Assembly (NCBI RefSeq): GCF_000772945.1
Contig: NZ_JPVN01000006.1
Coordinates: forward strand, 62,001-126,000
Origin: Ureibacillus manganicus DSM 26584
GTDB lineage: Bacteria; Bacillota; Bacilli; Bacillales_A; Planococcaceae
Direction: 5' to 3'
DNA length: 64,000 bases
A program made the translations under genes and the position numbers. This document shows, in pieces, positions 1 through 64,000 of this stretch. The notes under the pieces were generated by a model. That model was not told the origin of the DNA and did not search any database. It saw only the letters and a list, made by a program, of their open reading frames with translations. Position 1 is the first letter of the stretch. Each line of letters begins with the position of its first letter.

Positions 1-128
1 GTGATATTGAAAAGGTTTATTAATATATTGAAAATTTTAAATATTTCAGTATAACATAACAATACTTTTTTGAGTTGTATTTATGCTTAAAAATACACTT
101 TTAATCTATTGACTGAAATATAAAAAGA

Positions 129-157
129 TTGACACAGTTCTATTTTAATAGTTAAAT
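129..157 (+). promoter_or_regulatory. Candidate sigma-A promoter of the TAXI gene
   Basis: TTGACA at 129-134 is followed after 17 bp by TTAAAT at 152-157. The -35 box is perfect and the -10 box is weak. The GTG start lies 41 bp downstream behind a strong AGGAGGGG site. The upstream 128 bp are AT-rich and hold no gene. Confidence 0.45.
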
Positions 158-197
158 ATATACTGTACTGTAACAAATTTCGCTAGGAGGGGTTTAT

Positions 198-1217
198 GTG
201 AAAAACAAGAAATATTGGTTACTTACAGTATTGAGCGTAATGCTAATCATGGTATTGGCTGCGTGTGGTGGGGAATCTGCTACTAAAGAAAATACTGAAA
301 AAGAAAACACAAATGGTGAATCGACTTCAACAGATAATGGTTCAAAGTCATCTGATATTGAATTCCTAAGTTTAGCTACAGGTGGAACACAAGGAACTTA
401 TTATGCACTTGGTGGTACATTTGCTGATTTAATTACAGATGAAACTGGAATTAAAACAACTGCAGAAGTTTCTCAAGCATCTGCTGCCAATGTAAACGCT
501 TTAAAAGCTGGGGATGCTGAAATTGTATTTATCCAAACGGATATTGCTTACTATGCAAAAAACGGTGAGTTAATGTTCGAAGGCGATGCAATGGAAAACC
601 TTGTTGCAATCGGTGGTTTATATCCAGAAACAGTTCAATTAGTAACAACTGCAAACTCTGGAATCAAATCTTTTGAAGACCTTAAAGGTAAAAAAGTATC
701 TGTAGGTGCTCCTGGTTCTGGTACTTACGCTAACGCTGAGCAATTACTAGAAATTCACGGATTATCAATTAAAGACGATATCCAAGCACAAAATTTAGAC
801 TTCGGTGAGTCTACTGATGGTTTACAAACTGGTCAAATCGATGCTGCATTCATCACGGCTGGATATCCAACAGCTGCTGTTGAGGCTTTAGGCGCTACTG
901 CAGATGTGGTAATTGTTCCTGTAGCTGCTGATAAAGCAGAAGCATTAATTGCTAAATATCCATATTATGCTAAGGATACAATTCCAGCAGGTACGTATGG
1001 TTTAGAGTCTGATGTACCAGCAGTTTCAGTATTAGCTATGATTGCAACTACATCTGATCTTCCAGAAGATGTTGCTTATGGTATTACAAAAGCGATTTAT
1101 GCTAATGCAGAAAAGATTAGCCATGCTAAAGGTGCGTTTATTAAAACAGAAACTGCTTTAGATGGTATTGGAATTCCTGTTCACCCAGGTGCACAAAAAT
1201 TCTTTGATGAACAATAA
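198..1217 (+). CDS. TAXI family TRAP transporter solute-binding lipoprotein
   Basis: This is the extracytoplasmic substrate-binding subunit of a tripartite ATP-independent (TRAP) transporter of the TAXI class. The 339-residue product has a lipoprotein signal with the lipobox cysteine at residue 23 (LAAC), followed by a Ser/Thr/Asn-rich linker and the family's glycine-rich GGTQGTYYALGG segment near residue 62. The start is GTG, since the ATG two bases earlier runs straight into TGA; AGGAGGGG precedes it. A DUF1850 gene and a fused permease follow in the same direction. TAXI proteins usually bind acidic ligands such as glutamate or dicarboxylates; the ligand here is not known. Confidence 0.9.
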   Translation: MKNKKYWLLTVLSVMLIMVLAACGGESATKENTEKENTNGESTSTDNGSKSSDIEFLSLATGGTQGTYYALGGTFADLITDETGIKTTAEVSQASAANVNALKAGDAEIVFIQTDIAYYAKNGELMFEGDAMENLVAIGGLYPETVQLVTTANSGIKSFEDLKGKKVSVGAPGSGTYANAEQLLEIHGLSIKDDIQAQNLDFGESTDGLQTGQIDAAFITAGYPTAAVEALGATADVVIVPVAADKAEALIAKYPYYAKDTIPAGTYGLESDVPAVSVLAMIATTSDLPEDVAYGITKAIYANAEKISHAKGAFIKTETALDGIGIPVHPGAQKFFDEQ

Positions 1218-1230
1218 TTAATGAGATGAA

Positions 1231-1268
1231 GGGCTTGAAGACACAACTGCTTCTTCAAGCCCCTTTTT
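1231..1268 (+). terminator. Hairpin between binding protein and permease genes
   Basis: An 11-bp perfect stem (GGGCTTGAAGA with TCTTCAAGCCC, 1231-1241 and 1252-1262) is followed by CTTTTT. It probably stops most transcripts after the binding-protein gene, so that the lipoprotein is made in excess over the membrane subunits. Confidence 0.75.
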
Positions 1269-1364
1269 AATAATAACTTAATCCATCATAGGTACGTATT
1301 TACAACTTAGACTGTTCATCCAAGAACCTTGACAGTCGCTTAATATTAAAATTGAGGCGATGAA

Positions 1365-1889
1365 ATGAAACGTGTATCCCTCCTTATTTCTACTATATTA
1401 GTTATTGGAATCGTTATCATTTTTTTATTTATTCCAATCTTTAAAGTTTTTTCATTTACTGAAACAAGAACGAATAATCCACAGTTATATTACATAAATG
1501 TTTCAAATGAGACCTCGTTTCAATTCCGTTTTACACACTCTATTCATAGAACAGATGTGTTAGAGAATTACAAAATTACCAATTCAAATAAACTGAAACT
1601 TGTCTCAATGGAATATGAGGATGTATCGATAGGGATGCCTGCTTATGCAGAAGAAGGCCAATCCATAACCTATGAAAATGGTAAATATAAACTATATTTT
1701 GAAGAAAAAATCATAGATAACTTCACACTTTATGTGGGAGATGTTGACTATGATTTATTTATTCTTTATGACGGTAAAGAATACAATCTTAAACAGTCTT
1801 TAAAACGAGGTAATTCTTACCTATTTGAAGTAACGACAGTTTCTTTATATGACAAGCTGAAAGGAGTGCTATTAGGATATGAAAGATAA
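1365..1889 (+). CDS. DUF1850 domain protein of the TRAP transporter cluster
   Basis: The 174-residue product has one N-terminal membrane segment (about residues 7-27) and then a predicted extracytoplasmic domain containing the FRFTHSIHRTDV stretch typical of DUF1850. Small proteins of this family are commonly encoded between the TAXI binding protein and the fused TRAP permease, as seen here. Its biochemical role is unknown; a part in assembly or substrate delivery is only a guess. The 3' end overlaps the permease gene by 11 bp, which suggests translational coupling. Confidence 0.75.
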   Translation: MKRVSLLISTILVIGIVIIFLFIPIFKVFSFTETRTNNPQLYYINVSNETSFQFRFTHSIHRTDVLENYKITNSNKLKLVSMEYEDVSIGMPAYAEEGQSITYENGKYKLYFEEKIIDNFTLYVGDVDYDLFILYDGKEYNLKQSLKRGNSYLFEVTTVSLYDKLKGVLLGYER

Positions 1890-3903
1890 GGAAAACCAGC
1901 TTGGAACGGATAATATTGAGACGTTAACAGAAGAACAACAACAGGCACTATTAGAAAAGTTTGATGCTGAATCAAACGTACGCCGAATAACTGGGGTAAT
2001 GAAATGGGTAATATTCTTTGGATTATTATCATTTTCATTGTTCCAATTATACACTGCCATCTTTGGTCAATTTACAGCTGTAATCCAACGTTCAATTCAC
2101 TTAGGATTTGGTTTAACGTTCATCTTTTTACTATTTCCAGCACGAAAAAAGGGTTCTAAAACTAAAATAGCATTTTATGATTATATTTTAGCAATATTAG
2201 CTGCAATTACTTCTATCTATTGGACGTTTAACTATGAGCGACTAATGACAAGTTTAGGGACTATTAATCAGACAGACTTTATCATAGGTTTAGTTGTAAT
2301 TGTCTTAGTAATTGAAGCGGCGAGGCGTGCAGTTGGATTACCAATTGCAATAATTGCAGTACTATTCCTTTTGTATGCATTCTTTGGTAGACAAATGCCA
2401 GATTTTCTATCTCATAGAGGGCAATCGTTAGAAAGTATTGTTAATTTAATGTACTACTCAACTGACGGTATTTTAGGTACACCAATTAGCGTTTCGGCAA
2501 CATATATCTTTGCATTTTTACTATTTGGAGCTTTCTTAGTTAAGACTGGTGTTGGTCAATATTTTAATGATTTGGCAGTTTCTGTAGCTGGTAAGCTAAC
2601 TGGTGGACCTGCAAAAGTTGCTATTTTTTCTTCGGCATTGCAAGGAACAATATCGGGAAGTTCTGTTGCGAACGTAGTAACTTCGGGTTCTTACACAATT
2701 CCAATGATGAAAAAATTAGGATATAAAAAAGAATTTGCTGGTGGTGTTGAGGCCGCTGCTTCGACAGGCGGTCAATTAATGCCCCCAATTATGGGTGCAG
2801 CTGCCTTCTTAATGGTTGAATTTATCGGACGTGGAATTACTTATTGGGATATTGCAAAAGCTGCAATAATTCCAGCAATATTATACTTTACTGGTATTTG
2901 GATCATGACTCACTTTGAGGCGAAGCGTTTAGGACTTGAAGGTTTAAAAGATGAGGATATGCCAAACCGTAAAGAAGTATTTAAAAAGATTTATCTATTA
3001 ACTCCAATTATTTTAATCATTGTTCTTATGGTTTCTGGAGTACCAGTTATTCATGCAGCGTTATATGGGATTTTATCATGTATAGTGGTAGGGATTATTA
3101 ATAAAGATGTAAAATTTGGTCCAAAAGAATTTATTAATGCTTTAGTTGACGGTGCACGTACTGCATTAGGAGTTGTTGCAGCTACTGCATGTGCGGGTAT
3201 TATTGTTGGGGTTGTTGTAAAAACAGGATTAGGCTTAAGTCTAGCGAATACATTAGTAGACTTAGCTGGTGGAAGTATCTTATTAACGTTAGTATTTGTA
3301 ATGATTGCATCCCTTGTTTTAGGAATGGGTTCACCAACAACAGCTAACTACGTTATTACATCTACAATTGCAGCTCCTGCAATTATTACGTTATTAGCAC
3401 CTGATGTATCTCAGGCGATGATTCCTATAACAGTTTTATTATCAGCACACTTCTTTGTATTCTACTTTGGTATTATTGCTGATATTACACCTCCAGTTGC
3501 CTTGGCAGCATTTGCTGCATCCGGTATTTCAGGAGGAGATCCAATTAAAACAGGTGTAAACTCTGCGAAACTTGCAATTGCAGCATTCATTATTCCATAT
3601 ATGGTTGTATTTTCTCCGGAATTGTTAATGATTGATGTCACATTATTGCAAGTTATTTGGGTACTGTTCACTGCGGTTATGGGTATGATGGCAATAGGTG
3701 CAGGGGTTATCGGTTTCTGGTATCGTAAAATTAACTGGATTGAACGTCTAATATTAATTGCATCTGGGCTTGCAATGATCTATCCAGAAAGAATTTCAGA
3801 TGTTTCCGGATTAGTTGTATTTGGCTTACTGTTTGTTTTCCAATTAACGACTAAAGATAAAGGGAACAAACCGAATGGACAAAATGTAACTCCAGCAAAC
3901 TAA
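1879..3903 (+). CDS. TRAP transporter permease, DctQ-DctM fused type
   Basis: The 674-residue, very hydrophobic protein matches the fused TRAP permease that joins the small four-helix (Q) and large (M) subunits. The M part carries the characteristic GTISGSSVANVVTSGSYTIP region around residues 259-278, GGQLMPPIMGAAAF near 298, and a second SPTTANYV repeat near 485. It would drive sodium- or proton-coupled uptake of the ligand held by the TAXI lipoprotein. An AAAGGAG site sits inside the end of the DUF1850 gene. The final 15 residues are hydrophilic. Confidence 0.92.
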   Translation: MKDKENQLGTDNIETLTEEQQQALLEKFDAESNVRRITGVMKWVIFFGLLSFSLFQLYTAIFGQFTAVIQRSIHLGFGLTFIFLLFPARKKGSKTKIAFYDYILAILAAITSIYWTFNYERLMTSLGTINQTDFIIGLVVIVLVIEAARRAVGLPIAIIAVLFLLYAFFGRQMPDFLSHRGQSLESIVNLMYYSTDGILGTPISVSATYIFAFLLFGAFLVKTGVGQYFNDLAVSVAGKLTGGPAKVAIFSSALQGTISGSSVANVVTSGSYTIPMMKKLGYKKEFAGGVEAAASTGGQLMPPIMGAAAFLMVEFIGRGITYWDIAKAAIIPAILYFTGIWIMTHFEAKRLGLEGLKDEDMPNRKEVFKKIYLLTPIILIIVLMVSGVPVIHAALYGILSCIVVGIINKDVKFGPKEFINALVDGARTALGVVAATACAGIIVGVVVKTGLGLSLANTLVDLAGGSILLTLVFVMIASLVLGMGSPTTANYVITSTIAAPAIITLLAPDVSQAMIPITVLLSAHFFVFYFGIIADITPPVALAAFAASGISGGDPIKTGVNSAKLAIAAFIIPYMVVFSPELLMIDVTLLQVIWVLFTAVMGMMAIGAGVIGFWYRKINWIERLILIASGLAMIYPERISDVSGLVVFGLLFVFQLTTKDKGNKPNGQNVTPAN

Positions 3904-3922
3904 ATTGAATGAGATGAAGTAT

Positions 3923-3966
3923 AAAGGCTGTCTAGAAAGTAAACTTTCTAGACAGCTTATTTAATT
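3923..3966 (+). terminator. Terminator of the TRAP transporter cluster
   Basis: A 14-bp perfect stem (GCTGTCTAGAAAGT at 3927-3940 with its complement at 3943-3956) has a two-base loop and a T-rich but interrupted tail. Confidence 0.7.
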
Positions 3967-4086
3967 TTATTAGTTACTTGTTCTACTGACGTAAAGATTC
4001 TGTAAAATTGTCCGAAATTATTTGTTTTTATTGGGTTCATTTCTTAGACTAGTAGTAAATACAGTAATTTGGGAGGTCATGTTCAT

Positions 4087-4626
4087 ATGAAGAGTATTGC
4101 AGTAGATATGGATCAAGTAATCGCGGACTTTATAGGAAAGGCATATAAGTCAGCAAATGAGAGATTCAATTTAAATATGACAAGAGAAAAGTTTGAAGTG
4201 ACTAAGTTGGACGTCGAGTACCCACATTTGGCTAAGGATTTCTTTTTAATGATTAACGAGCCAGATTTCTTCCGTGACTTTGAATTATTAGACCCAGATG
4301 CTGTTCCAGTGCTAAAAGAATTAAATGAGCATTATGAAATTTACATTGCAACAGCAGCAATGGATGTCCCTGGTTGCTTTAACGCAAAATATGAATGGCT
4401 ATTAGAACACTTCCCATTTTTAGATCCTAATCATTTCATATTCTGTGGGGATAAAAAGGTTGTTAAAGCCGATTTTCTAATTGATGACAATGTCAGACAA
4501 CTTCATTCTTTTACAGGTGAAGGAATTTTATATTCTCAAAAGTACAATGAACATTGTAATGATTTTAAGAGAGTGCGTAATTGGAAGGAAATTAAAGAAC
4601 TATTTTTACCAGTGCAATCAAAATAA
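4087..4626 (+). CDS. 5'(3')-deoxyribonucleotidase, NT5C type (HAD superfamily)
   Basis: The 179-residue product starts with MKSIAVDMDQV, whose DMDQV is the DxDxV nucleophile motif of HAD phosphatases in the NT5C family. FCGDKKVVKADFLIDDN near residue 118 supplies the C-terminal lysine and acidic metal-binding motifs. It should remove phosphate from (deoxy)nucleoside monophosphates in the cytoplasm. The ATG at 4087 is chosen because GGGAGG lies 10 bases upstream; the longer TTG frame would place the start inside that site. It sits alone between two terminators' ranges and ahead of the GntR gene. Confidence 0.8.
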   Translation: MKSIAVDMDQVIADFIGKAYKSANERFNLNMTREKFEVTKLDVEYPHLAKDFFLMINEPDFFRDFELLDPDAVPVLKELNEHYEIYIATAAMDVPGCFNAKYEWLLEHFPFLDPNHFIFCGDKKVVKADFLIDDNVRQLHSFTGEGILYSQKYNEHCNDFKRVRNWKEIKELFLPVQSK

Positions 4627-4659
4627 TTATGTTTTCCATGCTTAATAGAAGGTGAAAGA

Positions 4660-5364
4660 ATGGAACAAATTGAAGTGCGAGATTATTTAATTGAAAGTAT
4701 TCGTAAAAATAAAGATAAAGAGAATGCTAAACTGCCAAGTGAAAATGCATTAGCAAAAGAATTTTCTATTCCTAGAAAAAGAGTGCGAGATGCCTACATT
4801 TACCTAGAACAAATGGGCCTAGTCAAATCAAAACAAGGGGTAGGTCATTTCATCAAGCCTAAGCGAAAGCTGCTTGATATTGTGTTAACTGGAGATGTTA
4901 GTTTTAGCGAAAAAATGAAAAAACAAACAGATGATTATCGTTCAGTTATAACACGTTTAGAACAAATCGATCGAAATGATTCCTTATATCAGAATATAGA
5001 ATTTGAAGGTAGCGACATATTATATATTGTTGAAAGATTAAGATTTATAGAAGGTGAGCCAGCTGCTTTACATCGTTCCTATGTGAACGCAACAATTTTC
5101 CCAGATATAAAAAAAGAGCAAAATAAATTATCGTCTATTTATCAATTTTATAAGCTCAATGGTATTCGTGATTTTGAAAGTAAATTTACAAGATTATCAA
5201 CTACTTTTCCAGGTAAATATGAAAGACTGATGCTAGAATGTGAAAATCTAGTTCCTCTCATACAAGTGGAATCCGATAATTGGGACAAAGATCGACGAAT
5301 TCAATTAGAGTATACTGAAATTTTATATAGGAGCGACCGTTTTTCGTTCCAGCTAAATGGCTAA
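4660..5364 (+). CDS. GntR/UTRA family regulator, PhnF-like
   Basis: The 234-residue protein has an N-terminal winged helix (LPSENALAKEFSIPRKRVRDA, about residues 25-44, ending in a GVGHFIK wing) and a C-terminal UTRA effector domain (about 85-230, with YIVERLRFIEGEPAALHRSY). HutC/PhnF-type GntR regulators respond to small ligands. Its position immediately before the phn operon in the same direction suggests that it controls phosphonate use, although two hairpins separate its transcript from phnG. The effector cannot be read from the sequence. Confidence 0.8.
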   Translation: MEQIEVRDYLIESIRKNKDKENAKLPSENALAKEFSIPRKRVRDAYIYLEQMGLVKSKQGVGHFIKPKRKLLDIVLTGDVSFSEKMKKQTDDYRSVITRLEQIDRNDSLYQNIEFEGSDILYIVERLRFIEGEPAALHRSYVNATIFPDIKKEQNKLSSIYQFYKLNGIRDFESKFTRLSTTFPGKYERLMLECENLVPLIQVESDNWDKDRRIQLEYTEILYRSDRFSFQLNG

Positions 5365-5408
5365 AAAGACTGTCCAGAAAACTAAACTTTTCTGGACAGT
5401 CTTTTTTT
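5363..5408 (+). terminator. Terminator of the GntR gene
   Basis: AAAAAGACTGTCCAGAAA pairs with TTTCTGGACAGTCTTTTT around a short loop and ends in seven T, a strong intrinsic terminator directly after the stop codon. The A-rich 5' arm makes it potentially bidirectional. Confidence 0.85.
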
Positions 5409-5426
5409 GCGTTAGGTAGTACAAAT

Positions 5427-5466
5427 AAAAAACTAACTCGACCTATTTGGGTCGAGTTAGTTTTTC
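5427..5466. terminator. Second, symmetric hairpin before phnG
   Basis: A 16-bp perfect inverted repeat with a six-base loop (ACTAACTCGACC arms flanked by A-run and T-run). It comes only 18 bp after the GntR terminator. It may be a back-up terminator or an operator near the phn promoter. Confidence 0.6.
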
Positions 5467-5503
5467 TAATTTATTTTTACATAATCTTCACATTCCCTTA
5501 ATG
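5465..5503 (+). promoter_or_regulatory. Pho-box-like direct repeats upstream of phnG
   Basis: Hexamers spaced by exactly 5 bp read TCTAAT, TTTACA (5476-5481), TTCACA (5487-5492), TTAATG (5498-5503). This matches the 11-bp-period TT(A/T/C)A(C/T)A repeat bound by PhoP in Bacillus, with the two middle copies good and the outer ones degenerate. The repeats end 49 bp before the phnG start, so phosphate-starvation control is likely. Confidence 0.5.
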
Positions 5504-5552
5504 GTGTTGAACTTGGCGACAAGATACATTTACGAAGAAGGGAGTGTTAATA

Positions 5553-5975
5553 ATGAACCGTGCATTACGAACAAAACTATTAATTGAAATAGGGCATAAA
5601 GAAGCATTGGTTATGGCAAACGAAATTGTTGAGCGCTATGAAGTTCAAGAAATCCAACCACCTAGACAAGGCCTTACAATGATCAAATTAAGAGAATCTG
5701 CAAAAAATTCTTTGTTTTATATAGGAGAAGTACTAATAACTGAAACGAAAGTGAAAGTCGGAAACAGCTTTGGTACTGGGATTGTTATGGAAGAAAACGA
5801 AAATTTATCTAGAGCTCTGGCCATTATTGATGCGGCTTATAAGGAGAATCTACCAGAGACAGTGGCCTGGTTACAGTTGCTTAAAGACCTTGAACAAAAA
5901 CTTCAATATGAAATGGAAAAAGTAAAATGCTCAATTGAGCGAACTAAAGTACATTTCGACACGATGAAAATTTAG
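5553..5975 (+). CDS. phnG: Phosphonate C-P lyase system protein PhnG
   Basis: The product of about 140 residues matches PhnG, a structural subunit of the PhnG2H2I2J2 C-P lyase core complex. Typical features are the RQGLTMIKLRESA stretch and the FYIGEVLITETKV segment. With PhnH and PhnI it acts in attaching the phosphonate to the C1 of ribose from ATP. The ATG at 5553 follows GAAGGGAG; a GTG three codons earlier is less well placed. It is the first gene of the long co-directional phn cluster, 11 bp before phnH. Confidence 0.9.
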   Translation: MNRALRTKLLIEIGHKEALVMANEIVERYEVQEIQPPRQGLTMIKLRESAKNSLFYIGEVLITETKVKVGNSFGTGIVMEENENLSRALAIIDAAYKENLPETVAWLQLLKDLEQKLQYEMEKVKCSIERTKVHFDTMKI

Positions 5976-5986
5976 GAGGGTTATAT

Positions 5987-6556
5987 ATGATTTTTCATAG
6001 CACTCAGCTAGCTTTTAGAGAAGTATTAGAAGCTTTATCTTTTCCAGGAAAGATCAATCTTGTAGATGAATGTCCATATGATATGTCTCCACTTATTTCA
6101 CAAACAGGACTTGTCTGTATGACTTTATTAGATAGTGAAGTCACATTTCATGTTTCAGACGACAATAACGAAATTACAAAAACGTTACATGCTTATACTG
6201 GAAGTCATACGATAGAGGCAAGTAAAGCAGACTTTATCATACTTCCATTATCAAGCTCGATGGGTGTGATATTAAATAAGCTTGAGCAAGCAAATATTGG
6301 GGACTTAGTAAGACCTCATAAATCCGCAACGATTATTTTTGAGGTGGAAAGTTTACAATCTGGATTTAAATATGATCTCAAAGGACCGGGTATAAAGGGG
6401 ACGAATTTTTTAAAGTGCACAGTTCAGCCGGAAATATTAAAGAAAAGAAATGAAATCAATAAAGAATATCCACTTGGAATCGACATGATTTTTATCGACC
6501 TGCAAGGGAATGTTGTGGGACTACCAAGAACAACGCAATTAACAGAGGTGATATAG
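5987..6556 (+). CDS. phnH: Phosphonate C-P lyase system protein PhnH
   Basis: The 189-residue product aligns in order and length with PhnH, the core subunit that dimerises and contacts PhnJ/PhnI in the C-P lyase complex. Recognisable stretches are the N-terminal TQLAFREVLEALSFPGKI and the LKGPGIKGTNFL region near residue 127. The gene is separated by 11 bp from phnG and touches phnI, whose ATG directly follows the phnH TAG stop. No catalytic residues are expected in PhnH. Confidence 0.9.
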   Translation: MIFHSTQLAFREVLEALSFPGKINLVDECPYDMSPLISQTGLVCMTLLDSEVTFHVSDDNNEITKTLHAYTGSHTIEASKADFIILPLSSSMGVILNKLEQANIGDLVRPHKSATIIFEVESLQSGFKYDLKGPGIKGTNFLKCTVQPEILKKRNEINKEYPLGIDMIFIDLQGNVVGLPRTTQLTEVI

Positions 6557-7648
6557 ATGGGTTACGTAGCAGTAACTGGTGGGAAGGAAGCAATCGAAGC
6601 ATCCCTTCAGCATTTATCTTATGAACGAGTGAAACATGGCAAATGGATTGACGTAGAGACGATTAAAGCGACAATGCGCGGTTTTTTAGATCAAGTCATG
6701 TCCGAAAGTAGTTTATATAGTGAAAATTTAGCCGCATTAGCAATGAAGCAGAGCGAAGGAAATGTAGAAGAAGCTGTTTTTCTATTGCGTGCACACCGAT
6801 CGACACTGCCAAGACTCTATTATTCTACTGTAACAGATCCTAGAGATATGTTTGTGCACCGTCGGATTTCTGCAAGTTTTAAAGATATTCCAGGTGGTCA
6901 AATACTAGGTACTTCCCATGATTATTTGCACCGGCTACTTGATTTTTCATTAGTTGATGAAACAGAGGAAGAAGTATTGCAAAAAAAGGCGGATTTTGAA
7001 GAAGTCGAAGTTCCAGAAGAAAGTTCCATCCCTTTAGAAAAGTTGCCAAAAGTCATGGATTATTTACGAGCAGAAGGGCTAATTAATGAATTCCCTGTAA
7101 ACGATGAAGAACCAGACGATGTTACGAAACTGAGTTTAACATTCCCGAGTAGCCGAAGTGAGCGACTTCAAATTTTAACTCGTGGACAAACGGGTGGCGT
7201 AGTTTCACTTGGGTATGCCGGTTTGCGAGGATATGGTTCTTCACACCCGAATGTAGGGGAAGTTCGAGTTGGCCTGCAACCGATTCATGTTCAACTAGAT
7301 GGAGACGATGAGGAATACTATATTGGCTCCATAAAGTTAACGGAGGTTGAGTCATTCATTCCTGCAAATGTCAGTGAAAATGGAAAAGAAGTGCTAGAGT
7401 TTGATATTGGTTATGGAGCATGTTTTGGACAAAACGAAACAAAAGCTATTGCGATGTCGATTTTAGATCATGCTCTTGAAAATCCAGAAAATACACCAAT
7501 TCATGATGAAGAATTTGTATTACTTCATGTCGATACAATCGAATCAACAGGATTTATATCACATTTAAAACTTCCACACTATGTTACCTTCCAGTCTAAG
7601 TTAGAGCAAATGAGAAAAATAAAAAAAGAGAGTGAGGCACGCAAATGA
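6557..7648 (+). CDS. phnI: Phosphonate C-P lyase system protein PhnI
   Basis: The 363-residue product matches PhnI, the nucleosidase-type subunit that, with PhnG, H and L, exchanges the adenine of ATP for the phosphonate to give ribose-1-phosphonate-5-triphosphate. Recognisable stretches are YVAVTGGKEAIEAS at the N-terminus, RAHRSTLPRLYYS near residue 78, RGQTGGVVSLGYAGLRGYG near 211, and FDIGYGACFGQNETKAIAM near 278. The last part (ESTGFISHLKLPHYVTFQS) is typical. It overlaps phnJ by 4 bp (ATGA), so the two are translationally coupled. Confidence 0.93.
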   Translation: MGYVAVTGGKEAIEASLQHLSYERVKHGKWIDVETIKATMRGFLDQVMSESSLYSENLAALAMKQSEGNVEEAVFLLRAHRSTLPRLYYSTVTDPRDMFVHRRISASFKDIPGGQILGTSHDYLHRLLDFSLVDETEEEVLQKKADFEEVEVPEESSIPLEKLPKVMDYLRAEGLINEFPVNDEEPDDVTKLSLTFPSSRSERLQILTRGQTGGVVSLGYAGLRGYGSSHPNVGEVRVGLQPIHVQLDGDDEEYYIGSIKLTEVESFIPANVSENGKEVLEFDIGYGACFGQNETKAIAMSILDHALENPENTPIHDEEFVLLHVDTIESTGFISHLKLPHYVTFQSKLEQMRKIKKESEARK

Positions 7649-8487
7649 GTAAATTCCCATTCGCATTTTTAGATGAACAATCCAAAAAGGAAATCAGACG
7701 TGCGGTGTTAAAGGGTGTCGCAATCCCTGGTTACCAGGTGCCATTTGCCTCTCGCGAAATACCAATTGGACGTGGTTGGGGTACAGGTGGTCTTCAGATT
7801 ACTCTTGCATTAGTAGGGCAAAACGACGTATTAAAAGTAATTGACCAAGGATCAGATGAGTCTGTTAACGCTGAAAATATTAAGAAACTAGTTCAAAAGA
7901 CAACAGGGATTGAAACAACCATTCATACAAGTGAAGCGACATTGATTCAATCGCGCCACAGAATCCCAGAAGTCCCATTAAGAAGTGATCAAATTATGAT
8001 TCTTCAAGTTCCAGAGCCAGAGCCACTAAGACATGTTGAACGTAGTGAGTTCAAAACTAAACAAATGCATGCAGAAAAAGAATATAGCGGTGCTTATTTG
8101 CTATTGTTTGAGCAAATTATGCGTTATGGACAAACGTCAGAGGGGGCCGACTATCCTGTTTATGTTCATAATCGATATGTTATGAATCCAAGTCCAATTC
8201 CTCGTTTTGATAATCCTAAAATCCATCAAAGTGATGCTTTGGTGCTATTTGGAGCTGGTCGTGAGAAGAAGATTTATGCAGTACCTCCTTATACAAATGT
8301 CGAATCACTTGCCTTTGATGATTATCCGTTTGAGGTAGAAGCATTCGAAGGAAAAGCATGTAAAGCAACAGGACTAACAAATGTATTCTTGGATGAGTTT
8401 ACAGATGAAGAAACTGGTGAAACGTACTATTTATGTAACGACACAAGCTATATGCAAGAGTACTTGGAACAGAAAAGAGGGATATAA
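7645..8487 (+). CDS. phnJ: PhnJ-like C-P lyase subunit lacking two canonical cysteines
   Basis: PhnJ of E. coli is the radical SAM subunit that splits the carbon-phosphorus bond of 5-phosphoribose-1-phosphonate. This 280-residue protein is clearly homologous: AIPGYQVPF around Gly29 (the E. coli Gly32 glycyl-radical site), GRGWGTGG, LIQSRHRIPE, and GAGREKKIYAVPPYT. In the C-terminal CX2CX21CX5C motif only two cysteines remain, Cys239 and Cys264, exactly 25 residues apart as in E. coli Cys241/Cys266. The positions of Cys244 and Cys272 are Thr242 and Met270 (ACKATG and LCNDTSYM). No other cysteine is present. The surrounding spacing is intact, so this is substitution rather than frameshift. Activity as a conventional C-P lyase is therefore uncertain. 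Confidence 0.88.
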   Translation: MSKFPFAFLDEQSKKEIRRAVLKGVAIPGYQVPFASREIPIGRGWGTGGLQITLALVGQNDVLKVIDQGSDESVNAENIKKLVQKTTGIETTIHTSEATLIQSRHRIPEVPLRSDQIMILQVPEPEPLRHVERSEFKTKQMHAEKEYSGAYLLLFEQIMRYGQTSEGADYPVYVHNRYVMNPSPIPRFDNPKIHQSDALVLFGAGREKKIYAVPPYTNVESLAFDDYPFEVEAFEGKACKATGLTNVFLDEFTDEETGETYYLCNDTSYMQEYLEQKRGI

Positions 8488-9327
8488 ATGCATGTAGAAC
8501 AACCGATTTTACAAATAAGAAACTTATCTAAGCAATACGGGGAAGGCTGTACGAATTGTTTGCAACCAAATGCAAAATTAGAAAAGAATTTCTGCCCAGT
8601 TTGTAAAACAGTATTTGCCTGTAAAGATGTGTCGATTGATCTTTATCGTGGAGAAATCTTAGGAATTGTAGGTGAAAGTGGCAGCGGTAAATCGACATTA
8701 ATGAAAAGCCTATATTTTGATGAAGAAGTAACTACCGGTGAAGGCTACTTAGAAGATTTCAATAATGGGTCACTTAATATATTTACGCAATCAGGACAAC
8801 AAAAAAGATATATTCGTAACTCGCTACTCGGAATGGTTTACCAAAATCCAATGCTCGGGTTAAAGATGAGCTTTTCATCTATTAGTAATATTGCAGAAAA
8901 ACAAATCGCAGCTGGGAACAGACACGTTGGGCATATGGTAAGTCGAAGTAATGAGCTACTAGACCAAGTGAATATCCCTTTGAAAAGAAGTAAAGAGCCA
9001 CCGAAAAACTTCTCTGGTGGGATGCAGCAACGTGTACAAATAGCCAAGGCCTTATCTAGTAACCCACCAATATTATTACTAGATGAAGTGACAACAGGTT
9101 TAGATTTATCTGTTCAAGCCTCAGTCCTGGATCTAATTAAAACTATACAAAGAGAACTTCAAATTTCAATGATTGTTGTATCGCATGATTTAGCGGTTAT
9201 CCGAATGTTAGCAGACCGCACGATTGTTATGTTAAATGGTCAAATTATCGAGCAAGGCTTAACCGACCAAATTTTAGAAGACCCGCAACATGCATATACT
9301 CAACAGCTTGTGTATTCGCTACTTTAA
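8488..9327 (+). CDS. phnK: PhnK ABC-type ATPase of the C-P lyase complex, with cysteine-rich insertion
   Basis: The 279-residue ATPase has Walker A GESGSGKST (residues 62-70), signature FSGGMQQRV, Walker B ILLLDEVTTGLD and the switch histidine in VSHDLAV. PhnK docks on PhnJ in the core complex and, with PhnL, drives its opening. Between the first strand and Walker A there is an insertion with Cys21, Cys24, Cys36 and Cys39 (CTNC and CPVC), resembling a zinc ribbon or cluster site and absent from E. coli PhnK. Its ATG follows the phnJ stop codon directly. Dipeptide-type ABC ATPases are the nearest look-alikes, but position and the following phn genes decide. Confidence 0.88.
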   Translation: MHVEQPILQIRNLSKQYGEGCTNCLQPNAKLEKNFCPVCKTVFACKDVSIDLYRGEILGIVGESGSGKSTLMKSLYFDEEVTTGEGYLEDFNNGSLNIFTQSGQQKRYIRNSLLGMVYQNPMLGLKMSFSSISNIAEKQIAAGNRHVGHMVSRSNELLDQVNIPLKRSKEPPKNFSGGMQQRVQIAKALSSNPPILLLDEVTTGLDLSVQASVLDLIKTIQRELQISMIVVSHDLAVIRMLADRTIVMLNGQIIEQGLTDQILEDPQHAYTQQLVYSLL

Positions 9328-9346
9328 CCGAAAGAGGGAAGCTTAT

Positions 9347-10522
9347 ATGTACATTTTGACAAATGGAATTATTGTAACTGAGCATGAAATGTTAATAAAT
9401 CATGCTGTAGTAGTTGAGAATGATATTATTACAAAAATTATTCATGAAAATAGAGTGGAAGAATTTAAAGAGGGGAAAATAATCGACGCAAAAGGTGGAT
9501 TTATTACTCCTGGATTTGTTGATATTCATTCTGACTATATAGAAACGATTTTGTCGCCTCGTCCAAGTTCAATCATGGATGTGAATCTTGGATTAAGAGA
9601 AAGTGAGCGTATTTTAGCAACTCATGGAATTACAACAATGTTTCATTCTCTTTCTTACTATGGAGATGACAAATTTTCACATAAAGCGATTCGTAATCCT
9701 GAGAATGTGCAAAAAATTGTAAATGCCATTCATGAATCACATGATTCAAAACATTTAATTCGCCATCGACTACACGCTCGATTTGAAATTGATTGTATCG
9801 ATCAAATGCCTATAATCATTGAAAATATCAACGACAATAAAGTGCACCTACTTTCCTTTATGGACCATACTCCTGGCCAAGGTCAATATCGAAATCTAGA
9901 AACCTATAAGGGGATAATGCTAGGTTACCGTGATATGACGGAAGAAGAACTGGATGGAATTATTGAAGAACAAATGGATAAAGACAAAATCACTTTTAAA
10001 GATATCGAAAGAATAAGTAAGCTAGCCATTGAGCGAAACATTGCAGTTGCCTCTCATGATGACGATGAAATTGAAAAGTTAAAGCTTGTTCAATCATACG
10101 GAACAACAATTAGTGAATTTCCAATTACTCTTGCAGTTGCAAAAGCAGCAAAAGAGCTTAACCTTCATACTATCGCAGGGGCACCAAATATTCTATTAGG
10201 TGGTTCTCATACGGGTAATTTAAGCGCGGCAGAAGCAATTCGAGAAAGAGTAATAGACATTATTTGTAGCGATTACTATCCACCAGCTATGCTCCACGGC
10301 ATCTTTGAGATGTATAAAAATTATAATGAGGATCTACATTATTTATTCCAATTAGTGACGATTAACCCTGCCCGTGCAGTTAATTTGGGAGATGAATTAG
10401 GGTCTATCGAAGAAGGTAAAAAGGCGGATCTCTTAGTCATTGAACAGATGGATGATGGATTCCCAATTATTACATCTACTATGGTAGATGGAAAACTAAT
10501 TATGCAAACAAATTACCGTTAA
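9347..10522 (+). CDS. phnM: Ribose-1-phosphonate triphosphate diphosphatase PhnM
   Basis: PhnM removes pyrophosphate from alpha-D-ribose-1-alkylphosphonate-5-triphosphate to give the 5-phosphate substrate of PhnJ. The 391-residue amidohydrolase-fold protein carries the metal-binding GFVDIHSDYIE (near residue 57), FMDHTPGQGQY, ASHDDDEIE (near 246), GAPNILLGGSHTGNLSA (near 281) and IICSDYYPPAML. The ATG at 9347 follows AAAGAGGGAAG; an upstream in-frame start would overlap phnK. The order here is K-M-L, unlike K-L-M in E. coli. Confidence 0.93.
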   Translation: MYILTNGIIVTEHEMLINHAVVVENDIITKIIHENRVEEFKEGKIIDAKGGFITPGFVDIHSDYIETILSPRPSSIMDVNLGLRESERILATHGITTMFHSLSYYGDDKFSHKAIRNPENVQKIVNAIHESHDSKHLIRHRLHARFEIDCIDQMPIIIENINDNKVHLLSFMDHTPGQGQYRNLETYKGIMLGYRDMTEEELDGIIEEQMDKDKITFKDIERISKLAIERNIAVASHDDDEIEKLKLVQSYGTTISEFPITLAVAKAAKELNLHTIAGAPNILLGGSHTGNLSAAEAIRERVIDIICSDYYPPAMLHGIFEMYKNYNEDLHYLFQLVTINPARAVNLGDELGSIEEGKKADLLVIEQMDDGFPIITSTMVDGKLIMQTNYR

Positions 10523-10538
10523 AAGAGGGGGATTTCCT

Positions 10539-11237
10539 ATGATTCAAGTTGAGAATTTGCAAAAGGAATTTAAGATCCACCATATAAATAAAACTTTACA
10601 CGCCATAAATGATATTTCCTTTACAGTTGAGAAGGGGAACTTTTTGGGGATTGTCGGAAAAAGTGGTAGTGGAAAATCTACCATTCTTAAAAGTATTTAT
10701 GGTACTTATAAACCGCAAAGTGGCGCAATCTACTATAATTCAGAATCCTTTGGGAAAATTAATTTAGTGTGTGCATCACCGCGTGAAATCCTATATTTAC
10801 GTAAATATGAAATTGGCTATGTATCTCAGTTTTTATCTGTGATGCCCCGAACAACAGCACTTGAACTAGTCGAGCAATCCTTGCTTGAGACGGGTGTGAG
10901 TTTTGAGGAAGCACACGAGGAAGCTGTGAGCACTTTGAAACATTTTGATTTAGATGAGTCACTTTGGAATAACTATCCGAATTACTTTTCTGGTGGGGAA
11001 AAACTTCGTCTAAACATAGCGAGAGCTGTCGTAAAAAAGCCAAGATTATTACTTTTAGATGAACCAACAGCTAGTTTAGATAATACTTCAAAGGTGAAAG
11101 TACGCGAATCCATTGAAAAGTTAAAAAATCAAGGGACTACATTAATCGGTATTTTTCACGATTTAGAGTTTATGGAAGGATTATGTGATGAAGTTTTTAC
11201 AATGCAAAAAGTGGTGGTGAATTCAATTGAAACTTGA
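10539..11237 (+). CDS. phnL: PhnL ABC-type ATPase of the phosphonate pathway
   Basis: The 232-residue ATPase has Walker A GKSGSGKST (about residues 40-48), signature YFSGGEKLRLNIARA, Walker B LLLLDEPTASLD and the histidine in GIFHDLEFM. PhnL acts with PhnG, H and I in coupling the phosphonate to ribose and binds PhnK in the dual-ATPase complex. No membrane partner of its own is present, in keeping with a non-transport ABC protein. AGAGGGGG precedes the ATG. The end overlaps the PHP-domain gene by 11 bp. Confidence 0.9.
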   Translation: MIQVENLQKEFKIHHINKTLHAINDISFTVEKGNFLGIVGKSGSGKSTILKSIYGTYKPQSGAIYYNSESFGKINLVCASPREILYLRKYEIGYVSQFLSVMPRTTALELVEQSLLETGVSFEEAHEEAVSTLKHFDLDESLWNNYPNYFSGGEKLRLNIARAVVKKPRLLLLDEPTASLDNTSKVKVRESIEKLKNQGTTLIGIFHDLEFMEGLCDEVFTMQKVVVNSIET

Positions 11238-12042
11238 CCTCCATTTGCATAGCACTTTCTCTGATGGCGCGGATACATTAGAAGTTCTATTTGAAATGGC
11301 AAAGAAAAAGGGATTAACCCATATTAGTATCGTGGACCATGATACAACACGACATGTTCAACCGGCAAAACTACTGGCTGAAGAATACGACATAAGGTTC
11401 ATCCCAGGAATTGAAATTTCTGCTTATGATTTTAAACGTAATCGTAAAGTGCATATCCTTGGCTATGATTTCCGAGACGAAACGCCCCACATTGATGCAA
11501 TATGTACACAACTTTTAGACAGAAGACATCAGCATTCATTATGGCAATTAGAAAAAATCCAACAAGCAGGATTAAATCTTCAGCTAGAATCGGCTATGAG
11601 TTACGTTACTGATGGTGGAATTTTATATAAGCAACATATTATGAATGCTTTGACCGATGCACCATTCAATTCAGTTGTATACCAAACACTCTATCGCAAT
11701 TTGTTTAAAGGTGATGGTGTTGCGAAAGGGGATATTACATATGTTGATGCCTTTAAAGCTGTAGAAGCAATTCGTGCTGATGGTGGATATGCTGTTCTTG
11801 CACATCCAGGGCAACTAGACTCCTTTGATATAGCTGAAGAATTAGTTCCAGTTGGTTTAGGCGGTATCGAAAAAATTCATCCAGATCACACGTTGGGACA
11901 AGTGAACCGAATTGTAAATATTGCAAATACTTATGAGCTATTTACAACCGGGGGCTCTGATTATCACGGTAGGTATGGCGCGGTTTCGGTAACAGATGAA
12001 TATTCTTTACAAAATGTTAAGAATATCCCATTTATTAAATGA
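11227..12042 (+). CDS. PHP-domain phosphoesterase, probable PhnPP (cyclic phosphate dihydrolase)
   Basis: The 271-residue product is a PHP-domain phosphoesterase with metal-binding motifs DLHLHSTFSDG (residues 4-14), SIVDHD, GIEISAYD, LAHPGQ and GGSDYHG. In Eggerthella lenta a PHP protein next to the phn genes, PhnPP, converts the PhnJ product 5-phosphoribosyl-1,2-cyclic phosphate to ribose 5-phosphate and phosphate. No phnP, phnN or phnO gene is visible in this cluster, so this protein is the natural candidate for the last step. The start is TTG with GGTGGTG upstream. The specific activity is inferred from family and context. Confidence 0.75.
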   Translation: MKLDLHLHSTFSDGADTLEVLFEMAKKKGLTHISIVDHDTTRHVQPAKLLAEEYDIRFIPGIEISAYDFKRNRKVHILGYDFRDETPHIDAICTQLLDRRHQHSLWQLEKIQQAGLNLQLESAMSYVTDGGILYKQHIMNALTDAPFNSVVYQTLYRNLFKGDGVAKGDITYVDAFKAVEAIRADGGYAVLAHPGQLDSFDIAEELVPVGLGGIEKIHPDHTLGQVNRIVNIANTYELFTTGGSDYHGRYGAVSVTDEYSLQNVKNIPFIK

Positions 12043-12157
12043 GTGTTAAACATTGTTAAGCTTATTCCAAACTACTTTTCTCCTATTTTTTTTGTGATTA
12101 AATAGTCTCGTAGGAGCTTTAAAAAAAATCTAAGTACTAAGAGGGAGAATTATTAAC

Positions 12158-13249
12158 ATGAACAAAAAGTTATTAACACTGCTTTTCATAAGTGTTTTAG
12201 CAGTACTTGCTCTAGTAGGTTGTGGTGCACAGGAAAATGGCAACACATCTAACAACACAGATTCGAAATCTGGATCTGCTAACGAAGGAAAAAAAGCTGA
12301 TACATCAAAAATTACGGTAGTTTGGTATCCAAACGAATCAGGTAATGAATTAAAAGGATCACGTGATGCTCTAGGTGCATTAATTAAAGATGCAACTGGT
12401 CGTGAAGTAGAACATAAATTAACAACTGACTATGCAATCGCAATTGAAACAATTGCAAACGGAAATGCACATGTTGCTTTCATGGGTGCTCAAGGATATA
12501 TCGAAGCAAATAACAAAAGTAAAGACGTACAAGCATTAGTAGTACCTTCTGGTAAATCTGGTACATTAGATGACGCAGTTTACTATAGCTGGTTAGCAGT
12601 TCCTAAAGACAAAGCAGAAGAATATAAAACAAACGGTGAGTTTGACGTAGATAAAATTGCTGGAAAAAGATTTTCATTCGTTTCAGCTTCATCAACTTCA
12701 GGTTTTAAAGTACCTTCAACATCAATCATTAGTCACTTTGGTGCACAAGAAGAGTACAAAGATTTAACTGCAGAAGATCTAGCAGAACCAAATGCATTAT
12801 TCCCAGAAGTATTATTTGGTGACTCTCACCAAGGTTCAGCTGTAAACATGTTAATGGAGCGTTCTGATGTATCTGCTTTCTGTGATACTTGTGTAAACAA
12901 TTATGTTGAAGTAGTTGAAGGTAAGGCAAATACAGTTGGTGCTGTTTACCGTGTGAAAGATGATGCAGAAGCTCCATTCAATAACTTAGTAGGAAAAGAG
13001 TTTGTTTTAATTTCAGTAACACCAGTATTAAATGCGCCATTCGTAGTAAATGAATCAGTACTAACAGCAGATGAAATCGCTGCTATTGAAAAGGCATTTA
13101 CTTCAGATGAAACAGCTAATAATGAAGAAGTCTTCGTTCCAAAAGGTTCTGACACAAAAGGTTTATTTAGTAAATCAGATGGTGGAAATGAGAGATTTGT
13201 AAGTGTTGAAGACGAATGGTTCGATCCAATTCGTGACCTTTCAAAATAA
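12158..13249 (+). CDS. phnD: Phosphonate/phosphate-type ABC transporter binding lipoprotein PhnD
   Basis: The 363-residue product has a lipoprotein signal with Cys22 in LVGC, an Asn/Ser/Thr-rich linker, and a PhnD-like periplasmic-binding fold beginning KITVVWYPNESGNE. Typical segments are HVAFMGAQGYIEA and FSFVSASSTSGFKVPS. It should capture alkylphosphonate at the outer membrane face and hand it to the PhnE permeases. A 115-bp gap with a good GAGGGAGA site separates it from the PHP gene, and no terminator is visible in the gap, so the importer may be read from the upstream operon as well as from its own promoter. Phosphite or phosphate ligands cannot be excluded. Confidence 0.9.
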   Translation: MNKKLLTLLFISVLAVLALVGCGAQENGNTSNNTDSKSGSANEGKKADTSKITVVWYPNESGNELKGSRDALGALIKDATGREVEHKLTTDYAIAIETIANGNAHVAFMGAQGYIEANNKSKDVQALVVPSGKSGTLDDAVYYSWLAVPKDKAEEYKTNGEFDVDKIAGKRFSFVSASSTSGFKVPSTSIISHFGAQEEYKDLTAEDLAEPNALFPEVLFGDSHQGSAVNMLMERSDVSAFCDTCVNNYVEVVEGKANTVGAVYRVKDDAEAPFNNLVGKEFVLISVTPVLNAPFVVNESVLTADEIAAIEKAFTSDETANNEEVFVPKGSDTKGLFSKSDGGNERFVSVEDEWFDPIRDLSK

Positions 13250-13254
13250 TAAGT

Positions 13255-13295
13255 AAAAAAAGAGAGCTTATATTTAGATAAGTTCTCTTTTTTTA
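13255..13295 (+). terminator. Hairpin between phnD and phnC
   Basis: AAAAAAAGAGAGCTTAT pairs with ATAAGTTCTCTTTTTTT with one mismatch around a six-base loop. It lies right after phnD and probably limits expression of the ATPase and permeases relative to the binding protein. Confidence 0.75.
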
Positions 13296-13383
13296 AAATA
13301 TAGATCGTGTGGCCATTTAAAGTTTTCAAGTAGTGATTATTAGGGTTGCAATTAATGAGAGCCTAAATAAAGGAGTTTTGACA

Positions 13384-14223
13384 ATGCCGACAATTCTAGC
13401 TGAAAAAACTGAGGTTTATGAAAAAAAGGGTAAGAATAAAAAAGAGTTTCAAAATAGCAAAACAATACTAAAAATTAAAGACTTATATAAAAGCTATAAC
13501 ATTAAAACACCTGTCCTTTCAATGATCGAAATGGAGTTAAAGCAAGGTGAGTTTGTTTCTATTATCGGCCCATCTGGTGCTGGAAAATCTACTTTGCTTC
13601 GCTGTATTAACCGAATGATTGAACCATCCGAAGGTAGTATTGTGTTCGATGAAACTGAAATAACATCATTAAGTAAAAAAGCATTGCGTGGCGAACGAGC
13701 TAAAATCGGTATGGTATTCCAACACTATAATTTAGTCTCTCGCTTAACTGTATTTGAGAATGTTTTACACGGTCGTTTTGGTTATAAATCAACGCTAAAA
13801 GGAATATTAAGCATTTTTACGGAAGAAGAAAAACAGTTAGCCCTTGAAATTCTAGATAAGTTAGGTATGAAGGAATTTGCTTACAAGCGTTGTGATCAGC
13901 TTAGTGGCGGTCAAAAACAACGTGTCGGGATTGCTCGTGCATTAGTTCAACAGCCAAAACTACTACTTTGTGATGAGCCAATTGCTTCACTCGATCCGAA
14001 CTCATCAAAGGTTATCATGGATCATTTAAAAGAAATTTGCGAAACAATGGGAATTACAGTTCTTGTTAACTTGCACCAAGTTGATGTTGCAGTGAAATAT
14101 TCAGATCGTATTATTGGGCTAAATAAGGGTCGTGTTGTTTTTGAAGGACTTCCAAAGGAATTATCAAACTATGCAATTCAGGATATTTATGGCTCTGAAT
14201 TGGAAGACTTGATTGTCGAATAG
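13384..14223 (+). CDS. phnC: Phosphonate ABC transporter ATP-binding protein PhnC
   Basis: The ATPase has Walker A GPSGAGKST (about residues 64-72), Q-loop MVFQHYNLV, signature LSGGQKQRVGIARAL, Walker B LLLCDEPIASLDP and the histidine in VNLHQVDVA. The LASLDP/HQVDVA region is typical of PhnC. AAAGGAG at 13370 supports the ATG at 13384, which leaves a lysine-rich N-terminal extension of about 30 residues before the core domain; a later start is possible. It energises the PhnD-PhnE importer. Confidence 0.9.
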   Translation: MPTILAEKTEVYEKKGKNKKEFQNSKTILKIKDLYKSYNIKTPVLSMIEMELKQGEFVSIIGPSGAGKSTLLRCINRMIEPSEGSIVFDETEITSLSKKALRGERAKIGMVFQHYNLVSRLTVFENVLHGRFGYKSTLKGILSIFTEEEKQLALEILDKLGMKEFAYKRCDQLSGGQKQRVGIARALVQQPKLLLCDEPIASLDPNSSKVIMDHLKEICETMGITVLVNLHQVDVAVKYSDRIIGLNKGRVVFEGLPKELSNYAIQDIYGSELEDLIVE

Positions 14224-14235
14224 GAGGGGCAAGAA

Positions 14236-15027
14236 TTGAATGCACAATTTGATGTAATTAAGAAAAAGAGAATTCAAATGACTATCATTTTACTAGTCAT
14301 GCTCCTAATCGTATTTGGTGCTAAAGTTTTAACTGATTTTAGCTTCATGGAAGGATTAGCATCTATTCCTGGTACGGTTTTTTGGATGTTTACAAATTTA
14401 ATACCAACAGCAGAAGCGATGGAGAATTTCCCGAAAGTGATGGAGCGTTTGTGGGAAACAATCATACTTTCCATTTTAGCAACGACCACTGCGGGAATTT
14501 TTGCTTTATTCTTTGCTTTATTTGGATCAAAAACAACGAAAATTAATGGATTACTTGCATTACTATCTAGGGTGATTGCATCAGTCTTCCGTAATATTCC
14601 TGTCGTAGCATGGGCATTGGTGCTTGTTATTTCTTTTGGGCATAATGTTGTAACTGGTTATTTCGCTCTTTTCTTTACAACTTTTGGATTTTTAGTACGT
14701 GCATTTATGGAAACGATTGATGAAGCAAGTACGGATTCCGTTGAAGCATTAAATGCAACTGGGGCAACTTATTTCCAAATGGTATTTAGAGGGGTAATTC
14801 CTGATACATTGCCGCAAATGTTAAGTTGGGTATTTTTCATGATTGATACAAATATTCGTAGTGCTACTTTAGTAGGGTTATTAACTGGAACGGGTATTGG
14901 TTATATTTTTGATTTGTATTATAAGCGTCTAGATTACCCAACGGTTGGACTAATTACACTTAGTATTATTGTTGTGGTCATTGTGATTGAACTTATTTCA
15001 AATAAGGTAAGGAGGATGATTTTATAA
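14236..15027 (+). CDS. phnE: Phosphonate ABC transporter permease PhnE, first copy
   Basis: The 263-residue membrane protein has a hydrophobic N-terminus and a BPD_transp_1 permease core. The cytoplasmic coupling loop reads EALNATGATYFQMVFRGVIP near residue 173, the EAA-type signature that contacts PhnC. The start is TTG with TAGGAGGGG nine bases upstream. The stop overlaps the ATG of the second permease by one base (TAATG). Two different PhnE subunits probably form a heterodimer. Confidence 0.9.
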   Translation: MNAQFDVIKKKRIQMTIILLVMLLIVFGAKVLTDFSFMEGLASIPGTVFWMFTNLIPTAEAMENFPKVMERLWETIILSILATTTAGIFALFFALFGSKTTKINGLLALLSRVIASVFRNIPVVAWALVLVISFGHNVVTGYFALFFTTFGFLVRAFMETIDEASTDSVEALNATGATYFQMVFRGVIPDTLPQMLSWVFFMIDTNIRSATLVGLLTGTGIGYIFDLYYKRLDYPTVGLITLSIIVVVIVIELISNKVRRMIL

Positions 15028-15884
15028 TGCAAATTTCAGAAATAGCTTCTTCCACGACTAGTAGCATAAAAGTGCGAAATGGGAAGATACAGATTAAAAC
15101 CTTTAATCGTTCGAATTTTGTACTTCAGCTAACACTAGCCTTTTTAATCATTTTTACAGTAGTGGCACCATTCTTTTTAGATTATAAGTCCATTGATTTA
15201 CAAACAGCGATTTTCTATACAGTAGATAATTTAAAAATGATGTTTTTACAACCTGCTCTAAATCAAATTACAATTGGTACGGCGTTAATCCAAATATTAA
15301 TCACATTAGCATTAGCGTTTTTATCAACAGTTATTGGTGCTGTAATTTCCTTTTTCTTAGCAATCGCTTGTGCGAAAAACTTAGCTCCAACTTGGCTTTC
15401 AAATACTATCATTACATTTAATTCTTTCATTCGCGCAGTCCCTACAGTGCTTTGGGTGTTGATCTTTGCAATTGTTGCTGGACTTGGGAGTGTAGCTGCA
15501 ATTCTTGGTATGACCCTTCATACTATTGCTTATTTATCAAAAGCTTACTCAGAGTCATTTGAAGAAATTGATGGAGGCATGATTGAAGCATTGCGTGCTA
15601 CTGGGGCGAAATGGTGGCACATTATTGTTCATGTTGTCCTACCGCAAACTTCTTCTTACATGATTTCATGGACATTCTTACGATTTGAAACAAATTATGG
15701 AGTTGCCATAGCAATGGGTGCAGCAGCTGCAGCTGGTGGTATTGGTTTCGAATTATTTATGTCTTCTAGTTTCTACTACGATTTACATGAAGTAGGTGCA
15801 ATAACTTACTTCGCATTAATCATTGCATTAATTTTAGAGGTAATTTCAGTCCAAATAAAAAATCGCTTAATTGGTTCAAGATAA
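15027..15884 (+). CDS. phnE: Phosphonate ABC transporter permease PhnE, second copy
   Basis: The 285-residue permease has about six membrane helices and the coupling loop EALRATGAKWWHIIVHVVLP near residue 190. It is clearly related to the preceding permease but divergent, so the pair is an old duplication typical of Gram-positive phn importers. The N-terminal 25 residues are hydrophilic. A strong terminator follows and closes the phosphonate island. Confidence 0.9.
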   Translation: MQISEIASSTTSSIKVRNGKIQIKTFNRSNFVLQLTLAFLIIFTVVAPFFLDYKSIDLQTAIFYTVDNLKMMFLQPALNQITIGTALIQILITLALAFLSTVIGAVISFFLAIACAKNLAPTWLSNTIITFNSFIRAVPTVLWVLIFAIVAGLGSVAAILGMTLHTIAYLSKAYSESFEEIDGGMIEALRATGAKWWHIIVHVVLPQTSSYMISWTFLRFETNYGVAIAMGAAAAAGGIGFELFMSSSFYYDLHEVGAITYFALIIALILEVISVQIKNRLIGSR

Positions 15885-15906
15885 GTAACTAAATATTAAG
15901 TATTAA

Positions 15907-15948
15907 GGGTTCTTTTATTGTTATTGACAATAAAAGAACCCTTTTTTT
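15907..15948 (+). terminator. Terminator of the phosphonate island
   Basis: GGGTTCTTTTATTG pairs with CAATAAAAGAACCC around a short loop and is followed by seven T. Confidence 0.9.
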
Positions 15949-16073
15949 AGGCAAATTTCAATATGGGAATTTGCCGTTATCTATACACCCAACTTTATAG
16001 GCATAAGCAGTTAATAAGTTTATAATTAATATGTATAATAGAATAAGCAAAAATAATATTCGAGGTGCTAAAT

Positions 16074-17186
16074 ATGGGTCAAGTGCAAACTCACGAGGAT
16101 GTCATCTTTGGTTGGTTCGATCATTTTCATGCAAATCCAGAAGTAAGCTGGAAAGAAGTAGAAACAACTAAAAAAATTGCTTCAATTTTAAGTGAAATGA
16201 ATATACCTTATAAAACGTTTTCCAATATCACTGGATTGGTTGCTGAAATCGGCCAAGGTGAAGAAGTCATTGCTGTTCGTGCAGATATTGACGCATTATG
16301 GCAAGAAGTTGATGGAGTAATGAAGGCAAATCACTCATGCGGACATGATGCTAATATTTCGATGGTGTTAGGTGCATTATTAAAGTTAAAAGACGAAAAA
16401 TTGAAAAAGAGAATCCGTTTTATTTTCCAACCGGCCGAAGAAACTGGTGGTGGGGCGATTGAAATGGTGAAAAATGGCGTAATCGACGATGTAACTCATC
16501 TGTTTGGCGTACATTTAAGACCTTTAGAAGAACTTCCGTATGGAAAAGTTACACCTGCTATACACCATGGTGCAGCGTTGTTTTTATCGGGATTTATTCA
16601 TGGTGCAGATGCACACGGAGCAAGACCCCACCAAGGGAGAAATGCGATTGATATCGCTTTTGCAATTCAACAAATGCTAAAAAATATTTATATTGATCCA
16701 TTTGAAATTTATAGTGCAAAATTAACGAAAATTGTTGCAGACGGTGGAAGTATGAATATTATTCCGGGGAATGCAACATTTTCGATAGATGTTAGGGCGC
16801 AAAAAAATGCTGTATTAGATGTTCTTCATGAACGAATTGAAGAGGGATTAAAGCAAATTCGCGAAATGTATAAGACAGATGTTCAATGGACTTGGTATGA
16901 TAAAACACCAGGCGCTGAAGTATCTGAAAATGCTAAAGATATTGCATTGGAAGCTATAAAAGCGGAAATGGGCGAACAGTATCTTGAAAAGCCGATTATG
17001 ACTCCTGGTAGCGACGATTTCCATTACTACACTGTTCTCAGACCAAATTTAAAAGCAGCAATGCTCGGTATTGGTGCCGATTTAACTCCAGGTCTTCACC
17101 ATCCGAAAATGACTTTTAAAAGAGAGGCATTAATCGTAGGGGTAAACGCTTTAACTGCTACACTTCGAAAAGCAGCAAATCAATAA
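16074..17186 (+). CDS. M20 family amidohydrolase (N-acyl-amino acid hydrolase type)
   Basis: The 370-residue product is an M20 metallohydrolase. It has AVRADIDALWQE (metal Asp), HSCGHDANIS (metal His), FQPAEETGGGA (the general-base Glu and metal Glu pair), and MTPGSDDFHYY near the end. Such enzymes remove acyl groups from N-acyl-L-amino acids or related amides. The ATG at 16074 has CGAGGTG upstream. The enolase-superfamily gene and a GNAT acyltransferase follow in the same direction, which suggests a deacylase working on the acylated product of those enzymes. Exact substrate unknown. Confidence 0.85.
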   Translation: MGQVQTHEDVIFGWFDHFHANPEVSWKEVETTKKIASILSEMNIPYKTFSNITGLVAEIGQGEEVIAVRADIDALWQEVDGVMKANHSCGHDANISMVLGALLKLKDEKLKKRIRFIFQPAEETGGGAIEMVKNGVIDDVTHLFGVHLRPLEELPYGKVTPAIHHGAALFLSGFIHGADAHGARPHQGRNAIDIAFAIQQMLKNIYIDPFEIYSAKLTKIVADGGSMNIIPGNATFSIDVRAQKNAVLDVLHERIEEGLKQIREMYKTDVQWTWYDKTPGAEVSENAKDIALEAIKAEMGEQYLEKPIMTPGSDDFHYYTVLRPNLKAAMLGIGADLTPGLHHPKMTFKREALIVGVNALTATLRKAANQ

Positions 17187-17198
17187 AACGAAACTTTT

Positions 17199-17259
17199 AA
17201 TCAGTGGGGTATCCAATGAACAGGAAATGGGCAGCATTTTTTGAATTTCCCCACTGATT
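17199..17259. other. Long-loop inverted repeat between amidohydrolase and epimerase genes
   Basis: AATCAGTGGGG at 17199-17209 is perfectly complementary to CCCCACTGATT at 17249-17259, with a 39-base loop. There is no T-run after it, so it is not a classic terminator; it may be an RNA processing or stability element. Confidence 0.5.
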
Positions 17260-17317
17260 AATACTAGTACCCGAGATAAATAAGTCACCTTAGACAATGA
17301 GAAGGAAGTAATTAATA

Positions 17318-18433
17318 ATGAAGATTAAGCAAATTGAAGTTTTTTCAGTTCATCTACCTTTAATTAAACCATTTATAATTAGCTATGCTAATTACCCACA
17401 TATTTCATCGATTATAGTAAAACTTACGACAGAATGTGGTCTAGTTGGATGGGGAGAAAGTGTCCCAGACGAACATATTACTGGGGAAACGCCTGAGTCA
17501 ACTTACGCTATGATAAAAAATACTTTTGCGCCGGTAATGATTGGGCAAAACCCAATGGAATTTGAAAAAATTCACGACTTATTGGATAAGGTTGTTAAAC
17601 GTGCGCCAGCAGCAAAAGCTGCGATTGATATTGCGTGCTTTGATGTGACTGGAAAGAAATTGGGTGTTCCAGTATATCGATTACTTGGTGGACGCTACCA
17701 TGAAAAATTCCCTGTAACTCATGTATTAAGTATTGGAAAACCAGAAGACATGGCAGATGAAGCTGAAGAAAAATTAAAAGAAGGCTACACTTCCTTTAAA
17801 ATGAAGGTTGGTGTAAATGTTATGGACGACGTGAAGCGGATTAAAGCTGTACGAGCTCGTGTAGGTGAAGAAATAGCGATTCGCGTAGACGTCAACCAAG
17901 GTTGGGAAAATAGCGCGAATACGTTAAAGGCTTTGCGTCAATTAGAAGATTTAGGACTAGACTGGTTAGAACAACCTGTAGACCAAAACGACATCGATGG
18001 TATGGTGGAGATTAAATCAAAAACATCCATTCCTCAAATGATCGACGAAGGTCTAAAAGATATGAACGACATGCGTGAAATTATTGCCAAACGCGCAGCA
18101 GATAAAGTCAACATTAAGCTAATGAAATGTGGCGGTATTTACCCTGCGATGAAGTTAGCAAATATGGCTGAAATGGCAGGAATTGAATGCCAGGTAGGTT
18201 CAATGGTTGAATCATCGATTGGCTCAGCTGCTGGTTTCCATGTCGCATTCTCGAAAAAAATTATAAAAAGTGTCGAATTAACGGGCCCAGTTAAGTTCTC
18301 GAAAGATATTGGAGATTTAAAGCAAGACTACATCATTCCGTTTATTCAATTAAACGAACGTCCTGGACTAGGTGTTTCTATTGATGAATCAATACTTGCT
18401 GAACTAACACAAAAATCAGACGTCATTGAGTAG
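17318..18433 (+). CDS. Enolase-superfamily racemase/epimerase (MLE subgroup)
   Basis: The 371-residue protein has the muconate lactonizing enzyme layout: a capping domain followed by a barrel with catalytic FKMKVG (KxK, about residues 160-165), metal ligands in RVDVNQGW and WLEQPV, the IDEG ligand, and the second acid/base lysine in NIKLMKCGG near residue 266. Members with KxK and the opposite lysine catalyse 1,1-proton transfers: N-acylamino acid racemase, dipeptide epimerase, hydroxyproline-betaine epimerase. The neighbouring M20 hydrolase and GNAT gene favour an N-acylamino acid racemase, but specificity cannot be read directly. Confidence 0.8.
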   Translation: MKIKQIEVFSVHLPLIKPFIISYANYPHISSIIVKLTTECGLVGWGESVPDEHITGETPESTYAMIKNTFAPVMIGQNPMEFEKIHDLLDKVVKRAPAAKAAIDIACFDVTGKKLGVPVYRLLGGRYHEKFPVTHVLSIGKPEDMADEAEEKLKEGYTSFKMKVGVNVMDDVKRIKAVRARVGEEIAIRVDVNQGWENSANTLKALRQLEDLGLDWLEQPVDQNDIDGMVEIKSKTSIPQMIDEGLKDMNDMREIIAKRAADKVNIKLMKCGGIYPAMKLANMAEMAGIECQVGSMVESSIGSAAGFHVAFSKKIIKSVELTGPVKFSKDIGDLKQDYIIPFIQLNERPGLGVSIDESILAELTQKSDVIE

Positions 18434-19141
18434 GTGAGTATTTTGCAAAATATTATTTATAAAGGCTTTCTAGCTAATAATCCATTTGAAGTAAAACAGT
18501 TGGGGACAAGCGATTTACATGAAATACTTTCATTACAGGAAGTTGTAATGGAAGCTTTGCCAGACAAAGATATTTTACAGCCGTTATCAGAAGAAGAATT
18601 CTTGTATATTTTAAATGGGAATGGTTTGCTTATCGGCGCATATGTTGACAAGCAGCTAATAGCATTTCGTGCTGTCGTTGTTCCAAAAATTGACGAACAT
18701 CATTTAGGATATGATCTTGGCTTTGTCGAAGAACATGATCTAAAGCGTATTATGTATCAGGAAATTTCAAATGTGCATCCTTTGTATCGTGGACATGGCT
18801 TACAAAAAACTTTAGCAAAGGTTATTATGAGCCAAATTGATACATCGAAGTATGACTATATTTGTTCAACAGTTATGCCATACAATATTGCAAGTTTGAA
18901 GGATAAATTTGTACAAGGTTTCTATATAGTCGCTATAAAGCATATCTATGGTGGAAAACTACGATATGTATTTGCATTAGGCTTAAAAAATGAAACTCAG
19001 TATGAGAACGAAACGATTGCAATTTCGATGGGTGATATAGAAGGTCAAGAAGATTTGATCAAGCAAGGCTACGTAGGAGTTTCCATGAAACAAGTCGATG
19101 AAGATTGGTTTGTTCACTTTAAAAAACTAAAAACAATGTAA
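18434..19141 (+). CDS. GNAT family acyltransferase linked to the epimerase
   Basis: The 235-residue protein has a GNAT core with the acetyl-CoA pyrophosphate loop in HPLYRGHGLQKTL (near residue 115) and the following STVMPYN segment. The gene begins with GTG immediately after the TAG of the epimerase gene; a TTG nine bases on, with TAGGTGAG before it, is an alternative. Coupling to a racemase and an M20 hydrolase suggests it acylates the amino group of an amino acid. This is inference from context. Confidence 0.72.
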   Translation: MSILQNIIYKGFLANNPFEVKQLGTSDLHEILSLQEVVMEALPDKDILQPLSEEEFLYILNGNGLLIGAYVDKQLIAFRAVVVPKIDEHHLGYDLGFVEEHDLKRIMYQEISNVHPLYRGHGLQKTLAKVIMSQIDTSKYDYICSTVMPYNIASLKDKFVQGFYIVAIKHIYGGKLRYVFALGLKNETQYENETIAISMGDIEGQEDLIKQGYVGVSMKQVDEDWFVHFKKLKTM

Positions 19142-19147
19142 GTAAGG

Positions 19148-19179
19148 CGATACCTTCCAAAAGAGGGTATCGTTTTTTT
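19148..19179 (+). terminator. Terminator after the GNAT gene
   Basis: CGATACC pairs with GGTATCG across an 11-base loop and is followed by seven T. Confidence 0.8.
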
Positions 19180-19265
19180 CTTTGAAGTGAGTATGTGTAC
19201 GCATGTTTTTTCATAAACCACAAATCCTAAGTCTACTTAAAATTACATATAAGGGCGGTGATACA

Positions 19266-20018
19266 ATGATGGAATTTAAAGAATTTGGAAATATAAGAAA
19301 TCCTAAAATTTTATTAATTCACGGAATGGCTACAACTTGGGATACTTGTTATAAGGCTACAATCAATGAATTGAAAGAAGACTTCTATGTTATTGTACCT
19401 GTTTTAGATGGACACAATCCGGAGGAACAATCAGAATTTTGCTCTATTCATGAAGCAGCAAGTAAAATTGAACAATATGTTTTAGAACGACATAATGGAA
19501 AATTGCATGCCGCAAGTGGTTTTTCAATGGGCGGGACGATTCTTATCCAAATTTTAGCGAATCAAATCTTGCATATTCATCGTGTTGTATTAGATGCTGC
19601 CTATTGTGCTCCACTCGGTATTTTTTCAAAGCTATGTACAAAGTTTTTATCTACCCAAATTGCAAAGGTGAAAGAAAATAAACCATTCCATTTTGCGTTA
19701 AGAAAAGTAATGGAGATCGGGAGATTTGACGAAGATGCTTTAAGAAAAGCATTTTATTCGAGCATTTCTTATAATACAATTTTGAACTGTTTTAGTCAGT
19801 TATTTGAATATAGAATTCCTAAAAATTTATGCTCGATAAAAGCAGATGTCACCTATTGGTATGGAAGCAATGAGACATATGCTGCAAAATCAGCTAGAAA
19901 CTTAAAAAAGGCTTTACCAAATTTAGAAATTCGATCTTTTGAACGATATGGTCATGGTGAACTAATCACAAAATATCCAAAACAATGCGTGGCGGAGTTG
20001 AAACGAATTATTTTATAA
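19266..20018 (+). CDS. Alpha/beta hydrolase
   Basis: The 250-residue protein has the alpha/beta hydrolase fold: oxyanion segment LLIHGMATTWD (near residue 17), nucleophile elbow GFSMGG (Ser near 83), an acidic residue after the DVTYWYG strand, and the catalytic histidine in RYGHGELI. The start is ATG at 19266 behind GGGCGGTG. No signal peptide is seen, so it is cytoplasmic. It is a single-gene unit with its own terminator; the substrate is unknown. Confidence 0.82.
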   Translation: MMEFKEFGNIRNPKILLIHGMATTWDTCYKATINELKEDFYVIVPVLDGHNPEEQSEFCSIHEAASKIEQYVLERHNGKLHAASGFSMGGTILIQILANQILHIHRVVLDAAYCAPLGIFSKLCTKFLSTQIAKVKENKPFHFALRKVMEIGRFDEDALRKAFYSSISYNTILNCFSQLFEYRIPKNLCSIKADVTYWYGSNETYAAKSARNLKKALPNLEIRSFERYGHGELITKYPKQCVAELKRIIL

Positions 20019-20022
20019 ATGG

Positions 20023-20062
20023 AAAAAATCGCTATTTACACAATGTGAATAGCGATTTTTTT
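20023..20062 (+). terminator. Terminator of the alpha/beta hydrolase gene
   Basis: AAAAAATCGCTATT pairs with AATAGCGATTTTTT around an 11-base loop, followed by more T. It is symmetric and could also serve the convergent FhuF-like gene. Confidence 0.85.
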
Positions 20063-20081
20063 TATAGCGCGAGAAGACCCT

Positions 20082-20789
20082 TTACTTCACCGGACAAAAC
20101 TCACATGCTATTAGACCGGGGATATCTTTTGAAAAACAGCAACTTTTACGAACAGGTTTTCCAACAAGATCTACAGGGCTTTTGCCACCAGTATATTGGT
20201 AGAACCATGATTTGTTTGAAAAACTTGCCCACACTTTTGTATCCTCTAAAATTTCTAAATCCTCAAACGCCCGGTCTGCAAGTAGTGGATTTTGAAGTAA
20301 TTCAGAATAATTCCAAAGCATATAGCCAAAAATATTTTCCCACAAAGTAAGGGGAGAGATGGTAGTCGTTTTTCGAAGTTGATTAATAATTTGATGAATT
20401 TGAAAAAGTAAGCTTGATATTACTCGTTCTCTTTCATTGTCTTCTACGTATCGAAAGTCTGTTGCAGTGATAAATGTACCGAGTGTATTAACGCCATATT
20501 CATGCACAAGACTGTACCGAACATCACGTTTATTTCCATCCCATATTTCATCGTAAGCTGCGAGCATATAAAACTGCATGGCCATAAACATTCCATAACG
20601 TCTTCCAAAATGAGAAACAGCCGCCGCCTCGGTTCCAGCTTGTGTGATTCCCATCATTAAGTTTCTAAAATCTTTTATAAAAAAATCTTTATGTAAATTT
20701 TCGAGTGTAAAAAGTGGTTTATCGGGATTTTCTGTAAAAATACTGTATGAATTTAGCATTCGTAATTGATCGTATGTTAATGCTGGCAT
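20082..20789 (-). CDS. FhuF-like [2Fe-2S] ferric siderophore reductase
   Basis: The 235-residue protein ends in KSCCFSKDIPGLIACEFC, which fits the CCX10CX2C cluster motif of FhuF exactly. FhuF-type proteins bind a [2Fe-2S] centre and reduce ferric siderophores in the cytoplasm to release iron. The rest of the sequence resembles the siderophore-synthetase-related helical domain of the family (TQAGTEAAAVSHFGRRYG). The ATG at 20789 is chosen because AAAGGA lies nine bases upstream. No siderophore transporter genes are adjacent and no clear Fur box was found directly before it. Confidence 0.8.
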   Translation of the reverse strand: MPALTYDQLRMLNSYSIFTENPDKPLFTLENLHKDFFIKDFRNLMMGITQAGTEAAAVSHFGRRYGMFMAMQFYMLAAYDEIWDGNKRDVRYSLVHEYGVNTLGTFITATDFRYVEDNERERVISSLLFQIHQIINQLRKTTTISPLTLWENIFGYMLWNYSELLQNPLLADRAFEDLEILEDTKVWASFSNKSWFYQYTGGKSPVDLVGKPVRKSCCFSKDIPGLIACEFCPVK

Positions 20790-20833
20790 ACTCACCAATC
20801 CTTTCAGTAATACTATATCATTTTTAACTTCAT

Positions 20834-21048
20834 TCAGCAGAAGTTTTCGACTTCCGTAAGAGGTGATCTAAATACGAAAAAATTACCGTTCTGTATATTG
20901 AAAGTTAAGCTGAATGAAGTAGCCTCCGGCGGATGCCACAGATTTTTAAAGGTATTTATCGAGTGTGCTCGATAAAATCTGGGCGCACGTGTTTTCAGCT
21001 GTGACGAAAGCTTGCGGCAGTCACAAATTCGCCAAGGCGAATTTGATA
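20834..21048. repeat. GC-richer palindromic mosaic element
   Basis: This gene-free stretch is a string of hairpins: AGAAGT/ACTTC near 20838, TTATCGAG-tgtg-CTCGATAA (20956-20975), GTGAC/GTCAC (21001-21023), and the perfect CAAATTCGCC-AA-GGCGAATTTG (21024-21045). It also has CCTCCGGCGG. Its composition is unlike the AT-rich intergenic DNA elsewhere. A related design occurs at 57191-57542. It looks like a dispersed non-coding repeat of the genome. Confidence 0.6.
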
Positions 21049-21125
21049 ATATAAGTAAATTTAGTATACAAACTTAAAGGAGTGTAATAAACTATATAAA
21101 ACAGATGAGAAAGGTGGGTATTATC

Positions 21126-21554
21126 GTGGCGCAAGTACAATCAATACCACGTCCTTTAGTAAGAGTGAATCAGTGGACTATTTTACTTTCCGTACTATTA
21201 ACATGGATTACAGGGCAAGTATGGATTTTATTGATTCCTTTAATTGCAAATTTATCAGGCGTACTATTTAATTTTAATCCAATTATAAAGATGGCAAGAG
21301 TATTTATTATAAAAGAGGGAAAAAGTTATATCCCTGAAGATGTAGTACAACAAAAATTTAATGCATGTATCGCGTTATTTTGCTTATCAGGCGGTTTTAT
21401 TAGCCTTAGTATAGGTTGGGCACTTGTTGGTTTCGTATTTACAATATTGGTTGCTGTAGCATCTTTTATTGCAATTTTAGGATTTTGTATTGGTTGCTTT
21501 ATCTTTTTTCAATTTAAACAATATCAATATAGAAGAACGTTAAAACAAACATAA
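21126..21554 (+). CDS. DUF4395 family membrane protein
   Basis: The 142-residue protein has about four hydrophobic segments and the N-terminal RPLVRVNQW and the FNFNPIIK motif characteristic of DUF4395. The family is of unknown function and is often found beside rhodanese or thioredoxin-like genes, which are not present here. GTG at 21126 is preferred because GAAAGGTGGG precedes it; the ATG at 21105 has no ribosome binding site. Confidence 0.75.
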   Translation: MAQVQSIPRPLVRVNQWTILLSVLLTWITGQVWILLIPLIANLSGVLFNFNPIIKMARVFIIKEGKSYIPEDVVQQKFNACIALFCLSGGFISLSIGWALVGFVFTILVAVASFIAILGFCIGCFIFFQFKQYQYRRTLKQT

Positions 21555-21582
21555 AAAGGACTTCACATTGAAGTCCTTTTTT
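21553..21582. terminator. Terminator between DUF4395 and CDF genes
   Basis: AAAAAGGACTTC-acatt-GAAGTCCTTTTTT is a perfect 12-bp stem with T-runs readable from both strands, placed between convergent genes. Confidence 0.9.
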
Positions 21583-21601
21583 GATGGCCAAAAGAATTAA
21601 T

Positions 21602-22456
21602 CTACGACTGAACATCTACATAAATATGCTCTACCGGGATGTTTGTGTTTTTGGAAACAATTTGTTTAATCGCTAAATGGATATCATTTACGAAATTTTG
21701 TGTAGATTTAATACGTATCATTGTGTAAATTTCTTCCTCATTCACACACCACAACTTAATATCTTCAACTTCAACTTCGTTGTTATTCTGAATGACCTTT
21801 TTTATATTTTCAACAGAATATCCTTTTGGTGTACCTTCCATCAGAATATTAAATGCTTCTTTTGTTATTTTAATTCCGCCACGAATAATGATAATGGAAG
21901 TAATTATACTTCCGACGGGATCTAACCAGTTCAAACCATAAAACATAATAGCCAGCGAGACAATAACAGCGCTTAAACTTGTAATTAAGTCAGCAAAAAC
22001 ATGTAAAATTGCACTTCTCATATTTAAGTTGGACTGACCTTTCGAAAGAACAAACCCAACAATCGCATTGATGATTAACCCGATTAGTCCAACTACTAAC
22101 ATTTGAGTTGGGTTAATTTCAATGGGTGTAATCATTCGATTAATGGCTTCAAAAATAATGTAAAGAGGAACCAACACGAGAGTCAATCCATTAATAAATG
22201 CAGCAATTGGTTCAAAGCGTTTATATCCAAACGTTCTTTTATTTGTTGAAGCTCGAGTTGCAACGACAGCAGCAATTAAAGAAAGGATTAATGAAATTGC
22301 ATCTGAGCTCATATGAATTCCATCTCCGATAATCATTAATGATCCAGAAATGAAACCGTAAATAATTTCTAATAGAGCGAAGAAAAGTGTTAAAGAAGCA
22401 GCTATAATTAATAGTTTTTTATTATTATTGGGTGTACTCGAAGTATTCGTACTCAT
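21602..22456 (-). CDS. Cation diffusion facilitator family metal exporter
   Basis: The 284-residue protein is a CDF exporter with six membrane helices, the transport-site motifs GIHMSSDAISL (HxxxD, about residue 44) and HVFADLITSL (about 152), and a C-terminal cytoplasmic domain. It moves Zn2+, Fe2+, Mn2+ or Co2+ out of the cell in exchange for protons. GGAGCTG precedes the ATG. The upstream region contains TGAGAAT/TGATAAT repeats resembling Fur sites, hinting that iron is the substrate or signal; the metal is not certain. Confidence 0.88.
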   Translation of the reverse strand: MSTNTSSTPNNNKKLLIIAASLTLFFALLEIIYGFISGSLMIIGDGIHMSSDAISLILSLIAAVVATRASTNKRTFGYKRFEPIAAFINGLTLVLVPLYIIFEAINRMITPIEINPTQMLVVGLIGLIINAIVGFVLSKGQSNLNMRSAILHVFADLITSLSAVIVSLAIMFYGLNWLDPVGSIITSIIIIRGGIKITKEAFNILMEGTPKGYSVENIKKVIQNNNEVEVEDIKLWCVNEEEIYTMIRIKSTQNFVNDIHLAIKQIVSKNTNIPVEHIYVDVQS

Positions 22457-22523
22457 GGAATCAGCTCCAATTTAGAATTGTTATAAACATATCATACACC
22501 TTATTTATAATAATTACAATGAA

Positions 22524-22610
22524 TAATTGAGAATATTTATTTCTAATTGAGAATGATAATTGTAATCATTAGGCTTAATTAAAGGTTTATTGTCTAATTG
22601 AGAATGATTT
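22524..22610. promoter_or_regulatory. Fur-like operator cluster with three TAATTGAGAAT repeats
   Basis: TAATTGAGAAT occurs at 22524-22534, 22544-22554 and 22595-22605. The second continues as TGAGAATGATAATTGTAATC, containing TGATAAT-T-GTAATCA, close to the Fur consensus TGATAATnATTATCA. The third reads TGAGAATGATTTCTA. They lie between the divergent CDF gene and the 106-residue orphan gene. Confidence 0.5.
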
Positions 22611-22743
22611 CTATTTAGAATAATTTTAAATATAAAAAGGACGTAATTGATGTTGGGGAAATTTTTTTTATAAGTAGATTAATAGTTACTATTTTAGGAG
22701 ATACTAATTTTAAATTAGTAACATAGTTAAGGAGCTAAGATGA

Positions 22744-23064
22744 ATGAGAACAAAATTGATAGAGAGATTTTCGGTTTTCAGTAAGTATCAAGAGGGATCT
22801 GTTCAGTTATTTCTAGTTTATAACGAAGGTAATATTTTGGTGAGTAAGCTTAAAAAATCTGCGCAAGATGAACAAGAAGCAAAATTACTACACCAAGCTT
22901 ATTATTCCATAATGATTGAAAGGGAAATGGCAATCTATGCTTTGACTTATCATTTAGCGAAAGTATTTAGTATCGAGCATAAAGGGAAAGACGTAAATGA
23001 GGTTGTTAAAATGATTATTCAAAAGGTAAAAGAATATGAAAAAGTAAAGAGTGTAGGAAGCTAA
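22744..23064 (+). CDS. Uncharacterised 106-residue protein
   Basis: I do not recognise a family. The protein is short, charged and soluble-looking, with a hydrophobic beta-like N-terminal half (SVQLFLVYNEGNILVSKL) and a helical C-terminal half ending in lysine- and glutamate-rich sequence. AAGGAG precedes the ATG with normal spacing, and codon use is like its neighbours, so it is probably real. It is divergent from the CDF metal exporter across the Fur-like repeats, suggesting iron- or metal-linked expression. Confidence 0.6.
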   Translation: MRTKLIERFSVFSKYQEGSVQLFLVYNEGNILVSKLKKSAQDEQEAKLLHQAYYSIMIEREMAIYALTYHLAKVFSIEHKGKDVNEVVKMIIQKVKEYEKVKSVGS

Positions 23065-23149
23065 ATTCAGCTTGAAATAATATGTGAGGTTATTAATCTT
23101 GGCAAGGGACTTATGAAGAATCTATGAAAAGATATACTCTATCGAAAAA

Positions 23150-23202
23150 TAAAAAGCACTAATGGATTCAAGTAAACTAGCGAATTTATTAGTGCTCTTT
23201 TA
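23150..23202. terminator. Bidirectional terminator between convergent genes
   Basis: AAAAGCACTAAT pairs with ATTAGTGCTCTTTT across a long loop. It lies between the 106-residue gene and the convergent multidrug-type transporter. Confidence 0.65.
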
Positions 23203-23210
23203 GGTTTATT

Positions 23211-24155
23211 TTAAATTGGTAACTTCTTGTTGGTGTAAGCTACATGATAACTGTGCAAAAGCATCCCTATGACAATAATTGCAATACCTATTAACGAAAT
23301 TGTCTCAGGAAGCGGGATGCTAAGTAATATCATTTCACCGATAATTGCAAATAAAACTTCAGTGGATTGTGTTGCTTCTACAGCAGCTAGCTTTCCTTGA
23401 TTTCCTCGAACACGGTCAGTTGCTATGAAAAATAGTACTGTAGCGATCACTCCAGAACTAAGTGCCACAATTAATGATTGGATTGTTTGACTCATTGAAG
23501 GAAGACCAACAGTAAATAGGGCGATAATGGCAAGTACAATCCATGCAGGAAGAGATGCAATAGTCATCCCTAATACCCGTTGATATGAATCGAGCCTTCC
23601 GTCAACAACCTCCATCATCTTTCTGTTTCCAAGAGGGTAAGCAAAAGCGGCAATAAACACAGGCACTATTCCTAAAATTAATACTTCAAAGGATACAGAT
23701 TGAGCTTGAGGCACTTGAATTAGTACAATTCCGAACAAGATAATGCAAGATATTAAAAGGGATACGATAGGAATCTTATGACGAATCGTCTGATCGCCTA
23801 GCTTTAAAACAAATAATGGAGCAAGTAAAACACCTGCAACAATCGTCAGCTGCCACGTCCCAGAAATGAGCCAGCCTGGACCAAAAGATGCCGCGAAGGT
23901 TAGTGGTGCATAGAACAATACGAAACCTACGAAACTCCAAAGCAACCATTTGGAAGGTTGAGTTTTCATTTCATGGGCAAGTGGCTTCCAACCCTTTCGG
24001 AAATGAACTAATAGGATTAAGAAGGGGAGCATAAAGAAGTATCGCAGTGATGCACTCCATAACCAGCTACCGCCTTCAAGATCCATCGAACGATTCAGGA
24101 TAAATGTAACTGCAAAAAATAGTGCAGCAAAAATACCAAGAGCAATTTCTCTCAA
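23211..24155 (-). CDS. Multidrug resistance efflux transporter family protein (EmrE-like DMT)
   Basis: The 314-residue protein has about ten membrane helices and belongs to the drug/metabolite transporter superfamily. The N-terminal FILNRSMDLEGGSWLWSASL and the GNRKMMEV region fit the multidrug-resistance-efflux (EmrE-like) family rather than EamA. Substrates are unknown. The start is TTG with a modest AGTAGG upstream. The gene lies downstream of peptidase T on the same strand but is separated by that gene's terminator. Confidence 0.8.
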   Translation of the reverse strand: MREIALGIFAALFFAVTFILNRSMDLEGGSWLWSASLRYFFMLPFLILLVHFRKGWKPLAHEMKTQPSKWLLWSFVGFVLFYAPLTFAASFGPGWLISGTWQLTIVAGVLLAPLFVLKLGDQTIRHKIPIVSLLISCIILFGIVLIQVPQAQSVSFEVLILGIVPVFIAAFAYPLGNRKMMEVVDGRLDSYQRVLGMTIASLPAWIVLAIIALFTVGLPSMSQTIQSLIVALSSGVIATVLFFIATDRVRGNQGKLAAVEATQSTEVLFAIIGEMILLSIPLPETISLIGIAIIVIGMLLHSYHVAYTNKKLPI

Positions 24156-24235
24156 TCTCGTAACCTACTTTCTAAAAACAGTTATGATAGAGTAATGCTT
24201 TTAATTGTAGTCTAAATATTCTGAATTTAAAACTA

Positions 24236-24281
24236 AAAAGTGAAGCGAAGTAGGCTCAGAGGCTTACTCCGCTAAAAAATG
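24236..24281 (-). terminator. Terminator of peptidase T
   Basis: On the minus strand AGCGGAGTAAGCC pairs imperfectly with GCCTACTTCGCTT and is followed by a T-rich tail (CACTTTTTAGTTTT). Confidence 0.65.
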
Positions 24282-25508
24282 TTAGTTTTGCGCTTCAAAT
24301 AATTGAACGATTTCTAGTATTACTTTTGTAGCTTGTTCCATTGTTTCTGCAGATACATATTCATACTTACCATGCATGTTCTCTCCACCTGCGAAAATAT
24401 TTGGTGTAGGTAATCCCATGTATGATAACTGAGAGCCATCTGTCCCACCACGTACCGGTTCAATTACTGGAGTAATGTTTAGGTTTTCCAATGCTTTTTT
24501 CGCAATATCAACGATTTCTTTTACTTCTAAGATTTTTTCACCCATATTGTAATATTGATCTTCGATTTCAACTGTAATAGCATCTTCGCCATACGCTTCT
24601 TTAATTTTTTTCTCAACAGCTAACATATGAGCTTTTTTAGCTTCGAATTTTTCGCGATCATGGTCACGAATAATATAGGATAGTTTTGCTTCTTCAATAT
24701 GACCATTGAAATTCATCAGATGAATAAAGCCTTCATAACCCTCCGTTTTTTCTGGCACTTCGTTTTCAGGCATTTCATTTTGGAATTTGATAGCTAATGT
24801 AATTGCATTTACCATTTTGTCTTTTGCTGAACCTGGGTGAACGCTTGTCCCACGTGTTGTAACTTTAGCGCCTGCAGCGTTAAAGCTTTCGTATTGTAAT
24901 TCACCAAGTGGGCCGCCATCCAAAGTGTAAGCAAAGTCCGCTCCAAATTTCTCAACGTCGAATTTATGAGGTCCACGTCCGATTTCTTCGTCTGGTGTGA
25001 AAGCCACACGAATCTTCCCGTGTTTAACTTCTGGGTGTTCTATTAAATATTCCATCGCAGTTACGATCTCAGCGATACCAGCTTTATCGTCAGCGCCTAA
25101 AAGTGTGTTGCCGTCAGTTGTAATTAATGTTTGGCCGACGTAATTGTTTAAATTAGGGAAGTAGCTTGGAGACATAACTAGCCCGTTTGGTAATTGAATG
25201 TCACCACCGTCGTAATTATCAATTCTTTGAGGATTTACGTTTGTGCCAGAAAAGTCTGGTGATGTATCTACATGAGCTAAAAATCCAAGTGTGGGTATTT
25301 CTTTATCTGTATTTGCTGGTAGTGTTGCAAAAAGGTAGCCATTCTCATCTAATGTAATTTCAGTTAATCCAATTGTTTCAAGTTCATCCTTCAAAAGGTT
25401 TAATAAGTCAAACTGTTTTTCAGTTGATGGAGTTGTTGTGCTTTCAGGGTTCGATGTTGTATCAACTTTTGCATAACGTATTAAACGTTCGATTACTTTT
25501 TCTTTCAT
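24282..25508 (-). CDS. pepT: Peptidase T (tripeptide aminopeptidase, M20B)
   Basis: The 408-residue enzyme is a dizinc tripeptide aminopeptidase of the cytoplasm. It has [12 protein letters not shown] (metal His and adjacent Asp), [12 protein letters not shown] (bridging Asp), [11 protein letters not shown] (catalytic and metal Glu), and the C-terminal [12 protein letters not shown] and [12 protein letters not shown] segments of the PepT family. Length is standard. GGAGGAATT lies before the ATG. It releases N-terminal residues from tripeptides during peptide scavenging. Confidence 0.95.
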
Positions 25509-25544
25509 TAGTAATTCCTCCTTGATATGGAAATTAGAATATAT

Positions 25545-26192
25545 CTATTGTACACCTTTACTTTTAAATGCAGAATAATTAACTATACTTAATGCAATAA
25601 AAATTTGCGCACCATAATACGTAGACATAATTAGTTGGTGTGAGAATTCAACAGGAATGACAAATTTGTTTATGGCAAGAACTGAATCTGAAATGATAAA
25701 TAAAAAAGCTCCTATTATTGCAAACTTTGAATTTGTTCGAAAAGAAGTCCAACCCATAGTTAAAATAACAGCAATATAACAGAAAACGGCTATGGCTAAC
25801 ACGTAATTGCCTGTTTGAATGATTGCACTAAGTATGAAAAATGCCATTACTAATCCGAAAATAATAAGTAGGATTTTGGCGGCAGATGGAGTTTTTTGTT
25901 CATTTGTTGATAGGAATGCCCTAATATAAAATAAGTGTCCTATTAAAAAGCTAGTTAAACCTATAATGAACCATTGTAAAGTGTAGTCTCCAATCGCACA
26001 GAAGATTAATCCGATCAAAACAATGAGTTTATAAAATTTTGTATTTGACGCATTGGACAATAATGCAATTAATAAAACAAGTATCATTGGAATTAACTTA
26101 AATACCATTTTTAAAGGTTCATCAATATAAGCGATGAAGAAAACATAATATAAACTACTAATGATAAATAATACAATCATACTATTTCGCAC
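25545..26192 (-). CDS. YhhN/TMEM86 family (lysoplasmalogenase-like) membrane protein
   Basis: The product of about 215 residues has roughly eight membrane helices and the YhhN-family features FCAIGDYTLQW and FIISDSVLAINKF, which carry the conserved Asp residues. Eukaryotic relatives hydrolyse lysoplasmalogen vinyl-ether bonds; bacterial function is not settled. GTG at 26192 is best placed behind GGAGGT; a TTG six bases earlier would be too close. Confidence 0.78.
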   Translation of the reverse strand: MRNSMIVLFIISSLYYVFFIAYIDEPLKMVFKLIPMILVLLIALLSNASNTKFYKLIVLIGLIFCAIGDYTLQWFIIGLTSFLIGHLFYIRAFLSTNEQKTPSAAKILLIIFGLVMAFFILSAIIQTGNYVLAIAVFCYIAVILTMGWTSFRTNSKFAIIGAFLFIISDSVLAINKFVIPVEFSHQLIMSTYYGAQIFIALSIVNYSAFKSKGVQ

Positions 26193-26276
26193 TGTCAATA
26201 CCTCCGATTTTTGAAAAGGTAAATAATAGTATCTATGAAATTGAAGATTATTCTATTCAGTGTTTTCGATATAAAA

Positions 26277-26313
26277 AGAACTAGACACCAAATTTATGGT
26301 TAATCTAGTTCTT
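26277..26313 (-). terminator. Terminator overlapping the stop of the 140-residue gene
   Basis: On the minus strand AAGAACTAGA pairs with TCTAGTTCTT, followed by TTTAT. The first arm includes the TAG stop codon of the gene above it. Confidence 0.8.
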
Positions 26314-26727
26314 ATGTGAAGTAATATAGTGAAGCATTTTTTGCTTTCGCTGTTTAATATGTTCTATTTTAAAAGCATTTAATTGAAGAAACTTCTCTTT
26401 AAGTTGTTCCAAAGAGGCAATTTCGCACCTGAATAGTTCATTTTGTTCATGACCAAAGATATATTCTAAGTGGAAAATTTGAAGCATTGCCACTTCTGGA
26501 CTTTCTAAGTTGTATACAAACTTTACATTCCACACGGAAGTATAAGAAATGAATTGATTGATATATTCCGTTACTAGTCGATAGCGCTGTTTATCAATTT
26601 TACTTTCTATGCTCTTATGAATTTTAGCCAATTCTCCATTAATCTCAGCAATAGAACGATAAAAATGACGGACATGTTTAAGTTGAAGCTGCTCTATAGA
26701 CTTCATAACAAATTTTTGTGTATTCAT
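26305..26727 (-). CDS. Uncharacterised helical protein of 140 residues
   Basis: I do not recognise a family. The product is rich in lysine, glutamine and glutamate, with no membrane segment, and is predicted largely helical (LKHVRHFYRSIAEINGELA and similar stretches). The ATG at 26727 has GAAGGGAAG upstream at good distance; the longer frame to 26847 has no site. It lies between the YhhN-like gene and the nitroreductase, all on the minus strand, with its own terminator. Confidence 0.6.
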   Translation of the reverse strand: MNTQKFVMKSIEQLQLKHVRHFYRSIAEINGELAKIHKSIESKIDKQRYRLVTEYINQFISYTSVWNVKFVYNLESPEVAMLQIFHLEYIFGHEQNELFRCEIASLEQLKEKFLQLNAFKIEHIKQRKQKMLHYITSHKN

Positions 26728-26872
26728 AATTATGCTTCCCTTCAATTGCAAGATCCTTCCCTTTATTGTAATCAAAAATCCATTATTCTTTCGGACCATT
26801 TTACAAAATAGTACATTTGAAGGACTCGCTTCAAACTTAGTAAACAAGTTTGAAAAGGTGAAGCAAATTTGT

Positions 26873-27610
26873 TTATTTCCAGTTAAATCCTTTAGTTGCT
26901 AAGAATTCTTTAATGTGGGGTCTACGTTGCTCAACTAAGAAATCTGCCATTTGTTTTGTCCAGTTAGCCATCTTTTGATTTGAGCTACGGCTTGCATAAT
27001 AATCTTCCATAATAGAATCGTATTGATCTAGAATAACATCGTATTTTTCAACATTATAAGAGTTTTCATGGAGAACAGCATCTAATGGAAGTCTTGGTTT
27101 CGTTTCGTTACGTTTTGTAGGAGTTCCAATAGTCATTGCAAATAGTGGGAATACGTATTCTGGCAAGTTAAATAATTCGCTGATTTCTGCTGGGTTATTA
27201 CGTGCACCACCAATATAACAAATTCCATATCCAAGAGACTCGGCTGCTATTACAAAGTTCTGAGCAAAAATAGCAACGTCTGCTGTCCCAACAAGTACGT
27301 TTTCTGCTGAATCTACAACAATATCTACGCCTTGTTTTTTTCCAGCTACTTGAAGACGTTTATAATCTACACAAAATAGAAACGAAGCTCCAGCTGTTGA
27401 GAATTGGAATTCATTTTTTGATAGTTCACCAAGCTTCTTTTTCTTTTCTTCATCTGTTACCCAAATAACACTATATGCTTGTACGAAATGTGAGCTAGCA
27501 GCCATTTGAGCAGTTTTAATAATTTCTGATACAGTTTCTTTTGAAATTTGTTCACCTGTATATTTACGAACAGATGAATGGCTTTGTAAAAGCTTTGTTA
27601 CCTCGTTCAT
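26873..27610 (-). CDS. NfrA-type NADPH-dependent nitro/flavin reductase
   Basis: The 245-residue flavoprotein belongs to the nitroreductase superfamily, NfrA/Frp group. It has the FMN-binding HSSVRKYTGEQI segment near residue 11, AQMAASSHFVQAYSVIWV, and GYGICYIGGARNNP near 136. It would reduce FMN, quinones or nitro compounds with NADPH in the cytoplasm. GGGGAG precedes the ATG. A strong hairpin lies in the 5' leader (27647-27674). Confidence 0.88.
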   Translation of the reverse strand: MNEVTKLLQSHSSVRKYTGEQISKETVSEIIKTAQMAASSHFVQAYSVIWVTDEEKKKKLGELSKNEFQFSTAGASFLFCVDYKRLQVAGKKQGVDIVVDSAENVLVGTADVAIFAQNFVIAAESLGYGICYIGGARNNPAEISELFNLPEYVFPLFAMTIGTPTKRNETKPRLPLDAVLHENSYNVEKYDVILDQYDSIMEDYYASRSSNQKMANWTKQMADFLVEQRRPHIKEFLATKGFNWK

Positions 27611-27646
27611 ATTTTTCTCCCCTTAATTGCTACTTTTAAATGAAAA

Positions 27647-27674
27647 ACCTTAAGGAAACATTGCTCCTTAAGGT
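27647..27674 (-). terminator. Terminator-like hairpin in the leader of the nitroreductase gene
   Basis: On the minus strand ACCTTAAGGA-gcaatgtt-TCCTTAAGGT is a perfect 10-bp stem followed by TTTTTC, about 37 bp before the nitroreductase ATG. No upstream gene on that strand needs a terminator, so it may be an attenuator or an operator. Confidence 0.5.
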
Positions 27675-27787
27675 AATAGTAGTATATTTTACTTTAAATG
27701 ACAAAATAATGTATTAACATTTTGGCCTTCCCATGCATGGATTATTTGATTAAAATTTAAAATTATCAAACTATTTTAAAAATATAG

Positions 27788-27817
27788 TTGACATAGTAAC
27801 TTACTATGATTTATAGT
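27788..27817 (+). promoter_or_regulatory. Promoter of the SAM riboswitch-metY unit
   Basis: TTGACA at 27788-27793 is followed after 17-18 bp by TTATAGT, giving a good sigma-A promoter. Transcription would start about 25 bases before the riboswitch. Confidence 0.7.
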
Positions 27818-27849
27818 TAATTCAACGATGGAACATGAATCAAAATACT

Positions 27850-27955
27850 CTTATCTAGAGAGGCGGAGGGACTAGGCCCTGCGATGCCCAGCAACCGGCG
27901 TGATTTTACGCAAAGGTGCTAATTCCTACAGATTCATCGGGATCTGAAAGATAAG
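27850..27955 (+). ncRNA. SAM-I riboswitch (S-box leader)
   Basis: The closing P1 helix is CTTATC (27850-27855) with GATAAG (27950-27955). Within it lie the conserved S-box segments AGAGAGGCGGAGGGACTAG, GCCCTGCGATGCCCAGCAACC and AAGGTGCTAATTCC, with the P3 and P4 stems recognisable. S-adenosylmethionine binding would favour the terminator just downstream and switch off metY. Confidence 0.96.
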
Positions 27956-27978
27956 GGGAGGAAAAATTGCTCATTTGC

Positions 27979-28008
27979 AACCCTCTTCTTAACGAAGAGG
28001 GTTTTTTG
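27979..28008 (+). terminator. Riboswitch-controlled terminator
   Basis: AACCCTCTTC-ttaac-GAAGAGGGTTTTTT is a perfect stem with a T-run, placed right after the S-box and 100 bp before metY. The T-tail of the terminator lies before the metY leader. Confidence 0.93.
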
Positions 28009-28109
28009 TGGTTAATAACTGCACATTTAGTGAAAGACCGCATAATTTTTTCCATAAGCCTCCTCGAAACTACCGATTATCCATCGAAAACAAATTAGGA
28101 GGAAGAAAC

Positions 28110-29411
28110 ATGTCAGAATTACGTCCGGAAACATTATTATTACACGGTGGTCAAAAACCAGACCCAGTAACAGGAGCAATTGCAGTACCAGTATACCGTA
28201 CAACTGCATATGCTTTTGAAAACACTGAACATGCTCGTTCATTATTCGCATTACAAACACCAGGAAATATTTATTCTCGTATTATGAATCCAACTGTTGA
28301 TGTTTTTGAAAAACGTGTTGCATTACTTGAAGGTGGTACAGCTGCAGTTGCAGTATCATCAGGAATGGCAGCTATCGCATTCTCAATTTTAAATATTGCA
28401 GGAGCTGGCGATGAAATCGTAGCGGCTGGTTCATTATATGGAGGAACATACAATTTATTTGCTAACACATTACCTCGATATGGTATTAAAACAGTATTCG
28501 TTGATGAAAGAGATCCTGAAAACTTCCGTGCTGCAATTACAGATAATACAAAAGCAATCTTTGCTGAAACAATCGGAAATCCAAGCTTAAATGTACTAGA
28601 TATTGAAGCAGTTGCAGCCGTAGCTCATGAAAATGGACTACCTCTTATTCTCGATAACACGTTCCCGTCACCATACGGTTCAAACCCTATTGAATTTGGC
28701 GCTGATGTAGTTATTCATTCAGCAACTAAATGGATTGGTGGACATGGAACAACAATTGGTGGAATTGTAGTAGATGCAGGTAAATTTGACTGGACACAAG
28801 GTCGTTTCCCTGGATTCACTGAGCCAGACGAAACTTACCACGGCTTACGTTATGGAATTGACACTGCTGCTGCAGCATTTGCAACGAAATTCCGAGTTCA
28901 ACTATTACGTGACTTCGGTCCAACATTAAGTGCTGATGCAGCATTTAACTTCTTACAAGGTTTAGAAACGCTTCATTTGCGTTATACAAAACACGGAGAA
29001 AATACATTAAAAGTAGCTGAATACCTGGAGAACCACCCATCTGTGGAGTATGTAAACTATCCAGGAAAAGAAGATTTCCCTACACATGATCTTGCTAAGA
29101 AATATTTGAAAAACGGTTTTGGTTCAATTCTAACATTTGGCATTAAAGGCGGTCGCGAAACGGGCAGTAAAGTAATTGATAATGTTCAATTATTCTCCCA
29201 TGTTGCAAACGTAGGAGATGCAAAATCATTAATTATTCACCCAGCATCAACAACTCACCAACAACTATCTGCTGAAGAATTAAAAGTTGCGGGTGTGAGT
29301 GAAGAACTTATTCGTTTATCTGTTGGTTTAGAATCAGTGGAAGATATTATTGCAGATTTAGACCAAGCGCTGACAAAAGCGGTTGCTTTAGAGAGTGTAA
29401 CAAATGCATAA
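28110..29411 (+). CDS. metY: O-acetylhomoserine sulfhydrylase (aminocarboxypropyltransferase)
   Basis: The 433-residue PLP enzyme of the Cys/Met metabolism family converts O-acetylhomoserine plus sulfide (or methanethiol) to homocysteine (or methionine). Key parts are YSRIMNPTVDVFEKRVALLEGG, the LILDNTFPSPYG segment, and the PLP lysine in SATKWIGGHGTTIGG near residue 208. AGGAGGAAG precedes the ATG at 28110. The SAM-I riboswitch directly upstream supports a methionine role over cysteine synthesis. Confidence 0.94.
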   Translation: MSELRPETLLLHGGQKPDPVTGAIAVPVYRTTAYAFENTEHARSLFALQTPGNIYSRIMNPTVDVFEKRVALLEGGTAAVAVSSGMAAIAFSILNIAGAGDEIVAAGSLYGGTYNLFANTLPRYGIKTVFVDERDPENFRAAITDNTKAIFAETIGNPSLNVLDIEAVAAVAHENGLPLILDNTFPSPYGSNPIEFGADVVIHSATKWIGGHGTTIGGIVVDAGKFDWTQGRFPGFTEPDETYHGLRYGIDTAAAAFATKFRVQLLRDFGPTLSADAAFNFLQGLETLHLRYTKHGENTLKVAEYLENHPSVEYVNYPGKEDFPTHDLAKKYLKNGFGSILTFGIKGGRETGSKVIDNVQLFSHVANVGDAKSLIIHPASTTHQQLSAEELKVAGVSEELIRLSVGLESVEDIIADLDQALTKAVALESVTNA

Positions 29412-29831
29412 AAACTTTGGTTGTTAATAAAATGTTCTCAATAAGTAAATAATAAGCATGTTTCAATCATCATTTCGTTTGGGTAATAGCTTATTACAAA
29501 TTTATTGAAAGCCATTCATTGGGCTACAACTTTTTATCCCAAAAGCTTCTAAATTATAGTTTTCAATAGTGTTCCCCACTTTGAATATAGCTTTAACGCT
29601 TACAGTAGCGGCCAATTCCCCTTGGCTGCTACATTTTTTATTTATACTAGGAGATAGTAAATTGTTCGATGTATGATTAGTGAAGGTTTAGTGACCTTCT
29701 TAGAAAAACAAATGTCCATCTTGGGAAGATTGTTCTTGAGTTCCACAACGTTATAAGATAAAATTTTTATATTGAACTTTTCAAATATTTCGGAAATAAG
29801 ATTCTACATAAAAGATGGAGGCGGAATAATA
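29412..29831. other. Gene-free interval before hom, with one terminator
   Basis: This 420-bp stretch holds no convincing ORF. A strong hairpin (GTAGCGGCCAA/TTGGCTGCTAC, 29605-29632) followed by a T-run lies 190 bp before hom. No T-box or S-box consensus was recognised. The region after 29640 is AT-rich and likely holds the hom promoter. Confidence 0.6.
29605..29641 (+). terminator. Hairpin terminator between metY and hom
   Basis: An 11-bp stem with one G-T pair (GTAGCGGCCAA and TTGGCTGCTAC) has a six-base loop and ends in ATTTTTTA. It is either a distant metY terminator or a leader attenuator of hom. Confidence 0.8.
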
Positions 29832-30818
29832 ATGGCGACTATAAAGGCGGCCATCTTAGGGTTTGGCACAGTAGGTCAAGGAATTTACCATATTTTAAAT
29901 GAAAAACGTGAAGAACTAAAAAGTAAATTAGGTTTAGAATTAGAAGTAGCAAAAATACTAGTACGTGATACTTCAAAAGAACGAGTGCCAGGAACAGCGC
30001 ATTTATTAACAGATAACATTGACGATGTTCTATCAGTTAAAGGGCTACAGGTGGTGTTTGAAGCAATCGTTAACGAAGAACCAGCATTTACATATTTAAA
30101 ACGCGCAGTGGAGCATAGATGCCATGTTGTGACAGCTAATAAGGTGATGTTCGCAAAGCGTGGGCTTGAGTTGCAGGAGCTTGCAAAAAAGAATGGCGTA
30201 TTTGTAGGATATGAAGCAACGACAGCTGGGGCAGTACCAGTTATAAAAACAATGAAAAATATATTACTAGTAAATGATGTAAGCCGTATCCAAGGTATTT
30301 TAAATGGTACATCAAACTATATTTTAACAAAAATGCGTGCAGAAGGATGGTCATTTGATGAGGCATTAGCTGAAGCCCAAAGACTAGGTTATGCTGAAGC
30401 GGATCCTTACAATGATATTTCAGGTCAGGACGCATTTAAGAAACTAATGATTCTTTCAGCATTAGCATTTGGAGAACAACCAAACTGGTCAGATGTAGAA
30501 GTAATAGGGATTGATGGGATTTCCTTAGAACAAGTGAAGGAAGCGATTGATCAAGGCCTTCGTTATCGTCATGTTGCAGAAGTGGAAAAATACCCAGATG
30601 GTACAATTACAGCAAAAGTTGGCCCGATGTTAGTCGATAAAGAACATCCACTGTATCCAATTGATGATGTGTTCAACGCAGTAACAATGGAAACGAATTA
30701 TATTGGTACGCTAACTCTTGTTGGTCCTGGGGCAGGTATGTACCCAACTGCAAGTGTAATGGTAGAAGATTACGCAGAAATAATTGGTAAACGCGCTGGG
30801 TTCGTTGTGTCGATTTAA
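29832..30818 (+). CDS. hom: Homoserine dehydrogenase, short form without ACT domain
   Basis: The 328-residue enzyme reduces aspartate semialdehyde to homoserine, the precursor of O-acetylhomoserine. It has the dinucleotide-binding GFGTVGQGIY (residues 10-19), VVTANKVMFAKRG, the substrate loop GILNGTSNYILTKM near 158 and AEADPYNDISGQDAFKKL with the catalytic lysine. The usual C-terminal ACT regulatory domain is absent (typical long forms exceed 400 residues), so threonine feedback may be missing. The ATG at 29832 follows GATGGAGG. Confidence 0.92.
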   Translation: MATIKAAILGFGTVGQGIYHILNEKREELKSKLGLELEVAKILVRDTSKERVPGTAHLLTDNIDDVLSVKGLQVVFEAIVNEEPAFTYLKRAVEHRCHVVTANKVMFAKRGLELQELAKKNGVFVGYEATTAGAVPVIKTMKNILLVNDVSRIQGILNGTSNYILTKMRAEGWSFDEALAEAQRLGYAEADPYNDISGQDAFKKLMILSALAFGEQPNWSDVEVIGIDGISLEQVKEAIDQGLRYRHVAEVEKYPDGTITAKVGPMLVDKEHPLYPIDDVFNAVTMETNYIGTLTLVGPGAGMYPTASVMVEDYAEIIGKRAGFVVSI

Positions 30819-30858
30819 AAACTTCTTGAAGCGATTTTTTCGTTTCAAGAAGTTTTTG
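30817..30858 (+). terminator. Terminator of hom
   Basis: AAAAACTTCTTGAA pairs with TTCAAGAAGTTTTT across a 13-base loop immediately after the stop codon. Confidence 0.88.
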
Positions 30859-30950
30859 GTTGGTAAGGAATATTGTTCTGTAGGCGGGATTACTTGCAGA
30901 TCTTAATGATGTGGCTCCTGATCTGATCACCCTTATTAATTTCCTAAATT

Positions 30951-31181
30951 CTAATCTTCATCTTTGACATCCGGATCTTCAGGAAGCGGAGTGTTACGCC
31001 AAATTTCGATTTCTTCCTTTATTCGTTCTAATTGTTCGTGATACATGTCAAATTGAGTGCTATTTATGAGAAATTGCTCACCGTCATGAACAGCTTTAAT
31101 GCGGCCTTCATAAATGTAACGTTGTACTTGATCTTCAGGCATGGATAGATCCCTCGCTGTTTCAGCAATAGTTTTATACAT
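30951..31181 (-). CDS. Small helix-turn-helix protein, excisionase-like fold
   Basis: The 76-residue protein reads as a MerR/excisionase-type helix-turn-helix: MYKTIAETARDLSMPEDQV (helix-turn-helix), then YIYEGRIKAVHDGEQFLIN (wing), and an acidic C-terminal helix. Such small proteins bind DNA; the target is unknown and no integrase or phage genes are nearby. A strong AAAGGAGGT supports the ATG at 31181 rather than an upstream start. Confidence 0.72.
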   Translation of the reverse strand: MYKTIAETARDLSMPEDQVQRYIYEGRIKAVHDGEQFLINSTQFDMYHEQLERIKEEIEIWRNTPLPEDPDVKDED

Positions 31182-31317
31182 CAATGAGGACCTCCTTTTT
31201 CGATTATTATAATGGTTTATTTCTTCTATCACTAGCATATATTTAAGAGATTGCTTACTTTATATATTCTTGTTCATGTAGTAGCGCGGAAATAGAAAAA
31301 TTCACTATTTTTAGGGG

Positions 31318-32229
31318 ATGAGTTTGTTGACTTTATTACCATACATTTTAGTACTATTTGCAGCAATGTTATGGGGAACTGTCGGAACAACGCAAACGTT
31401 TTTAGAAGAAGGGGTATCCTCTATTGCGGTAGCAGCTACTCGTTCTCTCGTAGGTGGAGGAATATTATTAATTGCCGCAATCGCAATGCGTAAGGTGAAT
31501 TTTAAAAAGTGGTCGTGGAAATGGACCATTCTTGCAGCATTAACGATTGCACTTTTCCAATGTTTCTTTTTTACATCTGTTCGTTTTACAGGAGTTGCAG
31601 TGGGAACGGTTGTTACAATCGGAAGCTCTCCCGTTTTTTCAGGTATCATTGAATGGATTTTTTGGAAAAGAAAGCCGAGTAAAGTTTGGGGAATTGCAAC
31701 CTTATTAGCTATTGTAGGTTGTATTCTATTATTTGTCTTTAAAGGTGAAGCGACGGTAGATCCAATGGGCATTGGGCTTGCTTTAAGCGCTGGGGTTATG
31801 TTCGCTCTTTATACAAATTGTAGTAAGCAGTTAACTGAAAAAGAAGAAACCCTTCCAGCAGTGGCAATGACTTTTACACTATGCGCGTTGATGTTACTGC
31901 CGTTTTCACAACAAGGTGTAACGTGGGTGCTAGAAGGCGGGAACTTGTTGCCGATGTTATTTATGGCGCTCGCTGCGACGAGCTTAGCATACATCTTCTA
32001 TTTGGCAGGGCTAGAGAAAATCAGCTCATCATCAGCAGTTACTCTATCATTGGCCGAGCCCTTGACCGCTTCCTTACTAGGCGTCTTTTTAGTTGGCGAA
32101 ATCTTGAGCCCAACATCGTGGATCGGTGTAGCCATGCTATTAGGGGGGATTATCGTTTTAACACTAGGAGGAAGGAAAAAGGTTGAGAAAAGTGAAGATC
32201 TTGCAGGTGATTTGAAGGATGTAGGGTGA
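31318..32229 (+). CDS. EamA family DMT transporter
   Basis: The 303-residue protein has ten membrane helices in two EamA repeats, with AAMLWGTVGTTQTFL in the first helix and SLAEPLTASLLGVFLVGE in the ninth, typical of the drug/metabolite exporter family. Relatives export amino acids or other metabolites. The ATG at 31318 abuts its own AGGGGA; TTG at 31324 or 31327 is better spaced and may be the true start. Confidence 0.82.
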   Translation: MSLLTLLPYILVLFAAMLWGTVGTTQTFLEEGVSSIAVAATRSLVGGGILLIAAIAMRKVNFKKWSWKWTILAALTIALFQCFFFTSVRFTGVAVGTVVTIGSSPVFSGIIEWIFWKRKPSKVWGIATLLAIVGCILLFVFKGEATVDPMGIGLALSAGVMFALYTNCSKQLTEKEETLPAVAMTFTLCALMLLPFSQQGVTWVLEGGNLLPMLFMALAATSLAYIFYLAGLEKISSSSAVTLSLAEPLTASLLGVFLVGEILSPTSWIGVAMLLGGIIVLTLGGRKKVEKSEDLAGDLKDVG

Positions 32230-32240
32230 GGTGGGGGGGA

Positions 32241-32272
32241 GACATGCTCTGGTTGGGGCGTGTTTTTTTTTG
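32241..32272 (+). terminator. Terminator of the EamA gene
   Basis: ACATGC pairs with GCGTGT around a G-rich loop and is followed by nine T. Confidence 0.65.
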
Positions 32273-32325
32273 TTGTTGTTTAAGGACTTTGATGGATTAA
32301 GACCGTTTGAGCTGAGAGTTGGTTC

Positions 32326-32944
32326 GGAAAAGGTCATCATAGTGTTGATGAAGACCTTTTGAATCCGAAAATCAATCGGAAAAGGTCATGATAGAGGTGA
32401 TGAAGACCTTTTGAATCCGAAAATCAATTAAAAAAGGTCATCATAGTGTTGATGAAGACCTTTTGAATCCGAAAATCAATCAGAAAAGGTCATCATAGAA
32501 GTGATGACGACCTTTTGAGCCTAAAATTCATTCAGAAAAGGTCATCATAGTGCTGGTGAAGACCTTTTGAATCTAAAAATCAATGAGAAAAGGTCATCAT
32601 AGTGTTAATGAAGACCTTTTGAATCCGAAAATCAATCGGAAAGAGTCATCATAGTGTTAATGACGACCTTTTGAATCGGAAAATCAATGAGAAAAGGTCA
32701 TCATAGTGTTGATGAAGACCTTTTGAATCGGAAAATTAATGAGAAAAGGTCATCATAGAGGTAATGAAGACCTTTTGAATCGGAAAATCAATGAGAAAAG
32801 GTCATCATAGTGTTGATGAAGACCTTTTGAATCGGAAAATCAATGAGAAAAAGTCATCAAAGTGCTGATGAAGACCTTTTGAATCCGAAAATCGATCGGA
32901 ACAGGTCCTCATAGAGATTATGAAGCCTTTTTAAGCTAGATGAT
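32326..32944. repeat. Array of twelve 52-bp palindromic tandem repeats
   Basis: The core AAAAGGTC or a close variant begins at 32328, 32380, 32432, 32484, 32536, 32588, 32640, 32692, 32744, 32796, 32848 and 32900, that is every 52 bp without one indel. Each unit carries an inverted repeat (AAAAGGTCATCAT against ATGAAGACCTTTT, 13 bp with one mismatch) and a linker like GAATCCGAAAATCAAT. Point differences occur between units; the last unit is the most degenerate. The array lies between convergent genes. No unique spacers are present and the period is not a multiple of three. A further related hairpin follows at 32955. Confidence 0.95.
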
Positions 32945-32954
32945 CGCCAAAAAA

Positions 32955-32975
32955 GCCTTCATAAGTAATGAAGGC
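32955..32975. terminator. Hairpin after the 52-bp array
   Basis: GCCTTCAT-aagta-ATGAAGGC is a perfect 8-bp stem. It resembles the array hairpins in theme (TCAT/ATGA and flanking CC/GG) and may be an extra terminator between convergent genes. Confidence 0.5.
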
Positions 32976-33023
32976 CAATTTAGTGAGTTCAATATCAACC
33001 CGTAGCTAAATTAAATTCTAAAA

Positions 33024-33941
33024 TTAAAGATAATATGTCCATTGATTGCAACCAACAATCTTAAAGTTGTCAATTAACACCTTACGTATTCTCCTCTTTG
33101 ATGGAATTACCTGACACCAGTCATAGATAACATTTGTAGTAAGTTTCTCATTTCTAAATAATGTCATAAACTCATTAATATTACGCAAAATGGCAGATGA
33201 AGCAAGCTCTACATAACCACACTTAGTACATTTAATATTATGACCGGTAACAGAGACCGAAAACGATTTACAAATCTCACAAGAAATCCCTTTCCTAACT
33301 TGATCAAACTCATAACTTGGTAAATTAGAATATTTATTTTCCTTAATATTTAAGAGATGTAATGAAACCAACTTTTCCGCAAGCGCTTGATGTTTATTAG
33401 TTAATTTTGATGTTGTGCTAGATTCAAGTTTTTGTAAATAACTCTTAAGTTGAGTAGGTAATAGAAAAGGGCAATTCAGAGGTGCTTGATACAAGGTGAA
33501 TTCGGGGTTAATGAAAACGATTATTCCCTCTACAGGGAGATTAATACCAAGGCTAAAAATTAATTGTTTTAATAGCGTTTCAGATCTACGGAGCTGGTTT
33601 AACGGATTTGTAATTTCAGTTTTAGGGAATTTATATAGTTTGTCTGCCTCGTAAATATGATCGCCTTCATAATTCTTAATTTCATAGAAGAAAATTTTGT
33701 TCGAGGAAATAATGAGAGTATCAATTTGGAAAGTTGTCTTATTGTGCCTCAATAGTAGATCATTCAAAACGAGTAAATCCGTTTCGAGTTTTCCTGTTAG
33801 TGAATCAAACATTATCCCTCCTTCAAATCCCTTTTTAAGATTAAGATAATAACTCTTCTCAGTTTCAGGCAATGCCATTCGTTTATCTAAGTACTCCAAC
33901 ACTAGTAATTCTTCAGGTTTCGACCGTGATTTGTAAAGCAT
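33024..33941 (-). CDS. NERD domain protein with C-terminal zinc ribbon
   Basis: The 305-residue protein has a nuclease-related (NERD) domain: the conserved acidic QIDTLIISSNKIFFYEIKNY pattern (Asp then E-x-K, about residues 97-116) is the restriction-endonuclease-like core. Near residue 221 are CEIC and IKCTKCGYVE, a four-cysteine zinc ribbon. NERD proteins are thought to act on DNA, but the family's role is unclear. GGAGGAATTT precedes the ATG. It is a single gene, convergent with the EamA gene across the repeat array. Confidence 0.82.
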   Translation of the reverse strand: MLYKSRSKPEELLVLEYLDKRMALPETEKSYYLNLKKGFEGGIMFDSLTGKLETDLLVLNDLLLRHNKTTFQIDTLIISSNKIFFYEIKNYEGDHIYEADKLYKFPKTEITNPLNQLRRSETLLKQLIFSLGINLPVEGIIVFINPEFTLYQAPLNCPFLLPTQLKSYLQKLESSTTSKLTNKHQALAEKLVSLHLLNIKENKYSNLPSYEFDQVRKGISCEICKSFSVSVTGHNIKCTKCGYVELASSAILRNINEFMTLFRNEKLTTNVIYDWCQVIPSKRRIRKVLIDNFKIVGCNQWTYYL

Positions 33942-34075
33942 AAATTCCTCCTAATTGACTTTAATTTATATATCCATTCTATCAATTCCCCTCTAGAAAT
34001 TTAATATGACGAGCCAAACTTGTTATTTGGCACGAGCCCTTAGTGTGAAAACTTATTAATGAACATAGTAGCAAA

Positions 34076-34104
34076 GAAAAAAGGGAACAGACTCTCTGCT
34101 CCCC
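34076..34104 (-). terminator. Terminator of the AbrB-like gene
   Basis: On the minus strand GGGAGCAG pairs with CTGTTCCC and is followed by TTTTTTC. Confidence 0.75.
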
Positions 34105-34144
34105 TGAGTATGTATGCCAAAATTTTGACGTCGTCTACTTATGT

Positions 34145-34420
34145 TTACTTTATTAATTCTTCTAATTTTTTATAAAGGACATCCAAGCCTTTTTCGCTTA
34201 GAACTAGTTTCCCATCTAGTAAACTGTGATTCTGGTTGGATACTTCGCCAGTAACAATACAAGTCATGGTAGGTTGGTATTTTTGAAGCACAATCAAGTT
34301 ATCCTGTACAAATAGTTCTACAGGATCTTTTTCATCTATACCAAGATTACGTCTTAGCTCCATTGGAATGACAACACGCCCCAATTCATCCACTTTTCTA
34401 ACAACTCCAGTTGATTTCAT
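34145..34420 (-). CDS. AbrB/Abh-type transition-state regulator
   Basis: The 91-residue protein begins MKSTGVVRKVDELGRVVIP, the swapped-hairpin AbrB DNA-binding domain, followed by ELRRNLGI and a C-terminal dimerisation half with MTCIVTGEVS and GGKLVLS-like (DGKLVLS) segments as in B. subtilis AbrB and Abh. It should bind AT-rich promoters as a tetramer and repress stationary-phase genes. GGAGGTAATCTC precedes the ATG at 34420. Whether it is AbrB itself or a paralogue cannot be decided. Confidence 0.87.
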   Translation of the reverse strand: MKSTGVVRKVDELGRVVIPMELRRNLGIDEKDPVELFVQDNLIVLQKYQPTMTCIVTGEVSNQNHSLLDGKLVLSEKGLDVLYKKLEELIK

Positions 34421-34748
34421 GAGATTACCTCCATCCAAAATTAATAATGTTATAACTTAAACTTAAGTCATTTTTTCTTATTGTTCAATACTTCTGTTTG
34501 ACAAATTATTGAAAATTGGAAGGCCTCTGGAAACTGATCTCGATATCTAAGTACATGTAAATCTCTTTATATCACCCAATAAATAATGTAACATTTAATG
34601 GAAATCGCAATATAAACAGCACCAAAGCAAAATGTATATTTAACTAATAACATCTAAATCTTAAGAAATTCTTCAGAATTACCCTAAGTGAGTTTTAAGA
34701 TTCTATGGTTAATATAAGATTATAAGAAAAAGTAGTGAGGTGAGACGG
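34421..34748. other. Gene-free divergent control region between abrB-like and response regulator genes
   Basis: The 328-bp region is AT-rich and contains no ORF. Before the response regulator gene it has the palindrome TCTTAAGA (34659-34666), then ATTCTTCAGAATT and TTTTAAGATTC, possible autoregulatory sites of an OmpR-type regulator. TTGAAC and TATAAC boxes for the abrB-like gene are suggestive only. Confidence 0.35.
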
Positions 34749-35444
34749 ATGGAGAAGTTAACTGTGCTTGTTACTGATGATGATAAGGATATTCGTGATG
34801 GAATTGAAATTTATTTAAAAAATGAAGGGTATCATGTCCTAAAAGCAAGTGATGGTGTCGAAGCGCTGAATCTTTTAAAGGAAAATGAAGTCCATTTAAT
34901 CATCCTTGACATTATGATGCCTAACATGGATGGGATCACGGCAACATTCAAAATACGAGCTGAACGCAATATCCCAATTATTATGCTTAGTGCAAAAGTA
35001 GAGGATACAGATAAAATTCATGGTTTATCTGTTGGGGCAGACGACTATATTACAAAACCATTCCATCCACTTGAATTAATCGCACGAGTCAAATCACAAT
35101 TAAGACGATATGTTCAGCTTGGTACTTACAATGGACAAACTTCATCTACAGTCGATGTCAATGGATTATCACTTGATGCGGAAGCAAAAGAAGTTAAGCT
35201 CAACGGCGAACGAGTCAAACTAACACCGATTGAGTATAAAATTACGGAATTACTCTTAAAAAATGCAGGTCGAGTATATTCAATTAATGAAATCTATGAA
35301 CTTGTTTGGAATGAAGAAGCTTATAATGCGGAAAATGTAGTGGCTGTCCATATTCGAAAAATTCGAGAGAAAATTGAAGCAGATCCTAAAAACCCAAGAT
35401 ACTTAAAGGTTGTGTGGGGAATTGGTTACAAAATTGAAAAGTAA
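34749..35444 (+). CDS. OmpR-family response regulator
   Basis: The 231-residue protein has a receiver domain (acidic VTDDDKD pocket, phosphoacceptor Asp in IILDIMMPNMDG near residue 52, LSAKVEDTDK threonine/serine site, YITKPFHP lysine near 102) and a C-terminal winged helix (LTPIEYKITELLLKNAG through VAVHIRKIREKI and GIGYKIEK). The ATG at 34749 follows GTGAGGTGAG. It is paired with the histidine kinase downstream, with a small membrane ORF overlapping its end. Confidence 0.93.
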   Translation: MEKLTVLVTDDDKDIRDGIEIYLKNEGYHVLKASDGVEALNLLKENEVHLIILDIMMPNMDGITATFKIRAERNIPIIMLSAKVEDTDKIHGLSVGADDYITKPFHPLELIARVKSQLRRYVQLGTYNGQTSSTVDVNGLSLDAEAKEVKLNGERVKLTPIEYKITELLLKNAGRVYSINEIYELVWNEEAYNAENVVAVHIRKIREKIEADPKNPRYLKVVWGIGYKIEK

Positions 35445-35577
35445 GGTAGAGGATTTCGCTACTGGAACGTTTGTAATTGCCGCTATTATAGGTTTAATTT
35501 TTATCATTATTTATACATTTCACTTCGTATCTGAGCGTTTTATAGACACGATGAAAATGTTAGCTAGATTATTTTGA
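35434..35577 (+). CDS. Small single-span membrane protein between regulator and kinase
   Basis: A reading frame beginning with TTG at 35434 and ending TGA at 35577 encodes about 47 residues. It has a short basic N-terminus (KSKVEDF), one strong hydrophobic span (TFVIAAIIGLIFIIIYTF), and an amphipathic tail (ERFIDTMKMLARLF). It overlaps the end of the response regulator by 11 bp and stops 11 bp before the kinase ATG, so it fills the gap exactly. Another TTG at 35422 could be the start; no strong ribosome binding site is seen, which suggests coupling. It may tune the kinase. Real expression is unproven. Confidence 0.55.
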   Translation: MKSKVEDFATGTFVIAAIIGLIFIIIYTFHFVSERFIDTMKMLARLF

Positions 35578-35588
35578 GGAGGAACATT

Positions 35589-37802
35589 ATGAAAACTAAA
35601 GGGAAATTACTCCTCACACTTTTTCTTATAACGTGGGTGGCATTTGCCTTCACATCTTTTACAAATAAAGGCCAACAGTATATAGGTAAATCTTATTTTG
35701 ATTCAAACGAATTTAAAAACACCGTTGAACAATATAAAGAACAACTAGGTCGACTAATTCTACTTCCGATTGATGCTGAAAAAGAAATTGAGAACATAAC
35801 AGTTACAAAATCTGAAATTGACTCTTATCGAAATTATTATGGTACATTATCGGAACAAATTGAGAGTATACAAAACCAGTACAATGACCGAATAGCTGAA
35901 GCTGAAGCAGGTGGAAATGTTCAATTCAAAGAAGGATTAATAAAAGAACGGGATAATAAAATTGCTGATATTGAACAAAACTTTGCTAGTGATGAATATG
36001 TAGAAGAAAAAATTGTTAACCAAAAAGCGCAAGCAATTCGTTCATTTGTAAATGAGCAACAACGTCAGGCAAAAGATTTTCTAAATGGGTATCAATACTT
36101 TACCTATAGTTTTAAAAATGTTGATACTGGAGAAGTAATTGAAGCAAAAAAATACAATCAAAAGGATGCAACTGTTTATTCTGAAAAGTTCGGGAAACCA
36201 ACACCATATTTCAACGTTGATAATACTATAAACATTAGTTCATATGATGGCTCAGTGCTCGAGGAGTTTTCTAATTATACTGTTCAAGGTGAGGGTGCTC
36301 AATTTGAAGGTTCAATAAGTATCCCAAAATCTTTAATGGCAGCATCCCATATGCAAGGTGAATATTCTAATTTTACTTTTGCTAAAATGACGTTTTATTT
36401 AATTTGGGTTACTGGGATTATAGCGCTTATTGCTCTATTTACCTTTGCAAAACCTACTTCGAGTCAATTTAGAAGCGTAGAGACTTTAGAGACAAGCTTT
36501 TCAAAGTGGCCAATTGACCTTAGAGCCATCTTTGTTCTCATATTGGCAAATATTTCGTTAAGTTTTATGGGTGCCATTGAAAACATGCTACAACATAATA
36601 TGTATTACTATGTGAATTACTGGATGTCGTTTAATGTAAAGCTGATTACTTACGGAATCTTTGTGTTTATAACTTCATCAGTCACAATACTTGGGGTAGT
36701 TTGGTTATGGAAAACGGTCAGGGATGTAGAAGGCCTAAAAATTCAATTAAAGAATGCATATTTCTATCGAATGGCAGAAGGGGCTAAGGATTTATTATTA
36801 GATCGCTCCATAGCATTCCAAAGTATATTTGTATTAGGAGTTGCGTTTTTTGCAGGTATTGGTATCACAGGTGTAGCTTTATTTGGTGGGGAGTTAGTAC
36901 TTATTTACTTAGTATTGTTTTTCTTTATTGCACTACCAGCTGTTCTCTCATTCCTAAATCGAATGGGCTATTTAAATCGGATTGTAAAGCAAACGGAAGA
37001 TATGGCAGAAGGTCGCTTAACAACAGATATTAAAGTGAAGGGTAAGTCACCTCTTGCACAACATGCAAAAAACTTAAATCGTTTACGTGAAGGTGTTAAA
37101 AAATCAATGATCGAACAAGCAAAGAGTGAACGTCTAAAAACAGAACTCATTACGAATGTAAGTCATGACCTTAGAACGCCATTAACATCCATTATCACGT
37201 ATACAGATTTATTGAAAAATCCTGATATAACTGAGGATGAAAGAAAGCGATATATCGATGTACTCGATAAAAAATCGGCTCGTCTAAAAACATTGATTGA
37301 AGACTTATTTGAAGTATCAAAAATGGCAAGTGGCAACATTGAACTTTCAAAACAACGAGTTGATTTAACGCAATTGTTTAAACAAGCAATTGGAGAACAT
37401 GATGAGTCATTTAAAGAAATTGGTTTGGATTTGAAGGTAAGCACACCCGAACAACAATTATATGCCTATGTCGATGGCCAAAAAATATGGCGAGTGTTGG
37501 ATAATTTAGTCGTAAATGCACTGAAATATTCATTAAAAGGCTCAAGAGTCTATTTAACATTAAAACAAAATGGAAGAGACGCTGAATTTACTGTTAAAAA
37601 CATATCGAGCTATGAATTAGGTGATCATGTCGAGGAATTAACAGAGAGATTTAAACGTGCGGATGCATCACGCCATACAGATGGCTCAGGATTAGGCCTG
37701 GCAATTGCACAGTCCATCGTTGATTTGCATAATGGTCGTATGAGTATAGAAGTTGATGGGGATTTATTTAAGGTTACTGTAACAATACCTGCTGATTATT
37801 AG
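35589..37802 (+). CDS. Multi-pass membrane sensor histidine kinase
   Basis: The 737-residue kinase has an N-terminal membrane segment, a large extracytoplasmic domain (about residues 30-255) with coiled-coil stretches, then six or so membrane helices (about 265-460), a HAMP-like segment, the phosphoacceptor box in NVSHDLRTPLTSI near residue 525, and ATP-binding boxes VLDNLVVNALKYS and DGSGLGLAIAQSIV. The LDNLVVNALKYS variant is typical of VanS-like Gram-positive kinases. GAGGAGGA precedes the ATG. It should phosphorylate the response regulator in response to a cell-envelope or extracellular signal; the signal is unknown. Confidence 0.9.
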   Translation: MKTKGKLLLTLFLITWVAFAFTSFTNKGQQYIGKSYFDSNEFKNTVEQYKEQLGRLILLPIDAEKEIENITVTKSEIDSYRNYYGTLSEQIESIQNQYNDRIAEAEAGGNVQFKEGLIKERDNKIADIEQNFASDEYVEEKIVNQKAQAIRSFVNEQQRQAKDFLNGYQYFTYSFKNVDTGEVIEAKKYNQKDATVYSEKFGKPTPYFNVDNTINISSYDGSVLEEFSNYTVQGEGAQFEGSISIPKSLMAASHMQGEYSNFTFAKMTFYLIWVTGIIALIALFTFAKPTSSQFRSVETLETSFSKWPIDLRAIFVLILANISLSFMGAIENMLQHNMYYYVNYWMSFNVKLITYGIFVFITSSVTILGVVWLWKTVRDVEGLKIQLKNAYFYRMAEGAKDLLLDRSIAFQSIFVLGVAFFAGIGITGVALFGGELVLIYLVLFFFIALPAVLSFLNRMGYLNRIVKQTEDMAEGRLTTDIKVKGKSPLAQHAKNLNRLREGVKKSMIEQAKSERLKTELITNVSHDLRTPLTSIITYTDLLKNPDITEDERKRYIDVLDKKSARLKTLIEDLFEVSKMASGNIELSKQRVDLTQLFKQAIGEHDESFKEIGLDLKVSTPEQQLYAYVDGQKIWRVLDNLVVNALKYSLKGSRVYLTLKQNGRDAEFTVKNISSYELGDHVEELTERFKRADASRHTDGSGLGLAIAQSIVDLHNGRMSIEVDGDLFKVTVTIPADY

Positions 37803-37843
37803 AATGGAGACACCGACTGTAAATGTTGGTGTCATTCTTTTGT
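37801..37843 (+). terminator. Terminator of the two-component operon
   Basis: AGAATG...GACACC pairs with GGTGTC...ATTCT in an interrupted stem with a 12-base loop, followed by TTTTG. It begins at the stop codon. Confidence 0.75.
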
Positions 37844-38030
37844 TTATGTATATTTTATGAAAATGAAAATGAATATTTGCCATGTCCATGGTATACTTGA
37901 AAACGTATATTTGTCGTTGTAATTCGTTTGTACAAGTGATGTTTACAGCAAGAAATACATATTGTAATAGTGAAATGAAAGTTAAACCAAAGCATAACAA
38001 ATAATATTAATATAGGAGAAATTCATTTAT

Positions 38031-38858
38031 ATGGAACTATTTGATTTAATAAAAGCCGTCATTCTTGGATTTGTTGAAGGGATGACTGAATTTGCACCTG
38101 TTTCATCTACAGGGCATCTGATTATTGTTGATGACATGTGGTTAAAAACCATGGAGTTTTTAGGAAGTGGGTCGGCAAATACATTTAAAATTGTCATTCA
38201 GCTTGGCTCGATTTTAGCAGTTGTCGTTGTGATGTGGAAGCGAATGCTGAGTTTAGTTGGTTTATATAAGATTCCTGGACAAACTAGTTCAAGAAAATTT
38301 AATCTTGGGCATGTATTGATTGGGATTATTCCTGCTGGTATTTTTGGTGTATTATTTGAAGATTTTATTGATGAAAACTTATTTACAACTGAGACTGTTA
38401 TCATTGGTCTAATTATCGGAGCATTTTGGATGATCGTTGCAGATAAGTTTGGACCAAGAAGACCGAAAATCAAATCTTTAGACGATTTATCCTATGGAAC
38501 AGCATTTAAGGTTGGGATCATTCAATGTTTATCATTATGGCCAGGGTTCTCTCGCTCAGGTGCGACGATTTCTGGAGGGGTAATGCTTGGGCTAGACCAT
38601 AGAACGGCTTCTGACTTCACTTTTATTATGGCAGTGCCAATTATGGCAGGGGCTAGTGGATTATCGTTATTTAAAAACTGGGATCAAATTAACGTAGAAC
38701 ATTTCTGGTTCTATGTAGTAGGTTTTGTTAGTGCGTTTATCTTCGCATTAGTTGCGATTAAGTTCTTCTTAAAGTTAATTTCAAAAGTAAAATTAGTTCC
38801 ATTTGCGATTTATCGTCTTGTTTTAGCGGCAGTATTAATTGTCGTATTATACTTATAA
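38031..38858 (+). CDS. uppP: Undecaprenyl-diphosphatase UppP/BacA
   Basis: The 275-residue membrane enzyme removes a phosphate from undecaprenyl diphosphate, recycling the lipid carrier for cell wall synthesis and giving bacitracin tolerance. Both family motifs are present: EGMTEFAPVSSTGHLII near residue 17 and PGFSRSGATISGG near 171. Length and helix count are normal. ATAGGAGAA precedes the ATG. The neighbouring envelope-type two-component system may be functionally related but has its own terminator. Confidence 0.95.
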   Translation: MELFDLIKAVILGFVEGMTEFAPVSSTGHLIIVDDMWLKTMEFLGSGSANTFKIVIQLGSILAVVVVMWKRMLSLVGLYKIPGQTSSRKFNLGHVLIGIIPAGIFGVLFEDFIDENLFTTETVIIGLIIGAFWMIVADKFGPRRPKIKSLDDLSYGTAFKVGIIQCLSLWPGFSRSGATISGGVMLGLDHRTASDFTFIMAVPIMAGASGLSLFKNWDQINVEHFWFYVVGFVSAFIFALVAIKFFLKLISKVKLVPFAIYRLVLAAVLIVVLYL

Positions 38859-38864
38859 TCTTAT

Positions 38865-38909
38865 AAAACAGCTGTCTTGAAGCATGAAATTTCAAGACAG
38901 CTGTTTTTT
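38865..38909 (+). terminator. Terminator of uppP
   Basis: AAAACAGCTGTCTTGA pairs with TTCAAGACAGCTGTTTT around an 11-base loop, ending in T-run. Confidence 0.9.
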
Positions 38910-39106
38910 ATTTTAGAGGGTAATTGCACGCACTGCTTATTATAGGATAATAGACATTGATTTTTTCCATAATATATTATTTTTATTGACTTCTAAATAA
39001 AAAGTAACAGAATATACAAAAATTGAAAGTTCAGTAATACTTGAATATTGTAAAATAGAACTAAAGGAATATTATAACAATCTGAAATTTGGAAGGGGGC
39101 TTGACT

Positions 39107-40408
39107 ATGTTATTCAGAACGAAAAGCAATAGAAATCAAAATTCACGTTCTATTTTCAATGAGAAATTTCAGGATATTGGAATTGAATTAACAAATCCTG
39201 AAATGTTACTACAATTAAAAATTATTGAATTAACAGAAGAAGATTTACAAGTAGCTCGAGCGCTAAAACCTCATATTGAAAATCGCGTCGTAGAAATCGT
39301 AGATGCTTTTTATGAAAGAGTTGAAAGTGTACCAGAGTTTAAAAACATGATTAAACAATACAGTTCATCGGAACGTCTCCATCAAACATTAAAAAAACAT
39401 GTCATTGAAATGTTTGAAGGAAGAATTGATGATAAGTATTTAGAGAATCGTAGTCGAATTTCCATGATGCATGTAAAAATTGGTCTAACAACAAAATGGT
39501 ATTTAGCTAGTTTCGAGAAGCTTGCTGTTGAAATTTATAATGTAATACTTGACCTAAACTTGAGCCGTGATGACATAAGAAAGGCAATCCATGCAGTTAA
39601 TAAAATTATTAACTTTGAACAACAAATTGTTTTAGAGAAATACGAAAGCGTTGCAGATGAAATCGCCTTCAATAAACAAGAAAAGATTAGATTAGATGTA
39701 AAGGAAACTGTTGGTGGAATATCAAAGGATTTAGATAGACAGTCTCAACAAACAAATGAAGCAGTTATGGAACTCATTGCAAGTACGAAAAATGTTAATG
39801 AGTTATTACAACGTAGTATTGAAGATGCTCAAAAAACAAAGGATGCTTCCAGTGAAGGTTTTAAACAAATCTCTCTTTTAAGCGAACAAACGAAAGAAAT
39901 ACATAATAAAACCATCGATATGACTCACAATGTAGAGGCGTTAAATCAATCTTCTTCTGAGATTCAAGCAGTTGTTGAAATTGTAAAAAATATTGCAGGA
40001 CAAACGAATTTATTGGCTTTAAACTCTGCAATTGAGGCTGCTAGAGCTGGCGAACATGGCAAGGGATTTGCTGTAGTTGCTAACGAGGTAAGAAAACTGG
40101 CTGATCAAACGAAACAGTCTGTTGAACAAATTGCGAATTTAATATTCTTATCAAGTGGAGTTACAGGTAAAGTAATTGATTCTATTGACCAAATTCAACA
40201 ACTAATTGGAACTGGTTTAGATCAAAATGAAAAATCTCTAGAATCATTTGAAAAAATTTCACAAACAGTTGATTCGACGATTACAGACTTTGAAAATGTA
40301 GGAATTCAGATAGAAGAGTTATCAAGCATTGTTGAAAAAATCGGTGAATCTTCAGAAAACCTTGAAGTTGCAGCATCAAGACTAGAAAACACAATAGAAA
40401 AATTTTAA
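39107..40408 (+). CDS. HemAT-like globin-coupled chemotaxis sensor
   Basis: The 433-residue soluble protein joins an N-terminal protoglobin domain (about residues 20-180, proximal haem histidine in [15 protein letters not shown]) to a methyl-accepting chemotaxis signalling domain whose hairpin tip reads [37 protein letters not shown]-type sequence near residue 300. This is the HemAT plan: oxygen binding to haem controls CheA. No transmembrane helix is present. GGAAGGGGG precedes the ATG at 39107. No other chemotaxis gene is adjacent. Confidence 0.92.
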
Positions 40409-40830
40409 GTATGTTAAGATTTGATTTAAAGCGGTCTCAGGGGGGAGGCGGCTTTTTTATTTTTATAGTATTATTCAGAAGAATACTAGTTTTGCTTTTG
40501 AATGCATTTTCAATAGCATACATATACTTAATATAAAATAAGATAAAGAACGAACTAAAAAATGTATTATCGCAATCATCTTCCTATAAAACTCTATTTA
40601 AAATGTTAAACTTACTAGTTAAGATACTAAACTTCAAAACCCAAAATCTACTCCATTACATACCACAATTAAAACCAATAGTTCCCATTCGAGTTCTTCC
40701 CAGAAGAATTATTACTTTTCAAGAAATAATAATTCTGTAATATTTATTTTAGAAAAAAGAGGATTTAAGTAGAAAATGTCGAATATTAAAAGAATATTAT
40801 TGAAGTTTTAATCAATTCAAGGAGGGTGTC
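40409..40830. other. Gene-free interval before the lysine degradation operon
   Basis: The 422-bp stretch starts with the HemAT gene's terminator and is otherwise AT-rich without an ORF. A perfect 9-bp inverted repeat, GAATTATTA (40706-40714) with TAATAATTC (40727-40735), lies about 95 bp before the aldehyde dehydrogenase and may be an operator. Confidence 0.5.
40428..40460 (+). terminator. Terminator of the HemAT-like gene
   Basis: AAAGCGGTCTC pairs imperfectly with GAGGCGGCTTT and is followed by a T-rich tail. Confidence 0.65.
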
Positions 40831-42309
40831 ATGGAACTGAAAAACTTTATCGGTGGTAAATGGATTGAATCAGATACACTTCGAAAGGTGCCTATAATTA
40901 ATCCAGCTAATGAGGAGATTTTAGGTGAGGTACCGCTATCAACAAATAGTGAAGTAGAGTTAGCTGTTTCAGCTGCTAAGGATGCACAGAAAAGGTGGGC
41001 ACTCATTCCGGCACCGAAACGTGCGGATTATTTATATGAAATTGGTTATAAGTTAAAAGAAAAAAAAGAATATCTTGCCCAAGTGCTAACAAAAGAAATG
41101 GGAAAAGTAATTGAAGAAGCTCGTGGAGAAGTGCAAGAAGGGATCGATATGGCATTTTATATGGCTGGTGAAGGAAGAAGGTTGTTTGGGGAAACAACTC
41201 CTTCTGAATTAGCAGATAAGTTTGCTATGAGTGTGAGAAGTCCAATCGGTGTTGTAGGCTTAATCACTCCTTGGAATTTTCCAATTGCAATCGCTACATG
41301 GAAGTCATTCCCTGCGCTTGTTGCTGGGAACACTTTTGTTTGGAAGCCTTCTATTGAAACACCAATGATGGCGTATGAGCTAGGGAAAATTTTTGAAGAA
41401 GTTGGCTTACCTGATGGGGTTGCGAACATAGTCTTCGGAGCAGGTACAGATGTAGGGACAGCACTTATTGAACATCCAGATGTAAAAGTGATTTCTTTCA
41501 CCGGTTCAAATGCTACGGGTAGTAAAGTTGCTGAGCTTGGTGGTAAGCATTTGAAAAAGGTATCTCTTGAAATGGGTGGGAAAAACGCGGTCATCGTAAT
41601 GGACGATGCAGATTTAAAGCTTGCTACTGAAGCGATTATCTGGAGTGCATTTGGTACTGCAGGACAACGTTGTACAGCATGCAGTCGAGTGATTGTCCAT
41701 AAAGATGTGAAGAATGAACTGGAAGAACAATTACTTGAAGGTATTAGCAAGTTAACGATTGGGGATGGCCTAGATCCTACAGTAAAAGTTGGACCAGTTA
41801 TTAATCGAGCTGCTTTAGAAAAAATTAGTCATTATGTCCAAATTGGTAAGCAAGAGGGTGCTAGGTTACTAGTTGGGGGTAGTGCACTATCCAATCCACC
41901 TTTTGATCAAGGGTATTACTTTGAACCAACAATCTTTACAGATGTGAAAAATGAAATGACGATTGCACAAGAAGAAATATTCGGCCCAGTTGTTAGCGTT
42001 ATAGAGGTAAATAGTTTAGAAGAAGCAATAGAGGTTAACAACAGTGTGAAGTTCGGCTTATCAAGTTCTATATTCTCTCAAGATGTAAATAAAATATTTA
42101 AAGCTCAAAGGGATTTAGATACGGGGATTGTTTACATCAATGCAGGTACTACGGGTGCAGAAATACATTTACCATTTGGCGGAACGAAAGGAACTGGTAA
42201 TGGCCATAGGGATTCCGGCCAAGCAGCGCTAGACGTTTATACAGAGTGGAAGAGTATTTATATTGATTACAGTGGGAAGCTGCAAAGAGCTCAAATAGAT
42301 ACGGAATAA
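40831..42309 (+). CDS. Aldehyde dehydrogenase, probable aminoadipate-semialdehyde dehydrogenase
   Basis: The 492-residue enzyme is an NAD(P)-dependent aldehyde dehydrogenase: oxyanion Asn in TPWNFPIAIA near residue 149, FTGSNATGSKVAE cofactor loop, general-base Glu in LEMGGKNAVIV near 248, and the catalytic cysteine in GQRCTACSR near 282. AAGGAGGGTG precedes the ATG. The lysine 6-dehydrogenase gene is 24 bp downstream, so the likely substrate is 2-aminoadipate 6-semialdehyde, giving 2-aminoadipate. Specificity is inferred from context. Confidence 0.82.
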   Translation: MELKNFIGGKWIESDTLRKVPIINPANEEILGEVPLSTNSEVELAVSAAKDAQKRWALIPAPKRADYLYEIGYKLKEKKEYLAQVLTKEMGKVIEEARGEVQEGIDMAFYMAGEGRRLFGETTPSELADKFAMSVRSPIGVVGLITPWNFPIAIATWKSFPALVAGNTFVWKPSIETPMMAYELGKIFEEVGLPDGVANIVFGAGTDVGTALIEHPDVKVISFTGSNATGSKVAELGGKHLKKVSLEMGGKNAVIVMDDADLKLATEAIIWSAFGTAGQRCTACSRVIVHKDVKNELEEQLLEGISKLTIGDGLDPTVKVGPVINRAALEKISHYVQIGKQEGARLLVGGSALSNPPFDQGYYFEPTIFTDVKNEMTIAQEEIFGPVVSVIEVNSLEEAIEVNNSVKFGLSSSIFSQDVNKIFKAQRDLDTGIVYINAGTTGAEIHLPFGGTKGTGNGHRDSGQAALDVYTEWKSIYIDYSGKLQRAQIDTE

Positions 42310-42333
42310 ACTACTTTAAAAGGGGATGTGTGT

Positions 42334-43503
42334 ATGAAGGTTGTAGTATTAGGCGCTGGTTTGATGGGGAAAGAAGTAGCGCGAGATTTAGTAGCAAATG
42401 ATAAAGTTGAAAAAGTGTTTTTAGCTGATATCGATGTATCAGTTGTACAAAATTTTGTACAACAACTAAATTCAGAGAAATTAGAAGCTGTACAACTAAA
42501 TGCAAATAATGACGATGAATTGCGTGCATGCATGGCAAAAGGGGAAGTATGTGTAAACGCATTATTCTATGAATTTAATGAAAAAGTAGCAAAGACTGCT
42601 ATAGAAGTAGGAGTACATTCTGTTGATCTTGGCGGACATATCGGAGAAGTTACAGATCACATACTAGACCTTCATGAAGAAGCAAAAGCCAAAAATGTAA
42701 CAATCATCCCTGATTTAGGTGTAGCTCCAGGAATGATTAATATTTTAGCAGGGTATGGAGCTTCAAAACTAGATAAAGTTGAGTCTATCAAACTTTATGT
42801 AGGTGGTATTCCTACAAAACCAGTAGCACCATTAAACTATACAAGAGTTTTCTCGTTAGAAGGAGTTCTAGATCATTACACAGAGTCATCAAAAATCATT
42901 ATTGATGGTCAATTAACTGAAGTGGAATCACTTTCAGGTGTTGAACAAGTTTATTTTGACCAATTCGGTGTAATGGAAGCTTTTTATACTTCTGGAGGGA
43001 CTTCAACACTTATTAAAACGTTCCCAAATGTTAAGACATTGGAATACAAAACAATTCGTTACAAAGGCCATGCTGAAAAATTCAAGTTACTAAGAGATTT
43101 AGGATTTATCGATAAGGAAAATAAAGTACAGGTAAACAATAACGAAGTTAAAGTTCGTGATGTTGTTCGAGAAGCATTAAAGAAAAAGCTAGATCAGGGC
43201 GACCAGCAAGATGCACTACTTTTACGTGGTATTGTTTCGGGTGAGAAAAAAGGGGAACAAGTTACTTACGAATACGAAACAATTATTATTCGCAATCAAG
43301 ATGACTATATGACAGCAATGGCTCGTGCGACAGCTTGTACAATTGCAGTTGTAGCTGTAATGGTAGGTTCAGGTGTAATCTCTGACCGAGGTGTATTTAC
43401 ACCTGAAACGATTGTTCCTGGTAAGGAATATATCGAGAAAATGGCCAAACGTGGAGTGAAAATTAAAGAAACGAAACACCGTTCAGCAATCGTGAAATGG
43501 TAA
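42334..43503 (+). CDS. L-lysine 6-dehydrogenase (saccharopine dehydrogenase family)
   Basis: The 389-residue protein has an N-terminal Rossmann motif [16 protein letters not shown] and the saccharopine-dehydrogenase-type core VDLGGHIG and [20 protein letters not shown], followed by YVGGIP and the TSGGTSTL segment. From memory this resembles Geobacillus lysine 6-dehydrogenase over its length, which oxidises the 6-amino group of lysine with NAD to aminoadipate semialdehyde. The ATG at 42334 follows AAAAGGGGA. Flanking dehydrogenases fit a lysine catabolic route. Confidence 0.82.
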
Positions 43504-43513
43504 GGTGATGGGG

Positions 43514-44707
43514 ATGAACTTCGACTTTTCAGAAGAACAACAATTACTAAGAAAAACAGTACGACAATTTGTTGATAACGAGATTATGCCTCATATTGCA
43601 AAATGGGATACTGAAGGTGGATTTGATCCAAACCTTTGGAAAAGACTTGCGGAACTAGGGTTAATGGGGGTTTGCATTCCTGAAAAGTACGGCGGCGCTG
43701 GAATGGATTACAATAGTTTAGCAATAGTTTGTGAAGAATTGGAGAGGGGCGATACAGCTTTCCGTACAGCTGTATCTGTTCATACAGGATTGAATAGTAT
43801 GACACTTCTACAATGGGGGACTGAGGAACAAAAGAGAAAATATTTAATTCCTCAAGCAAAGGGAGAAAAAATAGGAGCGTTCGGTTTAACGGAACCAGGT
43901 GCAGGGTCGGATGTAGCTGCAATGGATTCGTTTGCAAGACGTGAAGGGGATTCCTATATATTAAACGGTCAAAAAACATGGATTTCATTATGTGATCTTG
44001 CAGACCACTTTATTGTTTTTGCCTATACTGATAAAACAAAAAAACATCATGGGATTACTGCATTTATCGTAGAGAGAACTATGCCAGGCTTCTCCTCAAA
44101 AGCGATTAAAGGGAAATACGGAATTCGTGCTGGGAATACAGGAGAGTTGTTCTTTGATGATTTGCGTATTCCAGTAGAAAACCGTTTAGGAGAAGAAGGA
44201 GAAGGCTTCAAAATAGCTATGTCGGCTCTTGATAATGGTCGTTTTACTGTAGCTGCAGGCGCGGTCGGGTTAATTTCGGCTTGTATAGAGGCGAGTGTGA
44301 AGTATTGTCATGAGCGTAAAACGTTTGGAAAACCGATTGGTGAACATCAATTAGTAGGTCAGATGATTGCTAATATGGAAGCGGGTTATCAAATGAGTCG
44401 TTTACTTGTATATCGTGTAGGCGAGTTGAAAAACAAAGGGGTTCGAAATACAAGGGAAACATCATTAGCTAAATGGCAAGCTTGTGATTTTGCCAATAAA
44501 GCTGCGGATGATGCGTTGCAAATTCATGGAGCTTACGGTTATTCCGATGAATATCCAGTGGCAAGATACCTACGCAATTCTAAAGCACCTGTAATCTACG
44601 AAGGAACTCGTGAGATTCATACAATAATGCAAGCCGACTATGTGTTAGGTCGCAGGGAAGATAAACCATTAAGTAAAATGCTTCCAAAATGGCCATCTGA
44701 AGAATAG
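43514..44707 (+). CDS. Acyl-CoA dehydrogenase, candidate glutaryl-CoA dehydrogenase
   Basis: The 397-residue flavoenzyme has the acyl-CoA dehydrogenase signatures GAFGLTEPGAGSDV and TWISLCDLADHF, QIHGAYGYSDEYPVARYLR, and the catalytic base Glu in VIYEGTREIHTIMQADYVLG near residue 372. In lysine breakdown the matching step would be glutaryl-CoA to crotonyl-CoA. AAGGTGA supports the ATG at 43514. The arginine typical of glutaryl-CoA dehydrogenases was not verified, so a broader acyl-CoA role is possible. Confidence 0.78.
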   Translation: MNFDFSEEQQLLRKTVRQFVDNEIMPHIAKWDTEGGFDPNLWKRLAELGLMGVCIPEKYGGAGMDYNSLAIVCEELERGDTAFRTAVSVHTGLNSMTLLQWGTEEQKRKYLIPQAKGEKIGAFGLTEPGAGSDVAAMDSFARREGDSYILNGQKTWISLCDLADHFIVFAYTDKTKKHHGITAFIVERTMPGFSSKAIKGKYGIRAGNTGELFFDDLRIPVENRLGEEGEGFKIAMSALDNGRFTVAAGAVGLISACIEASVKYCHERKTFGKPIGEHQLVGQMIANMEAGYQMSRLLVYRVGELKNKGVRNTRETSLAKWQACDFANKAADDALQIHGAYGYSDEYPVARYLRNSKAPVIYEGTREIHTIMQADYVLGRREDKPLSKMLPKWPSEE

Positions 44708-45026
44708 TTTAAATTGAAAGGATGTGAAGATTCTTAGGAGTCTTCACGTTTTTTGTTTTGGTAAATCCGGAAACGCAAATAAAGTTCAACAATCCGCAAA
44801 TAATTTAGCAAAACGTAAATAAAGTCCTGAAATATGCAAATAACCCATCCGAAAACGCAAATAAATTCATGAATATCGCTAATAAAATAAGAAAACCGCA
44901 AATGACCAAGCCCGAACCTCCTACTGAATATTCATAAAAATGGCAAATTTAATAACAGAATTTTGTAACTATTTTTAACTTCAAAGGTCTAATTGTTAAA
45001 GATACGACAACAAAAGGAGTGACAAA
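44708..45026. other. Gene-free interval with 21-bp repeats
   Basis: The 319-bp stretch contains no ORF of note. Its middle is the CGCAAATAA repeat array (44774-44903). The final 90 bp are AT-rich and should hold the promoter of the beta-propeller gene, whose AAAGGAG site precedes the ATG at 45027. Confidence 0.6.
44774..44903. repeat. Seven CGCAAAT repeats with 21-bp period
   Basis: CGCAAAT or a one-base variant begins at 44774, 44795, 44814, 44835, 44856, 44877 and 44897, giving spacings of 21, 19, 21, 21, 21 and 20 bp. Most copies are followed by AAA or AA, with variable DNA between. The spacing is two turns of the DNA helix. Confidence 0.8.
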
Positions 45027-47246
45027 ATGAAAAAGAGATTCTATGTAGGGGGTTTAATTCTCATCATAGCGGCAATTGTAGTTGGTGCTGTACTTATGCT
45101 TGGGAAGAAGGTTGAAGTAGAAGCAACATCAAAGGTTATGGTCAATCATCCTTACCTCATTCATTTTTCTCATGGTCTAAATGATGCGAGTATTGAAAAG
45201 AAACAAGTATATATAACAAATAGTGCTGGAGATAAAGTTGATGTTACGATGAAACTTCTAAATAACAATCAAACTCTAGCAATTTTAAATGCCAAATCAG
45301 GCAAATATACAGCACACATTGAGAAAAATGCGTTCAAGGATATTTTATCGAACTCAGAAAAGCAAGAGATTACTTTTGAAGTAGTTGACGAAATCAAACA
45401 CATTGCGTCGAAAGAAGACTTGCAAAACTTCTTCTTAACTGCAGTTAAGAAGGAAAGACGCTATTTTACTGGTGGAGAAGCAGAAACAACAGCTGTATCT
45501 GAAAGTGCTGATATGTCAATGGCTGAAGCTAAAAGTGATAATGCTTCAGGTGGAGGATTAGACCACTCTACAACAAATAATCAAGTAGAGGGTATTGAAG
45601 AAGGAGATATTGTTGTTACGGATGGGGAGTTTATTTACTCAACTTATGATAATAACATTATTATTACTGATGCACGTGATCCTAAAAATATAAAACAAGT
45701 AAGTAAAATAGCATTAGATCAGTACAGCTATCCAATGCAAATAATGGTACATGATGAGATGTTAATTGTTATAAAGGACCAGTGGATTGAGTCGAAAGAG
45801 TCAAAATGGCCATATATGGATGGAACTAGTTTAACGACAGCTGCTTTTTATAATATTGAAGACCCAACCAATCCAACATTCATCCGTGAAGTAGGTCAGG
45901 ATGGATATATGAGTGGGGTTCGGAAATATAATGACATTCTATATATCGTAACAAACAAAACACCAAATTATTGGATTTTATATGATACACCAGTGGAAGA
46001 TGTTGAACTAAGACCTTACACATATGATAGTGAAGAAGATGAAAAGATTGCGCCTATGGAAATCGACCAGTTAACAATTTTACCAGGTGCTACAGAGCCA
46101 AATTACACAATCATTTCCGCGATCGATTTAAATAATTTCGAAAACAAAAAAGTAGAGACAAAAGGCTTCCTTGGTGGCAGTTCAAATCTTTACATGTCTT
46201 ACAATGCAATTTACTTAACAGCTAATAACTACGAAATGCCAACAACATTGGAGATAGAGGTCGACGGGGATGCAGAAAGTAAAAAAATTAGTGAAGATGC
46301 AGCTCAAACTTCGATTGCACGAGACATGATTATCGCTCCAATTTCTACAAATACGGATATTTATAAATTCTCAATTGATGGAACGAATATTGCTTTTGCC
46401 GCTTCAACATCAATAGAAGGTACAGTTTTAAATCAATTCTCAATGGATGAATATGATGGACATTTCCGAATTGCAGTGACAGAAGGTCATTCTTGGGGTG
46501 CAGAGCCTACTTCTAAAAACCATCTTTATATATTTAATGATAGGCTAGAGAAAGTAGGAGAAGTAACTGACTTAGCAAAAGGTGAGCGGATCTATTCTGC
46601 ACGGTTTATGGGGGATAAGGCGTATATAGTTACATTTAAAGAGGTGGATCCACTCTTTGTAATTGATTTAACGAACCCAAATGCACCTAAAGTTTTAGGA
46701 GAACTAAAAATACCTGGCTTCAGTAATTACTTGCATCCGTTAGATGAAAATCACTTAATTGGAATCGGATATGATACAAAAACGATGGTTGATAGTTACT
46801 CAAAACAGCCATTTACTGTAACTGGTGGTATTAAAATATCCTTGTTTGATATTACAGACTTCTCTAATCCGAAAGAACAGGATAACGTAATCATTGGTGG
46901 CCGTGGTACTTACTCGGAAGTACAATACAATCATAAAGTGTTATTTAGAAATTCAGAATATAGTTATTTTGGCTTCCCGATTTCTATATATAAAGAAAAA
47001 GGTGAATACGATATTCAATATCAAGGTTCTGGAGCAGTAGTATATGAAATTACAGCAGAGAATGGAATTCAACTTAAAGGTGACTTAGTTACTCCACCTG
47101 CACCTGGAGAAGAATATGAAAGCTGGGAATCTATGATTCAACGTATGGTATATATTGATGACACACTTTATACAGTTTCCCGTAATGGAATTAAGAGCTA
47201 CGATTTACAGACATTTAATAGTTTAGGTAGTGTGAGGCTACAATAA
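45027..47246 (+). CDS. Secreted or membrane-anchored beta-propeller domain protein
   Basis: The 739-residue protein has an N-terminal membrane anchor or signal segment (about residues 6-26), an SbsA/Big_5-like Ig domain (about 35-125, NHPYLIHFSHGLNDASI), a low-complexity linker, and then a long region containing the Beta_propel family marks NNQVEGIEEGDIVVTDGEFIY-like sequence near residue 190 and repeated YIFN, VIDLTNPNAP and IDDTLYTVS blades. Function unknown; such proteins are exported and bind the cell surface. A terminator follows. Confidence 0.82.
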   Translation: MKKRFYVGGLILIIAAIVVGAVLMLGKKVEVEATSKVMVNHPYLIHFSHGLNDASIEKKQVYITNSAGDKVDVTMKLLNNNQTLAILNAKSGKYTAHIEKNAFKDILSNSEKQEITFEVVDEIKHIASKEDLQNFFLTAVKKERRYFTGGEAETTAVSESADMSMAEAKSDNASGGGLDHSTTNNQVEGIEEGDIVVTDGEFIYSTYDNNIIITDARDPKNIKQVSKIALDQYSYPMQIMVHDEMLIVIKDQWIESKESKWPYMDGTSLTTAAFYNIEDPTNPTFIREVGQDGYMSGVRKYNDILYIVTNKTPNYWILYDTPVEDVELRPYTYDSEEDEKIAPMEIDQLTILPGATEPNYTIISAIDLNNFENKKVETKGFLGGSSNLYMSYNAIYLTANNYEMPTTLEIEVDGDAESKKISEDAAQTSIARDMIIAPISTNTDIYKFSIDGTNIAFAASTSIEGTVLNQFSMDEYDGHFRIAVTEGHSWGAEPTSKNHLYIFNDRLEKVGEVTDLAKGERIYSARFMGDKAYIVTFKEVDPLFVIDLTNPNAPKVLGELKIPGFSNYLHPLDENHLIGIGYDTKTMVDSYSKQPFTVTGGIKISLFDITDFSNPKEQDNVIIGGRGTYSEVQYNHKVLFRNSEYSYFGFPISIYKEKGEYDIQYQGSGAVVYEITAENGIQLKGDLVTPPAPGEEYESWESMIQRMVYIDDTLYTVSRNGIKSYDLQTFNSLGSVRLQ

Positions 47247-47252
47247 AATAAT

Positions 47253-47297
47253 AAAAAAATGATTGGCAAACCTAAAAGTTTGCCAATCATTTTTTAA
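47253..47297. terminator. Terminator of the beta-propeller gene
   Basis: AAAAAATGATTGGCAAAC pairs with GTTTGCCAATCATTTTTT around six bases. The stem is symmetric and can act on both strands. Confidence 0.9.
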
Positions 47298-47361
47298 ATA
47301 GGTTGAGTTTTCTGACATAAAAAGCTAAAATTTGTCATTTGCATTGCGGAAAAAGGTAATG

Positions 47362-48828
47362 TTAATTTTGTACTATTTCACTTACTGTTACAAATTCATA
47401 GCCTTGATCGTGCAAGTATTTTAAAACACTGTCTAGCCCATCTGCAGTCGATTGGTGAATGTCGTGCATTAGGATTATTGCGTTATTATGCATATTCTTC
47501 TTAACCATTGGTAAGAGAGTAGTAGAGTCTCGATATTTCCAGTCCATTGTATCAATTGTCCACATAATTACTGGTAAGTCGATTACACTAACAACTTGGT
47601 TATTTTTTGCTCCATAAGGAGGTCGGAACACCGTTGGATATTCCCCCAATACATTTTTTATGGCATTATTTGTAGAATTTATTTGTTCTACTACTTGTTT
47701 AGAAGATAGTTCAGTTAGTTTAGCGTGGTTCCAAGAGTGATTTCCAATCTCATGGCCACGTTCCAATGTTTCAATAACGATGTCAGAGTATTTTTCAACA
47801 CGATTACCAACAACGAAAAATGTCGCTTTTGCATCGTATTTTTCAAGCGTATTTAATATTTGCGTTGTAATAGTTGGGTGAGGTCCATCATCAAAAGTAA
47901 GAGCCACTTTTTTATCAGAACTATTATTCTTTGTTGGTGGAGGACTTGTAATCACTGAATCATTTTTTATTCCCGTTTGGAACTCTTTTGAAAGTAACGG
48001 ATAGATTGATGACAAGGAAATGGAGGCAGTTGGTATACCAATACTACTATTACCTATTTCCCCTTTATTAAAATAGAAAACTAGTGCATCATTTTTAATA
48101 GAAAAACGTTGGAAGTAATTCCATTTTGCCACAGTGACATTCGTTAATGTTTCTTTATTAATATGCTTTTGATAGGATTGATTGTTTAATATAGACGCGC
48201 GAACTTTTTCTGATAAAGCTGTCAAATGATTAATATCATCTTTTAGAATTTGTTGTAAATCGACAATTTCTCCCGTTTCAATATTAAAGAAAAGGGTATA
48301 GATTGTTGTATCGTAAGTATTACTCTTTACCGCAACATTTTTAGTGAACACTAGTGAAAGATAGTGATCCTGGTGTGGAAATAATTCTACTGATATCTTT
48401 AAATTGTTTACTAGATTTGTAGATGGATCATTCTTATTCACTGTATCTTTTAAACGTATAATATTTTCGTACTGATTTTTTGAGTCAGATATGTATTTGT
48501 TTATTTGTATGTTTAGCGATTCGAAGTTTGTTTTAATATATTGTATTGAATAGGGTTTTGTTGGATCTTTTAAGTTTTCATTTACAATACGAATTCCGTC
48601 GAAATTTGTATTGACTATTTCTTGTGTTACGGAAGAAGAAATATCCGGGATATCTAATCCAGCAGTACCTGACTTTAGATCTGTTGGGTTGCTTGCAGAT
48701 ACATTTTGAATCTGATAATCATTATTCATAGTAGTGAAAATGATTATTAACACGGTAAGAGTGGCAATCGTGGTGATTAGGATAATATCAAGTAATCGAC
48801 CGCCATATTTGCGATCATTGTTATTCAT
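47362..48828 (-). CDS. PdaC-like polysaccharide deacetylase
   Basis: The 488-residue protein has one N-terminal membrane segment, a DUF3298/DUF4163-like extracytoplasmic domain (about residues 90-290), and a C-terminal NodB domain: TFDDGPHPT (metal Asp pair, near residue 313), GHEIGNHSWNHAKL (metal histidines), FRPPYGAKN, TIDTMDW and ILMHDIH. This is the PdaC arrangement, which deacetylates peptidoglycan amino sugars and protects against lysozyme. AAGGA precedes the ATG. Confidence 0.88.
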   Translation of the reverse strand: MNNNDRKYGGRLLDIILITTIATLTVLIIIFTTMNNDYQIQNVSASNPTDLKSGTAGLDIPDISSSVTQEIVNTNFDGIRIVNENLKDPTKPYSIQYIKTNFESLNIQINKYISDSKNQYENIIRLKDTVNKNDPSTNLVNNLKISVELFPHQDHYLSLVFTKNVAVKSNTYDTTIYTLFFNIETGEIVDLQQILKDDINHLTALSEKVRASILNNQSYQKHINKETLTNVTVAKWNYFQRFSIKNDALVFYFNKGEIGNSSIGIPTASISLSSIYPLLSKEFQTGIKNDSVITSPPPTKNNSSDKKVALTFDDGPHPTITTQILNTLEKYDAKATFFVVGNRVEKYSDIVIETLERGHEIGNHSWNHAKLTELSSKQVVEQINSTNNAIKNVLGEYPTVFRPPYGAKNNQVVSVIDLPVIMWTIDTMDWKYRDSTTLLPMVKKNMHNNAIILMHDIHQSTADGLDSVLKYLHDQGYEFVTVSEIVQN

Positions 48829-48882
48829 ATGAAATCCTTACCCCTTTCAAAAAAATAGTCAATTATGTAAAAATTACTTGAA

Positions 48883-48897
48883 TGATAATCATTTGTA
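48883..48897. promoter_or_regulatory. Fur-like half site between deacetylase and ThrE genes
   Basis: TGATAATCATTTGTA has a perfect left half of the Fur consensus TGATAATnATTATCA and a poor right half. A single such match could be chance. Confidence 0.25.
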
Positions 48898-48955
48898 TTG
48901 AGATTTCTTTTTTTGTTCGATACTATGAGCAAGGAGAAAAAGGAGAATCACTATT

Positions 48956-49714
48956 ATGACTAATAATGAAATCGATTATGAAATGGCCCTAGATTGCCTC
49001 TTGCTTGCAGGTCGAATTATGATTGAGAGTGGAGCTGAGACATATCGAGTAGAAGACACAATGATACGAATGGCCCGTTCTCTTGAAATAGAAGATGCGC
49101 AAAGCTATGTAACTCCGACAGGAATTATCCTATCTTTGGGGAGAAGACAAAAAACAAAAATAACTACTATATCAAACCGTATTACAGATCTTCACAAAAT
49201 AGCACTAGTAAACAAAGTTTCTCGTAAACTAACTAATACTAATAAAATAATAACACTAGAACAAGCTTACCACGAGCTAATAAAGATACAAAAAACGAAT
49301 TATTTTTTACCAATTCCTATGCAAATTTTAGCGGCTGCTTTGGCAAGTAGTACATTATCTATTCTATTCGGTGGATTGTGGTCTGATGTACCCGCAACTT
49401 TTGTCGCTGGTGCTGTTGGATTTATTGTAGTGATGGTATTACACGATCTGACAAAAGTTAAGTTTTTCTCTGAATTTATAGGAGCTATCTTCATAGGATT
49501 AGTCGCACATTTTGCTGTAAAGTTTCACCTTGGAACAGAAATCGACAAAATAATTATCGGTGGTGTCATGCCGCTAGTTCCAGGATTACTAATGGCTAAT
49601 GCAATCCGAGATTTAATGGCAGGGCACTTTACTTCTGGAATCTCAAGGGGTGCTGAAGCCTTTTTAACAGCCTTTGCTATTGGTTCAGGTATTGCACTTG
49701 TTGTTGCTATTTAA
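48956..49714 (+). CDS. Threonine/serine exporter ThrE, N-terminal-type subunit
   Basis: The 252-residue membrane protein matches the ThrE/YjjP half: a cytoplasmic N-terminal region with LLLAGRIMIESGAETYRVEDTM (residues 12-32) and then five membrane helices with GGVMPLVPGLLMANAIRDL near residue 200. In Corynebacterium ThrE both halves are fused and export threonine and serine; here they are separate genes. AAAAGGAGAA precedes the ATG. Confidence 0.87.
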   Translation: MTNNEIDYEMALDCLLLAGRIMIESGAETYRVEDTMIRMARSLEIEDAQSYVTPTGIILSLGRRQKTKITTISNRITDLHKIALVNKVSRKLTNTNKIITLEQAYHELIKIQKTNYFLPIPMQILAAALASSTLSILFGGLWSDVPATFVAGAVGFIVVMVLHDLTKVKFFSEFIGAIFIGLVAHFAVKFHLGTEIDKIIIGGVMPLVPGLLMANAIRDLMAGHFTSGISRGAEAFLTAFAIGSGIALVVAI

Positions 49715-49726
49715 GGAGGCTGTAAA

Positions 49727-50212
49727 TTGGAATATTTAATACACTTTATATTGAGTTTTATTGCAACTGCTTGTTTTGGTGTGATTTTTAATGCATCGGT
49801 TAAGGCGATTCCAATTTGTGGATTAGTAGGTTCAGTTGGCTGGACTGTATATTATACGTTTATGCAAGTGAATGTGACAGAAGTTCATGCTACTTTTTTA
49901 GCATCCTTTGTAATTGCAGTTGTTGCGCAATTTTTTGCAAGATGGTTTAAAACGCCTATGATTGTGTTTTACGTATCTGGAATTATACCGCTTGTCCCAG
50001 GTAGTATTGCTTATAATACTATGCGAAGTATTGTTGAATTAGACTATACAAGAGGCATTGAATTTGGAATGAGAGCATTTATGATTGCTGGTGCTATCGC
50101 AATGGGACTTGTCTTTGCGGAGGTCATTATACAATTAATCTATCGTACATTAAACAAAGGCAAAACTTCCATGGAATCGTTTGCTAAGTTAAAACGTCCA
50201 AGAATAAAATAA
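49727..50212 (+). CDS. Threonine/serine exporter, C-terminal-type subunit (YjjB-like)
   Basis: The 161-residue membrane protein has five hydrophobic spans and the YjjB-type motifs FGVIFNASVKAIPICGLVG and SGIIPLVPGSIAYNTMR, matching the second half of ThrE. It begins with TTG behind AAGGAGG, 12 bp after its partner, so the two are co-translated and probably form one exporter. Confidence 0.87.
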   Translation: MEYLIHFILSFIATACFGVIFNASVKAIPICGLVGSVGWTVYYTFMQVNVTEVHATFLASFVIAVVAQFFARWFKTPMIVFYVSGIIPLVPGSIAYNTMRSIVELDYTRGIEFGMRAFMIAGAIAMGLVFAEVIIQLIYRTLNKGKTSMESFAKLKRPRIK

Positions 50213-50218
50213 TTAAAT

Positions 50219-50273
50219 AATAGGCTACTGATTTAGAAGTGGATCTCCCACTTTATCAGTAGCCTATTTTAAT
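50219..50273. terminator. Terminator between ThrE and GGDEF-EAL genes
   Basis: ATAGGCTACTGAT pairs with ATCAGTAGCCTAT and an inner AAGTGG/CCCACTT extends the stem. T-runs flank both sides, placed between convergent genes. Confidence 0.88.
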
Positions 50274-52286
50274 TTAAGAAACAATATTCTCGATTTCTTT
50301 TACGTTAACAGGTTTGCTAATTAAGTAACCTTGAATAAGATCACAACCATAGTTTTTCAAAACTTCTCTTTGTTCTTCTGTTTCAACACCTTCAGCTAAT
50401 ACGGTGATATTCATAGATTTACCAAACTGTACAATCCCGTTGACTAATTTTTGATTTTTCTCTGACATCATTAGTGAGTGAATGAAAGTGTGGTCAATTT
50501 TTAATATTTCAATCGGTAATAACTGCATATATCGGAATGAAGCATATCCTGTTCCGAAGTCATCTAAAATAAAGACAATTCCTTCGTTTTCTAACAATCT
50601 CATTTGCTTTATAATATTAGCTTCGGCCTCAGCTTCTAATGCAAATTTTTCTGTAATTTCAATCTGGATTAAATGAGCGGGACAACCTGTTTTAGAAAGT
50701 GTATTCAGTATCGTTTTTGCCATGTTTTTATCACGGAATTCGTGAACTGAAAGGTTAATACTTATTTTTAGGTCGAGTCCCTTTTTAAACCATTCCACAG
50801 CCTGTTTGCATGCTTTTTCAATAACAAAGGAGCCAATATTATTAATTAGTCCTGTTTCTTCAGCAATTGGTATTAACTCATCTGGAGAAACTACTCCGAT
50901 TTCTTCGTCTTCCCAACGTACTAATGCTTCAACACCTATAATTTTCCCCTTTGAAAGGTCGAATTGTGGTTGGTATAAAACTTCTAAATGCTTCTGATCC
51001 AATGCAAGGAGCAATCGCTTTTCAATCATTGACTTACGATGTAGTGCTTTGTGCGATGTAGCAGAAAGTGATGATATATTGTTGCCACCAGCTTCACGAA
51101 CAGTTTGAATTGTTTTTATTGAGGCTTTCATTAGTTCTGTAAAGTTTGACTGGTCTTTTGGCGAGTGTGTAATACTTCCGCTAATTGAAATTGGTACAGC
51201 CACATTTCCAATATAAATCGGATTTTGTTTTAGATAGTGTAAAAATCCTTGAATAAACCATTCACTTAGCGGTGTTAGAATAACGAACTCGTTGGAATTA
51301 ATCCTCGCCATTGAACTGTCTTGGAAGTAAATTTTCATACGTTTAACAAATTCTGTTATGAAGTTATTTTCAATTTGTATATTATGTATTTCTTTAAGAG
51401 TATAAAATTTATCAATACTCAAATATACAAAGGAAAAGCTTAAACCATTTTCTATATTTTCATTTACGACTTGTTCTAAACGATAGTGATTCATTAATCC
51501 TGTTTCAGGATCAACATATGCAATTTTCTCAAGGCTATCTTTTAATAACTTCTCCTCGGTGATATCGTGTTCAATTAAATTATATAGAAAACGATTTTCT
51601 GTAGAAGAATACGTAGGAATTGCAATCAGATGAACCCAATAGGATTGTCCATCCTTTGTTATTTTTTCAACCTCACCATGCCAAACGTTCCCAGAAGTAA
51701 TTGTCTTCCAAATTTTCTCTGCCGCTTCTTCACCTTCTTCGGTTTCAGGGAAGAGTTGCCAAAACGTTTTCCCAATAACCCTTTTTGGAGTCCAGTGGCT
51801 CGTTTTAAGGAATTTTTGGTTGCAATTAATAATAAAGCCTTCATCATCAATTGCAACAAACATATATGTTGAGGTAAGCCCTTTTTTAAGATCAATTAAC
51901 TCCTGTGTGGATGTGTTTACTTTTCTCAATTCGTCATTTAAAAAGCATACAACTAGCGTACATAATTCCCCATCATAGCTTGAAGGAATAGTAATAATAG
52001 ATGATTCTAGTAGATTTTCATCCTTTGTGAGTAGCTGAATATTCTCGAATTGATATTTATCTTGATGATCTGATAAAAGATTCAATAATTGCTCTGGTAT
52101 AGTTGATAATAGGGTAGTTTTAATGTTATCAGTATCTTTAAATTCGTTAAAGGAGTGTTGAAATACATCCTCACATAATTGATTCCATAATAAGAGTTTA
52201 TGTTGTTTGTTCATAACAAAAGAAGGAAAAGGAGAATTCAAAATTATCTGATCGTCGATACGATAATTGGTTTTTACAAGTTCCAT
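50274..52286 (-). CDS. PAS-GGDEF-EAL protein, probable c-di-GMP phosphodiesterase
   Basis: The 670-residue soluble protein has two PAS-like domains (about residues 12-110 and 135-250, the second with WHGEVEKITKDGQSYWVHLIAI), a degenerate GGDEF domain where the active-site motif reads NSNEF, and an EAL domain (about 420-670). The EAL domain keeps GVEALVRW, NLSVHEF, EITE, LDDFGTGYAS, KIDHTFI and LAEGVETEEQ, so it should hydrolyse c-di-GMP. The GGDEF part is probably regulatory. AAGGGAG precedes the ATG. Confidence 0.9.
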   Translation of the reverse strand: MELVKTNYRIDDQIILNSPFPSFVMNKQHKLLLWNQLCEDVFQHSFNEFKDTDNIKTTLLSTIPEQLLNLLSDHQDKYQFENIQLLTKDENLLESSIITIPSSYDGELCTLVVCFLNDELRKVNTSTQELIDLKKGLTSTYMFVAIDDEGFIINCNQKFLKTSHWTPKRVIGKTFWQLFPETEEGEEAAEKIWKTITSGNVWHGEVEKITKDGQSYWVHLIAIPTYSSTENRFLYNLIEHDITEEKLLKDSLEKIAYVDPETGLMNHYRLEQVVNENIENGLSFSFVYLSIDKFYTLKEIHNIQIENNFITEFVKRMKIYFQDSSMARINSNEFVILTPLSEWFIQGFLHYLKQNPIYIGNVAVPISISGSITHSPKDQSNFTELMKASIKTIQTVREAGGNNISSLSATSHKALHRKSMIEKRLLLALDQKHLEVLYQPQFDLSKGKIIGVEALVRWEDEEIGVVSPDELIPIAEETGLINNIGSFVIEKACKQAVEWFKKGLDLKISINLSVHEFRDKNMAKTILNTLSKTGCPAHLIQIEITEKFALEAEAEANIIKQMRLLENEGIVFILDDFGTGYASFRYMQLLPIEILKIDHTFIHSLMMSEKNQKLVNGIVQFGKSMNITVLAEGVETEEQREVLKNYGCDLIQGYLISKPVNVKEIENIVS

Positions 52287-52629
52287 TCTATTTTATCTCC
52301 CTTTTAAAGAATAATTTACTATTATTATAAAATTAAATCGTTATTTAGTCATTATTATAATAATGGATTATTTATGACAAATAGATAATTTGTGACTTTT
52401 TAACTATAACGAGCGTGAAAAGATTCAAAATTTAATAAGATTATAAGAATTTTTAATTTGCGATATGTCTGAAAATTGCATCACGCTCTCACAAGGTGGT
52501 AAAGGTTAACTGCAATGTAAATCAAATGTGTGAATGTTTAGAAAAATTGTTCTATACTAGTAGAATAAAATTTATATAGATATTTCGTAAGAACATAAGG
52601 GGGTTCTTACTGGGGTTTAGGGGGTAGAC
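52287..52629. other. Gene-free divergent control region with a perfect palindrome
   Basis: The 343-bp AT-rich region has no ORF. CATTATTATAATAATG (52350-52365) is a perfect 16-bp palindrome 64 bp before the EAL gene start and may be an operator. A GTAAGAAC/GTTCTTAC hairpin (52587-52610) sits just before the ABC exporter. Confidence 0.5.
52587..52610 (+). promoter_or_regulatory. Leader hairpin just upstream of the ABC exporter genes
   Basis: GTAAGAAC (52587-52594) and GTTCTTAC (52603-52610) form an 8-bp perfect stem 19 bp before the ATG. It has no T-run, so it could act on translation or RNA stability rather than termination. Confidence 0.5.
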
Positions 52630-54372
52630 ATGAAGACAGTATTTTCTTACGTTAAACCTTATTGGTTATCTGCATTAATTGCTTTTATATTAATGCTCAT
52701 TGAATTAATGATTGAACTGGTTCAGCCGTTAATTATTGCGAAAATTATTGATGAAGGAATTGTTGTCAATGATTTTAGTTCAATTCAGTTTTGGGGGATT
52801 GTGTTAGTTATTTTAGCTATTGTGGCACTCCTCTCTGGAATCATTAACTCGTATTTTGCAGCACATGTTGCACATAGTTTTGGTTTCGATTTAAGAAATG
52901 CTTTGTTTAGTAGAATCCAAGCATTTACTATGGCTACTTATTTGAAGTTTCCAACTTCCGGGTTAATCACAAGACTAACAAATGATGTCACTCAAGTACA
53001 AAACGTCTTATTTATGAGTTTACGAATTTTAGTGAGGGCACCTCTTGCAGCATTTTTAAGTTTAGTAATGGCCTTTATCATCAACCCTAAAATTGCTCTG
53101 TTTTTATTTATTGGAGCGCCAATTGTTGTTGGGTTTTTGTATTTTATGGTGAAAAAGGGGATTACTTATTTTGCTCAAGTACAATGGCGACTTGACCGAG
53201 TTAACCGAGTGTTACAGGAATGTTTACAAGCTATTCGATTAGTGAAGGCATATATGCGTAACCAATATGAATCTAGTAGATTTCAACAAGTAGCAGATTC
53301 TCTAAGACTCGATACAACTAAGGCACTTCGTATTATGGAACTAATAATGCCGGTACTTTTGTTAATCATGAATGTTAGTTTACTTGCCGTTATTTGGTTT
53401 GGATCTAATGAGGTTCACGCGGGAAATGCACAGGTAGGTGAATTAGTGGCTATTATTAACTACTCGATGCGAGTAACAGGGAACTTTACGATGTTTGCCT
53501 TTATTATCATTGCGATTGCTCGTGCTAAAGCTTCATCAGATCGTATGAAAGAGGTATTAATAGTTGATGAAGGCGGGTTAGAAGAACAAAGTGATAAAAA
53601 GGAAACTAAAATAAATTCTTCTATAAACGAAATAGGAACTGTTCGTTTTGAAAATGTATCATTTACATATCCGAATTCTGAGTTACAAGTATTATCAAAT
53701 ATTTCTTTCGAAGTTAAGCGAGGAGAAAAGTTAGCAATAATGGGGGAAACAGGTGCAGGGAAAACAACCTTACTTAATCTGATTCCAAGATTTTATGAAC
53801 CTTCAATTGGGAATGTTTTTGTAAATGGACGAAATATCATTGATTGGAGCATGGGGGAGTTAAGAGCAATGATTGGTTTTGTCCCTCAAAAATCTTTGCT
53901 ATTCACAGGATCCATTTCTGAAAATTTAAAATGGGGAAAACAAGATGCGCTAGTTTCAGAGGTTCGTATCTCAGCAGAGCAAGCACAAATTCATGAAACG
54001 GTAGAAACTTTCCCCAATAAATACGAAACTCGTGTAGGCCAAAAGGGTGTGAATCTATCAGGTGGTCAAAAACAACGCCTTTCAATCGCAAGGGCACTTA
54101 TTCGGAAATCAAGGATTCTAGTATTGGATGACAGTACAAGTGCTCTTGATATTAAGACAGAGGGAGCCCTTTGGGAAGCATTAGAAGATGAAAATGCAAC
54201 GATGTTCGTTGTCACACAAAAAGTTCGAACAGCTAGATCTATGGATAAGATTTTGTTATTGCACGAAGGCAAAGTAGAGGCCTATGGAACACATGATGAA
54301 TTGATTCAAATAAGCACACGTTATCAGCAAATTGTAGAGTCACAGGAAGAACAGGTAGGTGAAGAAGGGTGA
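52630..54372 (+). CDS. Heterodimeric ABC exporter subunit with degenerate ATP site
   Basis: The 580-residue half-transporter has an N-terminal six-helix ABC exporter domain and a nucleotide-binding domain: Walker A GETGAGKTT near residue 375, signature LSGGQKQRLSIARAL, Walker B ILVLDDSTSALD. The Walker B glutamate is replaced by Asp and the switch histidine by Gln (VVTQKVRTA), which is the degenerate half of BmrC/BmrD-type exporters. GGGGGTAGAC precedes the ATG, and the gene overlaps its partner by 4 bp. Confidence 0.9.
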   Translation: MKTVFSYVKPYWLSALIAFILMLIELMIELVQPLIIAKIIDEGIVVNDFSSIQFWGIVLVILAIVALLSGIINSYFAAHVAHSFGFDLRNALFSRIQAFTMATYLKFPTSGLITRLTNDVTQVQNVLFMSLRILVRAPLAAFLSLVMAFIINPKIALFLFIGAPIVVGFLYFMVKKGITYFAQVQWRLDRVNRVLQECLQAIRLVKAYMRNQYESSRFQQVADSLRLDTTKALRIMELIMPVLLLIMNVSLLAVIWFGSNEVHAGNAQVGELVAIINYSMRVTGNFTMFAFIIIAIARAKASSDRMKEVLIVDEGGLEEQSDKKETKINSSINEIGTVRFENVSFTYPNSELQVLSNISFEVKRGEKLAIMGETGAGKTTLLNLIPRFYEPSIGNVFVNGRNIIDWSMGELRAMIGFVPQKSLLFTGSISENLKWGKQDALVSEVRISAEQAQIHETVETFPNKYETRVGQKGVNLSGGQKQRLSIARALIRKSRILVLDDSTSALDIKTEGALWEALEDENATMFVVTQKVRTARSMDKILLLHEGKVEAYGTHDELIQISTRYQQIVESQEEQVGEEG

Positions 54373-56201
54373 ATTATATAAGAAAACCGTTCGGCTATGA
54401 ACCTATTCTAAAAAAGGAAGACTTAAATCGAAAGACAGAAAAGAAAAAAGGACCCCGTGCAAGTGATTGGAAAAGCACATTGCTTAGGATTTGGAAAATT
54501 GTCGATGAACAAAGAATTTTGTTAATTACTGTTTTCTTCATGGTTGTGATTAGTTCGATATTGTCATTAACAGGGCCGTTGTTAATTGGGATTATTATTG
54601 ATGAGTATATACTAAAGAGCCAATTCCAAGGAATGGCGCCAATGATTATTGTTTTAATAGGGGTTTACATTATTTTGTCGATATCACTATTTTTACAAAA
54701 TTACTGGATGATTGGTATATCACAGACAACGATTTTTAAAATGAGGACTGGACTCTTTAATCATCTCATGAAATTACCAGTTTCCTTTTTTGACAAAAGA
54801 CAACATGGGGAACTAATGAGTCGAGCAACAAATGATATTGAAACGGTAAGTGCAACTTTAAATACATCGTTTATTCAAGTGTTTTCTAGTTTACTAACTC
54901 TAATTGGAACCGTCATTGTGATGATATATTTAAGTCCACTATTAACAGTTTTAACGATGTTAATAATTCCGCTTATGTTTATGGCGATGCGCTGGACTAC
55001 AAAACGAACAGGGAAATTGTTTAAAGAGCAGCAAGCGGCAGTTGGGGCATTAAATGGGATGATTGAGGAAACGATTTCTGGTCAGACGATTGTCAAAGCG
55101 TTTTCACAAGAAGAACGAGTGATCGAGGAATTCCGAGAAAAGAATGCTAGATTACGTAGAACTGGTTTTTGGGCTTTAACCTATTCAGGTTTTATTCCAA
55201 AAGTTATGAACTTTTTAAATAACATTAGTTTTTCGATTGTAGCTGGAATTGGTGGAATTTTAGCATTTAATGGACTTGTAACAATTGGGGTAATTGTAAT
55301 ATTTACAGAGTATGCAAGGCAATTTACGCGACCATTAAACGATTTGGCAAATCAGATTAATACAGTATTATCAGCAATTGCAGGGGCAGAACGGGTTTTT
55401 TCAATCATGGAAGAAACGAAGGATATTGATGAGGGGAAACTTCCTGATAATACTCAGTTAAAAGGGGAAGTAGAATTTAAAGACGTGCATTTTAAATATG
55501 ATTTAAGCGAAGATCAAGAAACATTAAAAGGGATTAGCTTCCATGTTAACCCGGGCCAAACAGTTGCTTTAGTAGGTGCAACAGGTGCTGGAAAGACGAC
55601 AATTATGCAATTGATTGCTCGTTTTTACGATGTGGAGAGTGGTGAAATTCTGTTTGATGGTAAAGATGTGCGTGACTTAAAAAGAGAAACATTACGCAGC
55701 CAAATGGCATTTGTATTACAAGATCCGTTTTTATTTGAGGCATCTGTATATGAGAATATTCGTTACGGTAAATTAGATGCTACAGATGAAGAAATTGTGG
55801 AAGCTTGTAAAAAAGCGAATGCCCATGAGTTTATCATGAAGCTTCCGAAGGGATATGACACTATACTTGCTAGTGATGGTAGTGAAATTTCCCATGGTCA
55901 AAAACAACTTCTATCTATTGCTAGAGCACTAGTAGCAAATCCTGTAATTCTATTACTAGATGAAGCGACAAGTAGTATTGATACAGTAACGGAAGTGAAG
56001 ATACAACAGGCATTAGAATTGTTAATGGAAGGAAGAACGAGCTTTGTCATTGCCCACCGTTTAAATACAATTCGATATGCTGACCTCGTATTCGTCATGC
56101 ATCAAGGTGAACTAGTTGAGTCTGGCTCACAAGAAGAACTGATTGAATTTGGAGGGATCTATTCCAAAATGTTGGAGCAGAAAGATAGTTTTAGGGAATA
56201 A
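54369..56201 (+). CDS. Heterodimeric ABC exporter subunit with canonical catalytic residues
   Basis: The 610-residue partner starts with GTG in a GTGA overlap. After a basic N-terminus it has six membrane helices and an ATPase domain: Walker A GATGAGKTT near residue 405, Walker B ILLLDEATSSIDT with the catalytic Glu, and the switch histidine in VIAHRLNTI. Its signature is SHGQKQLLSIARAL, altered from LSGGQ. Such asymmetry matches a heterodimer with one functional ATP site, typical of drug or lipid exporters. Substrate unknown. Confidence 0.9.
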   Translation: MNYIRKPFGYEPILKKEDLNRKTEKKKGPRASDWKSTLLRIWKIVDEQRILLITVFFMVVISSILSLTGPLLIGIIIDEYILKSQFQGMAPMIIVLIGVYIILSISLFLQNYWMIGISQTTIFKMRTGLFNHLMKLPVSFFDKRQHGELMSRATNDIETVSATLNTSFIQVFSSLLTLIGTVIVMIYLSPLLTVLTMLIIPLMFMAMRWTTKRTGKLFKEQQAAVGALNGMIEETISGQTIVKAFSQEERVIEEFREKNARLRRTGFWALTYSGFIPKVMNFLNNISFSIVAGIGGILAFNGLVTIGVIVIFTEYARQFTRPLNDLANQINTVLSAIAGAERVFSIMEETKDIDEGKLPDNTQLKGEVEFKDVHFKYDLSEDQETLKGISFHVNPGQTVALVGATGAGKTTIMQLIARFYDVESGEILFDGKDVRDLKRETLRSQMAFVLQDPFLFEASVYENIRYGKLDATDEEIVEACKKANAHEFIMKLPKGYDTILASDGSEISHGQKQLLSIARALVANPVILLLDEATSSIDTVTEVKIQQALELLMEGRTSFVIAHRLNTIRYADLVFVMHQGELVESGSQEELIEFGGIYSKMLEQKDSFRE

Positions 56202-56299
56202 GTGAATTTTATAGTAAACAACACAAAAATTCGCGGTTGCACTTCATACTATGTAACTCTAAAATTATATGGAGTGTAAAAAAGAATTGGAGTTTAGCC

Positions 56300-57181
56300 A
56301 TGAATTTTTCAATTATAAAAGCATCTTTTCCAATAGATACTGAGACATTTGATGAAATTAAAACTTTATGTGTAGAAGCAGGGAATGTTGACCGTGTAAG
56401 TTATTGTTCTTTGCTGAATTTGCGTGAAAGTAAAGAATTATATAGTAAAGGTTTTTTTGTACTAGCGTATGATGACGAACTAAACCAATTAGTTGGTGTA
56501 GCAAGTGCTATTGATATAATGGGACTTGAAACGTATGACTGGTCAATGGTCGTTTCTCCCATGTATCGACAAATTGGGATTGGCACAGCGCTATTTAAAG
56601 TGCTACATGAAGGTTTGTTTGAACGTGGTGCAGAAGGGGAGCTAGCCCTTGTTCACGAAAATAGCACCTTTGGTAAAAGGTTCTTAGAGCGTTTTGGTTT
56701 TATATATAGCTTTTCTGAAGCGACATTTGAGGCAAAGGCTCAGGTAGCAAATCCAGATAGTCCTATTTATATCAGACAATATTCTAAATTAGATCAAAAT
56801 GCATTAGTTCAAATTTTTAGTGAAGCGTTTGGTGATTTACGTGAAGAATCTTTGGAACTAATTGATTATAATACTACGACCGAAGGAAGCATCCTATGGG
56901 TTGCTGAACTAAATGGAGATGTAGTTGGTACTTTAACTACTTCTAAAGAAGGCGATGTTCAAAAGGTTACCGCCTTTGCAGTTCATCCAGAAGTACAAGG
57001 AAAAGGAATAGGCACAGCATTACTTGATTGGTCTAGAGACTTTGCATTAAGAAATGGCGAAAAATACGTTATGTTAGATGTAGAAATTGAAAATGAACGT
57101 GCGCTATCTGTTTATGAAAAAGCAGGGTTTCAAAAATGTATGCAAGTGGATTATTACGTGTATAGCAGTGGCCGTGACTGA
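56300..57181 (+). CDS. Double-GNAT domain acetyltransferase
   Basis: The 293-residue protein consists of two GNAT domains. The first has MYRQIGIGTALFKVL (acetyl-CoA loop, near residue 95); the second has HPEVQGKGIGTALLDWSRD near 232 and ends NERALSVYEKAGFQK. Each domain retains the Q/RxxGxG/A loop. The ATG at 56300 is preceded by TTGGAG. Acceptor unknown. Confidence 0.82.
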   Translation: MNFSIIKASFPIDTETFDEIKTLCVEAGNVDRVSYCSLLNLRESKELYSKGFFVLAYDDELNQLVGVASAIDIMGLETYDWSMVVSPMYRQIGIGTALFKVLHEGLFERGAEGELALVHENSTFGKRFLERFGFIYSFSEATFEAKAQVANPDSPIYIRQYSKLDQNALVQIFSEAFGDLREESLELIDYNTTTEGSILWVAELNGDVVGTLTTSKEGDVQKVTAFAVHPEVQGKGIGTALLDWSRDFALRNGEKYVMLDVEIENERALSVYEKAGFQKCMQVDYYVYSSGRD

Positions 57182-57190
57182 TTTTAAACA

Positions 57191-57542
57191 AAAAGAGGCT
57201 GGGACAAAAGATAATTTTCAACCAAAAGTCAGTATTACGTATAATAAAAATCTGCTAACGCTATATTAGAAAGTCGTCGCTTCCGAGGCATGCGAAGACT
57301 CTCTCGAAAATGCTAAAGCATTTTCTCGTTGTGATGTTATTCAACGAAGCATTCCTTGTCCTGCAGGACGTAGAAGCAGTCATGAGACCCCGGAGAGCTT
57401 TAGCTCCCGGAGGCTCATGGCTTCCCCTGGATGCGCGAAGCATGCATCGGAAACGAACGTCTCTATATCAAAAAGGTACTATCCCAATTGAAAATGGGTT
57501 GTACCTTTTTACTTATGTCCCAGCCTGTTTTTAATATGCTCA
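57191..57542. repeat. 352-bp palindromic element with matched ends
   Basis: The ends AGAGGCTGGGACAAAAG and CTTATGTCCCAGCCTGTTTTT are inverted repeats with a T-run at the right end, so the whole element would close as one long-range hairpin. Inside are GAAAATGC-ta-AAGCATTTTC-type hairpin (57306-57325), CATGAG...CTCATG with inner GGAGAGCT/AGCTCC (57381-57419), GATGC/GCATC (57430-57448), and AAAAAGGTAC/GTACCTTTTT. The DNA is GC-richer than its surroundings. It resembles the mosaic at 20834-21048. No ORF in it is convincing. Confidence 0.7.
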
Positions 57543-57616
57543 TGAACAAACAACAAATTGTTATTTCACACTTTTTGTGGATAATCTTTCATTCTCGCAC
57601 TTATTAGAGAATTTGT

Positions 57617-57622
57617 TATAAT
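57617..57622 (+). promoter_or_regulatory. Extended -10 promoter of menA
   Basis: TGTTATAAT gives an extended -10 (TGnTATAAT) with no good -35 box, 87 bp before the menA start. The rest of the 57543-57708 gap is AT-rich with no ORF. Confidence 0.5.
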
Positions 57623-57708
57623 GAATAGACGGAAAGATACATCAAACATTATGTTGATAAAAAATAATAGTAGTTTCAAATATTATTAATAGGAAGTTGA
57701 ATTAATCA

Positions 57709-58629
57709 ATGGAAGATATAAAGAAGGAAATAAGTCCTGCAAAACTTATGTGGAAGATGACACGTCCTCATACTTTAACAGCAACATTTGCACCGGTAAT
57801 ATTAGGAACGGTTATTGCATTGTATGATACAAACATTAACTGGTTGTTGTTTGCTGCAATGATGGTCGCATGTCTTGCGCTACAAATAGCGACAAATTTA
57901 TTTAATGAATACTATGATTTCAAACGTGGTCTAGATACTGCAGAATCTGTTGGTATCGGTGGAGGAATTGTAAGGCACGGCTTAAAACCTAAAAACGTAC
58001 TAACAGTTGCTATATTATTGTATGTATTGGCTGCAATAATTGGTGTTTACATTTGTGCAAGCAGTAGTTGGTGGTTAGTCGCTGTTGGATTGTTTGGTAT
58101 GGCAATCGGATATTTATATACAGGAGGTCCACTTCCTATAGCATATACTCCATTTGGTGAACTTTTTGCTGGAGCGTTAATGGGATCGGGCTTCGTATTA
58201 ATCTCTTATTTTATTCAAACAGGTACAGTAACGTTATTAAGTTTCATGATTTCCATTCCAGCTATGATTTTAGTTGGGGCAATTAATATGTCGAATAATA
58301 TTCGTGATATTGAAGAAGATACAAGAGGCGGAAGAAAGACGCTCGCCATATTACTAGGTAGACATGCTGCAGTAATGGCATTAGCGAATTCATTTTTCAT
58401 TTCGTATTTGTGGATCATTGTACTAATCATGATAGGGGATCTAAGTCCTTGGTCATTAGTTGTATTATTAAGCCTACCAAAACCGATTTCTGCTATAAAA
58501 GCATTTCAAAATGGTGTGAAAGAACCGGCGTTAATGCGAACTGCTATGAAATCGACAGCCCTTACTAATACTTTATTTAGCTTCTTATTATCAATTGGAT
58601 TATTCATTAATTATTTAATAAACGCATAA
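57709..58629 (+). CDS. menA: 1,4-dihydroxy-2-naphthoate polyprenyltransferase MenA
   Basis: The 306-residue membrane enzyme attaches a polyprenyl chain to dihydroxynaphthoate in menaquinone synthesis. It has the UbiA-superfamily aspartate motifs NEYYDFKRGLD near residue 65 and NNIRDIEEDTRGGRKT near 196, and about eight or nine helices. The N-terminal KLMWKMTRPHTLTATFAPV is typical of MenA. A weak AGGAAG lies before the ATG. Terminator follows. Confidence 0.9.
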   Translation: MEDIKKEISPAKLMWKMTRPHTLTATFAPVILGTVIALYDTNINWLLFAAMMVACLALQIATNLFNEYYDFKRGLDTAESVGIGGGIVRHGLKPKNVLTVAILLYVLAAIIGVYICASSSWWLVAVGLFGMAIGYLYTGGPLPIAYTPFGELFAGALMGSGFVLISYFIQTGTVTLLSFMISIPAMILVGAINMSNNIRDIEEDTRGGRKTLAILLGRHAAVMALANSFFISYLWIIVLIMIGDLSPWSLVVLLSLPKPISAIKAFQNGVKEPALMRTAMKSTALTNTLFSFLLSIGLFINYLINA

Positions 58630-58681
58630 AAAAAGAAGTAATCTATTCACACACGAATGTGGAAAGATTACTTCTTTTTTG
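58628..58681. terminator. Terminator of menA
   Basis: AAAAAAGAAGTAATCT pairs with AGATTACTTCTTTTTT around a 20-base loop; symmetric, so it can act in both directions. Confidence 0.9.
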
Positions 58682-58820
58682 TAAATTCGTGATTGTATCT
58701 TCATAATAAATCCAGTGAAGCCTGAAGTTTATTAGGAGGAAAATAGGAGGCGTTAGATACGAGGTTGTAGCGGAAATTAAAAGGAGAAAGGGCGACAAGC
58801 CTTTTCTCAATAATAGGAAC

Positions 58821-59321
58821 TTAGAATTGATGTTGCAAACTTTTCACAACACGATTGTAAATTTCGTCGCTCGTCGTTTCTAATGAGAGTGCAAGTTCTG
58901 AAAATAGTATATTTTGAATGGACGTTAATAACTTCATATCTTGTGAACCTAGCTTTTTGCCAAGAAATTCATTGTCATGTTGTTTAACCATCAAAGTGTT
59001 TACTATTTTTGCAATTTCAAATCGATCACCATTTTTAATAGCTTCTGAGAAAATATGAATACGGTGGTTGTTTTTTTCAATCCAATCTACACCAGGATGC
59101 TTGAAGGAATCTATGATTTTCTCAGCAGTTGCTTTATTAACAACATCTTGTAAATTTATTTTATCGCTATGAATGGGTACATTTATAACAAGTTTAGAAT
59201 CATTGATAGGATGCATTACATAATAAGTTTTTGTTTGGTTTGAAAAACTTTTTTCTGTAATATCGTCAATTTCACAAATGCCGTGGGAAGAATAAATGAT
59301 TAAATCCCCAACACTATACAT
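58821..59321 (-). CDS. CarD/CdnL-type transcription regulator
   Basis: The 167-residue protein begins MYSVGDLIIYSSHGICEIDDI, the Tudor-like RNA polymerase-interacting fold of CarD/CdnL and of the TRCF N-terminus, followed by a helical domain. CarD proteins bind the RNA polymerase beta subunit and affect open complex stability. The ATG at 59321 has GGTGG upstream. It is divergent from the MarR gene with overlapping promoters. Confidence 0.85.
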   Translation of the reverse strand: MYSVGDLIIYSSHGICEIDDITEKSFSNQTKTYYVMHPINDSKLVINVPIHSDKINLQDVVNKATAEKIIDSFKHPGVDWIEKNNHRIHIFSEAIKNGDRFEIAKIVNTLMVKQHDNEFLGKKLGSQDMKLLTSIQNILFSELALSLETTSDEIYNRVVKSLQHQF

Positions 59322-59348
59322 ACAGTCGCCACCTATTCGGGTATTTTT

Positions 59349-59365
59349 TGTCAACTAAGTTTACA
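59349..59365. promoter_or_regulatory. Operator-like palindrome 1 (TGTCAA-N5-TTTACA)
   Basis: TGTCAACTAAGTTTACA matches the 17-bp TGTCAA-N5-TTGACA palindrome with one substitution in the right arm. It covers the predicted start of carD transcription. Confidence 0.6.
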
Positions 59366-59370
59366 ATACT

Positions 59371-59399
59371 AGTGTAACATGGAAATATAAAAATGTCAA
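59371..59399 (-). promoter_or_regulatory. Promoter of the carD-like gene
   Basis: On the minus strand TTGACA (59399-59394) is followed after exactly 17 bp by TACACT (59376-59371). The -35 hexamer is the left arm of palindrome 2. Confidence 0.65.
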
Positions 59400-59410
59400 T
59401 TTGGTTGACA
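59394..59410. promoter_or_regulatory. Operator-like palindrome 2, shared by two divergent -35 boxes
   Basis: TGTCAATTTGGTTGACA is a perfect 6-5-6 palindrome. Its right arm is the -35 box of the marR promoter and its left arm that of the carD promoter. Confidence 0.7.
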
Positions 59411-59433
59411 ATAAAATGACGTTCTTCTATAGT
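59405..59433 (+). promoter_or_regulatory. Promoter of the marR-like gene
   Basis: TTGACA (59405-59410), a 17-bp spacer and TATAGT (59428-59433) make a near-consensus sigma-A promoter. Transcription should begin near 59440, which rules out the in-frame ATG at 59416 and supports the TTG start at 59467. Confidence 0.75.
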
Positions 59434-59466
59434 AATAGTGACAATTTAGTAGAAGAGGTGCTCATT

Positions 59467-59895
59467 TTGACTGAACATCTAAATAATGTTGGTTTAGTAA
59501 ACTTAATAATAGAGAAACACGAGTATGTACGACATATGATTGAGAGTTTGTGGGAGGAACAGAGTGATATAAAGATTTCACAAACGGAATGGTACATCAT
59601 GCATAAAATTTATGGATATAAACCAACCATTTCAGATGTATCAAAAAATGTTACAATAACAAGACAAGCAACCCATAAAAATATAAAAAGTTTACAGGCA
59701 AAAGGCTTAGTAGAAATTAGCAATTCTGAAAATAGTAAGAGAGATAAATGCATAAGTTTAACCAAATTAGGGGTACAATGCTGCGATAAACATACAGAGT
59801 TAAAATCCAATTTTGAAAATAAAGTTGCTTTAATAATTGGTGAAGATCGATTACTTATACTAAAGGATATTTTGAAGGCAAACTGGGTAATATAG
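59467..59895 (+). CDS. MarR family transcriptional regulator
   Basis: The 142-residue protein has a MarR winged helix: ISQTEWYIMHKIYGYKPTISDV, then NVTITRQATHKNIKSLQAKG (recognition helix) and VEISNSENSKRDKCISLT (wing). N- and C-terminal helices would form the dimer. It starts with TTG behind AGAGGTG. It is divergent from carD, and its promoter contains a perfect palindrome, so autoregulation is likely. A cysteine pair (CC near residue 108) could be a sensing site, but this is speculative. Confidence 0.85.
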   Translation: MTEHLNNVGLVNLIIEKHEYVRHMIESLWEEQSDIKISQTEWYIMHKIYGYKPTISDVSKNVTITRQATHKNIKSLQAKGLVEISNSENSKRDKCISLTKLGVQCCDKHTELKSNFENKVALIIGEDRLLILKDILKANWVI

Positions 59896-59903
59896 ATGAT
59901 TTT

Positions 59904-59938
59904 GCGAGAAGGATGGTCAATCCTCTCGCATTTTTTTA
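59904..59938 (+). terminator. Terminator of the marR-like gene
   Basis: GCGAGAAGGAT pairs with ATCCTCTCGC with one bulge, followed by ATTTTTTT. Confidence 0.85.
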
Positions 59939-60111
59939 TGTGTAAAATTCAATTGTGGACTATAAAAAAGGGGAGATGGACTATTAATAAGTCGAATAAG
60001 GTTGAAATAAAGTTTGAGCTTTATGCATTAGCTTATGGGGCGAATTTAAAGGTTTGCAAGACTATTAATCTATCCAAATTCAAAATATACTGCATAGATT
60101 TATAAGTTTTA

Positions 60112-60128
60112 TGTCAATGTAGTTTACA
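60112..60128. promoter_or_regulatory. Operator-like palindrome 3
   Basis: TGTCAATGTAGTTTACA matches the marR-carD palindrome with one right-arm change, followed by ATAC as in palindrome 1. Confidence 0.5.
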
Positions 60129-60268
60129 ATACTTGCAATGGACTAAAGTCGAATTGTCGACGGCATACAGTAAAATAGAATAGTTTCGTTGTATAGTTTT
60201 GTAACTATGTGGAATTTTAAAGTTTTCTCGTTAAAATCAATAGATTAGATAAATAGTATAGTTTTTTA

Positions 60269-60285
60269 TGTCAAATCAGTTGACG
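60269..60285. promoter_or_regulatory. Operator-like palindrome 4
   Basis: TGTCAAATCAGTTGACG matches with the last base changed; it lies 157 bp after palindrome 3. Confidence 0.5.
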
Positions 60286-60423
60286 GAATTATTATCGTGA
60301 GGTGCTAAAGTGCTAACTAAACGCAAAGGTTTGAGGTGTTATTTTACAATAGATATTTAAACACCATCAAATAATTGAAATCGCTCTAAAAACAGCTTTT
60401 ACAAGAACAAGTTAATAACAATT

Positions 60424-60440
60424 TGTCAACGAGGTTTACA
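60424..60440. promoter_or_regulatory. Operator-like palindrome 5
   Basis: TGTCAACGAGGTTTACA matches with one right-arm change; it lies 155 bp after palindrome 4 and is followed by ATAAAA. Confidence 0.5.
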
Positions 60441-60577
60441 ATAAAAGTATATTCAACAAAGGCTTTGTCGAATAAAATCAAACATTTATCGTTTTGCTAC
60501 AAAAGATTATGCACCACTGTATAAATGTGAAAACCGACATTACAGTTGGTTTTGTTAATAAGGTCAATTAAACTTAT

Positions 60578-60594
60578 TGTCAACTAAGTTGACT
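60578..60594. promoter_or_regulatory. Operator-like palindrome 6
   Basis: TGTCAACTAAGTTGACT has the same central CTAAG as palindrome 1 and one end mismatch; it lies 154 bp after palindrome 5 and 204 bp before the monooxygenase gene. Confidence 0.5.
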
Positions 60595-60797
60595 GAATAG
60601 TTATTAAATGGTTAACGAAATGTCGTTTTATTCAACATATTATTGTCGAAACAATTTAAACTCGAATTTTGGAATTGAAATGAATGAGTTTAGGTAAGTC
60701 TATAAAGTGGATATTTTAGAAGGTTGTTCGTTACAATTGAAATGATTAAGCAATTGTTTGGAAAACGAAAAGTATCAACAAAGGGGGAGTTCAATTG

Positions 60798-61796
60798 ATG
60801 CGATTAAGCGTATTGGATCAAGCACCGATCACAAAAGGAAATACAGCACAGGACGCGTTAGCAAAAGCAGTTGAGCTTGCTATTGTAACAGAAGAATTAG
60901 GATATGAACGAATTTGGATGGCAGAACATCACAATACACAGGGATTTGCTAGTTCAGCCCCTGAAGTTACAGCAGCCTTCATTGCCGCGAAAACGAATCG
61001 TATTCGTGTTGGTACTGGCGGAACGATGATTATGCACTATTCACCATATAAAGTGGCAGAGAATTTTAAGACACTTAGCGCCCTTGCACCAGGAAGAATT
61101 GATTTTGGCATTGGAAGAGCACCGGGTGGAGATCAGTATGCTATGTATGCTTTATCAGACGGACGCAGACCAGAAGTGGAAAATATTTATGAAAAGATTG
61201 ATGCTGCATTAGCATTTATTAATGAGGAAATTCCTGAAAATCCATATTATAAAAGAGTTACTGCTTCTCCAAATCATATCCCTCTACCTGAAGCTTGGAT
61301 TTTAGGTTCCAGTGGAAATAGTGCAATAGAGACTGGTAGAAGAGGTGTGGGTTATTCTTATGCGCAATTTTTCAATGGTTTCATGAACAAAGGAATCTTT
61401 GATGCATACCGTCAAAGTTTTGTGCCCTCTGCATTTATGGAAAAACCAGAGATTATGGTTTCCTATTTTGTTACAGTAGGGGAGACAAGAGAGGAAGCGG
61501 AATTCGAAGCAAAACCTGCGGATATCTCTCGAATGTTATTTATGCGCGGGCAAGTCAATGCACCTCGTCTAACACCTGAAGAAGCAAAAGACTATCCGTT
61601 AACAGAGATGGACAAAATGTGGATTGAAGAAAATCGTAAATTGAATATTGTCGGTACTGCAAAAGAAGTTGGGGATTTTTTAAGACAAGAACAAGAACTA
61701 TACGGCTTTGATGAAGCAATGATCTGTACGATTCCCCATTCACAAAAAATGCGATTGAAAGTATATAGGCTTTTAGCTGAGGAAATGCTTGGTTAA
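60798..61796 (+). CDS. Luciferase-like (LLM class) flavin-dependent oxidoreductase
   Basis: The 332-residue protein is a bacterial-luciferase-like monooxygenase of the MsnO8-like group: RLSVLDQAPITKG at the N-terminus, ERIWMAEHHNTQGFASSAPEV near residue 40, RIRVGTGGTMIMHYSPYKVAE and the PGRIDFGIGRAPGGD segment near 100. It would use reduced FMN and oxygen; substrate unknown. AAGGGGGAG precedes the ATG at 60798 (a TTG three bases earlier is possible). The upstream palindromes suggest control by the MarR protein. Confidence 0.88.
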   Translation: MRLSVLDQAPITKGNTAQDALAKAVELAIVTEELGYERIWMAEHHNTQGFASSAPEVTAAFIAAKTNRIRVGTGGTMIMHYSPYKVAENFKTLSALAPGRIDFGIGRAPGGDQYAMYALSDGRRPEVENIYEKIDAALAFINEEIPENPYYKRVTASPNHIPLPEAWILGSSGNSAIETGRRGVGYSYAQFFNGFMNKGIFDAYRQSFVPSAFMEKPEIMVSYFVTVGETREEAEFEAKPADISRMLFMRGQVNAPRLTPEEAKDYPLTEMDKMWIEENRKLNIVGTAKEVGDFLRQEQELYGFDEAMICTIPHSQKMRLKVYRLLAEEMLG

Positions 61797-61807
61797 AATT
61801 TTTATTT

Positions 61808-61847
61808 AGAACTAGAGAGTAGTTTACCTTTCTAGTTCTTTTTTTAA
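61808..61847 (+). terminator. Terminator of the LLM monooxygenase gene
   Basis: AGAACTAGA pairs with TCTAGTTCT across a 14-base loop, followed by seven T. Confidence 0.88.
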
Positions 61848-61929
61848 TTCAATCATGACAATATATAGAAAAAACAAACTTCTTAATAGTTAGCCTCGTT
61901 TATAAGGTGGAAAGGGGAGTGAGAAGTTG

Positions 61930-62446
61930 ATGCAAGAGGAAGAACTGAAACAAATAATGCAGAATTACACTGATTTGTTGTTACGAATTGCCTACTATTA
62001 TGTGAAAGATTTATATAGAGCGGAAGATATAGTGCAGGATGTTTTTATTAAATTCTATAATTACCAACACCATTATGAGGAACGTGGAGATTTAAAAGCT
62101 TTTTTATCAAAAATGACAATGAATAAATGCAAAGACTATTTGAAAAGTTGGTCCTATCGAAAAGTGCTATTCCAAAATAAGTTGTTCATGAAATCGGGGT
62201 GTAAAAGTAAAAGATAGCCTCGTTAGAAATGATGAAGAAAAATTAATTGAAATAGCGATATTAAACCTACCGATTAAACAGCGTGAACCAATTATGTACT
62301 ATTATTTTGAGGAAATGCCGATTAAAGAGATTGCAAGACTTCTAAATATTACAGAGAGTACGGTAAAGACACGTCTAACAAGAGGGAAAGAACTGCTAAA
62401 GAACAAATTAGTAGAAGTGGAATGGGAGGTGCTGTTAAATGAATAA
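61930..62446 (+). pseudogene. ECF-type sigma factor interrupted by a +1 frameshift
   Basis: The first frame (ATG at 61930) encodes sigma region 2 (LLRIAYYYVKDLYRAEDIVQ, then DVFIKFYNY) and stops at 62217 as FMKSGCKSKR. From about 62198 the next frame continues without a stop to 62446 with a complete region 4 (LPIKQREPIMYYYFEEMPIK through STVKTRLTRGKELL). Removing one G from the GGGG at 62196-62199 joins them as a 171-residue protein of normal ECF length. The end overlaps the anti-sigma gene by 8 bp. Either a real mutation or a base-calling error; the surrounding codons look undecayed. Confidence 0.85.
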
Positions 62447-63080
62447 ACAAAAAATTGAGAAGTTGAGAGATCTTTCGCAAAGTAAGGAAAAAGTTATTAG
62501 AAATGTTCTTCAAACTATTCAAGAAAAGCGAGTGAAAAAGGTAAGATGGCAATTTCCTATTTTAGCATTGATTCTAACAGCATCAGTAGCCTTATTTATT
62601 ATTAACCAAACAGACTTTAGATCATATAATTTTCTAGATACAGGGATTGAAGCGAGTTCAAAAGTAATTGTCGAACCGCAAATCGCACCTCTAACAGATG
62701 AAGAATTTTCGTATGTTGGAACACACGAGGTACCTGATGCAACGAAGGATGACTTCCGAAAGTTTACTTTTACGTTTAAAGTGGAACATGGCCAGGATGT
62801 GATTTCAAGAGAAGTTGAGATGTTTCAAGGGTGGAAGGACTTGATGAAATCAATAGATGGTTTTGACCGATATTGGTTCGGTAGTGGATGGGAGCTCGAC
62901 AACGACAGTGAAGATTATGCAGAGTACTACATGGAGTTTGTCCTCTATACAAAGGGAATAAGCGAAGAACAAATACAACAAACATTTGAAGCAGCCATTG
63001 TTCAGGTTACGTTGACCGGTGAAGAAGAAAAGGTTTTAAAGAAATATCGCGTCAGTGATTATTTAGAAATTGTAGAATAA
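62439..63080 (+). CDS. Probable anti-sigma factor, single-span membrane protein
   Basis: The 213-residue protein has a charged cytoplasmic N-terminus (residues 1-36), one membrane span (WQFPILALILTASVALFIIN, 37-56) and an extracytoplasmic domain of about 150 residues. It overlaps the end of the sigma gene (ATGA within its last codons), the usual arrangement for a cognate anti-sigma factor. The outer domain is not recognised. With the sigma gene frameshifted, its target may be missing. Confidence 0.72.
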   Translation: MNKQKIEKLRDLSQSKEKVIRNVLQTIQEKRVKKVRWQFPILALILTASVALFIINQTDFRSYNFLDTGIEASSKVIVEPQIAPLTDEEFSYVGTHEVPDATKDDFRKFTFTFKVEHGQDVISREVEMFQGWKDLMKSIDGFDRYWFGSGWELDNDSEDYAEYYMEFVLYTKGISEEQIQQTFEAAIVQVTLTGEEEKVLKKYRVSDYLEIVE

Positions 63081-63085
63081 TAATA

Positions 63086-63121
63086 GGAGCTGACTCGAAT
63101 ATAAATGAGCCAGTTCCCTTT
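63086..63121. terminator. Terminator between the anti-sigma and protease genes
   Basis: GGAGCTGACTC pairs with GAGCCAGTTCC with a mismatch around an 11-base loop, followed by CTTTT; it lies between convergent genes. Confidence 0.65.
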
Positions 63122-63131
63122 TCAATTTTTA

Positions 63132-63968
63132 TTAATCATTCAAACGGTCTTGTACAAGGTCAATTGGAACAAACAACCCTACATTTCCATGTTCTTTATC
63201 ATCAATCGTTGCAAAGACAACGCCAATTACTTCCCCATCCATATTAATCACGGGACTACCACTATTACCTTTATATACTGGCGCATCCATCATATAGACA
63301 GCATCTTTCCAATCAGAAAGTGCTTTTGTCCCTAGAATGCGTCCTTCGTTAGCAATACCCGTAAAGAATAGAGGATTACCTATAAAGTAAATTGCCTCGT
63401 TAAAGGTGAATTCATAGGTTTTTGCCAAATTTAAGTGTGGGAGGTTTTCCCCTTCAACTTGTATAAATGCAATATCAATTTCAGGGTAGCTTTCAATTAC
63501 CTCTGCTTCGTATATTCCATCTTCGGGGAAGTAGACCGTTAGTGACAATGCATCTTCAATCACGTGAGCATTTGTTATTATTAACCCGTCTTTAGTTACT
63601 GTAAAACCGGTCCCTTTACTGTCTTGGGTTGAAATTTGTACGACTGACTTTTTATAATCTTGGATATCGCTTTGAAATGATAGTGAAGCTGATTTTTTTA
63701 TGAACTCTACTGCAGGAATAGAAAATATTTCAAAAATCACAGCAAACGTGCTAAAAGCTAACATGATGGCAATCAACCAGGCTAGGAATCTTGCAAATGG
63801 AGGTTGTCGTTTTGGATTAACCTTTTCACCAGCCAACCGGGCAAGTCGTTCTTCCCGTGCTTTTTCTAAAGCTTCCTTCTGTGCTTCTAAAACAAGCTCT
63901 AGAAATTCTTCATCTTCGCTAATTGGCTCTGATTCATTTTGTTCGTATCGTTCCTTTTCATTTGACAT
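63132..63968 (-). CDS. Membrane-anchored trypsin-like serine protease (S1C, HtrA-like)
   Basis: The 278-residue protein has a charged cytoplasmic N-terminus with a glutamate- and alanine-rich coiled coil, one membrane span (about residues 63-85) and an extracytoplasmic trypsin-like domain with all three catalytic residues: His in TNAHVIE, Asp in EIDIAFI and Ser in YKGNSGSPV. The usual PDZ domain of HtrA is absent, since the protein ends just after the protease domain. The ATG at 63968 has GGTGGTGATGG upstream. It probably handles misfolded or regulatory proteins outside the membrane. Confidence 0.87.
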   Translation of the reverse strand: MSNEKERYEQNESEPISEDEEFLELVLEAQKEALEKAREERLARLAGEKVNPKRQPPFARFLAWLIAIMLAFSTFAVIFEIFSIPAVEFIKKSASLSFQSDIQDYKKSVVQISTQDSKGTGFTVTKDGLIITNAHVIEDALSLTVYFPEDGIYEAEVIESYPEIDIAFIQVEGENLPHLNLAKTYEFTFNEAIYFIGNPLFFTGIANEGRILGTKALSDWKDAVYMMDAPVYKGNSGSPVINMDGEVIGVVFATIDDKEHGNVGLFVPIDLVQDRLND

Positions 63969-64000
63969 GCCATCACCACCCACATTAATACTCTAAAACT

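Follow-up and report, generated by a model that had tools for sequence, protein, structure and literature searches.

The phn operon of Ureibacillus manganicus DSM 26584 encodes a PhnJ with only two cysteines (Cys239 and Cys264, counted in the translation of 7645-8487), and this protein belongs to a subfamily, hereafter Cys-poor PhnJ, in which the equivalents of E. coli Cys244 and Cys272 are jointly lost in every member. In the scheme proposed for E. coli PhnJ, a [4Fe-4S] cluster is held by Cys241, Cys244 and Cys266, and the radical attack is made by Cys272 (PMC7916636). E. coli PhnJ is described as being of the radical-SAM type, with a C-P bond cleavage that depends on SAM. Judged from their residues, Cys-poor proteins cannot run this scheme of a Cys241/244/266 cluster and a Cys272 thiyl radical as it is written. 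We lean, by a modest degree, towards regarding the enzyme as a functional C-P lyase of the Cys-poor type, in which the C-terminal metal site would be dispensable. The window analyzed here is a stretch of 64,000 nucleotides (contig NZ_JPVN01000006.1, positions 62,001 to 126,000 of the forward strand); all coordinates refer to it unless an accession is given.

The phn operon and its PhnJ

The operon is complete in the window, as an earlier sequence-only reading had claimed, and runs phnF-G-H-I-J-K-M-L-PHP-D-C-E-E with all genes on the plus strand; its gene content equals that of related canonical operons, i.e. those whose PhnJ retains all four cysteines. The first gene, phnF, encodes a GntR/UTRA regulator (4660..5364, assigned by profile match) and is followed by phnG (5544..5975) and phnH (5987..6556), both over their NCBIfam cut-offs, and by phnI (6557..7648). 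Downstream of phnJ (7645..8487) lie phnK, encoding an ABC ATPase (8488..9327; 214 bits versus an NCBIfam PhnK cut-off of 303), phnM, encoding RPnTP diphosphatase (9347..10522, the second start codon of the open reading frame being taken), phnL (10539..11237, over the NCBIfam cut-off) and a gene for a PHP-family hydrolase (11227..12042). The hydrolase is nearest to phosphoribosyl cyclic phosphate diphosphodiesterase, at a score under the curated cut-off, and by sequence is a likely substitute for PhnP; with it, the core set of a C-P lyase (phnGHIJ with phnK, phnL, phnM and a PHP hydrolase) is present. The transporter part consists of a phnD-like gene for a substrate-binding protein (12158..13249), named from its position and its synteny with an annotated Mesobacillus operon, a phnC-like ATPase gene (13333..14223) and two phnE-like permease genes (14236-15027 and 15027-15884). 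In the window genus, a gene for an NT5C-type 5'-nucleotidase (4069-4626 in the window) lies upstream of phnF, and such a gene was not found beside the phn operons of other genera.

The window PhnJ matches the Pfam PhnJ profile (PF06007) with 452 bits against a cut-off of 25 (positions 2-273 of 275). Residue equivalences were assigned by a gap-aware alignment with the solved E. coli PhnJ chains and the PhnJ of the MG1655 record. Cys239 (codon TGT, 8359..8361) corresponds to E. coli Cys241 and Cys264 (TGT, 8434..8436) to Cys266, whereas Cys244 is replaced by Thr242 (ACA, 8368..8370), leaving the E. coli-type cluster triad incomplete, and Cys272, the residue of the radical attack on phosphorus, by Met270 (ATG, 8452..8454). 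The sequence-only reading had already described the two cysteines and the Thr/Met pair, which the translation, the DNA codons and the alignment all bear out. It had also recognized the radical glycine, and Gly29 (codon 7729-7731) indeed aligns with E. coli Gly32. E. coli numbering is used below for residues compared across proteins.

An AlphaFold2 model of the window PhnJ (pLDDT 83, with the C-terminal hairpin and helix blocks at about 79-87) aligned with E. coli PhnJ (7z17_D) at a TM-score of 0.89 over 277 columns (about 275 residues), predicting that the protein has the E. coli PhnJ fold with the C-terminal domain included. Ordinary glycyl-radical enzymes (PFL and class III RNR) were not among the fold matches of this model.

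Distribution, selection and origins of Cys-poor PhnJ

Across Bacillota, alphaproteobacteria and plasmids, 54 distinct Cys-poor and 132 distinct canonical PhnJ sequences were collected. All four cysteines were present in 132 of 132 canonical sequences, indicating that their loss is not chance variation, and no PhnJ with three of the four was found among the 186 distinct sequences. Together with the invariable joint loss of Cys244 and Cys272, this fits a metal site that is dropped as a unit. In the Cys-poor proteins, position 241 was always Cys and position 244 always Ser or Thr (54/54 each), whereas position 266 varied widely (C19, T19, V8, M3, I2, L2, A1) and position 272 was Met, Gly, Ala or Leu (M39, G11, A3, L1). 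The Thr/Met pair that the sequence-only reading took for the whole change is therefore real as a pair but incomplete as a description, since Cys266 has also gone in close relatives and in 35 of the 54 proteins overall. Many Bacilli members have no cysteine in the aligned protein other than the Cys241 equivalent.

With types written as the residues at positions 241-244-266-272, Cys-poor PhnJ occurs in five genera of the window family (CTCM, CTTM and CTCL), in two other families of Bacilli (CSTM and CSAM), in alphaproteobacteria (CSVG, CSIG, CSLG, CSMA and CTIG) and on plasmid pVV8 of Thermus thermophilus HB8 (CTVM). Within the window genus, phnJ was found in 9 of 25 genomes, of which 8 carry the Thr/Met type and one (G046) the canonical type. 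Two phnJ genes, those of L127 (G158) and L225 (G838), contain an in-frame TAG and are apparently pseudogenes or assembly errors. T. thermophilus HB8 has long been studied in the laboratory. Its Cys-poor operon is plasmid-borne (phnJ L258, NC_017767.1 23470-24351), and pVV8 has reportedly been lost from many laboratory stocks (PMC7694296), so that plasmid-bearing and plasmid-free T. thermophilus HB8 may already exist.

In four alphaproteobacterial genomes, whose completeness is unstated, the only phnJ found was Cys-poor. At least one other PhnJ accompanies the Cys-poor protein in the alphaproteobacteria carrying L189 (G629) and L190 (G607) and in G1169, G1218, G1261, G1284, G1327 and G1330, G1169 having as many as five PhnJ matches; such coexistence in one genome suggests a division of labour. 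Ten of the 14 distinct alphaproteobacterial Cys-poor proteins (L189, L190/L228, L229-L234, L259 and L260) bear Cys33 directly beside the radical glycine (PGCQ replacing PGYQ), and this residue may represent a thiol that has moved.

Sequencing error and gene decay, both considered by the sequence-only reading, fail as explanations. The same residues recur across separately assembled genomes of eight species of the genus, U. manganicus among them, and of four further genera, so the Thr/Met type is not a sequencing error, and the window genome, which is 99.99% complete, holds one phnJ and no second, canonical copy. The window phnJ is under strong purifying selection: pairwise dN/dS, a rough ratio here because dS is near saturation in many pairs, came in the window clade to about 0.05 (PhnJ core) and 0.09 (C-terminal domain), versus 0.04 and 0.11, respectively, in canonical relatives. 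Although reputedly essential residues are missing, the low dN/dS, the complete operon and the recurrence of identical residues in many independent assemblies refute a decaying gene or a wrong sequence, to which we assign a negligible probability.

All catalytic-site residues that were checked are retained. Gly32, Arg107, His108 and Gln124 of PhnJ were invariant in 186 of 186 distinct sequences (54 Cys-poor and 132 canonical), every Cys-poor protein has loop 47-50, and the Zn ligands contributed by PhnI to the E. coli complex, His219, His328 and His333 (PMC9947105), were invariant in the aligned sets. All of these elements of the PhnI/PhnJ Zn-substrate site (PMC9947105) are found in the window proteins. 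Around the lost ligands, the window clade has hydrophobic or fixed residues (Leu246, Leu/Val/Met265 and Met272), a pattern that fits replacement of the metal in its C-terminal domain by packing. No compensating PhnJ substitutions shared by both Cys-poor lineages met the cut-offs (a first indication at position 169 was not borne out), and no replacement Cys or His common to both was found in PhnG, PhnH, PhnI, PhnL or PhnM; His19 and His305 of PhnI are specific to the window family clade and missing from the alphaproteobacterial set.

Phylogenetic analysis favoured two independent losses, one in Bacilli and one in Thermus plus alphaproteobacteria. In a tree of the PhnJ core, from which the C-terminal domain was left out, the Thermus and alphaproteobacterial proteins formed one Cys-poor clade (98/96) apart from Bacilli, and in a tree of concatenated PhnI, PhnJ core and PhnK all Bacilli Cys-poor proteins fell into one clade (SH-aLRT 98). 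Forcing all Cys-poor PhnJ into a single clade cost 27 log units, by which a single origin is marginally disfavoured (AU p 0.059). Within Bacilli, Cys266 was either lost after Cys244 and Cys272 in part of the clade or lost independently more than once.

Proposed mechanism of a Cys-poor C-P lyase

In E. coli structures a distance of about 30 angstrom separates the cluster cysteines from Gly32 (PMC9947105; PMC7916636), so that the cluster/Cys272 scheme is already at odds with the structures, and partly over this distance the mechanism has been termed an unresolved conundrum (PMC9947105; PMC7916636). For the Cys-poor proteins we infer that they cleave C-P bonds, that they have no cluster and that Cys239 plays a role. 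The C-terminal PhnJ domain would lack the four-cysteine metal site and be held by ordinary packing, with the shared active machinery intact, namely the PhnI/PhnJ Zn-His site, Arg107, His108, Gln124, loop 47-50 and Gly32. Read most economically, C-P cleavage would then call for the Zn site together with Gly32 and for no more than a single thiol of PhnJ, that of Cys241. Any PhnJ thiol taking part would have to be Cys239 of the window protein, because its equivalent is the sole cysteine always present, and this candidate sits in a C-x-x-Ser/Thr motif. Retention of Cys241 could also be due to folding rather than to chemistry, and the frequent Cys33 of the alphaproteobacterial proteins implies that the acting thiol may differ between lineages. 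The canonical four-cysteine site would be an accessory metal site (structural, assembly or regulatory) that some lineages have dropped. In its fullest form, with C-P lyase chemistry in general placed at the Zn site with Gly32 and Cys241, no PhnJ-bound cluster or Cys272 involved and the E. coli site a dispensable metal knuckle that has disappeared from at least two bacterial lineages, we put this forward tentatively, as a reading with roughly one chance in three. The product would probably still be the ribose cyclic phosphate, since the site residues are invariant and PhnM and the PHP hydrolase are present.

The sequence-only reading had asked whether another protein supplies ligands, and a cluster or radical provided in trans, either by the PhnK cysteines or by a separate activase, would let PhnJ operate as a simple glycyl-radical enzyme that relies on a single glycine and a single cysteine. 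Ordinary glycyl-radical enzymes have their radical installed by a separate activase, Gly32 is retained in all Cys-poor PhnJ, and the PhnK of the window has four additional cysteines, in an insert after the A-loop tyrosine (CTNC...CPVC, 8548-8604) that looks like a metal knuckle. However, this CxxC...CxxC insert occurs across Bacillota with both canonical and Cys-poor PhnJ and in Haloarcula, whose PhnJ is canonical, whereas E. coli and Nostoc, both with canonical PhnJ, lack it, as do the Cys-poor operons of Thermus and alphaproteobacteria. Ligand supply by PhnK is thus unsupported, and PhnK was ruled out as a donor, because the insert follows taxonomy and not PhnJ type. The PHP gene, proposed as a second correlate, likewise showed no association with PhnJ type across the operons compared, and the operon comparison revealed no additional gene common to Cys-poor operons. 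A Fer4_12 Pfam search, which activases of other families would escape, recognized no NrdG/PflA-like glycyl-radical activase in the window genome; it gave one weak match (E 7e-5) of a kind present across the genus, and strong matches came only from two congeners, both without phnJ. We therefore consider provision in trans unlikely.

Equally unlikely, in our estimate, is that the complex does other chemistry in which a cluster is unneeded, such as a reaction that involves no radical or one on a special substrate. The absence of cysteines named as essential would be explained in this way, and the presence of Cys-poor and canonical operons in the same alphaproteobacteria might reflect a division of substrates between them. 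This reading is countered by the invariance of every PhnI/PhnJ catalytic-site residue checked, by the retention of PhnM and of a PHP hydrolase that most resembles cyclic-phosphate diphosphodiesterase, and by the finding of no PhnJ other than the Cys-poor one in the window lineage and in the four alphaproteobacterial genomes. Cys239 and Cys264 might instead still bind a cluster, perhaps [2Fe-2S], with other ligands, and both are indeed retained in the window and most of its closest relatives; but Thr stands at position 266 in relatives of the same family (L125 and L126), and in two other Bacilli families Cys241 is the only one of the four left, in each case with the remaining domain conserved, which makes a residual cluster quite improbable.

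C-P lyase breaks down many phosphonates and is a source of methane in oxic waters (PMC9947105; PMC7916636). Either its textbook mechanism is incomplete or the Cys-poor enzymes work differently, and natural enzymes that lack the cysteines and are otherwise unchanged make it possible to test directly which residues are required for the chemistry. In the open-access literature searched we found neither growth or activity data on any Cys-poor C-P lyase nor a report of Cys-poor PhnJ, which may have been noticed earlier elsewhere. One marine phosphonate-gene survey kept only sequences with residues judged essential (PMC9381506); surveys that filter in this manner may throw out real C-P lyases. Structural work in air might be easier with cluster-free, single-cysteine complexes.

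Comparison with known systems

The proposed passing of a radical from glycine to cysteine is shared with ordinary glycyl-radical enzymes such as PFL and class III RNR; they differ in having their own separate activase, of which the Fer4_12 search recognized none in the window genome. Among Cys-poor proteins, those of alphaproteobacteria and Thermus (L190, L229-L238, L258 of pVV8, L259 and L260) likewise have Cys241 and Ser/Thr at 244 and lack Cys266 and Cys272, but they form a separate clade, their PhnK has no cysteine insert and, in alphaproteobacteria, most have gained Cys33 beside Gly32. Canonical Bacillota PhnJ proteins, such as those of Neobacillus niacini (L003), Clostridium vincentii (L002) and the congener G046 (L082), are about 69-72% identical to the window protein, and their operons show the same core gene order and the same PhnK four-cysteine insert; the difference is that all four PhnJ cysteines are retained there. 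The reference system remains the PhnGHIJKL C-P lyase of E. coli (PhnJ NP_418522.1; PDB 4xb6, 7z15-7z19), from whose PhnJ the window protein differs by the loss of Cys244 and Cys272, and its relatives also by that of Cys266, whereas the two are 54% identical over the full length and share the predicted fold, the operon partners, the PhnI Zn histidines and, in PhnJ, Gly32, Glu41, loop 47-50, Arg107, His108 and Gln124.
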